In this document: positions 1 to 37,703 of the stretch, piece by piece
How the letters are laid out: the number at the start of each line of letters is the position of its first letter
Position numbering within the stretch: the stretch's first letter is position 1
IMG/VR virus record: IMGVR_UViG_3300046171_000040
Span: 1-37,703 of that record
Strand: one strand, 5' to 3'
DNA length: 37,703 nucleotides
From: a virus
Position numbers and translations under genes: made by a program
The notes under the pieces: generated by a model
Told to the model about the DNA's origin: nothing
Seen by the model: only the letters and a program-made list of their open reading frames with translations
Database searches by the model: none

Positions 1-213
1 ATTAGTCGCAGCCCTGTCGATTTCTGCCTGTGTGATTTGATGTTTTAAGTACATCCTCTCCACACCATCGTAATGATATTGAGCGAAGTACTGTAATGCC
101 TCGTCAATTCTGTCATCAACTTGGTCATCATCAACATTAATTTCAATCACAGGCTTACCAAGTTGTCTGAGACAATACTCTTTTAAGTTCGCTCTTGAAT
201 TTGGATTTGCCAT
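1..213 (-). CDS. Neck protein gp13-like, N-terminal part (runs off window)
   Basis: The first 71 codons of a gene that continues past the left edge. The start is the ATG at 213, preceded by an AGGAAAG ribosome-binding site and a late promoter. The N-terminus (MANPNSRANLKEYCLRQLGK, then PVIEINVDDDQVDDRIDEAL and a YHYDG segment) resembles, from memory, the neck/head-closure protein called gp13 in T4-like cyanophages. That protein joins the DNA-filled head to the tail. Its place fits: in T4 the fibre genes are followed by wac, 13, 14 and 15, and here it follows the fibre array. Only the N-terminus is visible, so another neck or tail-completion protein remains possible. Confidence 0.6.
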   Translation of the reverse strand, partial: MANPNSRANLKEYCLRQLGKPVIEINVDDDQVDDRIDEALQYFAQYHYDGVERMYLKHQITQAEIDRAATN

Positions 214-232
214 TTAATCTTTCCTTTATTAC

Positions 233-240
233 TATTTATA
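233..240 (-). promoter_or_regulatory. T4-type late promoter for the gp13-like gene
   Basis: TATAAATA on the minus strand, 19 nt before the ATG at 213. The 18-20 nt gap recurs at most late promoters in this window. Confidence 0.75.
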
Positions 241-1677
241 TCAACCAAGTGCGACACCCATCGCAATTGCGAACCCTTGAGATGCACCAGCGGCCGTCTG
301 AATACTACCATCATCAAACTGAATACCATTTGTTCCCACAACAACTTTACCAGAACCATTTGGTGTAAGGGTAATATTTCTATTAGATGTGGACACAATA
401 CTGTGAGTAACTACATCTAGGTTGCCTCCAAGTTGGGGAGAACTATCATCTGAGATATTTTGAATGCCAGCACCAGCAAGTGAACCTACAGATGCAAATG
501 CAAGATTACCAGAACCATCTGTCTTTAGAACTTGGCCTGCGTTACCGTCTGCTTGTGGGTGTGACAATCCGTCAATGATTACCTTACCAGAACCGTTTGG
601 TGTAATCGCAATATTACCATTTGATGCAGATACGATTGAGTTACCGTTAACATCTAAGTCGCCTCCAAGTTGAGGCGAAGAATCATCGGCAAGACTTGCA
701 ATACCAGATGCAGAAACAACAAGGTCTATTGTTCCATCACTATCTTGGTATGTTGCAGTAATATTTGTCTCTGTATTACTAGAGAACATTGCACCGACTG
801 TATCTTGAATAACTTCAGATAAGTCAATATCAGCAGAACCGTTAAATGCAACACCATGAATGTTTCTTGAAGTTGCAAGTGTTGTAGCAGTAGCTGCATT
901 ACCAGAAGTGTCTTGATTACCAGATGCATTTACGCCAGGCAAGTTTATATCAGCAGTACCATCAAATGATACTCCACCAATATTTCTTGCATTTGCGAGT
1001 GCAGTTGCAGTGTCAGCAACGATTGTTAGATTATTAACAAATGTTGCATTTACTCTACTATCAATCGCAGAGTTTACTCTTGCAGTTGTATGATAAAGAT
1101 TAGATGAACCTTCTGAAAGGTCATCCGTATCAAAATTTGTAAGGTTTCTTGTGTTTGTAAATGCAGCCCAACCCATGTTTCCATGTGCAGAACATTGATA
1201 GTGTAAGACAGAAGGTGTCGTATCTGAGACAATAATTTGTGTATAAGCACCAGCATTGCCAGGCGTTCCACTTGTCGTTACGCCTGTTGTAAATGCAGTT
1301 GCTTTAGCGGCATCTAGATAGAACAGTAAAGGGTGGCCAGAATTGGAAGAGTCACTCTGGTCAAACCGATATGTGTTCTTTGGAATTAAATGAAGATATG
1401 GTGAAAATACACCGTTAATTTTATACTTGTTACTAGAACCAGTACCGTGATATGGGTGGTCTGTGGTAGAAGTTGCAACAGTTACATAGAGTATCTTTGT
1501 TGCAGACTCATAGTCAGTTGCATAATGGTTTCCAACAGTAACAATCTCGTTACTGCCGTCACGCATATACATTTTACGGTCATATGTGTTAACCGCAAAT
1601 TCACCCTCTGCCAAGTCCGAAGTTGTTGGAATATTGGAATGAGTGTGTGACCTTTTAAGTTTAATATCCACAGCCAT
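241..1677 (-). CDS. Tail fibre-type structural protein with cupredoxin-like domain
   Basis: A 478-residue virion protein. Residues 1-50 are an adaptor (MAV..KLKRS, LAEGEFAVN, MYMRDGS) shared with the next gene upstream at 1700-3292. Residues 60-180 look like a cupredoxin beta-sandwich. H115 (SGHPLLFY), C162, H165 and M168 form a C-x2-H-x2-M loop, the spacing of the type 1 copper site of amicyanin. Similar domains occur in marine phage structural proteins, but metal binding is inferred. The second half has paired repeats: TA..LA..RNI.GV.F.G.ADI.L around 235-285, and two DDSSPQLGG..LDV...SIVS...TPNGSGKV units. The C-terminus FAIAMGVALG resembles the ends of two other fibre-region genes. Likely an adhesin or fibre component of the virion. 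A late promoter lies 19 nt upstream. Confidence 0.7.
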   Translation of the reverse strand: MAVDIKLKRSHTHSNIPTTSDLAEGEFAVNTYDRKMYMRDGSNEIVTVGNHYATDYESATKILYVTVATSTTDHPYHGTGSSNKYKINGVFSPYLHLIPKNTYRFDQSDSSNSGHPLLFYLDAAKATAFTTGVTTSGTPGNAGAYTQIIVSDTTPSVLHYQCSAHGNMGWAAFTNTRNLTNFDTDDLSEGSSNLYHTTARVNSAIDSRVNATFVNNLTIVADTATALANARNIGGVSFDGTADINLPGVNASGNQDTSGNAATATTLATSRNIHGVAFNGSADIDLSEVIQDTVGAMFSSNTETNITATYQDSDGTIDLVVSASGIASLADDSSPQLGGDLDVNGNSIVSASNGNIAITPNGSGKVIIDGLSHPQADGNAGQVLKTDGSGNLAFASVGSLAGAGIQNISDDSSPQLGGNLDVVTHSIVSTSNRNITLTPNGSGKVVVGTNGIQFDDGSIQTAAGASQGFAIAMGVALG

Positions 1678-1696
1678 GAGGCAACCCCTACACGAC

Positions 1697-1703
1697 TATT
1701 TAG
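1697..1703 (-). promoter_or_regulatory. Late promoter CTAAATA overlapping a stop codon
   Basis: CTAAATA 19 nt upstream of the ATG at 1677. Its TAA is the stop codon of the gene at 1700-3292. Confidence 0.7.
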
Positions 1704-3292
1704 AATGTACCGCCGTCAATACTCGTAGCAAAAGAGAGTGTATCGGAACTCGCCGTATAGGCTAAGAACCCATCGTTAGAACCACCACCATCAAGTGCAG
1801 ACAAAGTATTAGCGGAGTTGGCAACAAGCACAGAACCCTTTGCGATTGAAGTTAAACCAGTACCACCAGAACCTACACCAATCGTACTACCGTTCCAAGT
1901 ACCTGTCGTGATTGTACCTAAAGTAGTGATTGATGTCTGACCAACATAAGTTGATGCAATTGTAAGTGCGTTTGCAGATACCGTAATCTTATCTGCTGTT
2001 CCTACAACATCAATTGTGTTACCAGTTTTAGTTAAACCAGCACCAGCAGAAATCTGTCCAGCACCAGAGAATTGTTCAAAGGTAATGTTGGTTGTACCAA
2101 GTGTTGGTGTTCCGTTTGTAGTTAGAACAAAACCATTGTCTGCGTTTGCAGTACCTTCTTCAACGAAAGTAAATGCACCACCTGTTAATTCAGAGGCCGC
2201 ATCTGCGTCTGGTGTTCTGGTAAGAACGAATGCAGCAGAACCAGAACCTACGGTTGTTACCTTATAGAAACCGTTCTGTGTTTGTGTTGTTTGGTCTTTA
2301 ACAAGGACTCTATCACTAACATCAAGTGAAACACCGTCAACTGAGATTGCACCATTTGAACCAGCAGTAATTGTTCCGTTACCATTATTGTATGTACCAG
2401 AAAGGTTTGCTGTAGTTGCAACTCTTACAGATGCTTTAACATCAAGTCCGTTTGCAACTGCGTCAACATATGATTTGTTTACAAGAGAGTCATCACCAAA
2501 ACCACTTCTTGATTCGTAACCAGAAGGAACTGTTACTGTGCCTGTTCCATTTGGCGACATAATCAAGTTGCCGTTTGAGTTGGTTGTAGAAATTGTATTT
2601 GCATCAATTTGAACATTGTCAATTTTTGCAATTGTTACTGGTGTTGAATTACCAACCGTACCACCTTCAATTGCTGGTGCAGTCAGTGTCTTGTTTGTAA
2701 GTGTCTGTGTACCAGCAAGTGTTGTAACGGTGTTATCAATTGCATATGTAATTTCATTGTTCGATACAGTTGTATCAATACCAGTTCCACCAGTGAATGT
2801 AAGTGTCTCACTAGTGTTGAACGTATCGTTTGAACCACTATCGGCTGCAAGTGTAAATGCAGTCGAAATTGCACCAAACGATAATGCACCAGAACCGTTT
2901 GTTTTTAGAAACTCATTTGCATTTCCGTCTGCACTTGGTAAAGTAAATGCAACATTGGCGGCCAATGCATTCGGAGATTTAAGTTGAACATGGTGTGTAC
3001 CGTTGTTAGTACCTTCTTTTAATTCAATCGAACCACCAGTTGATGCGTTATTTCCTACAATTAAATCGTCTACTGCTTTGTTTGCGTCAACGATAATTGC
3101 AGAACTTGCTGTTAGTGTTCCTGCTGTGTGGTCAATCTTGTCATTAAAAGCCTTACCACCGATAAGTCTAACTGTAGAACCATCACCAATGTAAAGTTTA
3201 TTATCACCTTGGGTATAGGCTAATTCACCATCGGCAAGTGCGCCAGGAGCGGATGAACCAGTAGACCTTTTAATTTGTAATTGTACTGCCAT
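1700..3292 (-). CDS. Tail fibre-type structural protein
   Basis: A 530-residue, Gly/Thr/Ser/Asn-rich protein typical of phage fibres. Residues 1-50 match the adaptor of the downstream 478-residue protein (KRSTGSSAPGALADGELAY, KLYIGDGS). The middle holds TLAGTQTLTNKTLTAPAIEG, NGNLIMSPNGTGTVTVPSGY and a GLDVKASVRVATTANL / DRVLVKDQT...NGFYKV unit that is common in tail fibres. The C-terminal part has TTGTWNGSTI and GSGGTGLTSI, also frequent in fibre shafts. No enzymatic motif is seen. It probably forms a trimeric fibre or fibre-attachment protein. The start is the ATG at 3292 behind an AGGAAGAGAAAAA ribosome-binding region. Confidence 0.7.
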   Translation of the reverse strand: MAVQLQIKRSTGSSAPGALADGELAYTQGDNKLYIGDGSTVRLIGGKAFNDKIDHTAGTLTASSAIIVDANKAVDDLIVGNNASTGGSIELKEGTNNGTHHVQLKSPNALAANVAFTLPSADGNANEFLKTNGSGALSFGAISTAFTLAADSGSNDTFNTSETLTFTGGTGIDTTVSNNEITYAIDNTVTTLAGTQTLTNKTLTAPAIEGGTVGNSTPVTIAKIDNVQIDANTISTTNSNGNLIMSPNGTGTVTVPSGYESRSGFGDDSLVNKSYVDAVANGLDVKASVRVATTANLSGTYNNGNGTITAGSNGAISVDGVSLDVSDRVLVKDQTTQTQNGFYKVTTVGSGSAAFVLTRTPDADAASELTGGAFTFVEEGTANADNGFVLTTNGTPTLGTTNITFEQFSGAGQISAGAGLTKTGNTIDVVGTADKITVSANALTIASTYVGQTSITTLGTITTGTWNGSTIGVGSGGTGLTSIAKGSVLVANSANTLSALDGGGSNDGFLAYTASSDTLSFATSIDGGTF

Positions 3293-3309
3293 TTTTTTCT
3301 CTTCCTATA

Positions 3310-3600
3310 TTAGAAATTTCCACCATTTAATACAATGGTGCCGGTGGTTGTATCCAATTCCTGTCTCGCAGTCCACTTTTGTGTTGAAGCTCTATACTGC
3401 AACAACGCCCCATCATTTAGACCAAAAGTTGCAATGTCAACGTCTGCCGCTTGGGATATTTGGTTCTGTGAAGAACCAGCAACACCCTGTGGGCCCTGTG
3501 GGCCAGGCACTGTGACTTTGACAACTTGTGGTTGGTTACCCTGTGATACTGAACCAACTATTGTACTTGATTGTGTTAATGTTGTTGTGATATCTGACAT
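3310..3600 (-). CDS. Small collagen-like structural protein
   Basis: A 96-residue protein. Residues 1-28 are Ser/Thr-rich, followed by a short collagen-like run (GPQGPQGVAG) at about 31-40. A globular tail follows (FGLNDGALLQYRASTQKWTA), ending in LNGGNF, which resembles the end of the neighbouring 530-residue protein (SIDGGTF). Collagen-like triplets commonly connect or trimerise phage fibres. It starts 4 nt after the stop of the 111-residue gene and sits directly before the 530-residue fibre gene, so co-translation and assembly into the same fibre are plausible. Specific function unknown. Confidence 0.6.
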   Translation of the reverse strand: MSDITTTLTQSSTIVGSVSQGNQPQVVKVTVPGPQGPQGVAGSSQNQISQAADVDIATFGLNDGALLQYRASTQKWTARQELDTTTGTIVLNGGNF

Positions 3601-3604
3601 CTAT

Positions 3605-3940
3605 TTACCTCGACACGCTTGGGTTAACAGTTGCAATTCCCTCAATGACTCTAGTCTTTGTTCCACCACCAGACGTTATGAGAACATCGTAATTGTAACG
3701 GCCTGCCTCTAGAGCAGTCGTTTGTGTATCAGTAAGAGATATTGTGATTTGACCTGTACTTCTATCTGCTGCGAATGCAGTTGTAAAACTTACAGACGTA
3801 GATGATGAAGGGGATTTGCGAATTTGTGCAATCGCTGAAAATCCAGTTAAGTTTAGTGCAGAACCAGTTGAATCATTGATTGTCAATGTTGTCGAAAAAG
3901 TTGCACCTTGGTCAATGAATATGTTAGATATAGACGCCAT
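3605..3940 (-). CDS. Conserved small structural protein
   Basis: A 111-residue protein beginning MASISNIFIDQGATFSTTLT. It has a beta-rich body: LNLTGFSAIAQIRKS, then ITISLTDTQTTALEAGRYNY and DVLIT. The pattern (charge-poor strands, LTG..A.AQIR, L...ET..LE.GRY.YDV) is that of small immunoglobulin-like or baseplate-attachment domains found in marine phage fibre regions. The family is known to me only as conserved structural or hypothetical. A GGAGA ribosome-binding site and a late promoter precede it, so it heads a new late transcript through the collagen-like and fibre genes. Confidence 0.6.
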   Translation of the reverse strand: MASISNIFIDQGATFSTTLTINDSTGSALNLTGFSAIAQIRKSPSSSTSVSFTTAFAADRSTGQITISLTDTQTTALEAGRYNYDVLITSGGGTKTRVIEGIATVNPSVSR

Positions 3941-3960
3941 TCACACAGTCTCCTTTTATC

Positions 3961-3968
3961 TATTTATA
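3961..3968 (-). promoter_or_regulatory. T4-type late promoter
   Basis: TATAAATA on the minus strand, 20 nt upstream of the ATG at 3940. Confidence 0.75.
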
Positions 3969-3986
3969 AGGAAAGTGTGTTAGAGG

Positions 3987-4459
3987 TTAACCCATTAATT
4001 GACCTGTGCATGAAACACCAGATTGAGCGCCATCCCAAACATCACCTTGATTAAGTCTAAAATCAATTGTATCGCTTGCATTTAAAGATTGGAGATATGT
4101 CACTTGAACTCGCTCTCTGGTTCCAGTACTATTAAGTGCATAACCACTTACTGCAAAAGCATTATTTTTATAAACTGCAAGTTCAAATCCAGCGCTAATT
4201 GTCGATTGCATATGCCCGACTAATGTAAATTGATATATACCAGCAACTGGCACGGTAAAGACTGAACCATTCCATGCACTGTGAGCCAAATGAGTTAGGT
4301 TAAAGGAATCACGCCAGAAGTAGAATATCCACTACCATTTGTTTTTTGACCCATAAATGCAACACGCTGTGGTAATGTTACTCTTCCACTACTATCAATA
4401 CTGATTGCAGTGTTTGAATTTGCGTGGTCTTGAATTGTTCCGACTTTTAATGTACTCAT
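3987..4459 (-). CDS. C1q-like fibre tip protein with MSTL adaptor, frameshifted
   Basis: Two frames read together make a protein of about 157 residues. The ATG at 4459 opens a 54-residue segment (MSTLKVGTIQ..., ending VIPLT) that hits TAA at 4295-4297. The following frame continues as FNLTHLAHSAWNGSVFTVPV, AGIYQFTLVG and ASDTIDFRLNQ. That second part is a C1q/TNF-like trimeric beta domain, as found at fibre tips, and normally joins through GVIPFN. One missing T in the run CCTTTAACC (4 T to 3) would explain the break. The adaptor matches the genes at 4464 and 4985. Probably a receptor-binding or capping protein. Sequencing error is as likely as real inactivation. Confidence 0.6.
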
Positions 4460-4463
4460 AACT

Positions 4464-4988
4464 TTATCCTAAAAATTTTACCATAAAACCATTGTGACTA
4501 TTACTACCGCCATACATATCTGCACTTGCACTTGTATCTTGAAGGTAAATAGAAAGGGTGTCATTAACTGCACAATTAACTAAACCAAATGCACTAACCA
4601 GACTTTCATCATTACTATTTGCATTATTAGAGTAAGCAGTTGTTGCTGGGCCGCTGCCCCATACATGAGAGCCATTCTTTTGAAGCATTGTTCTTAAATA
4701 TCCATTAAATCTATGTAAGTAATTCCAGTGTACTTCATAATAACCAGCTCTTGGACAAGTAAATGTACCGTTACTATTATTATAAGCATTAACTGTATCA
4801 ATCATTTCTACATTCCAATTAATTGTTCCTGCTGAGGATAGGCTGGCATCAGTTTTTCTTGCCCAAACTAAAATGGGAGTGGTAACAGATGGTGGAACAG
4901 TCTGTGTAACTGCACCAGTACTATTTGCAATTGTTAAAGCAGAAGTTCCATCAGCGGCTTTAATGTTTGATACATTTAAAGTACTCAT
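4464..4988 (-). CDS. C1q-like fibre tip protein with MSTL adaptor
   Basis: A 174-residue protein. Residues 1-30 are the adaptor (MSTLNVSNI, ADGTSALTI). Residues 40-174 are a C1q-like jelly-roll (WARKTDA, NSNGTFTCPRAGYYEVHWNY, LQKNG, VNDTLSIYLQD, FMVKFLG). The YNNSNGTFT.P.AGYY signature is characteristic of bacterial and phage C1q-like domains, which form trimers and often bind surface ligands. It overlaps the gene at 4985 by ATGA and is followed 4 nt later by a second C1q-type gene, so these are alternative or co-assembled tips. Confidence 0.65.
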   Translation of the reverse strand: MSTLNVSNIKAADGTSALTIANSTGAVTQTVPPSVTTPILVWARKTDASLSSAGTINWNVEMIDTVNAYNNSNGTFTCPRAGYYEVHWNYLHRFNGYLRTMLQKNGSHVWGSGPATTAYSNNANSNDESLVSAFGLVNCAVNDTLSIYLQDTSASADMYGGSNSHNGFMVKFLG

Positions 4989-5467
4989 TGTGCAATCTCC
5001 AAAAGTGTAATTCCGTTTCTCGCACTATCATGTCCGATAATTGCTGTTCCAGTATTTGTTCTAACATATACTGTGTATGTGATTGCACTAGTAGTCGCTG
5101 GAGAATCTAAATGAGTAAATGTGCATTGAATTGAAACTGCACCAGCACTATTAAATGTCTGTCCAAAATTGTCACTAGTGTTACCTTGTGTGCCTCCCAA
5201 ATTTGTGCTACCTCTATACAAAGTAAATCTAGGTTGACCAGAAGTGCTTGAATTGTATATAGAACCAAGATTAACAATAGCAAGAATTTTACTTGTTGCA
5301 AATTTTGGTGTGATTGTTTTTGTTATACCAGTAGATGAAAAAGAGGTTGTAGTGATACTGTTAGAACCTACCCTTTGAAAATCTTCTACTTGAATAACAT
5401 GGCCTGGAATTTTAACTACAGTTGATGCAGTTTGTCCTTGAATAGTGTCTACTGATAATGTACTCAT
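4985..5467 (-). CDS. Putative fibre tip protein with MSTL adaptor
   Basis: A 160-residue protein. Its N-terminus (MSTLSVDTIQG, then VVKIPGHVIQV) is the same adaptor as in the two genes downstream. The C-terminal domain is of a different type: ITPKFATSKILAIVNLG, FTLYRGSTNLG, then LDSPATTSAITYTVYV, ending GITLLEIAQ. The same domain forms the C-terminus of the 288-residue protein at 7553 (LDSPSTTSAITYSL...ITAMEIAG). It recurs in marine phage fibre proteins and is taken as a receptor-binding or structural beta domain. It overlaps the upstream gene by ATGA. Specific ligand unknown. Confidence 0.6.
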   Translation of the reverse strand: MSTLSVDTIQGQTASTVVKIPGHVIQVEDFQRVGSNSITTTSFSSTGITKTITPKFATSKILAIVNLGSIYNSSTSGQPRFTLYRGSTNLGGTQGNTSDNFGQTFNSAGAVSIQCTFTHLDSPATTSAITYTVYVRTNTGTAIIGHDSARNGITLLEIAQ

Positions 5468-5868
5468 ATGATTGCTAACCTTCCAGTGGATGTAATGGTA
5501 AGGGTTGTACCGTTACCAATCGTCAATGGGCCTGTAACAGAGGCGTTGTTGTTAGCAGCAATTGTTACATTACCAGTAGTTGCGTTTGTGTTAACACGAA
5601 ATAAGTTTGTTCTACCATTTGAATTACCATTGACAGAACCATCGTTTGCAATATAATATCCAGCACCTAGTGAGACACCAGAATCTAATTTTGCGGCAGT
5701 AACCGCACCGTCTGTAATTTCGGCAGTGGTAATAGCATTATTTGCAAGGTCTTCTGCAACGATAACATCTGCACCAATCTTTGCAGAATTAACTGCACTA
5801 TCGGCAAGGTCAGCGGTTGCAATTGTACCGTCTTGAATTCCTGTAGATGTAACTCTTGATAATGGCAT
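5464..5868 (-). CDS. Fibre-associated protein with AVTTAKI-type repeats
   Basis: A 134-residue protein starting MPLSRVTSTGIQDGTIATAD. Residues 10-70 consist of repeats built on DGxxxTAxLADSAV/NSAKI and TTAEITDGAVTAAKL. These are the short beta-strand repeats typical of phage fibre shafts. The rest (GAGYYIANDGSVNG, TTGNVTIAANN, LTITSTGRLAII) is Gly/Asn-rich. A late promoter lies 19 nt upstream, so it heads the transcript that continues through the MSTL genes. It could be an attachment point for the tips encoded downstream. Confidence 0.6.
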   Translation of the reverse strand: MPLSRVTSTGIQDGTIATADLADSAVNSAKIGADVIVAEDLANNAITTAEITDGAVTAAKLDSGVSLGAGYYIANDGSVNGNSNGRTNLFRVNTNATTGNVTIAANNNASVTGPLTIGNGTTLTITSTGRLAII

Positions 5869-5887
5869 CGTGTTTCCTCTTTTATTC

Positions 5888-5894
5888 TATTTAG
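5888..5894 (-). promoter_or_regulatory. Late promoter CTAAATA overlapping a stop codon
   Basis: CTAAATA 19 nt before the ATG at 5868. Its TAA is the stop codon of the small gene at 5891-6064. Confidence 0.7.
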
Positions 5895-6064
5895 TCTGCA
5901 TCTTTGATTGTCAAAGTGCCTTCTTCAACTTGTTTTAGAATCTCTGCATAATGTCGGTTGGTAGGGTCGAGAGGCACATCCATTGTAACATCGTCTACAA
6001 TAATTCTTACTCCGGCCCGTGTGTCATTAATATCGTTAAAATATTTTGCGCTTGTAATGTTCAT
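5891..6064 (-). CDS. Small fibre-partner protein, HYxEI family
   Basis: A 57-residue protein; I chose the ATG at 6064, 2 nt after the fibre gene's stop. An open frame extends to 6142, but only through the fibre gene. Features: MNITSAKYFN, IIVDDVTMDVPLD, NRHYAEILKQVEEGTLTI. Three paralogues in this window (8442, 11998, 23344) share the VDGVxMDVP and N.HYxEI..QVE.GELTI blocks, and each directly follows a GRRNL-type fibre gene. That constant linkage suggests a fibre-specific chaperone or capping protein, by analogy with T4 gp38 or Tfa, but the function is inferred. The sequence resembles N-terminal halves of tail-assembly-chaperone proteins. Confidence 0.7.
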   Translation of the reverse strand: MNITSAKYFNDINDTRAGVRIIVDDVTMDVPLDPTNRHYAEILKQVEEGTLTIKDAD

Positions 6065-6066
6065 TT

Positions 6067-7203
6067 CTATAACTCCGCATCCGCAGTCCAGTGACCGAAT
6101 AAAGAAGCACTGGCCCAGTTGGCACCAATGCCTGTGTAACACCTAGTAGTATTTGTGCCAATTCTATCAAATGTGACACCACCAGTGCTTGTGGCACCAT
6201 TTCTCTGGTAATCCCAACTACCAGTTTGCCCTGTCGCTCGATACGCAACCATTGTCGATGCGGCTCGCTTTTCAACTTTGAAACTTGGACTAATAATAGC
6301 GTTGCCACTACCATCACCGTTTACGCTCCAGTTTTCTGTGCTGTTATAATTTGACACTCCTGGCGTAGCTCCATAGTCAAAAGATTTTTCATAATAGCGT
6401 TTACAAATCGCAAGCTCTTCTACAAATGAGCGGTGTTCAAAATCTGAAGCACTTTCGCCAACTTCTAATTGACATCCAGTAATATACGCAGTTCCACCAG
6501 TTGCTTGAAAATTAAAAGTTGCATCACTATGTTTCTGACCATAATTATTCAGTCTAAACCATGCATCTTGAGTTGCCGCTGCGGCTTGATTACTTCCAAA
6601 AAACCAATATATTTGAATTGCACTTGCTGTAACAGTTGTTCTCCAACCATCAGTGGTATTGGCAGGAATTAAGTGTGTTTTCTTTTCCCAAGTATCTGCC
6701 TGATTAATAGTAAACTTTGTATAGTAGTTACCATCTGAAGCACCGCTGACACTACTACTATCGTTTAATCTAAGTTGAAGAGTTCCAGTTCCAGCAACAG
6801 AAGATTTTATCCAATAAGAAAGTGTTGCTGGTTTCGCAGCAGCAGTTCCCCAACCCAAAGGATTTGCATTAAATGTTTCAATCTGTTGTTGAAATAATGC
6901 TATGCAATCGCTTCCAGATGGTGTTACACCACTTGAACTAACCACAGCCTTCAAACTATTTACAAATGTCTCACTAGCAGGAACATCTGTAACTTGAGAA
7001 AAAGTAGTAGATAGTGTACCACTACCTTGGTCTTGGTCACCCAAATATGACCACCTATCAACAGTATGATATTGGTTACTTCCATGACCTAATGCACTTG
7101 ATGTTGTGCCTCTCTGGGCCACTTGCATAGCGCCATTGATGACAAGATTCCTACGACCACTTACGTTATCTGTTCCTCTTACTTTTACTTTAATTAAACT
7201 CAT
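6067..7203 (-). CDS. Tail fibre protein, GRRNL family (copy 1)
   Basis: A 378-residue protein starting at the ATG at 7203, which overlaps the stop of the upstream gene (TAATG). The frame's further extension to 7221 lacks justification. Domains: short N-terminal adaptor; GRRNLVINGAMQVAQRG at about 16-32; a carbohydrate-binding-like beta-sandwich at 40-240 (DRWSYLGD, YWIKSSVAGTGTLQLRL, TWEKKTHLIP). Then comes a conserved block GCQLEVGESASDFEHRSFVE with EELAICKRYYEKSF, and finally a variable C-terminus ending WTADAEL. Three paralogues lie at 8659, 12186 and 23530. Conserved body plus variable end suggests a host-binding fibre tip. Confidence 0.72.
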   Translation of the reverse strand: MSLIKVKVRGTDNVSGRRNLVINGAMQVAQRGTTSSALGHGSNQYHTVDRWSYLGDQDQGSGTLSTTFSQVTDVPASETFVNSLKAVVSSSGVTPSGSDCIALFQQQIETFNANPLGWGTAAAKPATLSYWIKSSVAGTGTLQLRLNDSSSVSGASDGNYYTKFTINQADTWEKKTHLIPANTTDGWRTTVTASAIQIYWFFGSNQAAAATQDAWFRLNNYGQKHSDATFNFQATGGTAYITGCQLEVGESASDFEHRSFVEELAICKRYYEKSFDYGATPGVSNYNSTENWSVNGDGSGNAIISPSFKVEKRAASTMVAYRATGQTGSWDYQRNGATSTGGVTFDRIGTNTTRCYTGIGANWASASLFGHWTADAEL

Positions 7204-7556
7204 TATGGTTTCTCCGGCCATGTAACATCATCAAGTGATGTTGCACTATTGGTGATATCTCTAAGTGCTTGTCTGTATGTTTTCCAATCAGCGAAGTTGG
7301 ATACCGAACCACCTTCTTCTCTTTCTTTGATGACAACCCAATCTGTTTCTGCGAGTTTAGCGTTTCTTTCTTCTCTTAGATTCTCTAAATCTTTTGCAGT
7401 TTGAAGTTCTGCAGCCTTAGTATTAACGGCAGAGTTATCAAACTCTACAACATTATCATTGGTATCATATGCAACGAATGTTTCTCCATTTTGAATAACA
7501 TAGTAAACATTAGAATCTAATGCTTTAATTGCTTCATGTTTCATTCTTATACTCAT
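7203..7556 (-). CDS. Phage tail assembly chaperone-like protein (copy 1)
   Basis: A 117-residue protein. The C-terminal half has the pattern of the Phage_tail_APC family (PF16778): REERNAKLAETDWVVIKE, then DWKTYRQALRDITNSATSLD and VTWPEKP. The N-terminal half (NVYYVIQNGETFVAYDTNDN) differs from its paralogue at 9810, but the last 28 residues are nearly identical, and so is the DNA. It overlaps both neighbours (ATGA with 7553, TAATG with 6067), so it is translationally coupled to the fibre gene it precedes. Likely role: folding or attachment of that fibre. Despite the family name, a minor structural role is possible. Confidence 0.7.
   Translation of the reverse strand: MSIRMKHEAIKALDSNVYYVIQNGETFVAYDTNDNVVEFDNSAVNTKAAELQTAKDLENLREERNAKLAETDWVVIKEREEGGSVSNFADWKTYRQALRDITNSATSLDDVTWPEKP
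7234..7289. repeat. 56-bp direct repeat, copy 1
   Basis: Identical base for base to 9844-9899. It encodes the C-terminal WKTYRQALRDITNSATSL part of the tail-assembly-chaperone paralogue. Confidence 0.9.
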
Positions 7557-8419
7557 CCGGCAATCTCCATAGCAGTTATAATACTTGGATACATTTCATC
7601 ATCAGCGCCAGTTATAGAATTATGCGTTCTACCAAGATACATTTGAGCAGTACTATAATTATTAAAGTACCGTAGACTATATGTAATAGCAGAAGTAGTA
7701 GAAGGACTATCTAGAAAATGATGATTTATCTGTTGCACTTCATATGCTGAATGACTTCTTTGAGCCATAGAAAAACTTGCCCTTTGAGCATTACTTGATG
7801 CGTCACCGATACCTACAGCGGTGCTATCTCTCATCAATTGAATACTGGTATTTCCTATAGGTGCATGACCCAGTTCAAGTTTAACCATAATAAAAATCTT
7901 ACTAGTAGATGCTGATGGAGTAATAGAAACATTAACAGAAGGTATTGTGTGATATTGTCCAGTAGCGGTTGGAAGAGAAATTGCACTAGTAACAACTGTC
8001 TCTTTAAACTGTATTACAGACCCTGTTGGCATTCTTGCACCAGCAACTGTTCCAGTTAATTTAGATGCGGCCATATCAGCAATCTTTGCATCTGTCACTG
8101 CACTTGGAGCAAGACTTGCAGTACTCACCGTTCCGTCAGTTGGTGTACCGACATTAAGAACGTCACCCAATGCAATGATAAAGTCGATTGAATCTGACGA
8201 GGTTAATGCACTTGAGAATGTAATCTGTGAACCAGAAATTGTAAATGAAGAACCAGGCTTCTGAATAACACCATTGAGTGAAACCAATAATTGATTTGCA
8301 GTAGCAGGTGAAAACGCACCACTGTTCAACTGCAAGTTATAGGTTGCAGTGGCAGAGGCCGTAATCGCATCAAGTACATGATATGCACCTGTGATTGGTT
8401 CTTGTCCTATGAACGGCAT
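7553..8419 (-). CDS. Fibre adaptor/tip protein, MPFIG family (copy 1)
   Basis: A 288-residue protein. Residues 1-95 (MPFIGQEPITGAYHVLDAI, LLVSLNGVIQKPGSSFTISG, ITFSSAL, DFIIALGDVL) form the common phage LNGV.Q.P..sYt.sG beta domain. A linker with AVTDAKI-type repeats (APSAVTDAKIADMAASKLTG) follows. The C-terminal 160 residues are the same SPSTTSAITY...MEIAG domain seen at 4985. A late promoter stands 19 nt upstream and the gene overlaps 7203 by ATGA, so it opens a four-gene cassette (adaptor, chaperone-like, fibre, small partner). It is paralogous to 10184, mainly in the first 150 residues. Confidence 0.7.
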   Translation of the reverse strand: MPFIGQEPITGAYHVLDAITASATATYNLQLNSGAFSPATANQLLVSLNGVIQKPGSSFTISGSQITFSSALTSSDSIDFIIALGDVLNVGTPTDGTVSTASLAPSAVTDAKIADMAASKLTGTVAGARMPTGSVIQFKETVVTSAISLPTATGQYHTIPSVNVSITPSASTSKIFIMVKLELGHAPIGNTSIQLMRDSTAVGIGDASSNAQRASFSMAQRSHSAYEVQQINHHFLDSPSTTSAITYSLRYFNNYSTAQMYLGRTHNSITGADDEMYPSIITAMEIAG

Positions 8420-8438
8420 TATCTAATTTCCTTTTTCA

Positions 8439-8445
8439 TATTTAG
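8439..8445 (-). promoter_or_regulatory. Late promoter CTAAATA overlapping a stop codon
   Basis: CTAAATA 19 nt before the ATG at 8419. Its TAA is the stop codon of the gene at 8442-8657. Confidence 0.7.
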
Positions 8446-8657
8446 TCTGTACTATATGGTTCAACAGAAATTTCAAAAGAATCTGTTTTATCATTGTGAC
8501 GAGAAATAACCTCTGCATAGTGCATATTATCTAAGTCAATAGGTATGTGAGAAGGAACACCGTCAATAATACCAAGAATACCATTTATATTGTCTGTATT
8601 TTTAAGAACTGTTCCATCATCATCTTGATTATATGTATAATATGCTTTTTCAATCAT
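8442..8657 (-). CDS. Small fibre-partner protein, HYxEI family (divergent copy)
   Basis: A 71-residue protein using the ATG at 8657, just 1 nt after the fibre gene's stop; the frame extending to 8711 lies inside that gene. Sequence landmarks are MIEKAYYTYNQDDDG, an acidic insert, then GIIDGVPSHIPIDLDNMHYA with EVISRH. The DG..x.IPID..N.HYAE core matches the other three members, but the QVExGELTI tail is replaced by a different acidic end (FEISVEPYSTD). It follows the second GRRNL fibre. If the family is a fibre chaperone, this divergent tail may track the different fibre C-terminus. Confidence 0.68.
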   Translation of the reverse strand: MIEKAYYTYNQDDDGTVLKNTDNINGILGIIDGVPSHIPIDLDNMHYAEVISRHNDKTDSFEISVEPYSTD

Positions 8658-8658
8658 T

Positions 8659-9786
8659 TTATATCTCCGCTTCTGCTGTATAATGATATCCAAGACCCTC
8701 ATCATTACCACCAGATACTACTAATCCACCAAATCCAGTTGTTCCTCTATGTTGAATACTATTCACACCTTGGTTAGCTGAATGATTAGTTCCAGTGGTA
8801 ATATCTGAAAGATTGTCAGCAGTTCCATTAAGAGAATAAATTGTAACAGTAGGTGTTGACCTCATTCTAGTTACAAACCGTGTTCCAGCATCCATTCTAT
8901 TAGATATATTAACTCCGTCAGTAGTATTTCTGGCAAAAACTGCACCAGCAGTACCATTGTGGCCAGGGGCATTGGTCATATTATAAGATTTTTGATAATA
9001 TCGTTCACAAGACGCAAGCTCTTCTGCTAATGAACGGTGCTCAAATTCTGTCGATACACTGCCAACTTCTAACTGCCAACCAGTAAGATAAATTTCATTA
9101 TTTGTACTATCTGCAAAATTTACTCCAGCACTAGAATAACGAACAGTATTATTACCAGTTTGCCATGTTGAGGTATTATGTGTTCCACTAGAATAATCAG
9201 ACCCTGCTGTTAAATATAAAGTCGCATAAAGTCCATCAGAAGCACCATTTACAATATTTTGTGCAGTATTGCCTGGCACAGTAATTATTTTCTTTTCCCA
9301 TGTATTAGTAGCATCAATTGTAAATGTCGCACCTCTATTATAATAAGTACCACCAGAATTTTTGTGTTGAAATTCTACAGTGACTTGGCCAGTTTTTACA
9401 GATTTAATCCAAAATGAAAAAGTTAATGATTCTGCACTAGATGTTCCCCACTTTAAATGTTGTACATTTTGTCCTTCAATTCTTTGTTGAAATATAAGAT
9501 AAGAAGCAGCAGCAACAGAAGTATCAGCCGAGGTGCAATTTAATTTATAACTATTTCTAAATCCTTCTTCCTCTGGCGATTCTGTAGATTGAGATAATTC
9601 CCATGTACCTAAATCATTAACTTGAAATCTAAACCTATCACAAGTGGAATAGGCATTAAAACTGGTTATACTACCTACTGTAGTTGCTCTCTGGGCTATT
9701 CTCATATCACCGTTGATGATAAGATTCCTACGACCAAGATTTGGTGTAACCTGTCCTTCAATTCCTTGTATTTTACTTAATGGCAT
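8659..9786 (-). CDS. Tail fibre protein, GRRNL family (copy 2)
   Basis: A 375-residue paralogue of 6067, 12186 and 23530. It starts MPLSKIQGIEGQVTPNLGRR, then NLIINGDMRIAQRA, CDRFRF, FSFWIKSVKTGQVTVEFQHK and NTWEKKIITVPGNT. The conserved GWQLEVGSVSTEFEHRSLAE and CERYYQKSY block ends the common body. The last ~110 residues (NAPGHNGTAG onward) are unlike the other copies until the terminal HYTAEAEI. This is the conserved-body, variable-tip arrangement of a receptor-binding fibre. A late promoter is 20 nt upstream, inside the end of the chaperone-like gene, giving this fibre its own transcript. Confidence 0.72.
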   Translation of the reverse strand: MPLSKIQGIEGQVTPNLGRRNLIINGDMRIAQRATTVGSITSFNAYSTCDRFRFQVNDLGTWELSQSTESPEEEGFRNSYKLNCTSADTSVAAASYLIFQQRIEGQNVQHLKWGTSSAESLTFSFWIKSVKTGQVTVEFQHKNSGGTYYNRGATFTIDATNTWEKKIITVPGNTAQNIVNGASDGLYATLYLTAGSDYSSGTHNTSTWQTGNNTVRYSSAGVNFADSTNNEIYLTGWQLEVGSVSTEFEHRSLAEELASCERYYQKSYNMTNAPGHNGTAGAVFARNTTDGVNISNRMDAGTRFVTRMRSTPTVTIYSLNGTADNLSDITTGTNHSANQGVNSIQHRGTTGFGGLVVSGGNDEGLGYHYTAEAEI

Positions 9787-9806
9787 CTGCGTTTCCTATT
9801 TCTCTA

Positions 9807-9814
9807 TATTTATT
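9807..9814 (-). promoter_or_regulatory. Late promoter AATAAATA overlapping a stop codon
   Basis: AATAAATA 20 nt upstream of the ATG at 9786. Its first TAA is the stop codon of the gene at 9810-10187. Confidence 0.68.
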
Positions 9815-10187
9815 CTGGTTTCGTAGGCCATGTTACATCATCCAGTGATGTTGCACTATTGGTGATATCTCTAAGTGCTTGTCTGTATGTTTTCCAATCT
9901 GCATCATTTGAAAGAGTAACATCTCTACTCTGTGTCCAATCTGATTGTTGTAATAACAAATCTCTTTCAATACGAACTTCATTGATAGGTTCGGCATCTT
10001 CTAATTCTTTTTTCTTTTTAATTATTTGTGACCATGTAACACCAAAATCAGTTGTCTTAGATGACCATCCACCAGAACCATCTGCTTTTCTAAACATTGA
10101 TTTGAATTCAGATTCATTCGCTGGTTCACCACGAAGTTCCCACTCAGAAATACCTAGAGCCACAATTGCGTCAGAAACATAAATCAT
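9810..10187 (-). CDS. Phage tail assembly chaperone-like protein (copy 2)
   Basis: A 125-residue protein. The N-terminal half (MIYVSDAIVALGISEWELRG, ADGSGGWSSKTTDFGVTWSQ) is unlike copy 1. The C-terminal half (ERDLLLQQSDWTQSRDVTLS, then DWKTYRQALRDITNSATSLD) fits the Phage_tail_APC family, and its coding DNA includes 56 bases identical to copy 1. The basic/acidic stretch KKKKELEDAE suggests a short coiled coil. It overlaps the adaptor gene at 10184 by ATGA and precedes the copy 2 fibre. Expected to act in assembly of that fibre. Confidence 0.7.
   Translation of the reverse strand: MIYVSDAIVALGISEWELRGEPANESEFKSMFRKADGSGGWSSKTTDFGVTWSQIIKKKKELEDAEPINEVRIERDLLLQQSDWTQSRDVTLSNDADWKTYRQALRDITNSATSLDDVTWPTKPE
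9844..9899. repeat. 56-bp direct repeat, copy 2
   Basis: Identical to 7234-7289, in the same orientation and the same codon frame. Confidence 0.9.
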
Positions 10188-11011
10188 ACTTTTATCTCCA
10201 TAATTATAAGTTTGTGATGAGTACCATTTCCTATTCTGAATGTTCCACTAACTTGATTAATTATTGCAATACCATAATATCTTTGTCCAGACATTGAATT
10301 GTGTGTTGCATCAGCCAACTGTGAGAAGACTTGGATATTTCCAGTATGAGATTCTGCTTCATAGTTCTCACCTCTACCATATTCACTACAAATTCTTACA
10401 AATTCTTGAGAATATTGATTTGCAGTAGAACCATAATAAACTCTGGCAAAACCACGACCAGTAGCAATATCACATTCTCCAAGTTGTGCATAAATTAAAA
10501 TTTTATTACTATCAGATATGGGTGTAAATGTAGTTTCGCAGAGTTCCGTATATGAACTTGTAGAACTATTGGTATGAAGACTACTATCAGTTACAACAAC
10601 AGTTTGAACAACTGAACCAGCAGGAACTTGTGCAGCTGGTAATGTTCCAGTTGTAACTTTAGATGCAGAAACACCAGAGGCAATCTTTGCATCTGTCACT
10701 GCACTTGCTTGAATCTTTGCAGTAGAGATAGTATCATTGGCAGGCACAACAGAACTCTCATGCGTACCAGCAATGTGAAGAACATAGAAGTTCAATCCAC
10801 TTGCGGGCGCTTCTGACATAGTAAGTGTTGTACCAGAAACCGTATAGGCATCAGTCGGCTCTTGTCTTACGTTACCCAAGAACACCGCAATATCATTTGC
10901 GTTTGCAACTTGTTTTGATAACGTGAATGCAGTTGTAGAACCGTTTGGTGTTAAATCATCTTTGACGATTGATGCAAAACCAGCGGTTGGTGATTTACCT
11001 ATAAAGGGCAT
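10184..11011 (-). CDS. Fibre adaptor/tip protein, MPFIG family (copy 2)
   Basis: A 275-residue protein. The ATG at 11011 gives MPFIGKSPTAGF and matches the start of copy 1; the TTG one codon earlier is not needed. Residues 1-90 contain the FTLSKQVANANDIAVFLGNV / RQEPTDAYTVSGTTLTMSEA beta domain, then AVTDAKIASGVSASKV repeats. The C-terminal domain is only distantly related to copy 1 (FTPISDSNKILIYAQLGECD, ...LIIMEIKV). It opens the upstream copy of the four-gene cassette. Likely links a fibre to the baseplate or acts as a tip. Confidence 0.68.
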   Translation of the reverse strand: MPFIGKSPTAGFASIVKDDLTPNGSTTAFTLSKQVANANDIAVFLGNVRQEPTDAYTVSGTTLTMSEAPASGLNFYVLHIAGTHESSVVPANDTISTAKIQASAVTDAKIASGVSASKVTTGTLPAAQVPAGSVVQTVVVTDSSLHTNSSTSSYTELCETTFTPISDSNKILIYAQLGECDIATGRGFARVYYGSTANQYSQEFVRICSEYGRGENYEAESHTGNIQVFSQLADATHNSMSGQRYYGIAIINQVSGTFRIGNGTHHKLIIMEIKV

Positions 11012-11021
11012 CAATTGTCTC

Positions 11022-11357
11022 CTATGTTATTTGCATTACACCCAGAACGGCGTCAAGTGCTGACCCTGTTCCAGCTTTAACTTTGAGGATGTCTCCTGCC
11101 TCTAAAATATATTTCTGACCAGCGAATACCTCAAGTGTGGTGTTTGCTGGGATGGAGACATTTTCCAAAAGTTGTCTGGTTGCATTTGAGTCTGAACTGT
11201 CTGTAAACTGACACTGTACTGTCACTGCATTCGTTGTTTTGTTTGCAAGAGATAAACCTAACACAACTGTAGTAGTTGCGGCCGGTGTTGTGTACAATGT
11301 AGAATACGAACCGTTAGCGACATTTGCGACTGAAGCGTTTTTAAATGTGTTTGCCAT
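11022..11357 (-). CDS. Conserved small structural protein
   Basis: A 111-residue, beta-rich protein beginning MANTFKNASVANVANGSYST, with VLGLSLANKT, VSIPANTTLEVFAGQKYILE and DILKVKAGTGSALDAVLGV. Its ends align with the 200-residue protein at 14179 (MANNFVNSF...IPASATLKVVAGQKVVLNSN... DIVAGILQEVT), so the two are paralogues, the longer one having an extra inserted domain. The family is known to me only as conserved virion or hypothetical protein of marine myoviruses. Confidence 0.62.
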   Translation of the reverse strand: MANTFKNASVANVANGSYSTLYTTPAATTTVVLGLSLANKTTNAVTVQCQFTDSSDSNATRQLLENVSIPANTTLEVFAGQKYILEAGDILKVKAGTGSALDAVLGVMQIT

Positions 11358-11361
11358 ATTT

Positions 11362-11976
11362 CTATCCTAAAGCGATTGCTAATGCAGTTGCATCATCTGC
11401 TGGGTCAAAACTCAATTTAACTTGAGTAATTGCTCCATCTGCAACAGTATTTAGTGTGTTCTGTTGTGATAACTGTATTACTTGAATGTTATTTGTTCCA
11501 GTGGGTGGAGCAGAAGTAAATGTCAAAGTACTACCCACTAACCTGTGTATGCATAACTTGAACCATACCTCTGATAAACATTATCGACAAACACCATGAA
11601 GTTTGCAGCGTTCGCTGCGGCAGGTGTCTGTGTTAATGTAAATTGCGGTTTAACTGTTATCACCATTAAATTCATCAATGTGTGGTGACGCCTGTGCAAG
11701 TGCGGCAGATAATAATTGTCTACCCATATATACAATAAAAATTCTTGCACCGTTTGATGGTACGTCTGCGAAGTTAATCTTTGGACTACCAGATGCCATT
11801 TGAATCGAGAATGCATATTCTGGTTCTTGAACAATACCATCAAGAGACACCAACAACTGACCAGCCTGACCAACAGGGTAGTCGAGGTCAAAAGTTGAGT
11901 TAGTGCCGTCACCAGTAATTAACTGTTTTTCAAATGCACCGTATGATGGGTCTAATCCAATATATGATTCTGACAT
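11362..11976 (-). CDS. Fibre adaptor protein with two Q.P-type beta domains, frameshifted
   Basis: The ATG at 11976 opens MSESYIGLDPSYGAFEKQLI with LLVSLDGIVQEPEYAFSIQM, which stops near 11650. The chain goes on in a second frame (FTLTQTPAAANAANFMVFVD, VYQRYGSSYAYT) and then a third (GSTLTFTSAPPTGTNNIQVI ... ATALAIALG, stop 11362-11364). Removing one base at each of three short runs (AGTTAAA, CAGGTT, GTGGGTA) restores DNSKPQFTLT and YAYTVSGSTLTF, matching family consensus. The restored protein has about 204 residues in two domains. A late promoter lies 18 nt upstream. Three homopolymer insertions in 150 nt point to sequence error or recent decay. Confidence 0.65.
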
Positions 11977-11979
11977 TTC

Positions 11980-12012
11980 TTTTTCCTATAATGTTATTTA
12001 TTCTGCATCTGC
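11980..12012. repeat. 33-bp direct repeat, copy 1
   Basis: Identical to 23326-23358. It spans the end of a small HYxEI gene, its stop-codon late promoter and the ribosome-binding region of the next gene. Confidence 0.88.
11995..12002 (-). promoter_or_regulatory. Late promoter AATAAATA overlapping a stop codon
   Basis: AATAAATA 18 nt before the ATG at 11976. Its first TAA is the stop of the small gene at 11998-12183. Confidence 0.7.
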
Positions 12013-12183
12013 AATTGTTAATTCGCCTGCTTCAACTTGGCGCATGATTTCGTCATAGTGAGTATTGCCCACATAAATTGGAACATCCATTGTGACTCCA
12101 TCTACTACAATTTTGATGGTGTCATTTTGGTTCGTCATTGGGTTCACAACATATTTAGCAGACGTAATGTTTATCTCGTTCAT
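11998..12183 (-). CDS. Small fibre-partner protein, HYxEI family
   Basis: A 61-residue protein: MNEINITSAKYVVNPMTNQN, TIKIVVDGVTMDVPIYVGNT, HYDEIMRQVEAGELTIADAE. It is the closest relative of the 57- and 58-residue members at 5891 and 23344. It begins 2 nt after the stop of the 406-residue fibre, so expression is coupled to it. The length fits a compact alpha/beta fold. I infer a chaperone or cap for the preceding fibre's variable end. It could equally be a minor virion subunit. Confidence 0.72.
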   Translation of the reverse strand: MNEINITSAKYVVNPMTNQNDTIKIVVDGVTMDVPIYVGNTHYDEIMRQVEAGELTIADAE

Positions 12184-12185
12184 GT

Positions 12186-13406
12186 CTATAACTCCGCAGA
12201 TGCCGTAAAGATTGCATAATGGTCTTCGTCATTTGAATTACTAACATTCCCTGTAGGATGAAGATTGAAGCCTCTGTCTCCAATATTTACTGCGCTGCCG
12301 TCATAACTTGCAAAAGAACCTCCAGTAATCTTTCCAGAAGTGCCACCATAGTGATACAAAACTATGGTAGGCTCTGACCGCATTGTCACAGGGTACTGTC
12401 CTGCACTCCAGAATGGTCTATTTGAAGTAGAAGTTCCTCCAGAAACAGACGCAGCACCTTTCAAATTATTTACGCTGCCCGATGCGCCGGGTGCTATATC
12501 GTAGTTGTAGCTTTTGCAGAAATACCGCTGACACAGAGTCAGTTCCTCGCCAAAGCTGCGGTGTTCAAAATCTGTGGCAGCATCGCCAAGTTCCCACTGA
12601 ACCCCAGTTACATAAAAGTTGTTACTTGTGTTATCCAAAGCGTTGACCTGACCAACAACACGGTTTGCTGATGTGGCAGAAGCCCAAGTCGTGTTTAATG
12701 TTCCGCTAGTAAAATTAGAACCAGCCGCCAACCACCACTGTAAAATTAAAGAACGTGCATTGTCGTTATCCATTGCGCCGCTTGTGTCGGCTGGAAACGT
12801 AACAGTTTTGTATTCCCAAGTATCAGCAGATGAAACAGTGTATGATTTACTTACTTGTCTAGTGTTGTCTGTATCATACAACTCAACTATGTAAGTGCCT
12901 GTCTTAGTGGTTTTAACCCAAAACTGCACAGTCACTTGTTCTGCGTTTGATGTGCCTTTTTTAATACTCTGTAGGTTTTGTCCTTCAAATGCTTGTCTAA
13001 AAATGTAACCATCGCCAGCACCCATAGCGGCATCGGCTGTAGTTACATCTAGTTTAAAACTTTTTGCAAACCCCTGGCCAGTAGGTACATCTGTTGATTG
13101 CTGTAAATTATATGCGGCACTGCCGCCAGTAGTAGCTACATCCCATCTATCCAAAGAATATCTGTTGCCAGAAGAAACAGATTGATTGCCTCTTTGATGA
13201 ACTTGCATGGCGCCGTTGATGATAAGATTCCTACGTCCAAGATTTAATGCCTTTGCAGAGGTTACTGCGTTATCGGCAACCTTTGCGGTTGTCACTGCAC
13301 CAGCAGCAATTTTTGCAGTTGTTACTGCACCATCCTCAAGGTCACCAACTTTAACTGTAGTGTCTGTGTTAAGAAGTTCTGCGAGATTTTTTGCGTTAGT
13401 TGCCAT
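12186..13406 (-). CDS. Tail fibre protein, GRRNL family (copy 3)
   Basis: A 406-residue protein. The N-terminal 55 residues hold DGAVTTAKIAAGAVTTAKVA and DNAVTSAKALNL repeats, almost the same as in copy 4. Then GRRNLIINGAMQVHQRGNQ, LDRWDVAT, VQFWVKTTKTGTYIVELYDT, TWEYKTVTFPADTSG, and the conserved GVQWELGDAATDFEHRSFGE / LCQRYFCKSY block. A variable ~120-residue C-terminus ends in FTASAEL. The ATG at 13406 overlaps the upstream stop (TAATG). Probable host-binding fibre; ligand unknown. Confidence 0.72.
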   Translation of the reverse strand: MATNAKNLAELLNTDTTVKVGDLEDGAVTTAKIAAGAVTTAKVADNAVTSAKALNLGRRNLIINGAMQVHQRGNQSVSSGNRYSLDRWDVATTGGSAAYNLQQSTDVPTGQGFAKSFKLDVTTADAAMGAGDGYIFRQAFEGQNLQSIKKGTSNAEQVTVQFWVKTTKTGTYIVELYDTDNTRQVSKSYTVSSADTWEYKTVTFPADTSGAMDNDNARSLILQWWLAAGSNFTSGTLNTTWASATSANRVVGQVNALDNTSNNFYVTGVQWELGDAATDFEHRSFGEELTLCQRYFCKSYNYDIAPGASGSVNNLKGAASVSGGTSTSNRPFWSAGQYPVTMRSEPTIVLYHYGGTSGKITGGSFASYDGSAVNIGDRGFNLHPTGNVSNSNDEDHYAIFTASAEL

Positions 13407-14179
13407 TATACTTGATACCTCACCATTATGTTTGAACTATTTAGTGGAGTAAAGGTGAACGTCAGAGTTACACCAGAAATTCCGTAGTCCGTTGTTGGTT
13501 GCATACAAATACCATTGTAAAATACAAATGCGTCATTAACGGCCACTGCATTAGAAAGAGTGAATGCTGTTGATGACCCATTACCTGTAAAGGTGTCTAA
13601 TTGATAACCTGTACTTCTTCTTTGAACTCCACGGAATCCAAGATGTTTCACTTCAATCTCTGCGTTGTTTGCTACGTTTGCAGTAAAGGTTAAAGTTGCA
13701 CCAGATATACCATAGTTTGTTGATGACTTCTGAAGAATACCATCAACGAACACCATAACACTAGATGCACTAGTTGGTGTTTCACTTAATGTATATGCGG
13801 CGGTCGAACCATTACCTGTGAACGTGTCAGTAGGAAATGTCTTCATGTTTGCTTCTAGTTCGTTGATACCAACTGAGCCAGGAGCAGGTTTTCTAGTATA
13901 TGTTCCGATACCATGATGCACTACATAAATCTTTTCACCAAGAGCAGGTGCAGAATCAAACTTTAGAATTTTAGGAAGGTTATTACTATCGTCAATAATG
14001 GTGTATGCAGAAGTTGGTTCTTGAACAATGTTTGATAACACGACCATAACATTATCCTCGTTACCGCCAGGCACTTCATTCGTCAGAGTGAATTGAGTGG
14101 CAGAACCAGTTCCAGTAAAATCCTCTTTGACAAAGGATGGACTTAACCTATTTGTTGCTTGTACACCAATATAAGACAT
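13406..14179 (-). CDS. Fibre adaptor protein with three repeated beta domains
   Basis: A 257-residue protein built from three copies of one ~80-residue domain: DFTGTGSATQFTLTNEV (about 19-95), DTFTGNGSTAAYTLSETP (about 115-180) and DTFTGNGSSTAFTLSNAV (about 193-257). The later two close with YGISGATLTF and YGISGVTLTF. This is the same domain type as at 7553, 10184 and 11362. It starts MSYIGVQATNRLSP and is tied to its neighbours by one-base TAATG overlaps on both sides. Likely a baseplate-to-fibre connector. No catalytic motif. Confidence 0.66.
   Translation of the reverse strand: MSYIGVQATNRLSPSFVKEDFTGTGSATQFTLTNEVPGGNEDNVMVVLSNIVQEPTSAYTIIDDSNNLPKILKFDSAPALGEKIYVVHHGIGTYTRKPAPGSVGINELEANMKTFPTDTFTGNGSTAAYTLSETPTSASSVMVFVDGILQKSSTNYGISGATLTFTANVANNAEIEVKHLGFRGVQRRSTGYQLDTFTGNGSSTAFTLSNAVAVNDAFVFYNGICMQPTTDYGISGVTLTFTFTPLNSSNIMVRYQV
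13438..13444 (-). promoter_or_regulatory. Possible late promoter CTAAATA inside the upstream gene
   Basis: CTAAATA 31 nt before the ATG at 13406, inside the 3' end of the preceding gene. The spacing is longer than the usual 18-20 nt. Confidence 0.4.
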
Positions 14180-14781
14180 TACGTTACTTCCTGTAGAATT
14201 CCAGCGACAATATCACAAGTGCCTGCACTTGCGTATGCGATTACCTTATCGTTTGAGTTTAGAACAACCTTCTGTCCAGCAACCACTTTCAAAGTAGCAC
14301 TGGCAGGGATAGGAGCATCTTTTACAATGTGATACGCCTTGTAAATTAAGATTGTTCCACCAGCAGAACCGTCTGCCGCACCAGAGTTTTGTGCGTATGT
14401 AAATGTTGTTGCACTTGGTACGGATGCTACCTTGTACACACCATTCACAAAGTTTGTTGATGAACCTGTAACATTCACATACATACCGACCTTTAGTCCG
14501 TGTGCAGATGCAGTTGTTACGGTTGCAACGTCTGAAGAAGATGCAATACTAGAAACTGTTCCTAGTGTCGCACTTGTATCTTGAATAAATGCAGATACCG
14601 TGATACCAGAAGTTCCAGTGTTCGCTGCGTCCAGTTCGATGAGAATCGAATTGACTCCACTTGAACCGTTGTTCGCAGTATAAACTGTTTGCGGCCCAGT
14701 TGAAGTATCTGACGCATCCGACTGATAGAACTCACCAGCAGTCACAATACTTGCAAAACTGTTTACGAAATTGTTTGCCAT
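14179..14781 (-). CDS. Structural protein, 200 aa, paralogue of the 111-aa protein
   Basis: Residues 1-70 (MANNFVNSFASIVTAGEFYQ, SILIELDAANTG) and 150-200 (IPASATLKVVAGQKVVLNSN, DIVAGILQEVT) align with the 111-residue protein at 11022. Between them, at about 80-135, an extra domain is inserted: VATVTTASAHGLKVGMYVNV, NGVYKVASV, TFTYAQ. This HGL..G..V.V.G....NG.y.V module is common in phage tail proteins. It overlaps 13406 by one base. Probably a virion component linked to the fibres; function unknown. Confidence 0.62.
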   Translation of the reverse strand: MANNFVNSFASIVTAGEFYQSDASDTSTGPQTVYTANNGSSGVNSILIELDAANTGTSGITVSAFIQDTSATLGTVSSIASSSDVATVTTASAHGLKVGMYVNVTGSSTNFVNGVYKVASVPSATTFTYAQNSGAADGSAGGTILIYKAYHIVKDAPIPASATLKVVAGQKVVLNSNDKVIAYASAGTCDIVAGILQEVT

Positions 14782-14794
14782 TTTTACCTTCCTG

Positions 14795-15229
14795 TTATCC
14801 TAATGCAACGGCAAGAGCAATACCAAATCCTTCAGTAGATATTACTCCACCAATTGTTGGAAATGTTAATGTTCCTGTCATTCCACTGTTTGTAAAACCT
14901 GTTCCGACATTGATAGTGTTTGCAAGTGCAAAAGTGACTTGGTTATTACCATCACTTGTCGTTGTTATTTGATTTGCAGTTCCTTGAAAGTCAAGAGATT
15001 CACTCTCACTTACAGAACCAGCAGAACCACTATCAGCAGTAAAATCTAAATCAGTGTTACCAACTGCTGTGTTCAATAATGTGATTGCTTCTACCACATC
15101 TGTAGCAGATGCGATAATTCCAGATGCACCAGTAACATTAGCGATGTCACCAACATCAGTTGCGAGTTCGTTAAATTCTACTCTCCACTCTTCAAAAGTG
15201 AAGGATGCTGGTGCGTTTCTATCTGCCAT
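14795..15229 (-). CDS. Fibre-region protein with FEEWR N-terminus
   Basis: A 144-residue protein starting MADRNAPASFTFEEWRVEFN, then ELATDVGDI. This N-terminus recurs on marine myovirus fibre proteins and is probably a baseplate attachment element. The remainder is beta-rich (SGSAGSVSESESLDFQGTAN, TINVGTGFTNSGMTGTLTFP) and ends EGFGIALAVALG, like the ends of the proteins at 241 and 11362. It is short compared with related fibre proteins, so it may be a truncated fibre in which attachment and C-terminal parts remain. It overlaps the coiled-coil gene upstream by 11 nt. Confidence 0.6.
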   Translation of the reverse strand: MADRNAPASFTFEEWRVEFNELATDVGDIANVTGASGIIASATDVVEAITLLNTAVGNTDLDFTADSGSAGSVSESESLDFQGTANQITTTSDGNNQVTFALANTINVGTGFTNSGMTGTLTFPTIGGVISTEGFGIALAVALG

Positions 15230-15452
15230 CTTTTTCTACCATCTGCAACAAGAGACTTTTTATCTCATGCATTTCTGACTTTAAAGTATTTATCTCTCTT
15301 GTCGCATCCCTTAATTCATCTTTTTGTTTTTGTGCGTTCTTTGACCTTTCGATTGCGGCCCTATATGCAAATACGTTTGTGTTAACAATTGCCTTAGAAC
15401 CCATGTCTCTGACAAGGTGTTCGTGTCCTTCTACTTTTAAATAGTCACTCAT
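15219..15452 (-). CDS. Small coiled-coil protein
   Basis: A 77-residue protein: MSDYLKVEGHEHLVRDMGSK, AIVNTNVFAYRAAIERSKNA, then a heptad-patterned helix (QKQKDELRDATREINTLKSE, MHEIKSLLLQMVEK) over about residues 40-75. It starts on the TAATG junction with the giant structural gene. The GHEHLVRD....AIVNTN.. start is a conserved small protein of marine T4-like phages in my memory. A coiled-coil linker or minor tail component is plausible. Confidence 0.62.
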   Translation of the reverse strand: MSDYLKVEGHEHLVRDMGSKAIVNTNVFAYRAAIERSKNAQKQKDELRDATREINTLKSEMHEIKSLLLQMVEKDGR

Positions 15453-17500
15453 TAGGTCGCCAATGCGATTGCTCGCAAGTCCTTTATCCTTGGTGGTTCA
15501 GAAGAGTTGACCCCTTGCATTCTAATCTTGATTGCGAATGCGATAAACTCTTCAAGGTCATTCTGTGTGTACTCGTATTCAATAAAGTCATCATTTGTTG
15601 TAGATTCATTGACAGAGATATCTGGCCCGCCACTTGTGTTAAAGTATCTCCAACCGATTTCATCGAAGTCGGATGCATCGTCTGAACGAAGTATCTTATA
15701 CATGACTTGAATTTCTGCACCAGCGAATCTTACTGCACTGTGAAGAACTCTCAATGCGGTTGCCGGATTTTGCAGTGTAACTCTCTTAGTACAATAGATT
15801 GCCTCGTTACTATCCCCATCTGGTTCTGTCGGAGCGACATAATCAGAAGTTGGGAACACTGCACTAGAACTGTCGATATTATCAAGACGGTTGGTAAATG
15901 CAACTACAGTCTTCTTATCCAAGTCAATTACAGGAGACAAGTTCTCTACAGTAGATTGCATTGTCAAGTCTAAGAACATTGACTTACTACCAGCAAGTTC
16001 ATTTGTTTCGTTGATAGAAGATGCAATCAGTTTAGGATTGTTAAAGTAATAGTTTTCTCCAAGGGTAATAATTTCTGCATTCTGAGGAGTTAAGGCCGCA
16101 GTGCTATAAGATGTCTGTGAACCACTTGGTGATGTACCAGTTGTTGCACGAATTTCACCAGTAACTTGTGTATTTGGATGTTCAATAATTGGAACAAGTG
16201 TTTGTACACCATCCATCATTGCGTTTTCAGTTGCGACAATATTACCACCACCACTTGTACTTGCAGTATCAGATTGTGTAGTTGTACTGATAACATAATA
16301 GTCAAGCGCTGGATTTGTAATAGAAGTATGTGTTTTGTTAATCTCTGTTAAAGGTACGTTATTGATTTGATACAATTCAACTGTTGCACCACTACTATGG
16401 GCCGCCGCAGTTGTACTGTCTGCACCTCTGGTAAGAGAAGAAACACCTGTACCAGAAATTGTACCTGTCATAATCTCATCACCAATCTTCAAGTGAATAC
16501 TTCCAGAAGTTGCACTTGATGGGAACAGAGATACACTTGCAAGGGTTAAAGATGTTGCACTATTTGAAATTGCACCATTCAGTGTGGTTGTAATTCCAGA
16601 ACTTACACCAGAGATTGTGACATTACTATCAACATCGTACATATGGTGGTCACGATGAGTAACCTTAATGTTTGTAGAGGATGCAAAGAATTGTAATGCA
16701 TCTCTTTCAAGAGTTTTAGAAGGTAACGCATCATTTACAAGTGTGACCTTACCATTTACATTTGTACTGAAAGATGCACGATACAATGTGAACTTCAAGT
16801 CCTCAAAGTCATATGCAGTCCAAGTAGAGTTGTTCTGTGATTTAAAGAGAACACCAAGATACGGTTGTTCTGAAACCATACGAGAACCGCCCACATCTTT
16901 TTCACCCATTCTTGAAATCCATGCGAAGTATTTGTCTGAATCTGTTTGTAAGACGATTGCAACTTCCACACCGTTCTTGACATAGACAGGTGAGTCGAAC
17001 ACAAAGGTTGTGGCCGAGGTTGCATTACTTGATGTATTAACGGCTGCGGGCAAAAGAGTTTTTGAACCGAAAGGAAGAACCTTTGTGGTTGGATAACCAT
17101 TTACCATCTCACGAATTTGACAGGTAACAGGTATACTTTCATCTTTACCAGAGAAGAATACGTCAACTTTAGTAAGATATTCACCACCTTCTGCCTGAGG
17201 CATAATGGATTGTGCTAAAGGGTCCCACCAACCAACGACTGCATCTCTAGTAGATGTGTTGGTTGTTGTCCTGTTGTCTCTCACAGATGTTCTAATAACG
17301 TCTGCGTTTCTAGTTGCAATGACTGTCTCTTGAACAGTTGTCAAGATACCAGTTGCAGAGTAAGTTGCCTGTGCGAATGATTCTGGTTCTGGGTTAGTCG
17401 AGTTTGTAGAAGACGATGTAAGTCTAAACACTCTTTCACCAGTTCTAAATCTTGGATTACCTCTTGTGTTTGGATTAGGAATTGCAAACACACCAGACAC
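15452..17500 (-). CDS. Giant DUF4815-type structural protein, C-terminal part (frameshifted)
   Basis: An open stretch of 682 codons. Despite its own ATG (MSGVFAIPNPNTRGNPRFRT), it is the downstream part of the gene beginning at 21816. Such giant virion proteins have a GERVFRLTSS...ATYSATG segment following a ...VSGVFAIPN linker, and here that linker reads in from the other frame (SATGWVSGVFAIP). Later parts: GWWDPLAQSIMPQAEGGEYL, TKVDVFFSGKDESIPVTCQI, REMVNGYPTTKVLPF. The C-terminus is IRMQGVNSSEPPRIKDLRAI. A baseplate or tail-attached role is inferred from its place after gp8. The start codon listed is not the biological start. Confidence 0.75.
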   Translation of the reverse strand: MSGVFAIPNPNTRGNPRFRTGERVFRLTSSSTNSTNPEPESFAQATYSATGILTTVQETVIATRNADVIRTSVRDNRTTTNTSTRDAVVGWWDPLAQSIMPQAEGGEYLTKVDVFFSGKDESIPVTCQIREMVNGYPTTKVLPFGSKTLLPAAVNTSSNATSATTFVFDSPVYVKNGVEVAIVLQTDSDKYFAWISRMGEKDVGGSRMVSEQPYLGVLFKSQNNSTWTAYDFEDLKFTLYRASFSTNVNGKVTLVNDALPSKTLERDALQFFASSTNIKVTHRDHHMYDVDSNVTISGVSSGITTTLNGAISNSATSLTLASVSLFPSSATSGSIHLKIGDEIMTGTISGTGVSSLTRGADSTTAAAHSSGATVELYQINNVPLTEINKTHTSITNPALDYYVISTTTQSDTASTSGGGNIVATENAMMDGVQTLVPIIEHPNTQVTGEIRATTGTSPSGSQTSYSTAALTPQNAEIITLGENYYFNNPKLIASSINETNELAGSKSMFLDLTMQSTVENLSPVIDLDKKTVVAFTNRLDNIDSSSAVFPTSDYVAPTEPDGDSNEAIYCTKRVTLQNPATALRVLHSAVRFAGAEIQVMYKILRSDDASDFDEIGWRYFNTSGGPDISVNESTTNDDFIEYEYTQNDLEEFIAFAIKIRMQGVNSSEPPRIKDLRAIALAT

Positions 17501-17988
17501 CCAGCCAGTTGCACTTGATCACAAGATTACCACCAAGTGAACCACCTGTTGGTGTAACATATTGCGACTAACGTTTCTGTTTATCAAAGAATGGATAAAC
17601 TCTCATAAGAGGTTTCATTCCAGTAACACTAAACGAAACATTTCTTGCACGAATGAAAGGAATAAGTGCTCTTGAAACTACTCTATCACCTTGTGACTCT
17701 CTGTCAATACGAGGAACAACTCTTGTGTTGATACCTTGTCTTGTCTGTCTAGTAGTCGTAGGTTGTAGGTTGTTCTTTGAAGAACCGCACGACCTCTTGG
17801 TTGACCAAGGTTAATAAATCTATGTTCTCTACGTCTACCACCTGTTGTAGTAGTTGTACCAGACCACTGAGTTTGCCATGCATTCCAGACAGTACCGATT
17901 GCATTTCTGTTCTGTGCAAAGACGGTATCGAAGTTACCTTCACGGTTGATAACCTAACGCAGGCGCTCTTTCTGTCTCAAACCACTCA
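17501..17988 (-). other. Middle of the giant structural gene, broken by several indels
   Basis: No frame is open throughout, but all three read as one protein when switched: SPSGDEWFETERAPAL, VINREGNFDTVFAQNRNAIG, TVWNAWQTQWSGTTTTTGGR, FINLGQPRGRAVL, RQGINTRVVPRIDRESQGDR, VVSRALIPFIRARNVSFSVT, GMKPLMRVYPFFDKQ, QYVTPTGGSLGG. Switches are needed near 18014, 17957, 17765, 17567 (an in-frame stop) and 17513. The ALIPFIRARNVSF..GMKP..RVYPFFD segment is a hallmark of these proteins. The damage is confined to about 500 nt. Confidence 0.7.
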
Positions 17989-20900
17989 TCACCAGATGGT
18001 GATAAGTTTACAGATACCTGTCCAAGTAAAGTTTAGAACAGGATTAAGGTTTTCAATTCTAGTTGCATATGGTTGTTGAACCGCAACAATATCTGTGTAT
18101 GGAAGTGTTACTACATCGCCAGTCTTACGATAGTTGTTATTAGTTCTCTGTGCATCAGTAGTGTTTTCTTCCGAAAGAGTAATACCCTTCATCTTATACT
18201 GTGGGCGAAGTTCACCAAGTTCCATGTCCATAGAGTTTCTATAGTCTGGATGTTGAACGTCACCAGTAGAGTGACCTTTAAAATTGTCTACAAGGAAACC
18301 AGACTTAAATCTATTCAGACCATTTGCGTCTAAAACCTCAAGTGACTGGGCCTCTTGTTCTAATAAGTTTAGTGCAGTGTAATATTCTACATTCTCAATA
18401 CGTTGTTCAAGTTGACCGATATCACGCATTGTATATCTGCGATTATCTTCTTTAGTAAGTTTTGCATCATCAATGTCTAACATATATGCTGGGAATGTTA
18501 ACTCTGCAAGTTTCATTGCATTCTCAACTGGTTTCGGTGCGTCTGGGTCTTCTGCTGGAGTACCAGATGCAACCTTAAATTCACCTTCAGATGTTAAGAA
18601 GAGTGTATCTACACGGGCAAGGAAAAACTCAAAATCATATCCGATATTTGAATTATCTTTTGGTACGAGAGTGTTATGACCACCAGTACCAGTGAATGAA
18701 CGTGAACCAAAGTTGAAGGACATAGATGTAACCTTCTTGGTTGCGATACCTTGACCACTTGTTGCAGAAGTCATAGTTGCATCGGCAACTCTTGGTCTAA
18801 AGTCGATTGAGTTTCTTAGGTCAAATTCACCAGAAGGTTCACGAACCTCTGGGTCAACTCTTGTTGCAGTGTATGTTGGGATTTCTTTATAGTCAACACT
18901 ATATGAATCAACTGTGAAGAAGTCACCAGCACCATGTTCAAAGTAATTGTAAACTACTAGAATTCTACCAGTAGGAGTAACCGCATTACCCTTTCTTACA
19001 ATCCTTGCAATATCATAGAAGTTGTCTCTTTGTCCAGTGTCAAGAGTAAATCGTTCAGTAATATTTTTAGAACCATCAGTCAATGTATCAATAGTACATT
19101 GTGCATTTGATGACTGTCCTGTTACAGTTTCGCCTGCAAGAAATTCTTTATTGTTCTGTACAATGTGACAAAGGACACTGGCGCCAGGGATTGCAATTGC
19201 TCTTGCACCAGAAGTTCCACCAACGATAACCTCACCTTTGGTGAAGACACCACTCAAACCAGTGAATGTAAACTGTGGAAGAACTGCATCAGCCGATGCG
19301 TTTTCTGAGTCAAAGACTGCCCAGAGTTTATATGCGTCTGCAACACCAAGAGAGATATCTTTGTGATGTGCAGATGTACCATATGCGGCACCACCAGCAA
19401 CACCATCATTATCTACAACACAGACAGATGCAAGTTGTGCTGTCTTTGGAATTTCGGCAGACGCAGTTCTTGTAACTGTTGTTGTAACTTTACACTTGAT
19501 GTTTGCGATAGGAAGTGCATTAGTATTTGTAATAGTAAGTGTATTGCCAGATGCATTGAATGTTGTGTTTGATGAATTCAAGTTAATAAGGTCACCCTTT
19601 GCAATTGCACCAGAACCATTATCATCCAGAACCGAAACAACAAAATCTGTATTTGATTTGGCTGAAAAAGTTTCATTTGAATCTGCGGTCATAATTAACT
19701 GTCCACCAGATGTGGAGTTAATCACAAACTGTCTACGGAAAGTTGCAGAAGTAACAGATGTATTACTGTTGGTATCAGTTTTTAATGTCTTAATATTATT
19801 CTTTCTCAATTTTCTGAGAAGAAGGTTTTTGTTTTGGTCTTGAAGATTTACACGTTTTCTTGTTGCAGGCACAGTTGTTGTTGCAGTGCCGGGCGCAACA
19901 GAAACCGCAAGAGTATCATCATCAGTGATGGAAGAAACAATCCTATCACCCACACCAGCAATATTGATAACATCACCCACACGAAGTTCAGTTACGAACT
20001 TAGTTCCAAAACCAGAAACAGTTGTACCAGAACCAGCAGTTGAAACCGTACCACTTAGTGAGAACGATGTATCAAGAACTGTATCGGCAGTAAAATCTTG
20101 ACCACTATCTGCATCGTCCATGAATACTTGTTTGACTTTATCAAAAGTATTTGTGACAACAGCAGAGATTGTCAAATCTGCATTTGAACTGTTCTCTAAA
20201 ATTTCATCAGTTTCAGTAGATGAAGTTGAAATAAGTTTTTCACCAGTATTGAAAGAACCAACAACATTGATTAATTCGATAACCGTATTTGAGGCCGCAT
20301 GAATAAATCCACTTGCACCAGACGTTGCACCAGTAACCTTTGCGCCGATTGTAGTACCACCAGATGGAATACCAGACATTGTAATCTTAGTTGTCATACG
20401 AATGTCAAAGAGATAAAGATTAAATTGTGCAGTGGCAGCAGATGCACTTGCAACCAATGGGTCACTAGTACCGTCTGTACCAGAACGGTGTTCAAATGCT
20501 CTTGCTCTTGCAACACCAATTTCTAAACCAGCGGCCTGACCTCTTGTTGCAGTTGCAACATCCCTTAATGAAATTTGTTTATATGGTTCAGTAACTTCAC
20601 CAGTAATAAATGGTGAAAGGTCTGGTGTACCATGAACCTTGGTAACCTTTGTAAAGTTTCCTACCTCGGCAGGAGTAATCGCACCCTTAAATTCTTCAGA
20701 AGTTCTTGGTTTCGCAACATCAATAAAAGTTGGTGCAGCAGTCTCTACTTCATAACCACGAACATACGCTTTGCCCGGCGATACTTGAACCGCCATCAAA
20801 CCTTCAGATGTATTTGCACCATCGTCAGTTGTTACACCAGCCGCATAGACACCTTCATTTAAACCATCGTCAAGAGATTCACGAATGTCAATACCAAAAG

Positions 20901-21816
20901 GACGTACAGAGTAATCACCAGATTCGTCATACGTTCTTCTTGCAAGTGTATCCCCTAAGACAGAATATTCTGTGTTTCTTGTAATCTCTTCAATGACACC
21001 ATTCTTTACACGAAGGACTTCAATAAAATCTTCATCTTCAGCAGAACCAATTGGAAGTTTTGAAAGTGTAAGAGTTACCTTTAATCTGTGAGCACCCTTT
21101 GCATTTACGTTTGAAGAACCCTGTGCATTATCTAAAAGAGATGTATCTACTTCTGGAGTTTGTAGGGTTTCTGAAATGGTAAGACCAATTCTATATGATG
21201 GAGTGTTTGTATATTTGTCAAGAACAATTCTTTGTGATGCAACACGAATAAACTGACCACGAACAAAGTACACACCTTCTTCTATATTCGCAGAAGAACC
21301 TGTTGCAGTTGCAGAAGTTGCTTGAAGTGTTGCAGAAGATGAACCAGCAACGATACCACCAACAACACCATTTGACTGAATGTTTTCATTATTAGAAAAT
21401 GTTGTAGAAACATTATCAGTTCCAGATGCAGTATACTTTACATAAAGTGTAAGAGGGTCAGTAGTTGTTGCAAGTTCATAACCTACAACTGTTGCTTTAA
21501 CACCAGATGTTGCACCAGTGATTGTTGTTCCCACATAGTTTGCGGCATAACCAGATACAGGATTTGAATTAAATGTTGACTGAAGTTTTACTGCATAGTA
21601 TTCATTAGTAAAACCAGATTGGCCTGGTATTACCATTGCACCTTCTTTGAACATATGCGTACCAAACTTTTCAATTTGGTTTTGCAGTATGGACTGAAGT
21701 TGAGTTAACTCTCTTGCTTGAACGGCAAAGCCTGGACGAAAGAGAACACGATGAAAGTCGTCTGTGCTGTCAAAGTCATCGTAATACGGTGACACATTCA
21801 AATCAGTTTTTTGCAT
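17989..21816 (-). CDS. Giant DUF4815-type structural protein, N-terminal part
   Basis: 1275 codons from the ATG at 21816. The first 65 residues (MQKTDLNVSPYYDDFDSTDD, FHRVLFRPGFAVQARELTQL, QSILQNQIEKFGTHMFKEGA) are typical of DUF4815 (PF16075) virion proteins. Further on are repeated beta modules of the GATSGVKATV / VTGATSGASGF type, DFRPRVADATM and a late helical region (DIGQLEQRIENVEYYTALNL). The listed end, ICKLITIW, is out of frame; true reading continues to 15452, giving about 2120 residues in all. It lies 3 nt after the gp8-like gene, the place of T4 baseplate genes 9 and 10. Probably a large baseplate-attached or fibre-anchor protein. Confidence 0.8.
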   Translation of the reverse strand: MQKTDLNVSPYYDDFDSTDDFHRVLFRPGFAVQARELTQLQSILQNQIEKFGTHMFKEGAMVIPGQSGFTNEYYAVKLQSTFNSNPVSGYAANYVGTTITGATSGVKATVVGYELATTTDPLTLYVKYTASGTDNVSTTFSNNENIQSNGVVGGIVAGSSSATLQATSATATGSSANIEEGVYFVRGQFIRVASQRIVLDKYTNTPSYRIGLTISETLQTPEVDTSLLDNAQGSSNVNAKGAHRLKVTLTLSKLPIGSAEDEDFIEVLRVKNGVIEEITRNTEYSVLGDTLARRTYDESGDYSVRPFGIDIRESLDDGLNEGVYAAGVTTDDGANTSEGLMAVQVSPGKAYVRGYEVETAAPTFIDVAKPRTSEEFKGAITPAEVGNFTKVTKVHGTPDLSPFITGEVTEPYKQISLRDVATATRGQAAGLEIGVARARAFEHRSGTDGTSDPLVASASAATAQFNLYLFDIRMTTKITMSGIPSGGTTIGAKVTGATSGASGFIHAASNTVIELINVVGSFNTGEKLISTSSTETDEILENSSNADLTISAVVTNTFDKVKQVFMDDADSGQDFTADTVLDTSFSLSGTVSTAGSGTTVSGFGTKFVTELRVGDVINIAGVGDRIVSSITDDDTLAVSVAPGTATTTVPATRKRVNLQDQNKNLLLRKLRKNNIKTLKTDTNSNTSVTSATFRRQFVINSTSGGQLIMTADSNETFSAKSNTDFVVSVLDDNGSGAIAKGDLINLNSSNTTFNASGNTLTITNTNALPIANIKCKVTTTVTRTASAEIPKTAQLASVCVVDNDGVAGGAAYGTSAHHKDISLGVADAYKLWAVFDSENASADAVLPQFTFTGLSGVFTKGEVIVGGTSGARAIAIPGASVLCHIVQNNKEFLAGETVTGQSSNAQCTIDTLTDGSKNITERFTLDTGQRDNFYDIARIVRKGNAVTPTGRILVVYNYFEHGAGDFFTVDSYSVDYKEIPTYTATRVDPEVREPSGEFDLRNSIDFRPRVADATMTSATSGQGIATKKVTSMSFNFGSRSFTGTGGHNTLVPKDNSNIGYDFEFFLARVDTLFLTSEGEFKVASGTPAEDPDAPKPVENAMKLAELTFPAYMLDIDDAKLTKEDNRRYTMRDIGQLEQRIENVEYYTALNLLEQEAQSLEVLDANGLNRFKSGFLVDNFKGHSTGDVQHPDYRNSMDMELGELRPQYKMKGITLSEENTTDAQRTNNNYRKTGDVVTLPYTDIVAVQQPYATRIENLNPVLNFTWTGICKLITIW

Positions 21817-21819
21817 ATC

Positions 21820-23322
21820 TTAATATTCCACTACTACTTTAATGTCTTCTGTTTGGTCTGATGCTCTTGATATTGCTCTTCTGTTTTCTACATAGATTAC
21901 TTCACCACTATCTCTATCAAGTTCTGGTGATGCGTAACCACCAGCGAACACAACACCACTTACTGTTGCAGAAATACTAGTATCTACACTATAACTTGCA
22001 CTTGATGAACCACCAGTAACCGCAGCATTCGTAGAGAATGGAGTAAGGTTTTTATTTGTATCAAGTCCATAAGATGCATACTTTTCTTGAGCATAGTACA
22101 GAATTTTATTAGTTGAATCGAATTCAATTACTCGACCTTGGGCACCAGTTGTTGCTTGTGTAATAAGTTCATCTGCTTGATAAACTGTTCCGATTGTACC
22201 ACTGAGAACCAATGCGTTTGTTGTTCTTGCAGTTGCAGCAGATGCCGCAGAACCACCAGAGTTTGGATTTTTCAAAATACCAACTCTTCTAAAATCGTTT
22301 ACTTGTGTTGCGTCTGCATCTGAAGGTTCAAACTTTCCTTGAACCATTACATAGTGACCACCAAGTTCTGAAACGTCATCTGTACCATGACCACCTGTTG
22401 GTTCAATGATTGGAGTGATTGCACCAGCAGTTGCGTTATTCCACGATGTTAATGTTGCACCAGCAATTGCAGTAGTCGCTGCAGTATCTGTGAAAATGTT
22501 TGTTCCAGCAAGGTCAACGACTGCGAAAGAATATGCTACACCAGCATTCTGCATACTTGTCTTAGTTGCACCATCACCGAACTCTTGAATTGCACCACCA
22601 GATACAACCAACTTAATGATTGCAGTAGTTGTACCATCACCACGAACCTTAGTATAGAATGTACCGTTTGGATATGATGACCCACTACTTGTTACCATAA
22701 CAACATTGATTGGACGGTTAGCAGCAGAGTTTGCAGTAATCGTCACAGGCATAAAGTCTGTTGTTAAGAAGTTCTGAACTTCTGAAGTTGTCAGTGAGTA
22801 CATAAACTTTAAATAATAATTTGCATCATGCCAGAATGGCCCAGTCTGTTCTGAAGTTGGTTCAGAACCAGAGATGTTTGATGCACCAGTTTGAACAGGG
22901 TCACCGTTGTATAATACTTTGTATATACGGTTTGCTGTAGTCATGAAGTAATACGTTGAGTTATAAACTGAATTTGCACCACTTGATGTTGTTGTTTTTG
23001 TTGGGTATGAACCTGTAGTTGTTCCACCAGATACATCGTGACGATACATATCAAATGCAGATGATGTTGCATAATCCCTACGAGGTATTGCAAAAGTTGT
23101 ATTGGTTGTACCAATTAATTTTGCAGCAAGCATATCATCCCAATAATACGATTCTGGTGCAACACTATCAACAGGTGCTGGGGGAAGACTATCAGAAGTC
23201 GCACCCTCAGATGTCCAAGGTTGTGATTTACCTACGAACATATAATACTTGTCTGTGCCAAATGAATCCTTAAAGGCTGTGGCACTAGACTGTCTAAATT
23301 TTTCTGTGATAATTGCTGCCAT
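21820..23322 (-). CDS. Baseplate wedge protein gp8-like
   Basis: A 500-residue protein. The N-terminus (MAAIITEKFRQSSATAFKDS, YYMFVGKSQPW, PPAPVDSVAPESYYWDDMLA) and the segments FDMYRHDVS, TANRIYKVLYNG and FWHDANYYLKFMYSLTTSEV match, from memory, the protein called gp8 in T4-like cyanophages. T4 gp8 (334 residues) is a dimeric wedge component. The extra length is mainly C-terminal beta sequence (GAQGRVIEFDSTNKILYYAQ). It follows the gp6 and gp7-position genes in the T4 order, apart from an inserted fibre cassette. A late promoter lies 18 nt upstream. Confidence 0.75.
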   Translation of the reverse strand: MAAIITEKFRQSSATAFKDSFGTDKYYMFVGKSQPWTSEGATSDSLPPAPVDSVAPESYYWDDMLAAKLIGTTNTTFAIPRRDYATSSAFDMYRHDVSGGTTTGSYPTKTTTSSGANSVYNSTYYFMTTANRIYKVLYNGDPVQTGASNISGSEPTSEQTGPFWHDANYYLKFMYSLTTSEVQNFLTTDFMPVTITANSAANRPINVVMVTSSGSSYPNGTFYTKVRGDGTTTAIIKLVVSGGAIQEFGDGATKTSMQNAGVAYSFAVVDLAGTNIFTDTAATTAIAGATLTSWNNATAGAITPIIEPTGGHGTDDVSELGGHYVMVQGKFEPSDADATQVNDFRRVGILKNPNSGGSAASAATARTTNALVLSGTIGTVYQADELITQATTGAQGRVIEFDSTNKILYYAQEKYASYGLDTNKNLTPFSTNAAVTGGSSSASYSVDTSISATVSGVVFAGGYASPELDRDSGEVIYVENRRAISRASDQTEDIKVVVEY

Positions 23323-23325
23323 TGT

Positions 23326-23358
23326 TTTTTCCTATAATGTTATTTATTCTGCATCTGC
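23326..23358. repeat. 33-bp direct repeat, copy 2
   Basis: Identical to 11980-12012. Here it precedes the gp8-like gene rather than a fibre adaptor gene. Confidence 0.88.
23341..23348 (-). promoter_or_regulatory. Late promoter AATAAATA overlapping a stop codon
   Basis: AATAAATA 18 nt before the ATG at 23322. Its first TAA is the stop of the small gene at 23344-23520. Confidence 0.7.
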
Positions 23359-23520
23359 TGGCGCAATGGTTAATTCGCCCGATTCTACTTGACGCATGAT
23401 TTCGATATAATGTCTATTGCCTTGGTCAATCGGTACATGACAAACTTCTCCATCTATTGTAACCTCAATACCACAGTTTTCACCAAGATGTTGTTCATAT
23501 TTTGCGTTTTCAATTACCAT
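23344..23520 (-). CDS. Small fibre-partner protein, HYxEI family
   Basis: A 58-residue gene: MVIENAKYEQHLGENCGIEV, TIDGEVCHVPIDQGNRHYIE, IMRQVESGELTIAPADAE. It starts at the ATG at 23520, 9 nt after the stop of the 411-residue fibre. The last 20 residues are close to those of the member at 11998 (EIMRQVEAGELTIADAE). Two cysteines distinguish it from the others. As at the other three loci it lies between a GRRNL fibre and a late promoter built on its stop codon. Fibre-partner role inferred from that linkage. Confidence 0.72.
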   Translation of the reverse strand: MVIENAKYEQHLGENCGIEVTIDGEVCHVPIDQGNRHYIEIMRQVESGELTIAPADAE

Positions 23521-23529
23521 AATACTCTC

Positions 23530-24765
23530 CTAGATTTCTGCATCTGCTCTGAAGTGATACAATAATGCTCTTTCCGATACCCCACTACCAGATGTGTTTC
23601 TAGGCAAGAAAGAAGTTGTACCGTTTTGAATAACTCCAACAGCACCAGAATCACCACCTGTATCGCCATGTGCAATTTGATTTGCTGTTCCAGCATACGA
23701 GTAAACTGTAACAGTAGCCGCCGCCCGTTTTTCTACTCTATAGTGTCCAGTATAATACCCATAGTTGCTTGGTGTTTCTCTGCCAACATATCGGTGGTCA
23801 GCACCTATTCCACCATTTGCACTGCCAGCTGCAGTTCCGTATGGATAGGTATGTTCATAATAGCGTTGACAAAGCAATAGTTCTTCCCCAAATGAGCGGT
23901 GCTCGAAATCTGTTGCCGAACTGCCTTGTTCAATTTGGACACCAGTAATATGAAAATTGTTTGCAGTATTATCTGCATGATTTACTTGACCAACTGCTTC
24001 ATCGCCAGTTGCATAGTTTTGCCATGTACTTTGCAATGAACCACTAGTTCTGTTTGAACCAGCAGACAAGTACCATGTAAATTGCCTTCCTCTTGTATTA
24101 TCATTGTTGATTGCATCATGAGTGTTGCCAGGAATAGTAATACTCTTATGTTCCCATGTATTACTTGCATTAATAGTGTAAGAAAATGCAACTTGTTTTC
24201 CACCTTCATCTTGAAAAACATTTACAATATTTGTACCAGTTTTGGTTGCTTTAACCCAGAAAGATATAGTTACTGGTGCCGGACTTGAAGTTCCAGTTCT
24301 TAATCTTTGTAAATCATGACCCTCAATACGGTATTGCAATTGTATATATGAACCGGCACTAAGTGAACCATTTGCAGTTGTGCAATCCATCTTTAATGCT
24401 TTAGTGTGTCCATGTTGCACAAATGGTGGGTCTGTAACTGCTAATGTTTCTTGAGTTTGTGTCCATGTTCCAGAAGTATCTATTGCAAGTCTCCACCTAT
24501 CACAAGTATGATATGACCCACCAGAAGATATACTAGAAACCGAAGTTGCTCTCTGGGCCACTTGCATACCGCCGTTGATAGCAAGATTCCTACGACCAAG
24601 GTTTAGTGCCTTTGCAGAAGTTACAGCATTATCAGCAATCTTTGCAGTTGTCACCGAACCATCTGGAATTGCAGTGATATCGGCATCAACCGCACCAGCA
24701 GGAATCTTTGCAGCAGTTACAGCATCATTTGCGATTGCGTTTGTACCAATAGTATCAATTGCCAT
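23530..24765 (-). CDS. Tail fibre protein, GRRNL family (copy 4)
   Basis: A 411-residue protein. Residues 1-55 carry NDAVTAAKIPAGAV, DGSVTTAKIADNAVTSAKAL repeats nearly identical to copy 3. Then GRRNLAINGGMQVAQRATS, CDRWRLAID, VTISFWVKATKTGTNIVNVF, TWEHKSITIPGNTHD and GVQIEQGSSATDFEHRSFGE / LCQRYYEHTY. The C-terminal ~110 residues differ from all other copies and end YHFRADAEI. Unlike copies 1-3 it sits inside the baseplate gene block, before gp8. Probable receptor-binding fibre. Confidence 0.72.
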   Translation of the reverse strand: MAIDTIGTNAIANDAVTAAKIPAGAVDADITAIPDGSVTTAKIADNAVTSAKALNLGRRNLAINGGMQVAQRATSVSSISSGGSYHTCDRWRLAIDTSGTWTQTQETLAVTDPPFVQHGHTKALKMDCTTANGSLSAGSYIQLQYRIEGHDLQRLRTGTSSPAPVTISFWVKATKTGTNIVNVFQDEGGKQVAFSYTINASNTWEHKSITIPGNTHDAINNDNTRGRQFTWYLSAGSNRTSGSLQSTWQNYATGDEAVGQVNHADNTANNFHITGVQIEQGSSATDFEHRSFGEELLLCQRYYEHTYPYGTAAGSANGGIGADHRYVGRETPSNYGYYTGHYRVEKRAAATVTVYSYAGTANQIAHGDTGGDSGAVGVIQNGTTSFLPRNTSGSGVSERALLYHFRADAEI

Positions 24766-24775
24766 TGTCTACCCC

Positions 24776-25729
24776 TTATGCGATTGTGCATCCAACATTA
24801 GATACAGCTGCCCATCCACCAGTTGTATTGTATACTAAGAGTACACTATCACCAACATCATTGAATGTAATTGTTGTTCCGTTTGCAAAAGTTGCTGGAG
24901 TGAGAGTTCCATCTCCACCGTCTGCAACCATAGTAATAATTTTCATTTGACCGTTTGCACCGTTAGCAAGTGTCAATGCATCTGCACCAGTTGTAGTAAC
25001 TTGTGTAATCAACGAAGTGATATCCACTGCACCAGCACCAGAAAGTGCTTGTACTGTACCGAACATTGCACCCATAGTTTTGTTAGTCATTGTAACTGCA
25101 TGGTCTTTGAAGACAAACTCATCATTACCAGCAAGTAACGGAAGAGTTACAGTTCTATCGGCCGCAAGTTCTGATACTGCGAACACATATTGGTGGTCAG
25201 AAGATGTATCATTGATTTGCGGTAATGTTAAAGTTTTTGCAGCAAGTGTTTGAGTTGCAGTAGTACCAACCAGTTCTTGATTGCCACCGGCAGGAAGTGT
25301 CAAGGTGTTTGTCACACCGGCACTATGCGGTTGTGCGATAATCTTTTGACCGTGAGAGTTTTGTTCACAGTTAAGAGTGATTGCACCAGAGTTTGAACCA
25401 CCACCTTGAATCTCTACTACTTGGTTTGCGGCAGTAATTTCTAACTCACCAGTTGCATTCTGAATACCTTCAGTAGTCAGAGTTGTAATTGTTTGGGAAG
25501 TAGTTGTACCACCAACAACACCATTGATTGTAGGTGCAGTTAAAGTTTTGTTAGTCATAGTCTGAGTTGCAGCAAGTAAACCTACTGTGTCAGACGTAAG
25601 AGTAGAACCATCACCGAGCTTGGTGTATACTTCTACAAAGTTGGCGTTGATTTTGCCTGCGCCACTACGAAGGTCATCACCTGTTCCGTCATTGGCTGAA
25701 GAACCACGCCCGATTGCTTGATATGCCAT
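24776..25729 (-). CDS. Fibre-type structural protein with MAYQAIGRG N-terminus
   Basis: A 317-residue protein. Residues 1-45 (MAYQAIGRGSSANDGTGDDL, RSGAGKINANFVEVYTKLGD) are a recurrent N-terminus of marine phage fibre proteins, probably for attachment. After it come shaft-type repeats: TQTMTNKTLTAPTINGVVGG and TQTLAAKTLTLPQIND. The C-terminal part (AMFGTVQALSGAGAVDITSL, VYNTTGGWAAVSNVGCTIA) is beta-rich. Two late promoters stand in tandem before it. It heads the cassette with the 411-residue fibre and its small partner. Confidence 0.65.
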   Translation of the reverse strand: MAYQAIGRGSSANDGTGDDLRSGAGKINANFVEVYTKLGDGSTLTSDTVGLLAATQTMTNKTLTAPTINGVVGGTTTSQTITTLTTEGIQNATGELEITAANQVVEIQGGGSNSGAITLNCEQNSHGQKIIAQPHSAGVTNTLTLPAGGNQELVGTTATQTLAAKTLTLPQINDTSSDHQYVFAVSELAADRTVTLPLLAGNDEFVFKDHAVTMTNKTMGAMFGTVQALSGAGAVDITSLITQVTTTGADALTLANGANGQMKIITMVADGGDGTLTPATFANGTTITFNDVGDSVLLVYNTTGGWAAVSNVGCTIA

Positions 25730-25749
25730 TTTTGGTTTCTCCTAGAGTA

Positions 25750-25769
25750 TATTTATACCTTTATTTATA
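25750..25769 (-). promoter_or_regulatory. Two tandem late promoters TATAAATA
   Basis: TATAAATA at 25750-25757 (20 nt before the ATG at 25729) and again at 25762-25769 (32 nt before it), 12 bp apart. Confidence 0.7.
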
Positions 25770-25776
25770 AGGTTTG

Positions 25777-28596
25777 TTAACCATCGTCCATCGTAATTAC
25801 TGTCTGGTCGAATGTATTTGCTATCGTACTAAAGTCTACTGGAACACCAGCAGTCTGTTCATCAAATTTCTCTGCATTATTATCAAAAGTGACTAGTGTT
25901 TCAGAGAAGTCAGTCACAGTTGGAGTTGCACTTGAACTACCACTTTCTGAGAATTCATTAATCGTATCATCAAATGTGATAAATGAATCTGAGAAGTTAC
26001 TGGTAGAACTAGTTGAACTGATATTAATCTCGCCAGGAGGCGGTACATTAATCCTTGTGGTAAATGCGGCCTGTGGAATATTAACATCACTTGCATCAAA
26101 CCCCTCTTGGTCAGAATCAAACTTCTGAGTTGTATCATCAAAACTATCTACATTTCCACCACGTTCTGATACTTGATTAATTCTGAAATGTTTGAACTGT
26201 TCAATGTTATAATATGCTCTGTCGTTCTCACCACTTCTTGCAGTTCTTCTAAAGTTTGGATAATGTGCAAGTTCTGAATCTGTCAACATGGGTTCAACCG
26301 CAAAGGCATACTTTGCAAGGTTTTCCAGAGTAGGCCCGATACCCAAGTTTGCGTTTGCACGAACCACACCAACACTAATTGTATTAATTCTTGTAAGAGT
26401 AAGGTCACGTTCAGTGTTAGATAAGATTGCGTCAGAACCAACTGAAGGTGTTGCACGAACTGAAGTTCCATCATCTACCGTACCAAGTCTTCTACCAAAG
26501 ATAGTTGTAAATACTGTAGTAAAGAGAGATGCAAGTTCTGGTGTGAATGTTCCTTCTGGTACACTAAGGTCACCGGCAGTGAACGCATTTATACCAGCAG
26601 TTACAGATGATACAATTGAAACCTCACCAAAGACCGCCCAACCAGCAGGATGGACTGTTCTCTTGATTGCGTTTCTCCATGTGTTAATTGATTCACCAAC
26701 TCTAACCACATACGAGTAATCTTGATAATAGAAACTATCTTGTACTCTCATCACATCAGATGAAATCTTACCACGTTCACCTAAGAACTCACCAGAGGTT
26801 GTTGCAACAGTACCGACTTGTGGAGTGATTGTTGGAGTATCAACTTGAGCGATTGTTGCACTTGCACCAGAGGTTGTGATACTATTACCGTTTGATAAGT
26901 TTGCAGTTGTATTAATAGATAACAATTGTCGTGTACTGTCAAATGCAGTGACCGTACCAGTGTGTGATGTTAACACATCTCCAATAGAAAATGTTCCTGT
27001 AATATCTTTAATGACGGCGTGTCTAAATGGACTGAACGCTGGGGCCGATGAATAATTAAAACCAAAGTTTGTAATCTCAACATCTTTTACTGCACCAATA
27101 CCAGAAGTCGAAGTCGGCAAAAGTTTTGCACCACTACCAGAACTAGTTGTAATGCTTGTAACAGTAGGAAGTTTCGTGTAACCAAAACCACCATTAATAA
27201 GTCTTACATCTGTAATAGACCCACGTTCTGCAACGGAACTGCCTGGCGCATCACCAAAGGTTGCGTCTTCAAGAACTATCTTAGTTCCATGATATGTGTC
27301 GTTCATGAACGACTGAGTTCCATCTTCAAGAACAATATGGTCATCTAAGGACATTCCATATTGTGCGACATCACCAGCCTCAGGCGCTACTGCACCACCT
27401 ACAACTTGAACCTCAGCAGAAATACCAACACCATCAGTTCCACTATTGTCAAAATTAATTGCATCACCAATTGCAAAGTTTGAACCAGCATCATCAATAA
27501 CAATATCATTGACAGAACCAGCGCCAACTGTATTGATTATTGCGGTTGCAGTTTGAGAACCACTGGACGCAATGTTAACTTGTTGCCCTGCGGTATAGTA
27601 TTGTCCTTCATCTGTTGTCGAAACATCTGCATCAGTAATAATAGAGAATACAGTAAATGAAACGTCTTGGTCTGATACGTTTGAAATACCCTTTACGGTT
27701 TCACCAGAAACGAATGTTCCTGTCTGGGTATCAGTATCAATCTCAATCTCAACGATATCAGTAAACGCTTCACGAATACCAATTGTAGATACTGGAATTG
27801 CAACTGCACCAGAAGTCTGACCTGTAACTGTTTGACCAATAAGTTCTTCAACATTACCAGCGGTTTCTTGAACACGCATAATAGTTCTTGAAGTCCAAAC
27901 ACCATCAGACGCCCGTAACATATTTTCATTAGGATATGAAATAACTGCATCATCATTAAATAAAAGTCTGAAGAATAACTCATGACCTTTTCGTGTACCT
28001 TTTGATACATACAAGTCACGAATGCTTTTAATAAGTTTTCTTTTGTCAACACCAGTATCAAGGTTATCGACAACACCATCTAAGAATGCATCTCTAAAGT
28101 TGTCAAGGAATTTGAAGATTGTCGCATCTACGTTTGCGAACTCAAGAAGTTGTTGAATGTTCTGTACAGGGTTTGCACGATATGTTTGAATTGTTCCAGA
28201 TGAATTGGATACCGAACCGTTAACAGTTTCGCCTATGATAAACTGAGTTTGAGATGAAATAAACAAGCGCTTATTATCATCAACGTCATCAACAAGAACA
28301 GTTGCAGTTGCACCAGATGTTAAACCAGTGATTGTTTCCCCAACAACAAATTTGGCCTGCGAATCTTCAAGAACAACATTGTCACCATTCTCATCTAAGA
28401 CAAAGTTGGTTGAAGTTGTTTCTTGAACAAGATAATTATTAACCTCACTGAAAGTAACCTCTGCACTTTCAAGGAACTGATAATACGTTCTAATAAACTG
28501 AGAAAATACAGGATGGTCTGCTTGAATAAACTCAGGCAGACTTGTTCTTACTAACGAAGATAATTTATTTGTCAGCGTATTGTCATCATAGGACAT
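25777..28596 (-). CDS. Large baseplate protein at the gp7 position
   Basis: A 939-residue protein starting MSYDDNTLTNKLSSLVRTSL, PEFIQADHPVFSQFIRTYYQ. Residues 75-130 hold repeated VVGETITGLTSGATATV / IIGETVNGSVSNSSGTI beta modules. Around 170-210 comes IFKFLDNFRDAFLDGVVDNL and SKGTRKGHELFFRLLFNDDA, a conserved element of T4-like marine phage baseplate proteins. Near the C-terminus a repeated FDDT...FSESG, FDNNAEKFDEQ acidic motif occurs. It starts 3 nt after gp6 and T4 has gp7 (1032 aa) in this place, so a gp7-type wedge role is likely, though I see no convincing direct similarity to T4 gp7. Confidence 0.6.
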   Translation of the reverse strand: MSYDDNTLTNKLSSLVRTSLPEFIQADHPVFSQFIRTYYQFLESAEVTFSEVNNYLVQETTSTNFVLDENGDNVVLEDSQAKFVVGETITGLTSGATATVLVDDVDDNKRLFISSQTQFIIGETVNGSVSNSSGTIQTYRANPVQNIQQLLEFANVDATIFKFLDNFRDAFLDGVVDNLDTGVDKRKLIKSIRDLYVSKGTRKGHELFFRLLFNDDAVISYPNENMLRASDGVWTSRTIMRVQETAGNVEELIGQTVTGQTSGAVAIPVSTIGIREAFTDIVEIEIDTDTQTGTFVSGETVKGISNVSDQDVSFTVFSIITDADVSTTDEGQYYTAGQQVNIASSGSQTATAIINTVGAGSVNDIVIDDAGSNFAIGDAINFDNSGTDGVGISAEVQVVGGAVAPEAGDVAQYGMSLDDHIVLEDGTQSFMNDTYHGTKIVLEDATFGDAPGSSVAERGSITDVRLINGGFGYTKLPTVTSITTSSGSGAKLLPTSTSGIGAVKDVEITNFGFNYSSAPAFSPFRHAVIKDITGTFSIGDVLTSHTGTVTAFDSTRQLLSINTTANLSNGNSITTSGASATIAQVDTPTITPQVGTVATTSGEFLGERGKISSDVMRVQDSFYYQDYSYVVRVGESINTWRNAIKRTVHPAGWAVFGEVSIVSSVTAGINAFTAGDLSVPEGTFTPELASLFTTVFTTIFGRRLGTVDDGTSVRATPSVGSDAILSNTERDLTLTRINTISVGVVRANANLGIGPTLENLAKYAFAVEPMLTDSELAHYPNFRRTARSGENDRAYYNIEQFKHFRINQVSERGGNVDSFDDTTQKFDSDQEGFDASDVNIPQAAFTTRINVPPPGEINISSTSSTSNFSDSFITFDDTINEFSESGSSSATPTVTDFSETLVTFDNNAEKFDEQTAGVPVDFSTIANTFDQTVITMDDG

Positions 28597-28598
28597 TA

Positions 28599-30500
28599 TT
28601 AGTATCCACTACTTGTACTTGATGTGGTTGGGGTATAAGAACTAGTTGTCGTGTAACCGACACCAGCAGATGCACCACCACCAGCGATTGTATCCTCACT
28701 AGATTCAACTGTTGTGTTTGCAAAGTCAATCTGTAAAATTTGATTTCTTACTGCCACTACATCCGTTGAGTTTGGGGTAACAACAATTCTAATTTTAGAA
28801 GAAGATGCACCATCAACACTTGAGATAGAAGTAATGTTCAATGCAGTTAATTCAATAACACCAGTTTTGTAATTAATAGTACCAGCAGTTTCATCTTGAT
28901 ATGTGATTGTTGTTCCATCAGTATAGTAGAACATTCTCACAACACCTTGACCATTATCATTCAAGAACATTTCATTTGAATTACCAGAAATTTTAAATCC
29001 AGTAGAAGACAATACACCACCCTCGGCAGATGCATGACCAGTGTGTGGATTGTAGATTGCGTTGTTAAATTCTAAAGTATATTTTGTATTGACATTTAGA
29101 GAAGGTGTGATAAACTGTGAAAGTTTTACTGTTGTGATATTTGATAAAATTGAATCATCAGTATCATCAATCAAACCTGTTACTTGTGAATGTCTAAAGA
29201 CGCCATCAAACTTTTGTAAGTTTTCTGTGTCATAATTTTGCAGTGACTTAGTAACATTACTAATCAAAGTTTCAGATGTCTTTGTTGTGTTCTTCTTGTT
29301 GAATTTAAAATTTACACCAAGACGAACAAAGGTTGTTATAGGGTTAACGATAACAGGAGTCACAGATGCAATTGCATAAGTTCCCTTTAAGTCTTTTACG
29401 ATTTGTTCCTTAGCGGCCGCAGTGATAGAACCAGCAGTTGGAACAATAGAAATATATGTACGACCATAGACAGGTGTTGAGTTATCTTCACCACCCCACA
29501 CTTGAACTGATTTTGTATTTGCATATACCTTTGGAATAATTGTCTTGTAATCTTCTGGGGTAACCGCACGACCTTGAGCAGCATAGTCTAATGGTGCATT
29601 GAGTTTGATTGATTGAATTGATTCTGGTTCTGCTCCACCAGATGCGGCGGATACAGTTGTTGTTGTAACATTTGTAATACCAGAAATAGTTGCGGTTGTT
29701 CTAAAGTTGGTTGCACCGTTTGCTTTGGTTTTATTAGTTACCACATATGATAACACCACTACATTATTGTCAGACAATGCACGACCCACAATACCGTCAC
29801 CAAAGTAAACCTCAAATCTACCATCACCACACTCCTGTAGGAAGTATACATTAGAAGTTGAACCGACTTGAGTAATGTCTGTCGCAAGTGTATATGTTGT
29901 AAAGTTAGATGAAGATGCAGAATCGAATACTTGAACTTTTAGAGTTGTCGTATCTGCTCGGTCACTTGTAAGTTTAAATTTTTGGTCTACGTTCTTTATA
30001 TCAACAGTGTATCTGTTCTTTGTGAATGTTCCCTCATAGATTGGAATATTTGAAAATGAAAGAATACCATTCGCAACAGGTATAGTGACTTCAGATATTG
30101 TTACGAACTGATAAGACACATCATCAACACTTGCAGTGAAAACTGTTTCTGCTGGAATTGTTGCAGTAGTTAATGTTGATGGGAAACTATTCAGAGATAC
30201 ATTGATTGTACCAATCGGAGCTCTTGCAGAGTTTGGTGTGTATCCTAAAGTCTTTGCATGAGAAACAACAGACGCACGAACCGAAGCGGTATCCAGAAAC
30301 ATTTCGTTTGCAGCCATGTTGACATTCATTGCAAGGTAATGTGTATTATATGCAAGTAAGTCCATTAATGCATTGATACCAGAACCTTCAAAATCATAAT
30401 CCGTAAACTCATCTTGGTTACGCATAAATGTTTTTAGATTCGTTTTGATATCATCAAAATCTAATTCGGTGACATTAAGTCTTTTATCTGTGCTTGCCAT
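28599..30500 (-). CDS. 6: Baseplate wedge protein gp6
   Basis: A 633-residue protein. The N-terminal 80 residues (LNVTELDFDDIKTNLKTFMR, DFEGSGINALMDLLAYNTHY, LAMNVNMAANEMFLDTASVR) are the conserved gp6 start. The middle has LQECGDGRFEVYFGDGIVGR and a QGRAVTPEDYKTIIPKVYAN motif of the gp6/J-type wedge fold. The length is close to T4 gp6 (660). gp6 dimers form the ring that joins wedges around the hub. The gene lies 1 nt after gp25 and 2 nt before the gp7-position gene, as in a wedge operon. Confidence 0.88.
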   Translation of the reverse strand: MASTDKRLNVTELDFDDIKTNLKTFMRNQDEFTDYDFEGSGINALMDLLAYNTHYLAMNVNMAANEMFLDTASVRASVVSHAKTLGYTPNSARAPIGTINVSLNSFPSTLTTATIPAETVFTASVDDVSYQFVTISEVTIPVANGILSFSNIPIYEGTFTKNRYTVDIKNVDQKFKLTSDRADTTTLKVQVFDSASSSNFTTYTLATDITQVGSTSNVYFLQECGDGRFEVYFGDGIVGRALSDNNVVVLSYVVTNKTKANGATNFRTTATISGITNVTTTTVSAASGGAEPESIQSIKLNAPLDYAAQGRAVTPEDYKTIIPKVYANTKSVQVWGGEDNSTPVYGRTYISIVPTAGSITAAAKEQIVKDLKGTYAIASVTPVIVNPITTFVRLGVNFKFNKKNTTKTSETLISNVTKSLQNYDTENLQKFDGVFRHSQVTGLIDDTDDSILSNITTVKLSQFITPSLNVNTKYTLEFNNAIYNPHTGHASAEGGVLSSTGFKISGNSNEMFLNDNGQGVVRMFYYTDGTTITYQDETAGTINYKTGVIELTALNITSISSVDGASSSKIRIVVTPNSTDVVAVRNQILQIDFANTTVESSEDTIAGGGASAGVGYTTTSSYTPTTSSTSSGY

Positions 30501-30501
30501 C

Positions 30502-30942
30502 TTATCTAATTCTCTCTAATGTGAATGATAAATCTTGAAGTTCGGCAGGAGCATTCTGGATATAAAACTCCACTGTCACCTCATATTGATTGTTATCAAA
30601 TCTTGGTATAACTTCAACCCCAGCGAGTAACGCTCTAGGTTCAAAGTTTGTAATTACATCCTCAATCTTTCTTGCAAGAGTATTTGCAGTGAAGGGAGTC
30701 ATGTTCTCAAACAAAAGGTCACGAACACCAGAACCAATCTCTGGATGAAAAGGTTTTTCAAAGTGACCATACTGAACAAGGTTTCTTACACTTCTTTTAA
30801 CAGCGGCCGCATTTGACAAAGGCACCAAATCTCTTTTGATAGGATGTTTTGTAAAGTTAAGATTTAAATCTTTGTACACCTGTGCATTACGATTAGTATC
30901 GTTTGTTGCCTGTGCATCTCTGTATGCGGATTGTACTGTCAT
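30502..30942 (-). CDS. 25: Baseplate wedge protein gp25
   Basis: A 146-residue protein of the gp25/lysozyme-like wedge family, not an active lysozyme. It contains FTKHPIKRDLVPLSNAAAVK, RSVRNLVQYGHFEKPFHPEI, GSGVRDLLFENMTPFTANTL, ARKIEDVITNFEPRALL. The RSVRNL..T/Y......P.IGSG.R..LFE pattern is the family signature. T4 gp25 (132 aa) nucleates sheath assembly and wedge core. A CTAAATA promoter is 18 nt upstream, so gp25 and gp6 start a late transcript. Confidence 0.9.
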   Translation of the reverse strand: MTVQSAYRDAQATNDTNRNAQVYKDLNLNFTKHPIKRDLVPLSNAAAVKRSVRNLVQYGHFEKPFHPEIGSGVRDLLFENMTPFTANTLARKIEDVITNFEPRALLAGVEVIPRFDNNQYEVTVEFYIQNAPAELQDLSFTLERIR

Positions 30943-30960
30943 CTTAGTCTCTCTTTTTAT

Positions 30961-30967
30961 TATTTAG
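30961..30967 (-). promoter_or_regulatory. Late promoter CTAAATA for gp25-gp6
   Basis: CTAAATA 18 nt upstream of the ATG at 30942. It lies 5 nt below the PAAR gene stop (30973-30975) and does not overlap it. Confidence 0.72.
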
Positions 30968-30972
30968 TCCGT

Positions 30973-31269
30973 TTATCCACCAGCATTAACATTTGGTGAA
31001 CCAGAAGCAGACGCATTCGGCACCCAACTTCCATGACCACCTGTTCCATCACCCTGTCTGTGAACACCAATACCATTTACAAAAACTGTACCAGAACCAC
31101 CAACTGCTGGGTCACCACAACCTGTCGCATCCCCAATACGAACTGTTGCGGCTCCATTAGTATTTACATTTGAAGAACCAGATGCATATGCGGTTTTGTG
31201 AAATGGATTTGGTGTAGGACTTGCGTGACCTACATGACTATCTAATCCTACTCTTGTTACTGCGGGCAT
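30973..31269 (-). CDS. PAAR-domain spike tip protein
   Basis: A 98-residue protein with the PAAR fold pattern: PAVTRVGLDSHVGHASPTPN at the start, repeated glycine-turn strands (SSNVNTNGAATVRIGDATG, SGTVFVNGIGVHRQGD) and GTGGHGSWVPN. Histidines (about 13, 15, 69 and 79) and C50 are candidate ligands for the metal that stabilises the cone. PAAR proteins cap the membrane-piercing spike (T4 gp5.4). It follows the gp5-like spike gene by 8 nt, as expected for partners. Confidence 0.88.
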   Translation of the reverse strand: MPAVTRVGLDSHVGHASPTPNPFHKTAYASGSSNVNTNGAATVRIGDATGCGDPAVGGSGTVFVNGIGVHRQGDGTGGHGSWVPNASASGSPNVNAGG

Positions 31270-31277
31270 GACATATC

Positions 31278-32450
31278 CTAGTTTAAGTTAATAACACCAG
31301 CATCAATGTCTACTTCAGAAGAAGCATCCAAGTCTAGTGTTCCTGTTATGTTTGTAGTTTGGTTTGCGGCATATGTTTCAGTAACAGCACCAGTTACATT
31401 TTCGGTCTTTGTATCTTTATACGTTTCTGACACTGCACCTGTAACATCTTGTGTTAGTGTTCCTTTGATTACCTCATTGACATTACCATCAACTTGAATA
31501 TCCCAATCACCTTTAATATAAGTCTTGCAGTTTGAGTCGATTGTAAGATTGACATCACCCTTGACGTTGACAAAGTTTGCGCCTGCAATAATCTCATAGT
31601 TGTTTCCTACAACTCTTGTGACCACATTACCGTCTGCATCAATCTCTCTGAATGTTCCACTCTTGTGTTTCTCATAGATACGTTCCGCATATGGTGTGTC
31701 ATCAAACTCAACAATGTGGCCACTCTCTGTTTCGTATGTACGGTTGTATGGATATTCCGTGTTGCGTCTTTTGTAAGGAGCAGTTCTATTTTCTTTTGTT
31801 TCTGGATTGCGGCCTGTTGCATCTGCACCTCTAACGGAATCATCCGTAGTCTTTGGTTCTTTCCACGTTGTTGCAGATGGGTCAATGTTGGTTGCGATTG
31901 CTTTACCAGAATATATTTCTTTTTCGTTTGCGGTTGGTACGCCTTCTGTTACCGCACCATCACGTTCTTGAATCTCTGTATGAATATTGTTTGTGTCATT
32001 CTTTGCAAGTCTGGATACGTCACTATCATTAGTTCGTAAAGGATAAGGCCCAAAGTCTGGTTTGTATTTGTATGCACCTTCACTTTGTTCCGCACTTTCA
32101 CTACGAGGGTCATTGAAACCAGTGTCAACCTTTTGTGTTTCAGATGGAACGCCTGGTAATGTTCCGATAACAATTGGTTCTTGCATATTATCTGGGTCAC
32201 GCCAGAAACCTACAACCCAACTACCTTCAACGATAAACGGCATACCTTCACCCAATCCACCCATAGAAGAAGTGGTTGTCGGCATCATAACCCATGCCCA
32301 AGGTAAATCCGTTGTTGGAATTTTATTTACGTCATCTGTATGGTATCCAACGCACCGCACACGAACACGGCCGAGTTTATCTGGGTCTTGTCTATCCTCG
32401 ACAACACCAGTAAACCATATGAATCCATCTCTACCTAAGAAGTTCTGCAT
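31278..32450 (-). CDS. 5: Baseplate hub spike protein gp5, without lysozyme domain
   Basis: A 390-residue protein. Residues 8-115 form the gp5/VgrG OB-fold (DGFIWFTGVVEDRQDPDKLG, RVRVRCVGYHTDD, PFIVEGSWVVGFWRDPDN, EPIVIGTLPG). A polar linker follows. From about 265 on comes the repeat-built beta-helix (VNVKGDVNLTIDSNCKTYIK, GDWDIQVDGNVNEVIKGTLT, DVTGAVSETYKDTKTENVTG) ending DIDAGVINLN. T4 gp5 (575 aa) has a lysozyme domain between these; none is seen here, as in marine relatives. No Shine-Dalgarno is visible, and the late promoter is only 5 nt before the ATG. Confidence 0.88.
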   Translation of the reverse strand: MQNFLGRDGFIWFTGVVEDRQDPDKLGRVRVRCVGYHTDDVNKIPTTDLPWAWVMMPTTTSSMGGLGEGMPFIVEGSWVVGFWRDPDNMQEPIVIGTLPGVPSETQKVDTGFNDPRSESAEQSEGAYKYKPDFGPYPLRTNDSDVSRLAKNDTNNIHTEIQERDGAVTEGVPTANEKEIYSGKAIATNIDPSATTWKEPKTTDDSVRGADATGRNPETKENRTAPYKRRNTEYPYNRTYETESGHIVEFDDTPYAERIYEKHKSGTFREIDADGNVVTRVVGNNYEIIAGANFVNVKGDVNLTIDSNCKTYIKGDWDIQVDGNVNEVIKGTLTQDVTGAVSETYKDTKTENVTGAVTETYAANQTTNITGTLDLDASSEVDIDAGVINLN

Positions 32451-32455
32451 ATAGA

Positions 32456-32463
32456 TATTTATA
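32456..32463 (-). promoter_or_regulatory. Late promoter unusually close to the gp5 start
   Basis: TATAAATA with only 5 nt between it and the ATG at 32450. It directly follows the terminator hairpin. Confidence 0.65.
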
Positions 32464-32490
32464 CAGAAAAGGGGGAACGATTGTTCCCCC
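32464..32490 (-). terminator. Rho-independent terminator after tRNA-Arg
   Basis: The minus strand reads GGGGGAAC-AATC-GTTCCCCC followed by TTTTCTGT: a perfect 8-bp stem with a 4-nt loop and a T run. It closes the early/middle operon carrying the tRNA and separates it from the late baseplate genes. Confidence 0.88.
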
Positions 32491-32495
32491 TTGAT

Positions 32496-32573
32496 TGGCG
32501 CATCCGACAGGACTCGAACCTGTGACCTACGGTTTAGAAGACCGTTGCTCTAATCCAGCTGAGCTACGGATGC
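32496..32573 (-). tRNA. tRNA-Arg (anticodon TCT)
   Basis: A 78-nt cloverleaf with encoded CCA. The acceptor is GCATCCG/CGGATGC. The D-arm is GCTC...GAGC, the anticodon stem ACGGT/ACCGT around CTTCTAA, and the T-arm ACAGG-TTCGAGT-CCTGT. The anticodon TCT reads AGA. It lies 6 nt after the stop of the 108-residue gene. Confidence 0.95.
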
Positions 32574-32579
32574 ATTGTC

Positions 32580-32906
32580 CTATTCAACTCTATCGTGGAT
32601 TGGAACAGCACCGTAGAAACTGTGACCAAGAAAATATTCAATCATCTCACTGAACCTTGAGTCAGATGTTGCGGCATAGTTACCACCCATCATTGTCTGT
32701 TTACCTTTTGCTTCTTCTGGAATAACTTTCACTGAAGAACCAAAACCAAAAGTTTGTTTTACCAACTCAGCGGCAGGGTAATCATCAGATGGGTCAAACG
32801 GGCCAGGCACGTTAGTCAGACAAAGACCTTTGATGTTCCTTGCAGACACACCACCGTTTGTACAATCTCTACCATTCATCTTATAAACATTCACTAGTAA
32901 ACCCAT
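32580..32906 (-). CDS. Conserved hypothetical protein with GGNYAATSDSRF motif
   Basis: A 108-residue protein from the ATG at 32906 (MGLLVNVYKMNGRDCTNGGV), which overlaps the previous stop as TAATG; a frame extension to 32924 lies in the neighbour. Other landmarks: NVPGPFDPSDDYPAAELVKQ, a VIPEEAKG loop, MMGGNYAATSDSRFSEMIEY and FYGAVPIHDRVE. The family is widespread in marine T4-like phages as I remember it, with no known function. It lies in a two-gene early/middle operon with the 58-residue gene, followed by tRNA-Arg. Confidence 0.7.
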   Translation of the reverse strand: MGLLVNVYKMNGRDCTNGGVSARNIKGLCLTNVPGPFDPSDDYPAAELVKQTFGFGSSVKVIPEEAKGKQTMMGGNYAATSDSRFSEMIEYFLGHSFYGAVPIHDRVE

Positions 32907-33082
32907 TACATATTCTCCATACATTCGTTGTAGTATTCTTTTACGAAGTTCTCATCTACATGAGCAACGTCTGGGTCTTGTTTAACAAACCCAATCACCT
33001 GTTGAATGTTATCACACTCAGCATCTATAGCGGCATGGACACTTTCTTGCATATCCATAATCCAAGCATTTACTTTTCCCAT
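32906..33082 (-). CDS. Small conserved hypothetical protein, 58 aa
   Basis: An acidic 58-residue protein: MGKVNAWIMDMQESVHAAID, AECDNIQQVIGFVKQDPDVA, HVDENFVKEYYNECMENM. It begins 24 nt below a strong sigma70-like -10 box, and its stop overlaps the next start (TAATG). The MGKVN.WIMDM.E start recurs in small proteins of marine myoviruses. Predicted mainly alpha-helical. Function unknown. Confidence 0.68.
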   Translation of the reverse strand: MGKVNAWIMDMQESVHAAIDAECDNIQQVIGFVKQDPDVAHVDENFVKEYYNECMENM

Positions 33083-33105
33083 ATTATTTTCTCACTTTCT
33101 ATTTC

Positions 33106-33134
33106 ATTATAACTTGTTAACAGAACAAAGTCAA
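33106..33134 (-). promoter_or_regulatory. Sigma70-like early promoter
   Basis: TTGACT (33129-33134), 17-nt spacer, TATAAT (33106-33111) on the minus strand. It drives the 58- and 108-residue genes and tRNA-Arg. The -35 box lies at the end of the preceding gene. Confidence 0.85.
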
Positions 33135-33316
33135 GTGTTTTTCTTAAAAAGAATAAACCCACCTGTTCCAATTAGTGCAAACCCAATAGTCAAAACCATA
33201 AACATTTCTTCCCATGTGTTTGCATATTCCATACACTTCCCATCACAATCACCAGCACTGCCTGCAATTGCAAACAAACCCATGACAACTAAAAATCCAC
33301 CAAGAACATTCATCAT
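33131..33316 (-). CDS. Small two-helix membrane protein
   Basis: A 61-residue protein with two hydrophobic segments: VLGGFLVVMGLFAIAGSAG (about 4-22) and MFMVLTIGFALIGTGGFILF (about 38-57). A short polar loop between them has two cysteines (GDCDGKCMEYANTWEE). It ends KKNT. The start overlaps the previous stop (TAATGATG). Small inner-membrane proteins of phages can act in lysis or host takeover, but nothing here decides the function. Confidence 0.65.
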   Translation of the reverse strand: MMNVLGGFLVVMGLFAIAGSAGDCDGKCMEYANTWEEMFMVLTIGFALIGTGGFILFKKNT

Positions 33317-33742
33317 TACGCAGCCTCCTTCAAGACATAACCTTTATCCCACTTACCAACATTGACATCTAAGTAATAGGCAATGTCAAAGTAGTCAGTC
33401 ATAATATCAGTGTTGTTGTACCAACCAGTGCCTTTCATAGCAGCAATCAATTCTTTGTAGAACTCAGCGATTGTTTCATTCTTAGCCCACTCATCACAAT
33501 AACTAGTGTTGACTTGAAGGTGGTCACCAACAGGGTAACTCTGTTGACCCTCGTTGTTCCGCATACCTCGTCGTTGTGTTTCTGTGCATCACCAAGAAGG
33601 TCAAGAACACCTTCCTTGAGATTAACAACCAAAGAACTGTGATGGTTGATACCGATAGTACCCTTCATGCCGTACTTCTTCAGATACCGCCTTGATGGCA
33701 GGAGCAAGTTCTTTCTTCTTTCTCTTGTGAAATGTAAGCCAT
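33316..33742 (-). CDS. Conserved hypothetical protein, about 142 aa, frameshifted
   Basis: The ATG at 33742 opens MAYISQEK. Removing a base after it gives KKELAPAIKAV; removing another gives LKKYGMKGTIGINHHSSLVV, NLKEGVLDLLGDAQKHNDEV. A third shift near 33565 leads into RNNEGQQSYPVGDHLQVNTS, YCDEWAKNETIAEFYKELIA, AMKGTGWYNNTDIMTDYFDI, AYYLDVNVGKWDKGYV. This matches a conserved family of marine T4-like phages whose function is unknown. The fit across frames shows that the breaks are indels in one gene. Confidence 0.65.
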
Positions 33743-33777
33743 ATTTCGTTTCCTCTCTCAGTCTCTATTACCCTCAT

Positions 33778-33806
33778 ACTATATCAATGTTTTCATAACA
33801 AGTCAA
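33778..33806 (-). promoter_or_regulatory. Sigma70-like early promoter
   Basis: TTGACT (33801-33806), 17-nt spacer, TATAGT (33778-33783), 35 nt before the ATG at 33742. An A/T-rich tract lies upstream of the -35. Confidence 0.8.
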
Positions 33807-33860
33807 GGACTTTTTTTCACTCTTTTTTCAAGTTTTTTTAGCCTCAGCAATATCAAGGGC

Positions 33861-34111
33861 TTATCCCCACTGAAGTCCATTGTCAGCGAGGATAATGTCA
33901 CGAACTCGTTCACGGTCAACCGAATCGCCCCCACCCCACTCAAGTGATTCGGCTCTCACCGATTTGAGTGATGTAGGTTTGTACACCTTTGATGACCATT
34001 TGAATTAGTCATACCCTTGATAGGGTAGACACCAGTCTTTTCATTGTAGAACGAATCCACATAAGCGATAAAGTCACATAGAGTATCCACGATTGTTTCT
34101 GTATTAGTCAT
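33861..34111 (-). CDS. Hypothetical protein, about 83 aa, frameshifted
   Basis: The ATG at 34111 opens MTNTETIVDTLCDFIAYVDS, FYNEKTGVYPIKGMTNS. The frame then changes to VIKGVQTYITQIGESRIT and again to LEWGGGDSVDRERVRDIILA, DNGLQWG, stop 33861-33863. Two single-base changes suffice. The repaired chain is coherent and acidic. I do not recognise the family. It overlaps the end of the gene at 34104. Confidence 0.5.
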
Positions 34112-34270
34112 AAGTCACCTGTGCTGCATAATCAATTTCATCGAAGATTTTCTCTAGTTCCGCAATCTCGTTCTTTGCACTTCATCTTTGCGAAACCATT
34201 GCCTGGCGTCTTCTTCTTCTTAATCGTTCTCAGTAGTCTTCAACATATCTGTGAAGTAACACATACTCAT
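34104..34270 (-). CDS. Small hypothetical protein, about 55 aa, frameshifted
   Basis: The ATG at 34270 gives MSMCYFTDMLKTTEND, then TAA. The following frames read EEEDARQWFRKDEVQ and KNEIAELEKIFDEIDYAAQV, TYD, stop 34104-34106. Joined, they make a 55-residue acidic helical protein whose stop overlaps the next ATG. No function recognised. Confidence 0.42.
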
Positions 34271-34282
34271 TTTGTATTTGTG

Positions 34283-34460
34283 TCAACTGTAATCCATTAT
34301 CCAATCTCCATCAGTACAATATTGTGCGGCAGTAAACTCGTCATCTTACATGCACCAACTTCATCAAAACCATAGACAGTGTAGTATGTACCATCCAGTG
34401 GGTTACCACATCCTTTTCAATAGAACCAATCCAAGTCCTACCATACCATTGTTCCCTCAT
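34283..34460 (-). CDS. Small hypothetical protein, about 58 aa, frameshifted
   Basis: The ATG at 34460 overlaps the previous stop (ATGA). It reads MREQWYGRTWIGSIEKDV, then after a shift GNPLDGTYYTVYGFDEVGA, and after another DDEFTAAQYCTDGDWIMDYS, stop 34283-34285. The restored sequence reads smoothly and looks like a conserved short protein of T4-like marine phages. Function unknown. Confidence 0.45.
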
Positions 34461-34809
34461 AACCTAGTGATATCAATAGTCATTGACGCTAGCCTCTCCA
34501 CCAATAGTTTGTCCCATATCCATTCAGCAACTCCTTCTTCTAAGCAGTACACTCACAACGCCAATCGTTCAAAGAAGTCATTATCCTCACCGTACATCAT
34601 ACTCAAGGTCCTTCTCAAACCATTGTAGTCGGCGTTAACTGGTCAGTGAACACAAGCGATTCCTACAAGCAGCGATGTCACTAGATTCCGATACCTTGGC
34701 CAGTACCAACAACGTCACCATTAGCACGACCCTTGATGCTGCGAACCGCCTCTTCCTCAAGTCAATACCCTCGACTAGCGTGGTCAAATCTTTCATACGT
34801 CATAGTCAT
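34457..34809 (-). pseudogene. Broken reading frames of an unknown gene
   Basis: From the ATG at 34809 or 34803 the frames give MTYERFDHASRG, LEEEAVRSIKGRANGDVVGT, then NADYNGLRRTLSMMYGEDND with FFERLAL, and VYCLEEGVAEWIWDKLLVER, LASMTIDITRL, stop 34457-34459. At least four frame changes are needed, so the protein cannot be rebuilt with confidence. Promoter, start and ATGA junction are intact, which favours sequence error over an old pseudogene. Confidence 0.4.
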
Positions 34810-34843
34810 GTTTTTCTACCTCTAACTCATCGACTATACATAT

Positions 34844-34873
34844 ACTATACCAATGTTATTCAGAACAAGTCAA
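34844..34873 (-). promoter_or_regulatory. Sigma70-like early promoter
   Basis: TTGACT (34868-34873), 18-nt spacer, TATAGT (34844-34849). It shares with the promoter at 33778 the upstream CCTTGACTTGTT context and an A-rich upstream tract. Confidence 0.75.
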
Positions 34874-34970
34874 GGGCAACACCTTTTTTCAGACTTTATT
34901 TTCTCAATAATATCAAAGGGACTTACGAGTCGGATTTTTGGATTTTTTGGGAAGGGAAGAGGTTTTTTCA

Positions 34971-35009
34971 GCCGAATCAGTACAGATGATTCGCACAAGG
35001 TGATTCGGC
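34971..35009. repeat. 9-bp inverted repeat just after tRNA-Leu
   Basis: GCCGAATCA (34971-34979) and TGATTCGGC (35001-35009), with a 21-nt spacer. It is 2 nt from the tRNA 3' end. No T run follows on the minus strand, so it is not a classic terminator. Confidence 0.6.
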
Positions 35010-35011
35010 GG

Positions 35012-35099
35012 TGGTGCCCCCAGCGAGACTCGAACTCGCACGAACTATACGTTCTCAAGATTTTAAGTCTTGTGTGTCTACCTATTCCACCACAGGGGC
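35012..35099 (-). tRNA. tRNA-Leu (anticodon TAA)
   Basis: An 88-nt class II tRNA with encoded CCA. The acceptor is GCCCCTG/TGGGGGC, and the anticodon stem is CAAGA/TCTTG around CTTAAAA. A variable arm (GAACGTATAGTTC) and the T-arm GCGAG-TTCGAGT-CTCGC follow. It reads TTA codons. Confidence 0.94.
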
Positions 35100-35122
35100 A
35101 TTTCCACCACTAGGGAAGAGTT

Positions 35123-35153
35123 ATCATACCATCCCACGAAGTTGATAGTTCAA
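35123..35153 (-). promoter_or_regulatory. Probable promoter of tRNA-Leu
   Basis: TTGAAC (35148-35153) and an extended -10 TGG-TATGAT (35123-35128) with 19-nt spacing. Weaker than the other sigma70-like promoters. Confidence 0.45.
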
Positions 35154-35189
35154 TTATCTTTAAGACTATTCCTATTGCAATTAGTTCAA

Positions 35190-35348
35190 TCATTTGTTTC
35201 CCACCATTACTAATATTGCTATGAAGAACATTGCGAAAACATATACAGGCGTTATATTCATATTCACAGTTCTTGGTTTTGGTTTCTGATAATGATTACC
35301 CATGTAATCTCTATCCCATGCATCTCTGCGTGTATCTATCTTTTTCAT
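35190..35348 (-). CDS. Small protein with one C-terminal membrane helix
   Basis: A 52-residue protein from the ATG at 35348: MKKIDTRRDAWDRDYMGNHY, QKPKPRTVN, then the hydrophobic MNITPVYVFAMFFIAILVMV. The polar, basic N-terminus is likely cytoplasmic. An indel at about 35370 fuses it in the raw sequence to the upstream frame. In the repaired reading the upstream gene ends GIGKFFA-TGA, overlapping this ATG. Function unknown. Confidence 0.5.
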   Translation of the reverse strand: MKKIDTRRDAWDRDYMGNHYQKPKPRTVNMNITPVYVFAMFFIAILVMVGNK

Positions 35349-35674
35349 GCAAAGAACTTTCCGATACCTAGAGATAAGTAGCACACCTAATACGGTGTTC
35401 AGAACCGTGAGCGCTCTGTCGTGCCAGCGCAGGCCTACGAACGTCCATCCGATTACTCCCAACAAACTGAACATCATATCATATAGATGCAGTTCAAGAC
35501 TACGACACATAACGGCTGCAGGATCACCAGAAGTAGTACTCACCCATTTCACATACCATGTAAGGTCGTGTAGAGGTGTTACCTTAGCATATTGTTTCTT
35601 TTCCACGTCTTCTGACTTTCCATAATACCTGTTCAATACGTCTCTGCCACTCTCGTCTCTTCTTGTTCACTCAT
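35345..35674 (-). CDS. DUF6552-like membrane protein, frameshifted
   Basis: Read from MSEQEETRVAET (ATG at 35674), the chain passes through one shift into LNRYYGKSEDVEKKQYAKVT, PLHDLTWYVKWVST. A pair of compensating shifts turns the next residues (TSGDPAA) into a hydrophobic LLVILAAV stretch. It continues YDMMFSLLGVIGWTFVGLRW with HDRALTVLNTVLGVLLIS. The W..KW...(membrane helix)...G..GW..VG..W.DRAL...N pattern resembles the short DUF6552-type membrane proteins of marine phages. Two or three membrane helices are expected. Role unknown. Confidence 0.52.
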
Positions 35675-35800
35675 AGGTTCTGAAGACCAATTTGTGTTGT
35701 CGTCGTTCACATAGGTCACTCTACCATATCCTCGTTCATCCACATAATGGTAATCAGTGGGATTGTCTCCATGTAACAGAATTACTAGGGACGTTCTTTT
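35633..35800 (-). other. Open-frame fragment of unknown gene
   Basis: One frame reads LVILLHGDNPTDYHYVDERG, YGRVTYVNDDNTNWSSEPMS, EQEETRVAETY and then TGA. The composition is protein-like and continues into the DUF6552-like gene after one shift, so it may be that gene's N-terminal part or a separate small gene. No start codon is clear. Confidence 0.3.
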
Positions 35801-35808
35801 CTTTCTCT

Positions 35809-36117
35809 TCAGATTTTAGGGGGGTGGGGGTCATCCAAGATATCTAACTCAGACCACTGCTTCTAACTTTGCTTTCGTTTAATCTTTTCTCTGTCTGTGA
35901 TATCTCATCCCATGTGACTATCACCATGTTCAACCAGCAGACATATCATTGTATAGACATCTCCGACTTCTTCTTTGAGATGTATATCTCACTATCAGAG
36001 TTGCTTGAAACAGTTCTCCATCTGCGCATTGCCTTTGAGCAACACGCTTGCACAAGTTCGCCGCACTCTTCCATAGTGATTGTACCGAGTTCTTGCTCCT
36101 TCTCAAGTCTTCTGCAT
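35809..36117 (-). CDS. MazG-like nucleotide pyrophosphohydrolase, frameshifted
   Basis: Repairing a few single-base indels gives a protein of about 100 residues: MQKLEKEQELGTITMEECGE, LVQACSKAMRRW, then HLKEEVGDVYTMICLLVEHG and VTWDEISQTEKRLNE, ending WSELDILDDPHPPKI. The two acidic motifs, EECGE and EEVGD about 35 residues apart, match the ExxE...ExxD metal-binding helices of all-alpha NTP pyrophosphohydrolases. MazG-type enzymes are frequent in marine T4-like phages, where they hydrolyse (d)NTPs or alarmones. Family confidence is moderate because the frame is not continuous. Confidence 0.5.
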
Positions 36118-36225
36118 TATGAACTCCTGTACCGCAATGGATAGACAAAGGCCTAGCATGACGAACTTACCATAGTCCAAATCAGTCTTAGTTCCTTCAC
36201 CAAACGTTTCGTGCAGACTAGACAT
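36103..36225 (-). CDS. Possible 40-aa ORF upstream of the MazG-like gene
   Basis: The frame reads MSSLHETFGEGTKTDLDYGK, FVMLGLCLSIAVQEFIMQKT from the ATG at 36225. It is open further upstream (TIVAGRINWID) and runs into the start of the MazG-like gene. It could be a separate small gene or, with an indel, the N-terminus of the MazG-like protein. Confidence 0.25.
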   Translation of the reverse strand: MSSLHETFGEGTKTDLDYGKFVMLGLCLSIAVQEFIMQKT

Positions 36226-36275
36226 ATCTATCCAGTTGATTCTACCGGCCACTATAGTGTCACTGGCTCCTTTGA

Positions 36276-36560
36276 TTACTGAATTCCTTGTTGTCGTGTA
36301 TCTTCTGTAGTCTGGACATCTCTGCGATTGTCATCTGCGTCACTCTCGTTAAACCAATACTCTACCTCTCCGTCTGGGTATGTGACTTTGTATGCGGTTT
36401 GTTTGAATACCTCAGCGAATGCATTCTTGGTATAGTTCTGAAACTCTGGGTCAGATGGTTTTCCAGACCAGTGTTTTGTTTCTTTATTAGTCAAATATAT
36501 CTCCGTATCTTTATTGCATTTATAGATTATCAATCGAGCTCTCAGTTCTTGGGGGGCATA
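36276..36560 (-). CDS. Hypothetical protein, about 90 aa, frameshifted
   Basis: The longest frame (36276-36533) needs a TTG start: IIYKCNKDTEIYLTNKETKH, SDPEFQNYTKNAFAEVFKQT, AYKVTYPDGEVEYWFNESDA. An ATG at 36560 (MPPKN) lies upstream in another frame, one indel away, and is the likelier start. Near the end a shifted frame (IAEMSRLQKIHDNKEFSNQR) reads better than the annotated DNRRDVQTTEDTRQQGIQ. No family recognised. Confidence 0.42.
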   Translation of the reverse strand, partial: YAPQELRARLIIYKCNKDTEIYLTNKETKHWSGKPSDPEFQNYTKNAFAEVFKQTAYKVTYPDGEVEYWFNESDADDNRRDVQTTEDTRQQGIQ

Positions 36561-36631
36561 CCCTATAGTCTATAGCCTTAGTCACTACCACACCCCTCAT
36601 ACCAAATGTCAAGTAGTCTATTCAGTACCCA

Positions 36632-36789
36632 TCATGATAATATCCCCTTGGCGAACACCTTGAAGTTGGTGCCGTCCTGTTCTATGACAGACAGCTCCGT
36701 ACCAGTGAAATACTCCACGGCGGCTTTCTGAATGGATTCAAGTCTCTAATAGGAATAGTACCAGAGATAGGCAACTTCCAATCAGGCAT
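36632..36789 (-). CDS. Small hypothetical protein, 52 aa, one frameshift
   Basis: The ATG at 36789 gives MPDWKLPISGTIPIRDL. Restoring one G in GACTTGAATCC continues as ESIQKAAVEYFTGTELSVIE, QDGTNFKVFAKGILS, stop 36632-36634. The 158-nt length is one short of 53 codons, which fits a single-base deletion. Function unknown. Confidence 0.48.
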
Positions 36790-36797
36790 ACCATCAG

Positions 36798-36977
36798 TCA
36801 GTATACGTTGAAGTAATGCGTGAGACACTCCTTCTCTACTGTGAACCTCACCGCATCAGGCAGCCTCGCATACTCTGGCGTCTGCATAAACTTCCACTTG
36901 GTGGACGCATTACCGACAGTCTTGAACTCCTTATTGATGTCTGCAATCTCCTGTGCAGTCATCTCTTTTGTACTCAT
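36798..36977 (-). CDS. Small hypothetical protein, 59 aa
   Basis: It starts at the ATG at 36977, overlapping the previous stop (ATGA): MSTKEMTAQEIADINKEFKT, VGNASTKWKFMQTPEYARLP, DAVRFTVEKECLTHYFNVY. A frame extension to 37061 lies inside the neighbour and is not used. It is alpha-helical, of unknown family. It is one of the few intact small genes in this region. Confidence 0.6.
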   Translation of the reverse strand: MSTKEMTAQEIADINKEFKTVGNASTKWKFMQTPEYARLPDAVRFTVEKECLTHYFNVY

Positions 36978-37195
36978 AACAACTCCTCTACTGTTACACC
37001 ATAATACTCTGGGGCGACCTTGAACCGACCACACTCTGATACTGTTGGGTCTGTAATCCACATACCCTCATACTCAAAACCAAAATCGTCTACACATGAC
37101 GGACACACAAAGTAAACCTTATCGGAATACTCAAAGTTAAACATCTCTAAGTTCTTCTCGTAGGTATTCTTACCACATTTATCACATACACACAT
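36974..37195 (-). CDS. Small zinc-ribbon-like protein, 73 aa
   Basis: From the ATG at 37195: MCVCDKCGKNTYEKNLEMFN, FEYSDKVYFVCPSCVDDFGF, with CDKC and CPSC pairs 26 residues apart, as in a zinc ribbon. The rest is EYEGMWITDPTVSECGRFKV, APEYYGVTVEELL. In the raw sequence it is fused to the upstream gene. Restoring that gene gives an end ...TRLLRVAA-TAA overlapping this ATG (TAATG), so I treat them as two genes. Metal binding and nucleic-acid contact are inferred. Confidence 0.55.
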   Translation of the reverse strand: MCVCDKCGKNTYEKNLEMFNFEYSDKVYFVCPSCVDDFGFEYEGMWITDPTVSECGRFKVAPEYYGVTVEELL

Positions 37196-37460
37196 TACGC
37201 AGCAACCCTTAGCAACCTCGTGCACATCCGCATCCTTGAAGTCACCATTCGTACCCCAATTTCGGAACGCACTACACTCAGTACCTTCCTTGGCAGCACA
37301 CGCATCATACATAGGACAGGTATCACAAGGACACTCTCTCTTGTTCTCTGGCCCACTGTGGAACTCAGTGGTGTTGTACTCGTGGTCATTCTCTGGGTCT
37401 TTGATGCCTGCTACCCATGTATGCCTCAGCGTCAGTCCAGATTTCAATGTTTCTATCCAT
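37195..37460 (-). CDS. Cysteine-rich hypothetical protein, frameshifted
   Basis: The ATG at 37460 has GAGG 8 nt upstream and reads MDRNIEIWTDAEAYM. After a shift it reads VAGIKDPENDHEYNTTEFHS, GPENKRECPCDTCPMYDACA, AKEGTECSAFRNWGTNGDFK, DADV, and after a second shift TRLLRVAA. The cluster C-P-C-x2-C-x5-C-x7-C with ECSAFRNW..xGD.KD.DV matches a small Cys-rich family I remember from T4-like cyanophages. Function unknown; metal binding likely. First gene after the promoter at 37519. Confidence 0.52.
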
Positions 37461-37518
37461 ATTCATATCCTCTCGTTTGTTATTAGATATTAGTCTCTTA
37501 TTCTCACTCTACATACAG

Positions 37519-37548
37519 ATTATACCAGTGATGTCAAGGAGTTGTCAA
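37519..37548 (-). promoter_or_regulatory. Sigma70-like early promoter
   Basis: TTGACA (37543-37548), 18-nt spacer, TATAAT (37519-37524), 58 nt before the ATG at 37460. A second TTGACA in the spacer (37532-37537) is too close to the -10 to serve. Confidence 0.8.
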
Positions 37549-37559
37549 GGGCTTTCGCC

Positions 37560-37599
37560 AAAAAAAATCAAAGAAAAAGCCCTTATAAATCAAGGGCTT
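37560..37599 (-). terminator. Rho-independent terminator of genes beyond the window
   Basis: The minus strand has AAGCCCTT-GATTTAT-AAGGGCTT followed by TTTCTTTGATTTTTTTT. It sits just upstream of the promoter at 37519. From 37600 to the window edge I see no gene, only CGAATC-rich sequence. Confidence 0.82.
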
Positions 37600-37703
37600 C
37601 TGAGGTGCGACAGTCTGTCCATAGGTTGTTCTGGTAACATTTCGTGGGATTTCGTGTGTTATTTGGCAGGTGATTCGGCCCGATTCGCCGATAGGCCGCA
37701 GGA

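Follow-up and report, generated by a model that had tools for sequence, protein, structure and literature searches.

What is a set of type 1 copper ligands doing in the tail fibre of a phage? The question is raised by one gene of a 37.7 kb virus record (hereafter the window, i.e. the whole stretch of DNA that was analysed), which carries T4-type tail genes: a baseplate wedge, a hub/lysozyme, several fibre genes and an L-shaped-fibre assembly protein. An earlier note had proposed that the residues H115, C162, H165 and M168 of a fibre-type protein are a complete type 1 copper ligand set within a cupredoxin-like domain. All four are present and correctly numbered in the 478-aa translation, and the stretch C162-S-A-H165-G-N-M168 indeed follows the claimed C-x2-H-x2-M pattern, which is the ligand-loop spacing of amicyanin. 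The C-x2-H-x4-M spacing given in the same note for plastocyanin was likewise seen in the P-SSM2, S-CAM4 and Prochlorococcus proteins fetched. The coordinates of the features are collected in Table 1.

Table 1. Features of the fibre-type gene and its neighbour in the window, with the evidence for each
Feature	Position	Strand	Evidence
Fibre-type protein with the domain, 478 aa, ATG start	241..1677	-	ORF; PHROG tail fibre profiles
N-terminal fibre adaptor, residues 1-49	1531..1677	-	48% identity over 42 aa to the start of the neighbour 1700-3292
Cupredoxin-like domain, residues about 55-184	1126..1515	-	AlphaFold2, Foldseek, VIA, profile bridge to PF00127 proteins
Codon of H115, proposed first copper ligand	1333..1335	-	48/48 copies under 90% identity
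Codon of C162, proposed thiolate ligand	1192..1194	-	46/46 covering copies
Codon of H165, proposed second His ligand	1183..1185	-	46/46 covering copies; absent from 9/9 degenerate domains
Codon of M168, proposed axial ligand	1174..1176	-	46/46 covering copies
Fibre shaft and repeats, residues 190-478 and stop	241..1110	-	PHROG tail fibre matches from residue 198 on
Neighbouring fibre-type protein, same adaptor, without cupredoxin-like domain	1700..3292	-	PHROG tail and virion profiles; adaptor match

The position of the domain between a fibre adaptor and fibre repeats, also claimed at first reading, is supported by PHROG profiles and by the neighbouring genes. Profile phrog_30742 (tail fiber protein) covers residues 51-179 of the 478-aa protein with an E-value of 3.6e-64, and phrog_693, of the same name, covers residues 66-174; the names of both profiles are silent on cupredoxin or copper. 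With its fibre profiles and its tail gene neighbourhood, the protein has the features of a T4-type fibre, and its domain-bearing relatives are annotated as fibre proteins, some of them being labelled virion structural protein (labels as given). The lone HxH of the protein is H11-T-H13 in the fibre adaptor (window 1639-1647). Compared as a whole with Pfam and NCBIfam, the 478-aa protein gave only noise. Elsewhere in the window, four separate genes (6067-7221, 8659-9786, 12186-13406 and 23530-24765) match the C-terminal part of the tail fibre profile phrog_4492, and because they match the same part, the uncultured window phage may have several alternative fibre ends.

Structure prediction, one of the checks suggested by the earlier note, returned a cupredoxin fold with the four ligands at cupredoxin places. 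The input to AlphaFold2 was an alignment (A1) of 71 rows, each with 95 or more aligned letters and all below 90% identity; the 'phages' loci L081-L093 were left out. The domain (about residues 55-184) was modelled with a pLDDT of 91.8, a pTM of 0.85 and eight strands, forming a Greek-key beta sandwich as in the cupredoxin fold superfamily. H115 (model residue 61) stands immediately ahead of strand 63-66, C162 (model residue 108) is the final residue of the next-to-last strand 103-108, and H165 and M168 lie in the loop preceding strand 116-119, an arrangement which we take to be the cupredoxin layout. Against solved structures, Foldseek ranked rusticyanin first (E 1.5e-3, prob 1.00), followed by nitrite reductase, pseudoazurin and laccases. 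In our reading, 48/50 of the matches listed have the cupredoxin fold, and the SO1698 peptidase accounts for the remaining two. These matches are distant, with TM values of about 0.4-0.5, and none among the solved structures falls below E 0.001. The VIA comparison gave a Z of 9.4 over 106 residues at 4.2 A to the N-terminal domain of 2dv6, and the other matches among those listed range from Z 7.3 to 9.3, where a value under 8 may reflect merely a common arrangement. Models of viral proteins yielded 64 fold matches at E up to 0.001, with the domain in many cyanophage fibres. Giant-virus proteins named 'Beta-sandwich' (Pithovirus, Marseillevirus LCPAC/LCMAC; BFVD A0A481Z6J5, A0A481Z7Q7, A0A481YY19 and A0A481YWX9) also match the predicted fold, with E-values of 5e-7 to 1e-8.

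At the sequence level, a bridging group is needed because the direct match of the window family to plastocyanins is weak. The window domain alone has no match to PF00127 (Copper-bind) in a Pfam scan, and a single-sequence PDB search with the window protein gave nothing useful (best 1x94, E 0.19). PF00127 weakly matches 7/71 A1 members (best E 0.012); a Woeseiaceae protein with the window's own domain type reaches E 7e-4, and a cellular relative scores 20.4 bits versus a cut-off of 21.2. A search for PF00127 in ten records gave 18 places. True plastocyanins are matched, including PetE of P-SSM2 (181103-181447), and so are an internal domain of the P-SSM2 'T4-like proximal tail fiber' (E 1.8e-4) and large proteins of S-CAM4 and P-TIM68 (E 2.2e-4 and 0.007), which adjoin virion structural and baseplate genes. 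The bridging group of cyanophage and cellular proteins (A2) takes in 6/7 of the places listed across six loci, the one omitted being a degenerate second copy in L262, and the group of small PF00127 proteins (A3) holds 7/8, with L254 dropped for not matching the motif pattern; the weak PF00127 places L260, L261, L263 and L264 are in neither. Two A2 members from marine genomes exceed the Pfam cut-off of PF00127, and most bridging-group domains share GHPFYIKT...YYYxCxxHxxMxG or nearly so.

In single profile comparisons, as distinct from database searches, A1 matched A2 with a probability of 98.5% and A2 matched A3 with 97.3%, against 41% for A1 and A3 directly. Searched in the PDB, A2 finds plastocyanin, rusticyanin, pseudoazurin and amicyanin with E-values of 1e-4 to 3e-3 (best 1.4e-4). 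Amicyanin 1sfd (E 6e-4) is found by A2 and not by A1, as are many other blue copper proteins; the best PDB match of A1, pseudoazurin, is non-significant (E 0.065). Because PF00127 guided the choice of A2, the resemblance of this group to copper proteins is in part a product of selection, and the independent link is the one from A1 to A2. By itself, A1 finds the P-SSM2 proximal-fibre domain with an E-value of 1.4e-5. Carbohydrate-binding and Ig labels from Pfam, which are weak and scattered among A1 members, were rejected. PF25489 (At5g54830-like domain) matches 14/71 A1 members weakly (best E 0.0024) and L086 with an E-value of 0.0031, possibly marking a eukaryotic branch of the domain family.

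The conservation of the four residues, proposed as a second check, was read from 267 domain rows (162 from marine viral contigs, 72 from genomes, 32 from phages and the window itself). The His, Cys, His, Met order of type 1 (blue) copper proteins (HCHM) is present in 256/267 rows, of which the viral-contig and genome loci were retrieved with peptide patterns, some overlapping the C-H-M loop, and the 'phages' loci by tblastn without peptide patterns; 22/32 phage rows are HCHM. The loop reads C-x2-H-x2-M in 255 of the 256 HCHM rows and C-x2-H-x3-M in the remaining one. As for domain copies under 90% identity, H115 is found in 48/48 and C162, H165 and M168 in all 46 that cover them, and the other histidines of the domain drift (H74 in 39/48, H77 in 18/48, H96 in 4/48 and H159 in 25/48). 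A 36-row column count used rows preselected as HCHM and carries no weight for the four ligands. Both synonymous codons are freely used at the His sites (CAT/CAC 133/123 and 136/120) and at the Cys site (TGT/TGC 170/86), so it is the residue that is kept and not the DNA. A chance or DNA-level origin of the four residues was rejected in view of conservation and codon use.

Of the 11 rows without HCHM, one (L221) is truncated where its contig stops and ten belong to nine degenerate domains, all nine of which come from the tblastn 'phages' loci. Five are second copies in one large cyanophage protein family (L091, L092, L093, L274 and L280), three are alike (S-WAM1, S-SZBM1 and P-RSM6; L276, L277 and L279), and the last stands alone as a protein of about 112 aa in cyanophage PSS2 (L278:2480-2818), with D, A, T and M at the ligand places. 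As they form three groups, the nine perhaps represent three events. With the ligand loops judged by eye from the sequences, H165 and at least one further ligand are missing in all nine; H115 is kept in six, the Cys in one and the Met in one. Because each of these domains lacks at least two ligands, the site is either kept whole or dismantled. Random loss of ligands, which would have spoken against a metal site, was rejected, every departure except the contig-end cut lacking two or more and none being the loss of a single ligand. Judging from these degenerate sequences, the beta sandwich can persist in virion proteins without the metal site.

When the window domain was used as a tblastn query, 31/50,697 phage records were found, and the domain of Synechococcus phage S-B68 found 70/50,697. 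The named hosts of domain-bearing phages are mostly Synechococcus and Prochlorococcus, and also Pelagibacter and Methylophilales. A1 matches 20/20 phage records tested at E up to 0.01, as expected because these records were chosen for carrying the domain. Some cyanophages have several window-type domains per genome: P-SSM2 and P-HM1 have five A1 places each, some of them weak, and three of the five in P-SSM2 fall within two tail-fibre genes. Two scans of viral contigs gave 513 and at least 594 relatives, 80 of which were kept from each. Within the open frames, the domain can start anywhere between the first 50 residues and a point past residue 700, indicating that it moves as a unit.

In 84,980 species genomes, one scan found 72 loci, whose titles point mostly to marine single cells or metagenome bins. 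Phage contigs caught up in cell assemblies probably account for some of the 72, e.g. L218 with a T7-type fibre N-terminus, and others look cellular, such as SAR86 proteins with a lipoprotein-like start and marine archaeal collagen-like proteins. The small SAR86 proteins (L212:3779-4279, L240:3725-4273 and L210:2521-3066) are largely this domain, with HCHM kept, and the L240 protein has no Pfam match. In the marine archaeal (Euryarchaeota/MGII) proteins (L225:3026-4303, L220:3194-4312 and L213:3305-4312), the domain stands at the end, after long collagen-like G-x-y stretches. The domain, which has no family name in the Pfam copy searched, occurs in surface-type proteins of SAR86, marine archaea and Bacteroidetes.

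These cellular copies and the degenerate domains bear on the main rival to a copper site on the fibre, namely that the domain is a cupredoxin by descent whose present task in the fibre is that of a rigid spacer or binding sandwich, holding a different or structural ion (e.g. zinc or Cu(I)) and having no role at the host surface. Such a use would suit the fusion of cellular copies to structural and adhesive parts (collagen-like, cadherin, Ig-like) as well as the fibres that retain the fold without the site. However, a full Cys-His2-Met set whose loop spacing stays constant is that of type 1 copper, and relatives of the domain reach PF00127, so that we regard this explanation as unlikely, albeit a serious contender.

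Small blue copper proteins (PF00127; plastocyanin, pseudoazurin and amicyanin) and rusticyanin share with the window domain the predicted fold, the His...Cys-His-Met set and a Cys that ends the next-to-last strand. In contrast to the small blue copper proteins, the window-type domain is longer, has a P where an N usually follows the first ligand (H-P, not H-N), sits fused inside a fibre and gives no PF00127 match itself. The PetE plastocyanin of cyanophages (P-SSM2 PSSM2_230) is likewise a phage-encoded blue copper protein, but it is stand-alone and soluble, has the C-x2-H-x4-M loop and lies outside any fibre gene. P-SSM2 encodes this soluble plastocyanin plus window-type domains in two tail-fibre genes. 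According to PMC3037559, PetE is known in cyanophages and is thought to serve photosynthesis. The HxH iron-binding fibres (T4 gp37, Alteromonas phage R22Y) offer a second comparison, with metal proposed or shown on phage fibres (PMC11705849). These are trimeric fibres in which HxH motifs bind octahedral iron, whereas the window protein has a Cys-His2-Met set within one sandwich domain; the 478-aa protein, with one HxH, does not have the motif repeated along the fibre.

From the residues, their conservation, the predicted fold and the fibre-type context, we infer that the domain is probably a divergent cupredoxin that has a type 1-like site for copper and is displayed on the virion, where it would be a module of the fibre or one that faces receptors. 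In our judgement, the predicted site is very likely able to bind copper in the test tube. Since the domain has the build of a blue copper protein with its four ligands intact, as have most relatives from other ocean phages and microbes, the fibres of marine virus particles may bear copper, and we lean towards the view that those of native virions do. In the proposed mechanism, the divergent cupredoxin, flanked in this T4-type phage fibre protein by adaptor and shaft repeats, would use its four conserved residues to build a type 1-like copper site with the short C-x2-H-x2-M loop. Because free copper is scarce in the cytoplasm, the fibre would be expected to fold copper-free in the cytoplasm of the host, and because cupredoxin metal sites are largely pre-formed, copper could be taken up late, after lysis or at the surface of the next host. 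Copper would then fix the exposed loop of ligands in a surface module facing receptors or partners, and a fibre or receptor-facing module with its loop held by metal is the most likely use.

Both a copper lure and a redox function seem less probable than either this module or a different structural ion. As a copper Trojan horse, the copper-bearing fibre would be recognised by a host uptake system for copper or cuproproteins, and adsorption would thereby be promoted. Iron on marine phage fibres has been proposed to act in this way, as an iron Trojan horse (PMC11705849), and cyanobacteria, Pelagibacter and Methylophilales are among the hosts of phages with the domain. However, these hosts are very diverse, no receptor is known, and the window domain lies near the adaptor end and not at the fibre tip, all of which make a lure improbable. 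Least probable is a redox module, in which the virion site would swap electrons with host surface carriers or quench reactive oxygen: fold and ligand set are shared with the electron carriers rusticyanin and plastocyanin, but a redox partner is absent among the window proteins scanned, and the cellular relatives carry adhesive, collagen-like or protease companions.

To our knowledge, iron and zinc are the main metals known from the fibres and spikes of phages. No paper linking cupredoxins with phage fibres was found in a search of the main text of open-access papers, some judged by title among those listed, which leaves absence from print unproven. Cyanophage PetE and the proposed iron on marine phage fibres were already known; as this search found no such link, a cupredoxin as a module of the virion fibre is taken to be a new use of a known kind of protein. 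A Cys-His2-Met cupredoxin site on the fibres of cyanophages and pelagiphages would be new virion metal chemistry, and it could tie phage adsorption to marine copper. The furthest-reaching idea, that marine phage particles are copper proteins whose type 1 fibre sites fill with copper in sea water or at the cell and employ it in host attachment, seems doubtful to us; if true, such virions would be to copper what the iron Trojan horse is to iron, and the copper bound to them would be a store in the ocean that has gone unrecorded.

Follow-up and report, generated by a model that had tools for sequence, protein, structure and literature searches.

We put at roughly 0.8 the probability that a T4-like marine myovirus carries, in two tandem gene cassettes of its tail region, a two-position adhesin array, the modules of which are replaced by homologous recombination in short shared boxes, within as well as between positions. 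The window (the whole stretch of DNA analysed, 37,703 bp) is a fragment of the tail/baseplate region held as an IMG/VR virus record, and its gp6 baseplate protein shares 57% amino acid identity with that of the Methylophilales phage Melnitz, the closest isolate, and 52% and 51% with those of the pelagiphages Mosig and HTVC008M. Comparison of the window with its relatives, which carry L numbers below, demonstrates at the level of sequence the shared boxes, the block boundaries, the position swaps and the within-genome similarity.

According to the mechanism we propose, there would be two fixed docking positions, each set by the N-terminus of its adaptor (A1 or A2) together with the first few residues of its fibre (M.LSKIQ or M.LIK). 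The interchangeable remainder would move as two-gene modules: the adaptor tip with the N-terminal half of its own downstream chaperone, and the body of the GRRNL fibre with its HYxEI protein. Co-infecting relatives would exchange modules at the same position, with exchange between the two positions occurring less often, and replacement would proceed by ordinary homologous recombination at the boxes R1, R2 and R3/FEHRS and at the HYxEI-adaptor junction. Exchange between positions would in turn keep the chaperone C-termini of one genome alike, yielding the 56-bp identity of R2. The enzyme would probably be the phage's own RecA/UvsX-type machinery. T4-type phages encode the UvsX recombinase. Melnitz carries a recA gene (PMC9004378).

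Layout and age of the two positions

The open reading frames confirm that one four-gene order occurs twice on the minus strand, as the initial annotation had claimed: an MPFIG adaptor, a tail-assembly chaperone (TAC; PF16778), a GRRNL fibre and a small HYxEI protein. Cassette 1 occupies 11011-8442 (2,570 bp) and cassette 2 occupies 8419-5891 (2,529 bp). The two blocks as first drawn began at 10184 and 7553, but it is here that the adaptors end (3'), which leaves the adaptors just outside the blocks; the true starts are 11011 and 8419. In cassette 1, adaptor A1 (10184..11011; phrog_18673, tail fiber) has a position-specific N-terminus of about 100 residues and an exchangeable C-terminal tip, and overlaps by 4 bp with TAC1 (9810..10187), after which come GRRNL fibre 1 (8659..9786; phrog_4492; start MPLSKIQ) and its HYxEI partner (8442..8657). 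Cassette 2 comprises adaptor A2 (7553..8419; a PHROG tail-fibre match, again with a position-specific N-terminus and an exchangeable tip), TAC2 (7203..7556), GRRNL fibre 2 (6067..7203; phrog_4492; start MSLIKVK) and a HYxEI protein (5891..6064). The pairing of GRRNL fibre and HYxEI protein is found four times in the window, two of the copies lying outside the cassettes, also on the minus strand: position 0 (fibre 12186..13406, HYxEI 11998..12183) and position 3 (fibre 23530..24765, HYxEI 23344..23520). The pairing is close, HYxEI following 127 of 142 GRRNL fibres and a GRRNL fibre preceding 127 of 130 HYxEI genes.

Both chaperones pass the gathering cut-off of the PF16778 Phage_tail_APC profile (65.8 bits for TAC1 and 55.6 for TAC2, against 26.6). 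They resemble tail-fibre assembly chaperones in joining a variable N-terminal half to a conserved C-terminal end; they differ from the Tfa type in that they match the PF02413 (Caudo_TAP/Tfa) model only below its cut-off (15.7 and 16.1 bits, against 22.1). An AF2 model of TAC2 has a pLDDT of 92.6, and fold searches found a resemblance to other predicted phage tail-assembly chaperones in a viral structure library and no significant match in the PDB. Among PHROG families, the matches of adaptors and fibres are to tail-fibre proteins. For the body of GRRNL fibre 1, a Foldseek search with the AF2 model returned carbohydrate-binding modules (CBM4/16/22) and the phage tailspike 5w6h at E values of 8e-6 to 1e-4, with TM scores, normalised by query, of 0.23-0.31. 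The fibre body is accordingly predicted, from these modelled folds, to be a carbohydrate-binding-module-like beta-sandwich, which makes glycan binding likely. In Melnitz and Melnitz-3, a phrog_7759 protein follows this array's glycine-rich tips at one place each.

The positions themselves are fixed and old. Among contigs that hold both adaptors, 62 of 64 have A1 followed by A2, with a spacing mostly of 1.2-2.9 kb. The adaptor N-termini form two separate clades, the position label changing once on the tree, even when only 100 nt are used. The same A1-A2 array is present in the isolate Melnitz, whose adaptor N-termini share 69-75% amino acid identity with those of the window; the gp6 similarity and this shared synteny place the phage with the T4-like marine phages of the Melnitz/HTVC008M type. 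Fibre starts follow position too, reading M.LSKIQ or near after TAC1 and M.LIK or near after TAC2, with few exceptions (for example, L127). Because the adaptor N-termini fall into two clades, the A1-A2 order is fixed and both adaptors occur in Melnitz, we conclude from these comparisons that the cassette duplication is old, not recent. It could be supposed instead that a whole cassette was duplicated recently, that its tips diverged fast and that the 56 bp are leftover identity, as the repeated gene order and the exact repeat might suggest. Such a history is very improbable given the fixed order in many phages and in Melnitz, the two clean adaptor clades, and the 49% DNA identity of the window's adaptor N-termini, little above that of the variable parts and far from the 100% of R2.

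Shared boxes and module replacement

Exact matches of at least 15 bp between the cassettes number only four, of which three are in register (R1, R2 and R3, the sole in-register exact matches of at least 16 bp) and one is an off-register 15-mer. Box R1 (28 bp; A1 10680..10707, A2 8079..8106) lies in the SAVTDAKIA stretch of the adaptors, R2 (56 bp; TAC1 9844..9899, TAC2 7234..7289) in the TAC core, DWKTYRQALRDITNSATSL, and R3 (16 bp; fibre 1 9721..9736, fibre 2 7144..7159) in the GRRNL motif, all on the minus strand. The FEHRS box (fibre 1 8985..9050, fibre 2 6381..6446; minus strand) is 85% identical between its copies. The identity of R2 is exact, as first reported, and 100 shuffles gave no match even with up to three mismatches allowed. 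Between the boxes, likeness falls to about chance: global identity between cassettes is 0.42 of length for adaptor tips (shuffled maximum 0.42), 0.37 for TAC N-halves (0.38) and 0.37 for fibre tips (0.41), so that the R1-R2 interval, comprising adaptor tip and TAC N-half, scores roughly as shuffled sequence does, and the early observation that chaperone N-halves and fibre tips are unlike is borne out. The TAC C-end with the fibre start reaches 0.66 (shuffled maximum 0.46).

Variable segments flanked by repeated short identical elements could also betray site-specific recombination at the 56-bp element, as in shufflons or invertase systems. We give this next to no credence, since R1, R2 and R3 are direct repeats and the variable segments lack a long, highly complementary inverted pair; an inverted-repeat scan returned only weak pairs of 14-30 nt (70-93% complementary), unrelated to the boxes. 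Nor do the boxes behave as a recombinase core would: their sequence varies among lineages at many silent sites, which favours ordinary homologous recombination over a site-specific enzyme, and the exact 56-mer has no IMG/VR match beyond the window's own genome, so R2 is not a universal site. No recombinase was noticed in the open reading frames of the window, itself a fragment record in which family-library scans were limited to the array genes. The 56 bp are best read, on sequence grounds, as a homology box in a conserved protein end that is kept alike by recombination between cassettes.

Close relatives illustrate how homologous replacement would operate. Backbone identity to the window is 96-97% in L011/L057, L013 and L014 and 88% in L016. 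Three parts are retained in such relatives, namely the adaptor N-termini, the stretch from TAC C-end to fibre start, and the junction of HYxEI with adaptor, while the intervening modules are unrelated. In L011/L057 and L013/L072/L016, for example, anchors, TAC C-ends and adaptor starts are kept, mostly at about 93-97%, the cassette-2 TAC end of L013/L072 standing at 84-85% to the window. Block edges recur at 10680/10647, 8125/8097/8052/8027, 9967/7380/7348, 9708/9683/7190 and 8449/5911. Several of these meet the boxes: the breakpoint of L013 and L072 at 10680 coincides with R1 in A1, those at 8125, 8097, 8052 and 8027 surround R1 in A2, and those at 9683 and 9708 lie by R3 of fibre 1. In L011, just the middle of fibre 1 has been replaced, from the GRRNL motif to 9124, where the backbone-level match resumes just upstream of FEHRS. 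The position-0 fibre of L013/L016 is a chimera, its position-0 N-terminus being joined to the body that the position-3 fibre has in the window (phmmer 812 vs 343 bits), and the match between window and L013 stops at 13201.

Cultured isolates tell the same story. Between Melnitz, from BATS, and Melnitz-3, from the Western English Channel, the flanks on both sides of the array match at 99.86-100%, and adaptor 2 and TAC2 are kept at 98.6%. The tip, chaperone and fibre of cassette 1 are unrelated, and so is the fibre after TAC2. Adhesin modules have thus been swapped between near-identical phages at conserved motifs, in the T-even style. On this region the Melnitz paper goes no further than noting altered lengths of nine tail-region genes in one variant (PMC9004378); that variant, named Melnitz-4 there, is taken to be the record named Melnitz-3, as no other has 141,372 bp. 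All four Melnitz variants had an identical host range on three OM43 strains (PMC9004378).

The unit of exchange is not the four-gene cassette as originally drawn; there are two two-gene modules, tip with TAC and GRRNL fibre with HYxEI. Since each exchange block runs from the adaptor tip into the TAC N-half, the chaperone travels with its upstream tip, for which it would be specific; the partners in general (TAC, HYxEI and the phrog_7759 protein) are putative specific chaperones. The benefit would be varied binding of surface glycans.

Exchange between positions and likeness of chaperone ends

Near-identical tip-and-chaperone blocks sit at A1 in one phage and at A2 in another in three independent cases: L115 A1 and L127 A2 (99.2% over 943 nt), L133 A1 and the A2 of both L197 and L220, from different samples (97.8% over 935 nt), and Melnitz A1 and L090 A2 (94.6% over 1358 nt). 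These are a small minority beside 64 same-position pairs. In both swaps that were mapped, the breaks fall at R1 and at the TAC end: identity between L133 and L197 leaves the chance level at R1 (565-595) and is lost at the TAC stop (1482), and that between L115 and L127 goes up at R1 (2205-2235) and drops at about 3130-3150. L127 also has its fibre starts swapped.

The relatives are for the most part contigs from metagenomes, and the single contigs L127 and L090 may be chimeric assemblies. As a general account, reads of two co-occurring strains joined at repeats, the classic sites of chimeras, could mimic exchange, but we accord this scarcely any weight because the same patterns appear in cultured isolates (Melnitz vs Melnitz-3) and because independent samples agree (L013/L072/L014/L016; L011/L057; L197/L220). 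Close relatives, isolates and blocks at the other cassette position all support the tip exchange initially proposed, and the suggestion that the identical stretch serves as a crossover site fits its place at the boundary of exchanged blocks. Where duplication followed by tip exchange had been envisaged, then, the exchange holds and a recent tandem duplication does not, in view of the two old adaptor clades; cassettes both fixed and equally diverged throughout were looked for, and they proved fixed but strongly mosaic.

Exchange between positions would leave its mark on the chaperone C-termini. Across 13 genomes, the 66-nt core is 0.848 identical between TAC1 and TAC2 of the same genome, vs 0.759 with partners permuted (p=1e-4; p=4e-4 at third positions). 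Because kin genomes inflate this result, near-relatives were collapsed from 13 genomes to seven clades and the permutation test repeated; among all 5040 pairings, the observed value was reached by 19 for all sites and by 13 for third positions. The tree of TAC C-ends (about 90-100 nt) has 8 position-label changes, against a shuffled mean of 13.9. The core is short (66-90 nt), which makes tests on it weak, and the likeness is absent in two of the 13 genomes (L026 and L151). A silent change provides a specific instance: both window copies of the core have CTT and both L011 copies have TTA, and neighbouring position-specific differences persist. On these comparisons the TAC core evolves in concert within genomes, although part of the sharing could stem from import of whole modules, not gene conversion. 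The pattern is not described in the literature on concerted evolution and gene conversion in tail fibres, as far as the part covered goes.

Protein function alone, through a common partner, might conserve the C-terminus with no recombination between cassettes, and residues R61, R64, D72, W73, Y94, R95, L98, R99, D100, W113, P114 and P117 are indeed invariant across the TAC family. This is unlikely to suffice, however: silent sites agree within genomes and differ between them (third positions, 13/5040; CTT/TTA), and tip-and-TAC blocks do occur at the other position.

Meaning and relation to known systems

Little is known of how phages that infect the most abundant ocean bacteria (methylotrophs and SAR11) alter attachment, and the trading of tips at short shared DNA, as read from these genomes, may be a natural route by which ocean viruses do so. 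Tentatively, and against the odds as we judge them, the boxes may even be maintained as homology ports, address-like N-termini fixing docking while tip-and-chaperone modules are traded at a high rate, among co-infecting phages and between the two positions of a single phage, without a recombinase or retroelement; if so, a phage of the streamlined ocean would gain a shared, shuffled variety of receptor binding. Since near-identical phages that have exchanged adhesin modules are in culture, mechanism, rate and effect on attachment are directly testable. The array also suggests rules for annotation, namely that a tip gene pairs with the next downstream chaperone and a GRRNL fibre with HYxEI, and that docking position can be predicted from the fibre start.

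The exchange of distal fibres in T-even phages is the nearest likeness, for there too, in T4-like phages, conserved motifs flank variable adhesin parts and homologous recombination swaps modules; a T-even paper of 1998 reportedly described such swaps at conserved motifs. The array of the window differs in its two tandem anchored positions, in boxes that lie in an adaptor and a PF16778 chaperone, and in exchange between positions. The genes exchanged differ as well, being gp37/gp38 in the T-even system and members of PF16778 and other tail-fibre families in the window, where no gp37 or gp38 was named among the Pfam and PHROG matches of the cassette genes. The Melnitz-like methylophages (MZ577095-MZ577098) carry the same A1-A2 array, and their published account does not describe module replacement at defined boundaries (PMC9004378). 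In the Ackermannviridae, a branched tailspike complex likewise joins multiple receptor-binding proteins through anchors at their conserved N-termini, and tsp4-tsp5 recombination inside one genome has been obtained experimentally; those anchors are the XD/TD type of tailspikes, and in the parts of that source on which we draw, chaperone genes do not figure as boundaries of exchange, nor is there a natural array of two positions in which fibre starts act like addresses (PMC11414711). Modular adhesin exchange is already known in T-even phages; what is new is the two-anchor array.

Departures in array order and a broken frame

Two contigs depart from the usual arrangement, in which the MPFIG adaptor of cassette 1 (A1) precedes that of cassette 2 (A2): in L075 the order is reversed to A2-A1, and in L227 both adaptors are A2-type. 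These exceptions reflect either a rearranged array or another phage group. Within the window, 11362-11976 on the minus strand holds frames of 108 and 58 aa where contigs L011 and L013 have a single 203-aa frame, the split arising from slight differences in length together with a stop codon in frame; it represents either genuine decay or an assembly error.

Genes downstream of the tips

In contig L061, the slot of the second PF16778 tail-assembly chaperone gene (TAC2; 4304-4540) contains a short divergent frame (78 aa, beginning MANYKNITM), and the C-terminal end of TAC1 is closer to the window's TAC2 than to its TAC1. Because a phrog_7759 gene of unknown function follows a glycine-rich tip in Melnitz and Melnitz-3 alike (records L010, 14397-14780, and L217, 13274-13621), its product may be the cognate chaperone for such tips.

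Tips and anchors in other settings

A small separate gene at 4985-5467 of the window (beginning MSTLSVDTIQ) is related to the C-terminal tip of adaptor 2 (7553-8419); one tip fold is therefore carried on differing N-termini. In the phages collection, adaptor N-termini of the MPFIG type are shared by pelagiphages and cyanophages of smaller size (HTVC010P, HTVC019P and P-SSP2), and thus the anchor domain spans phage groups.
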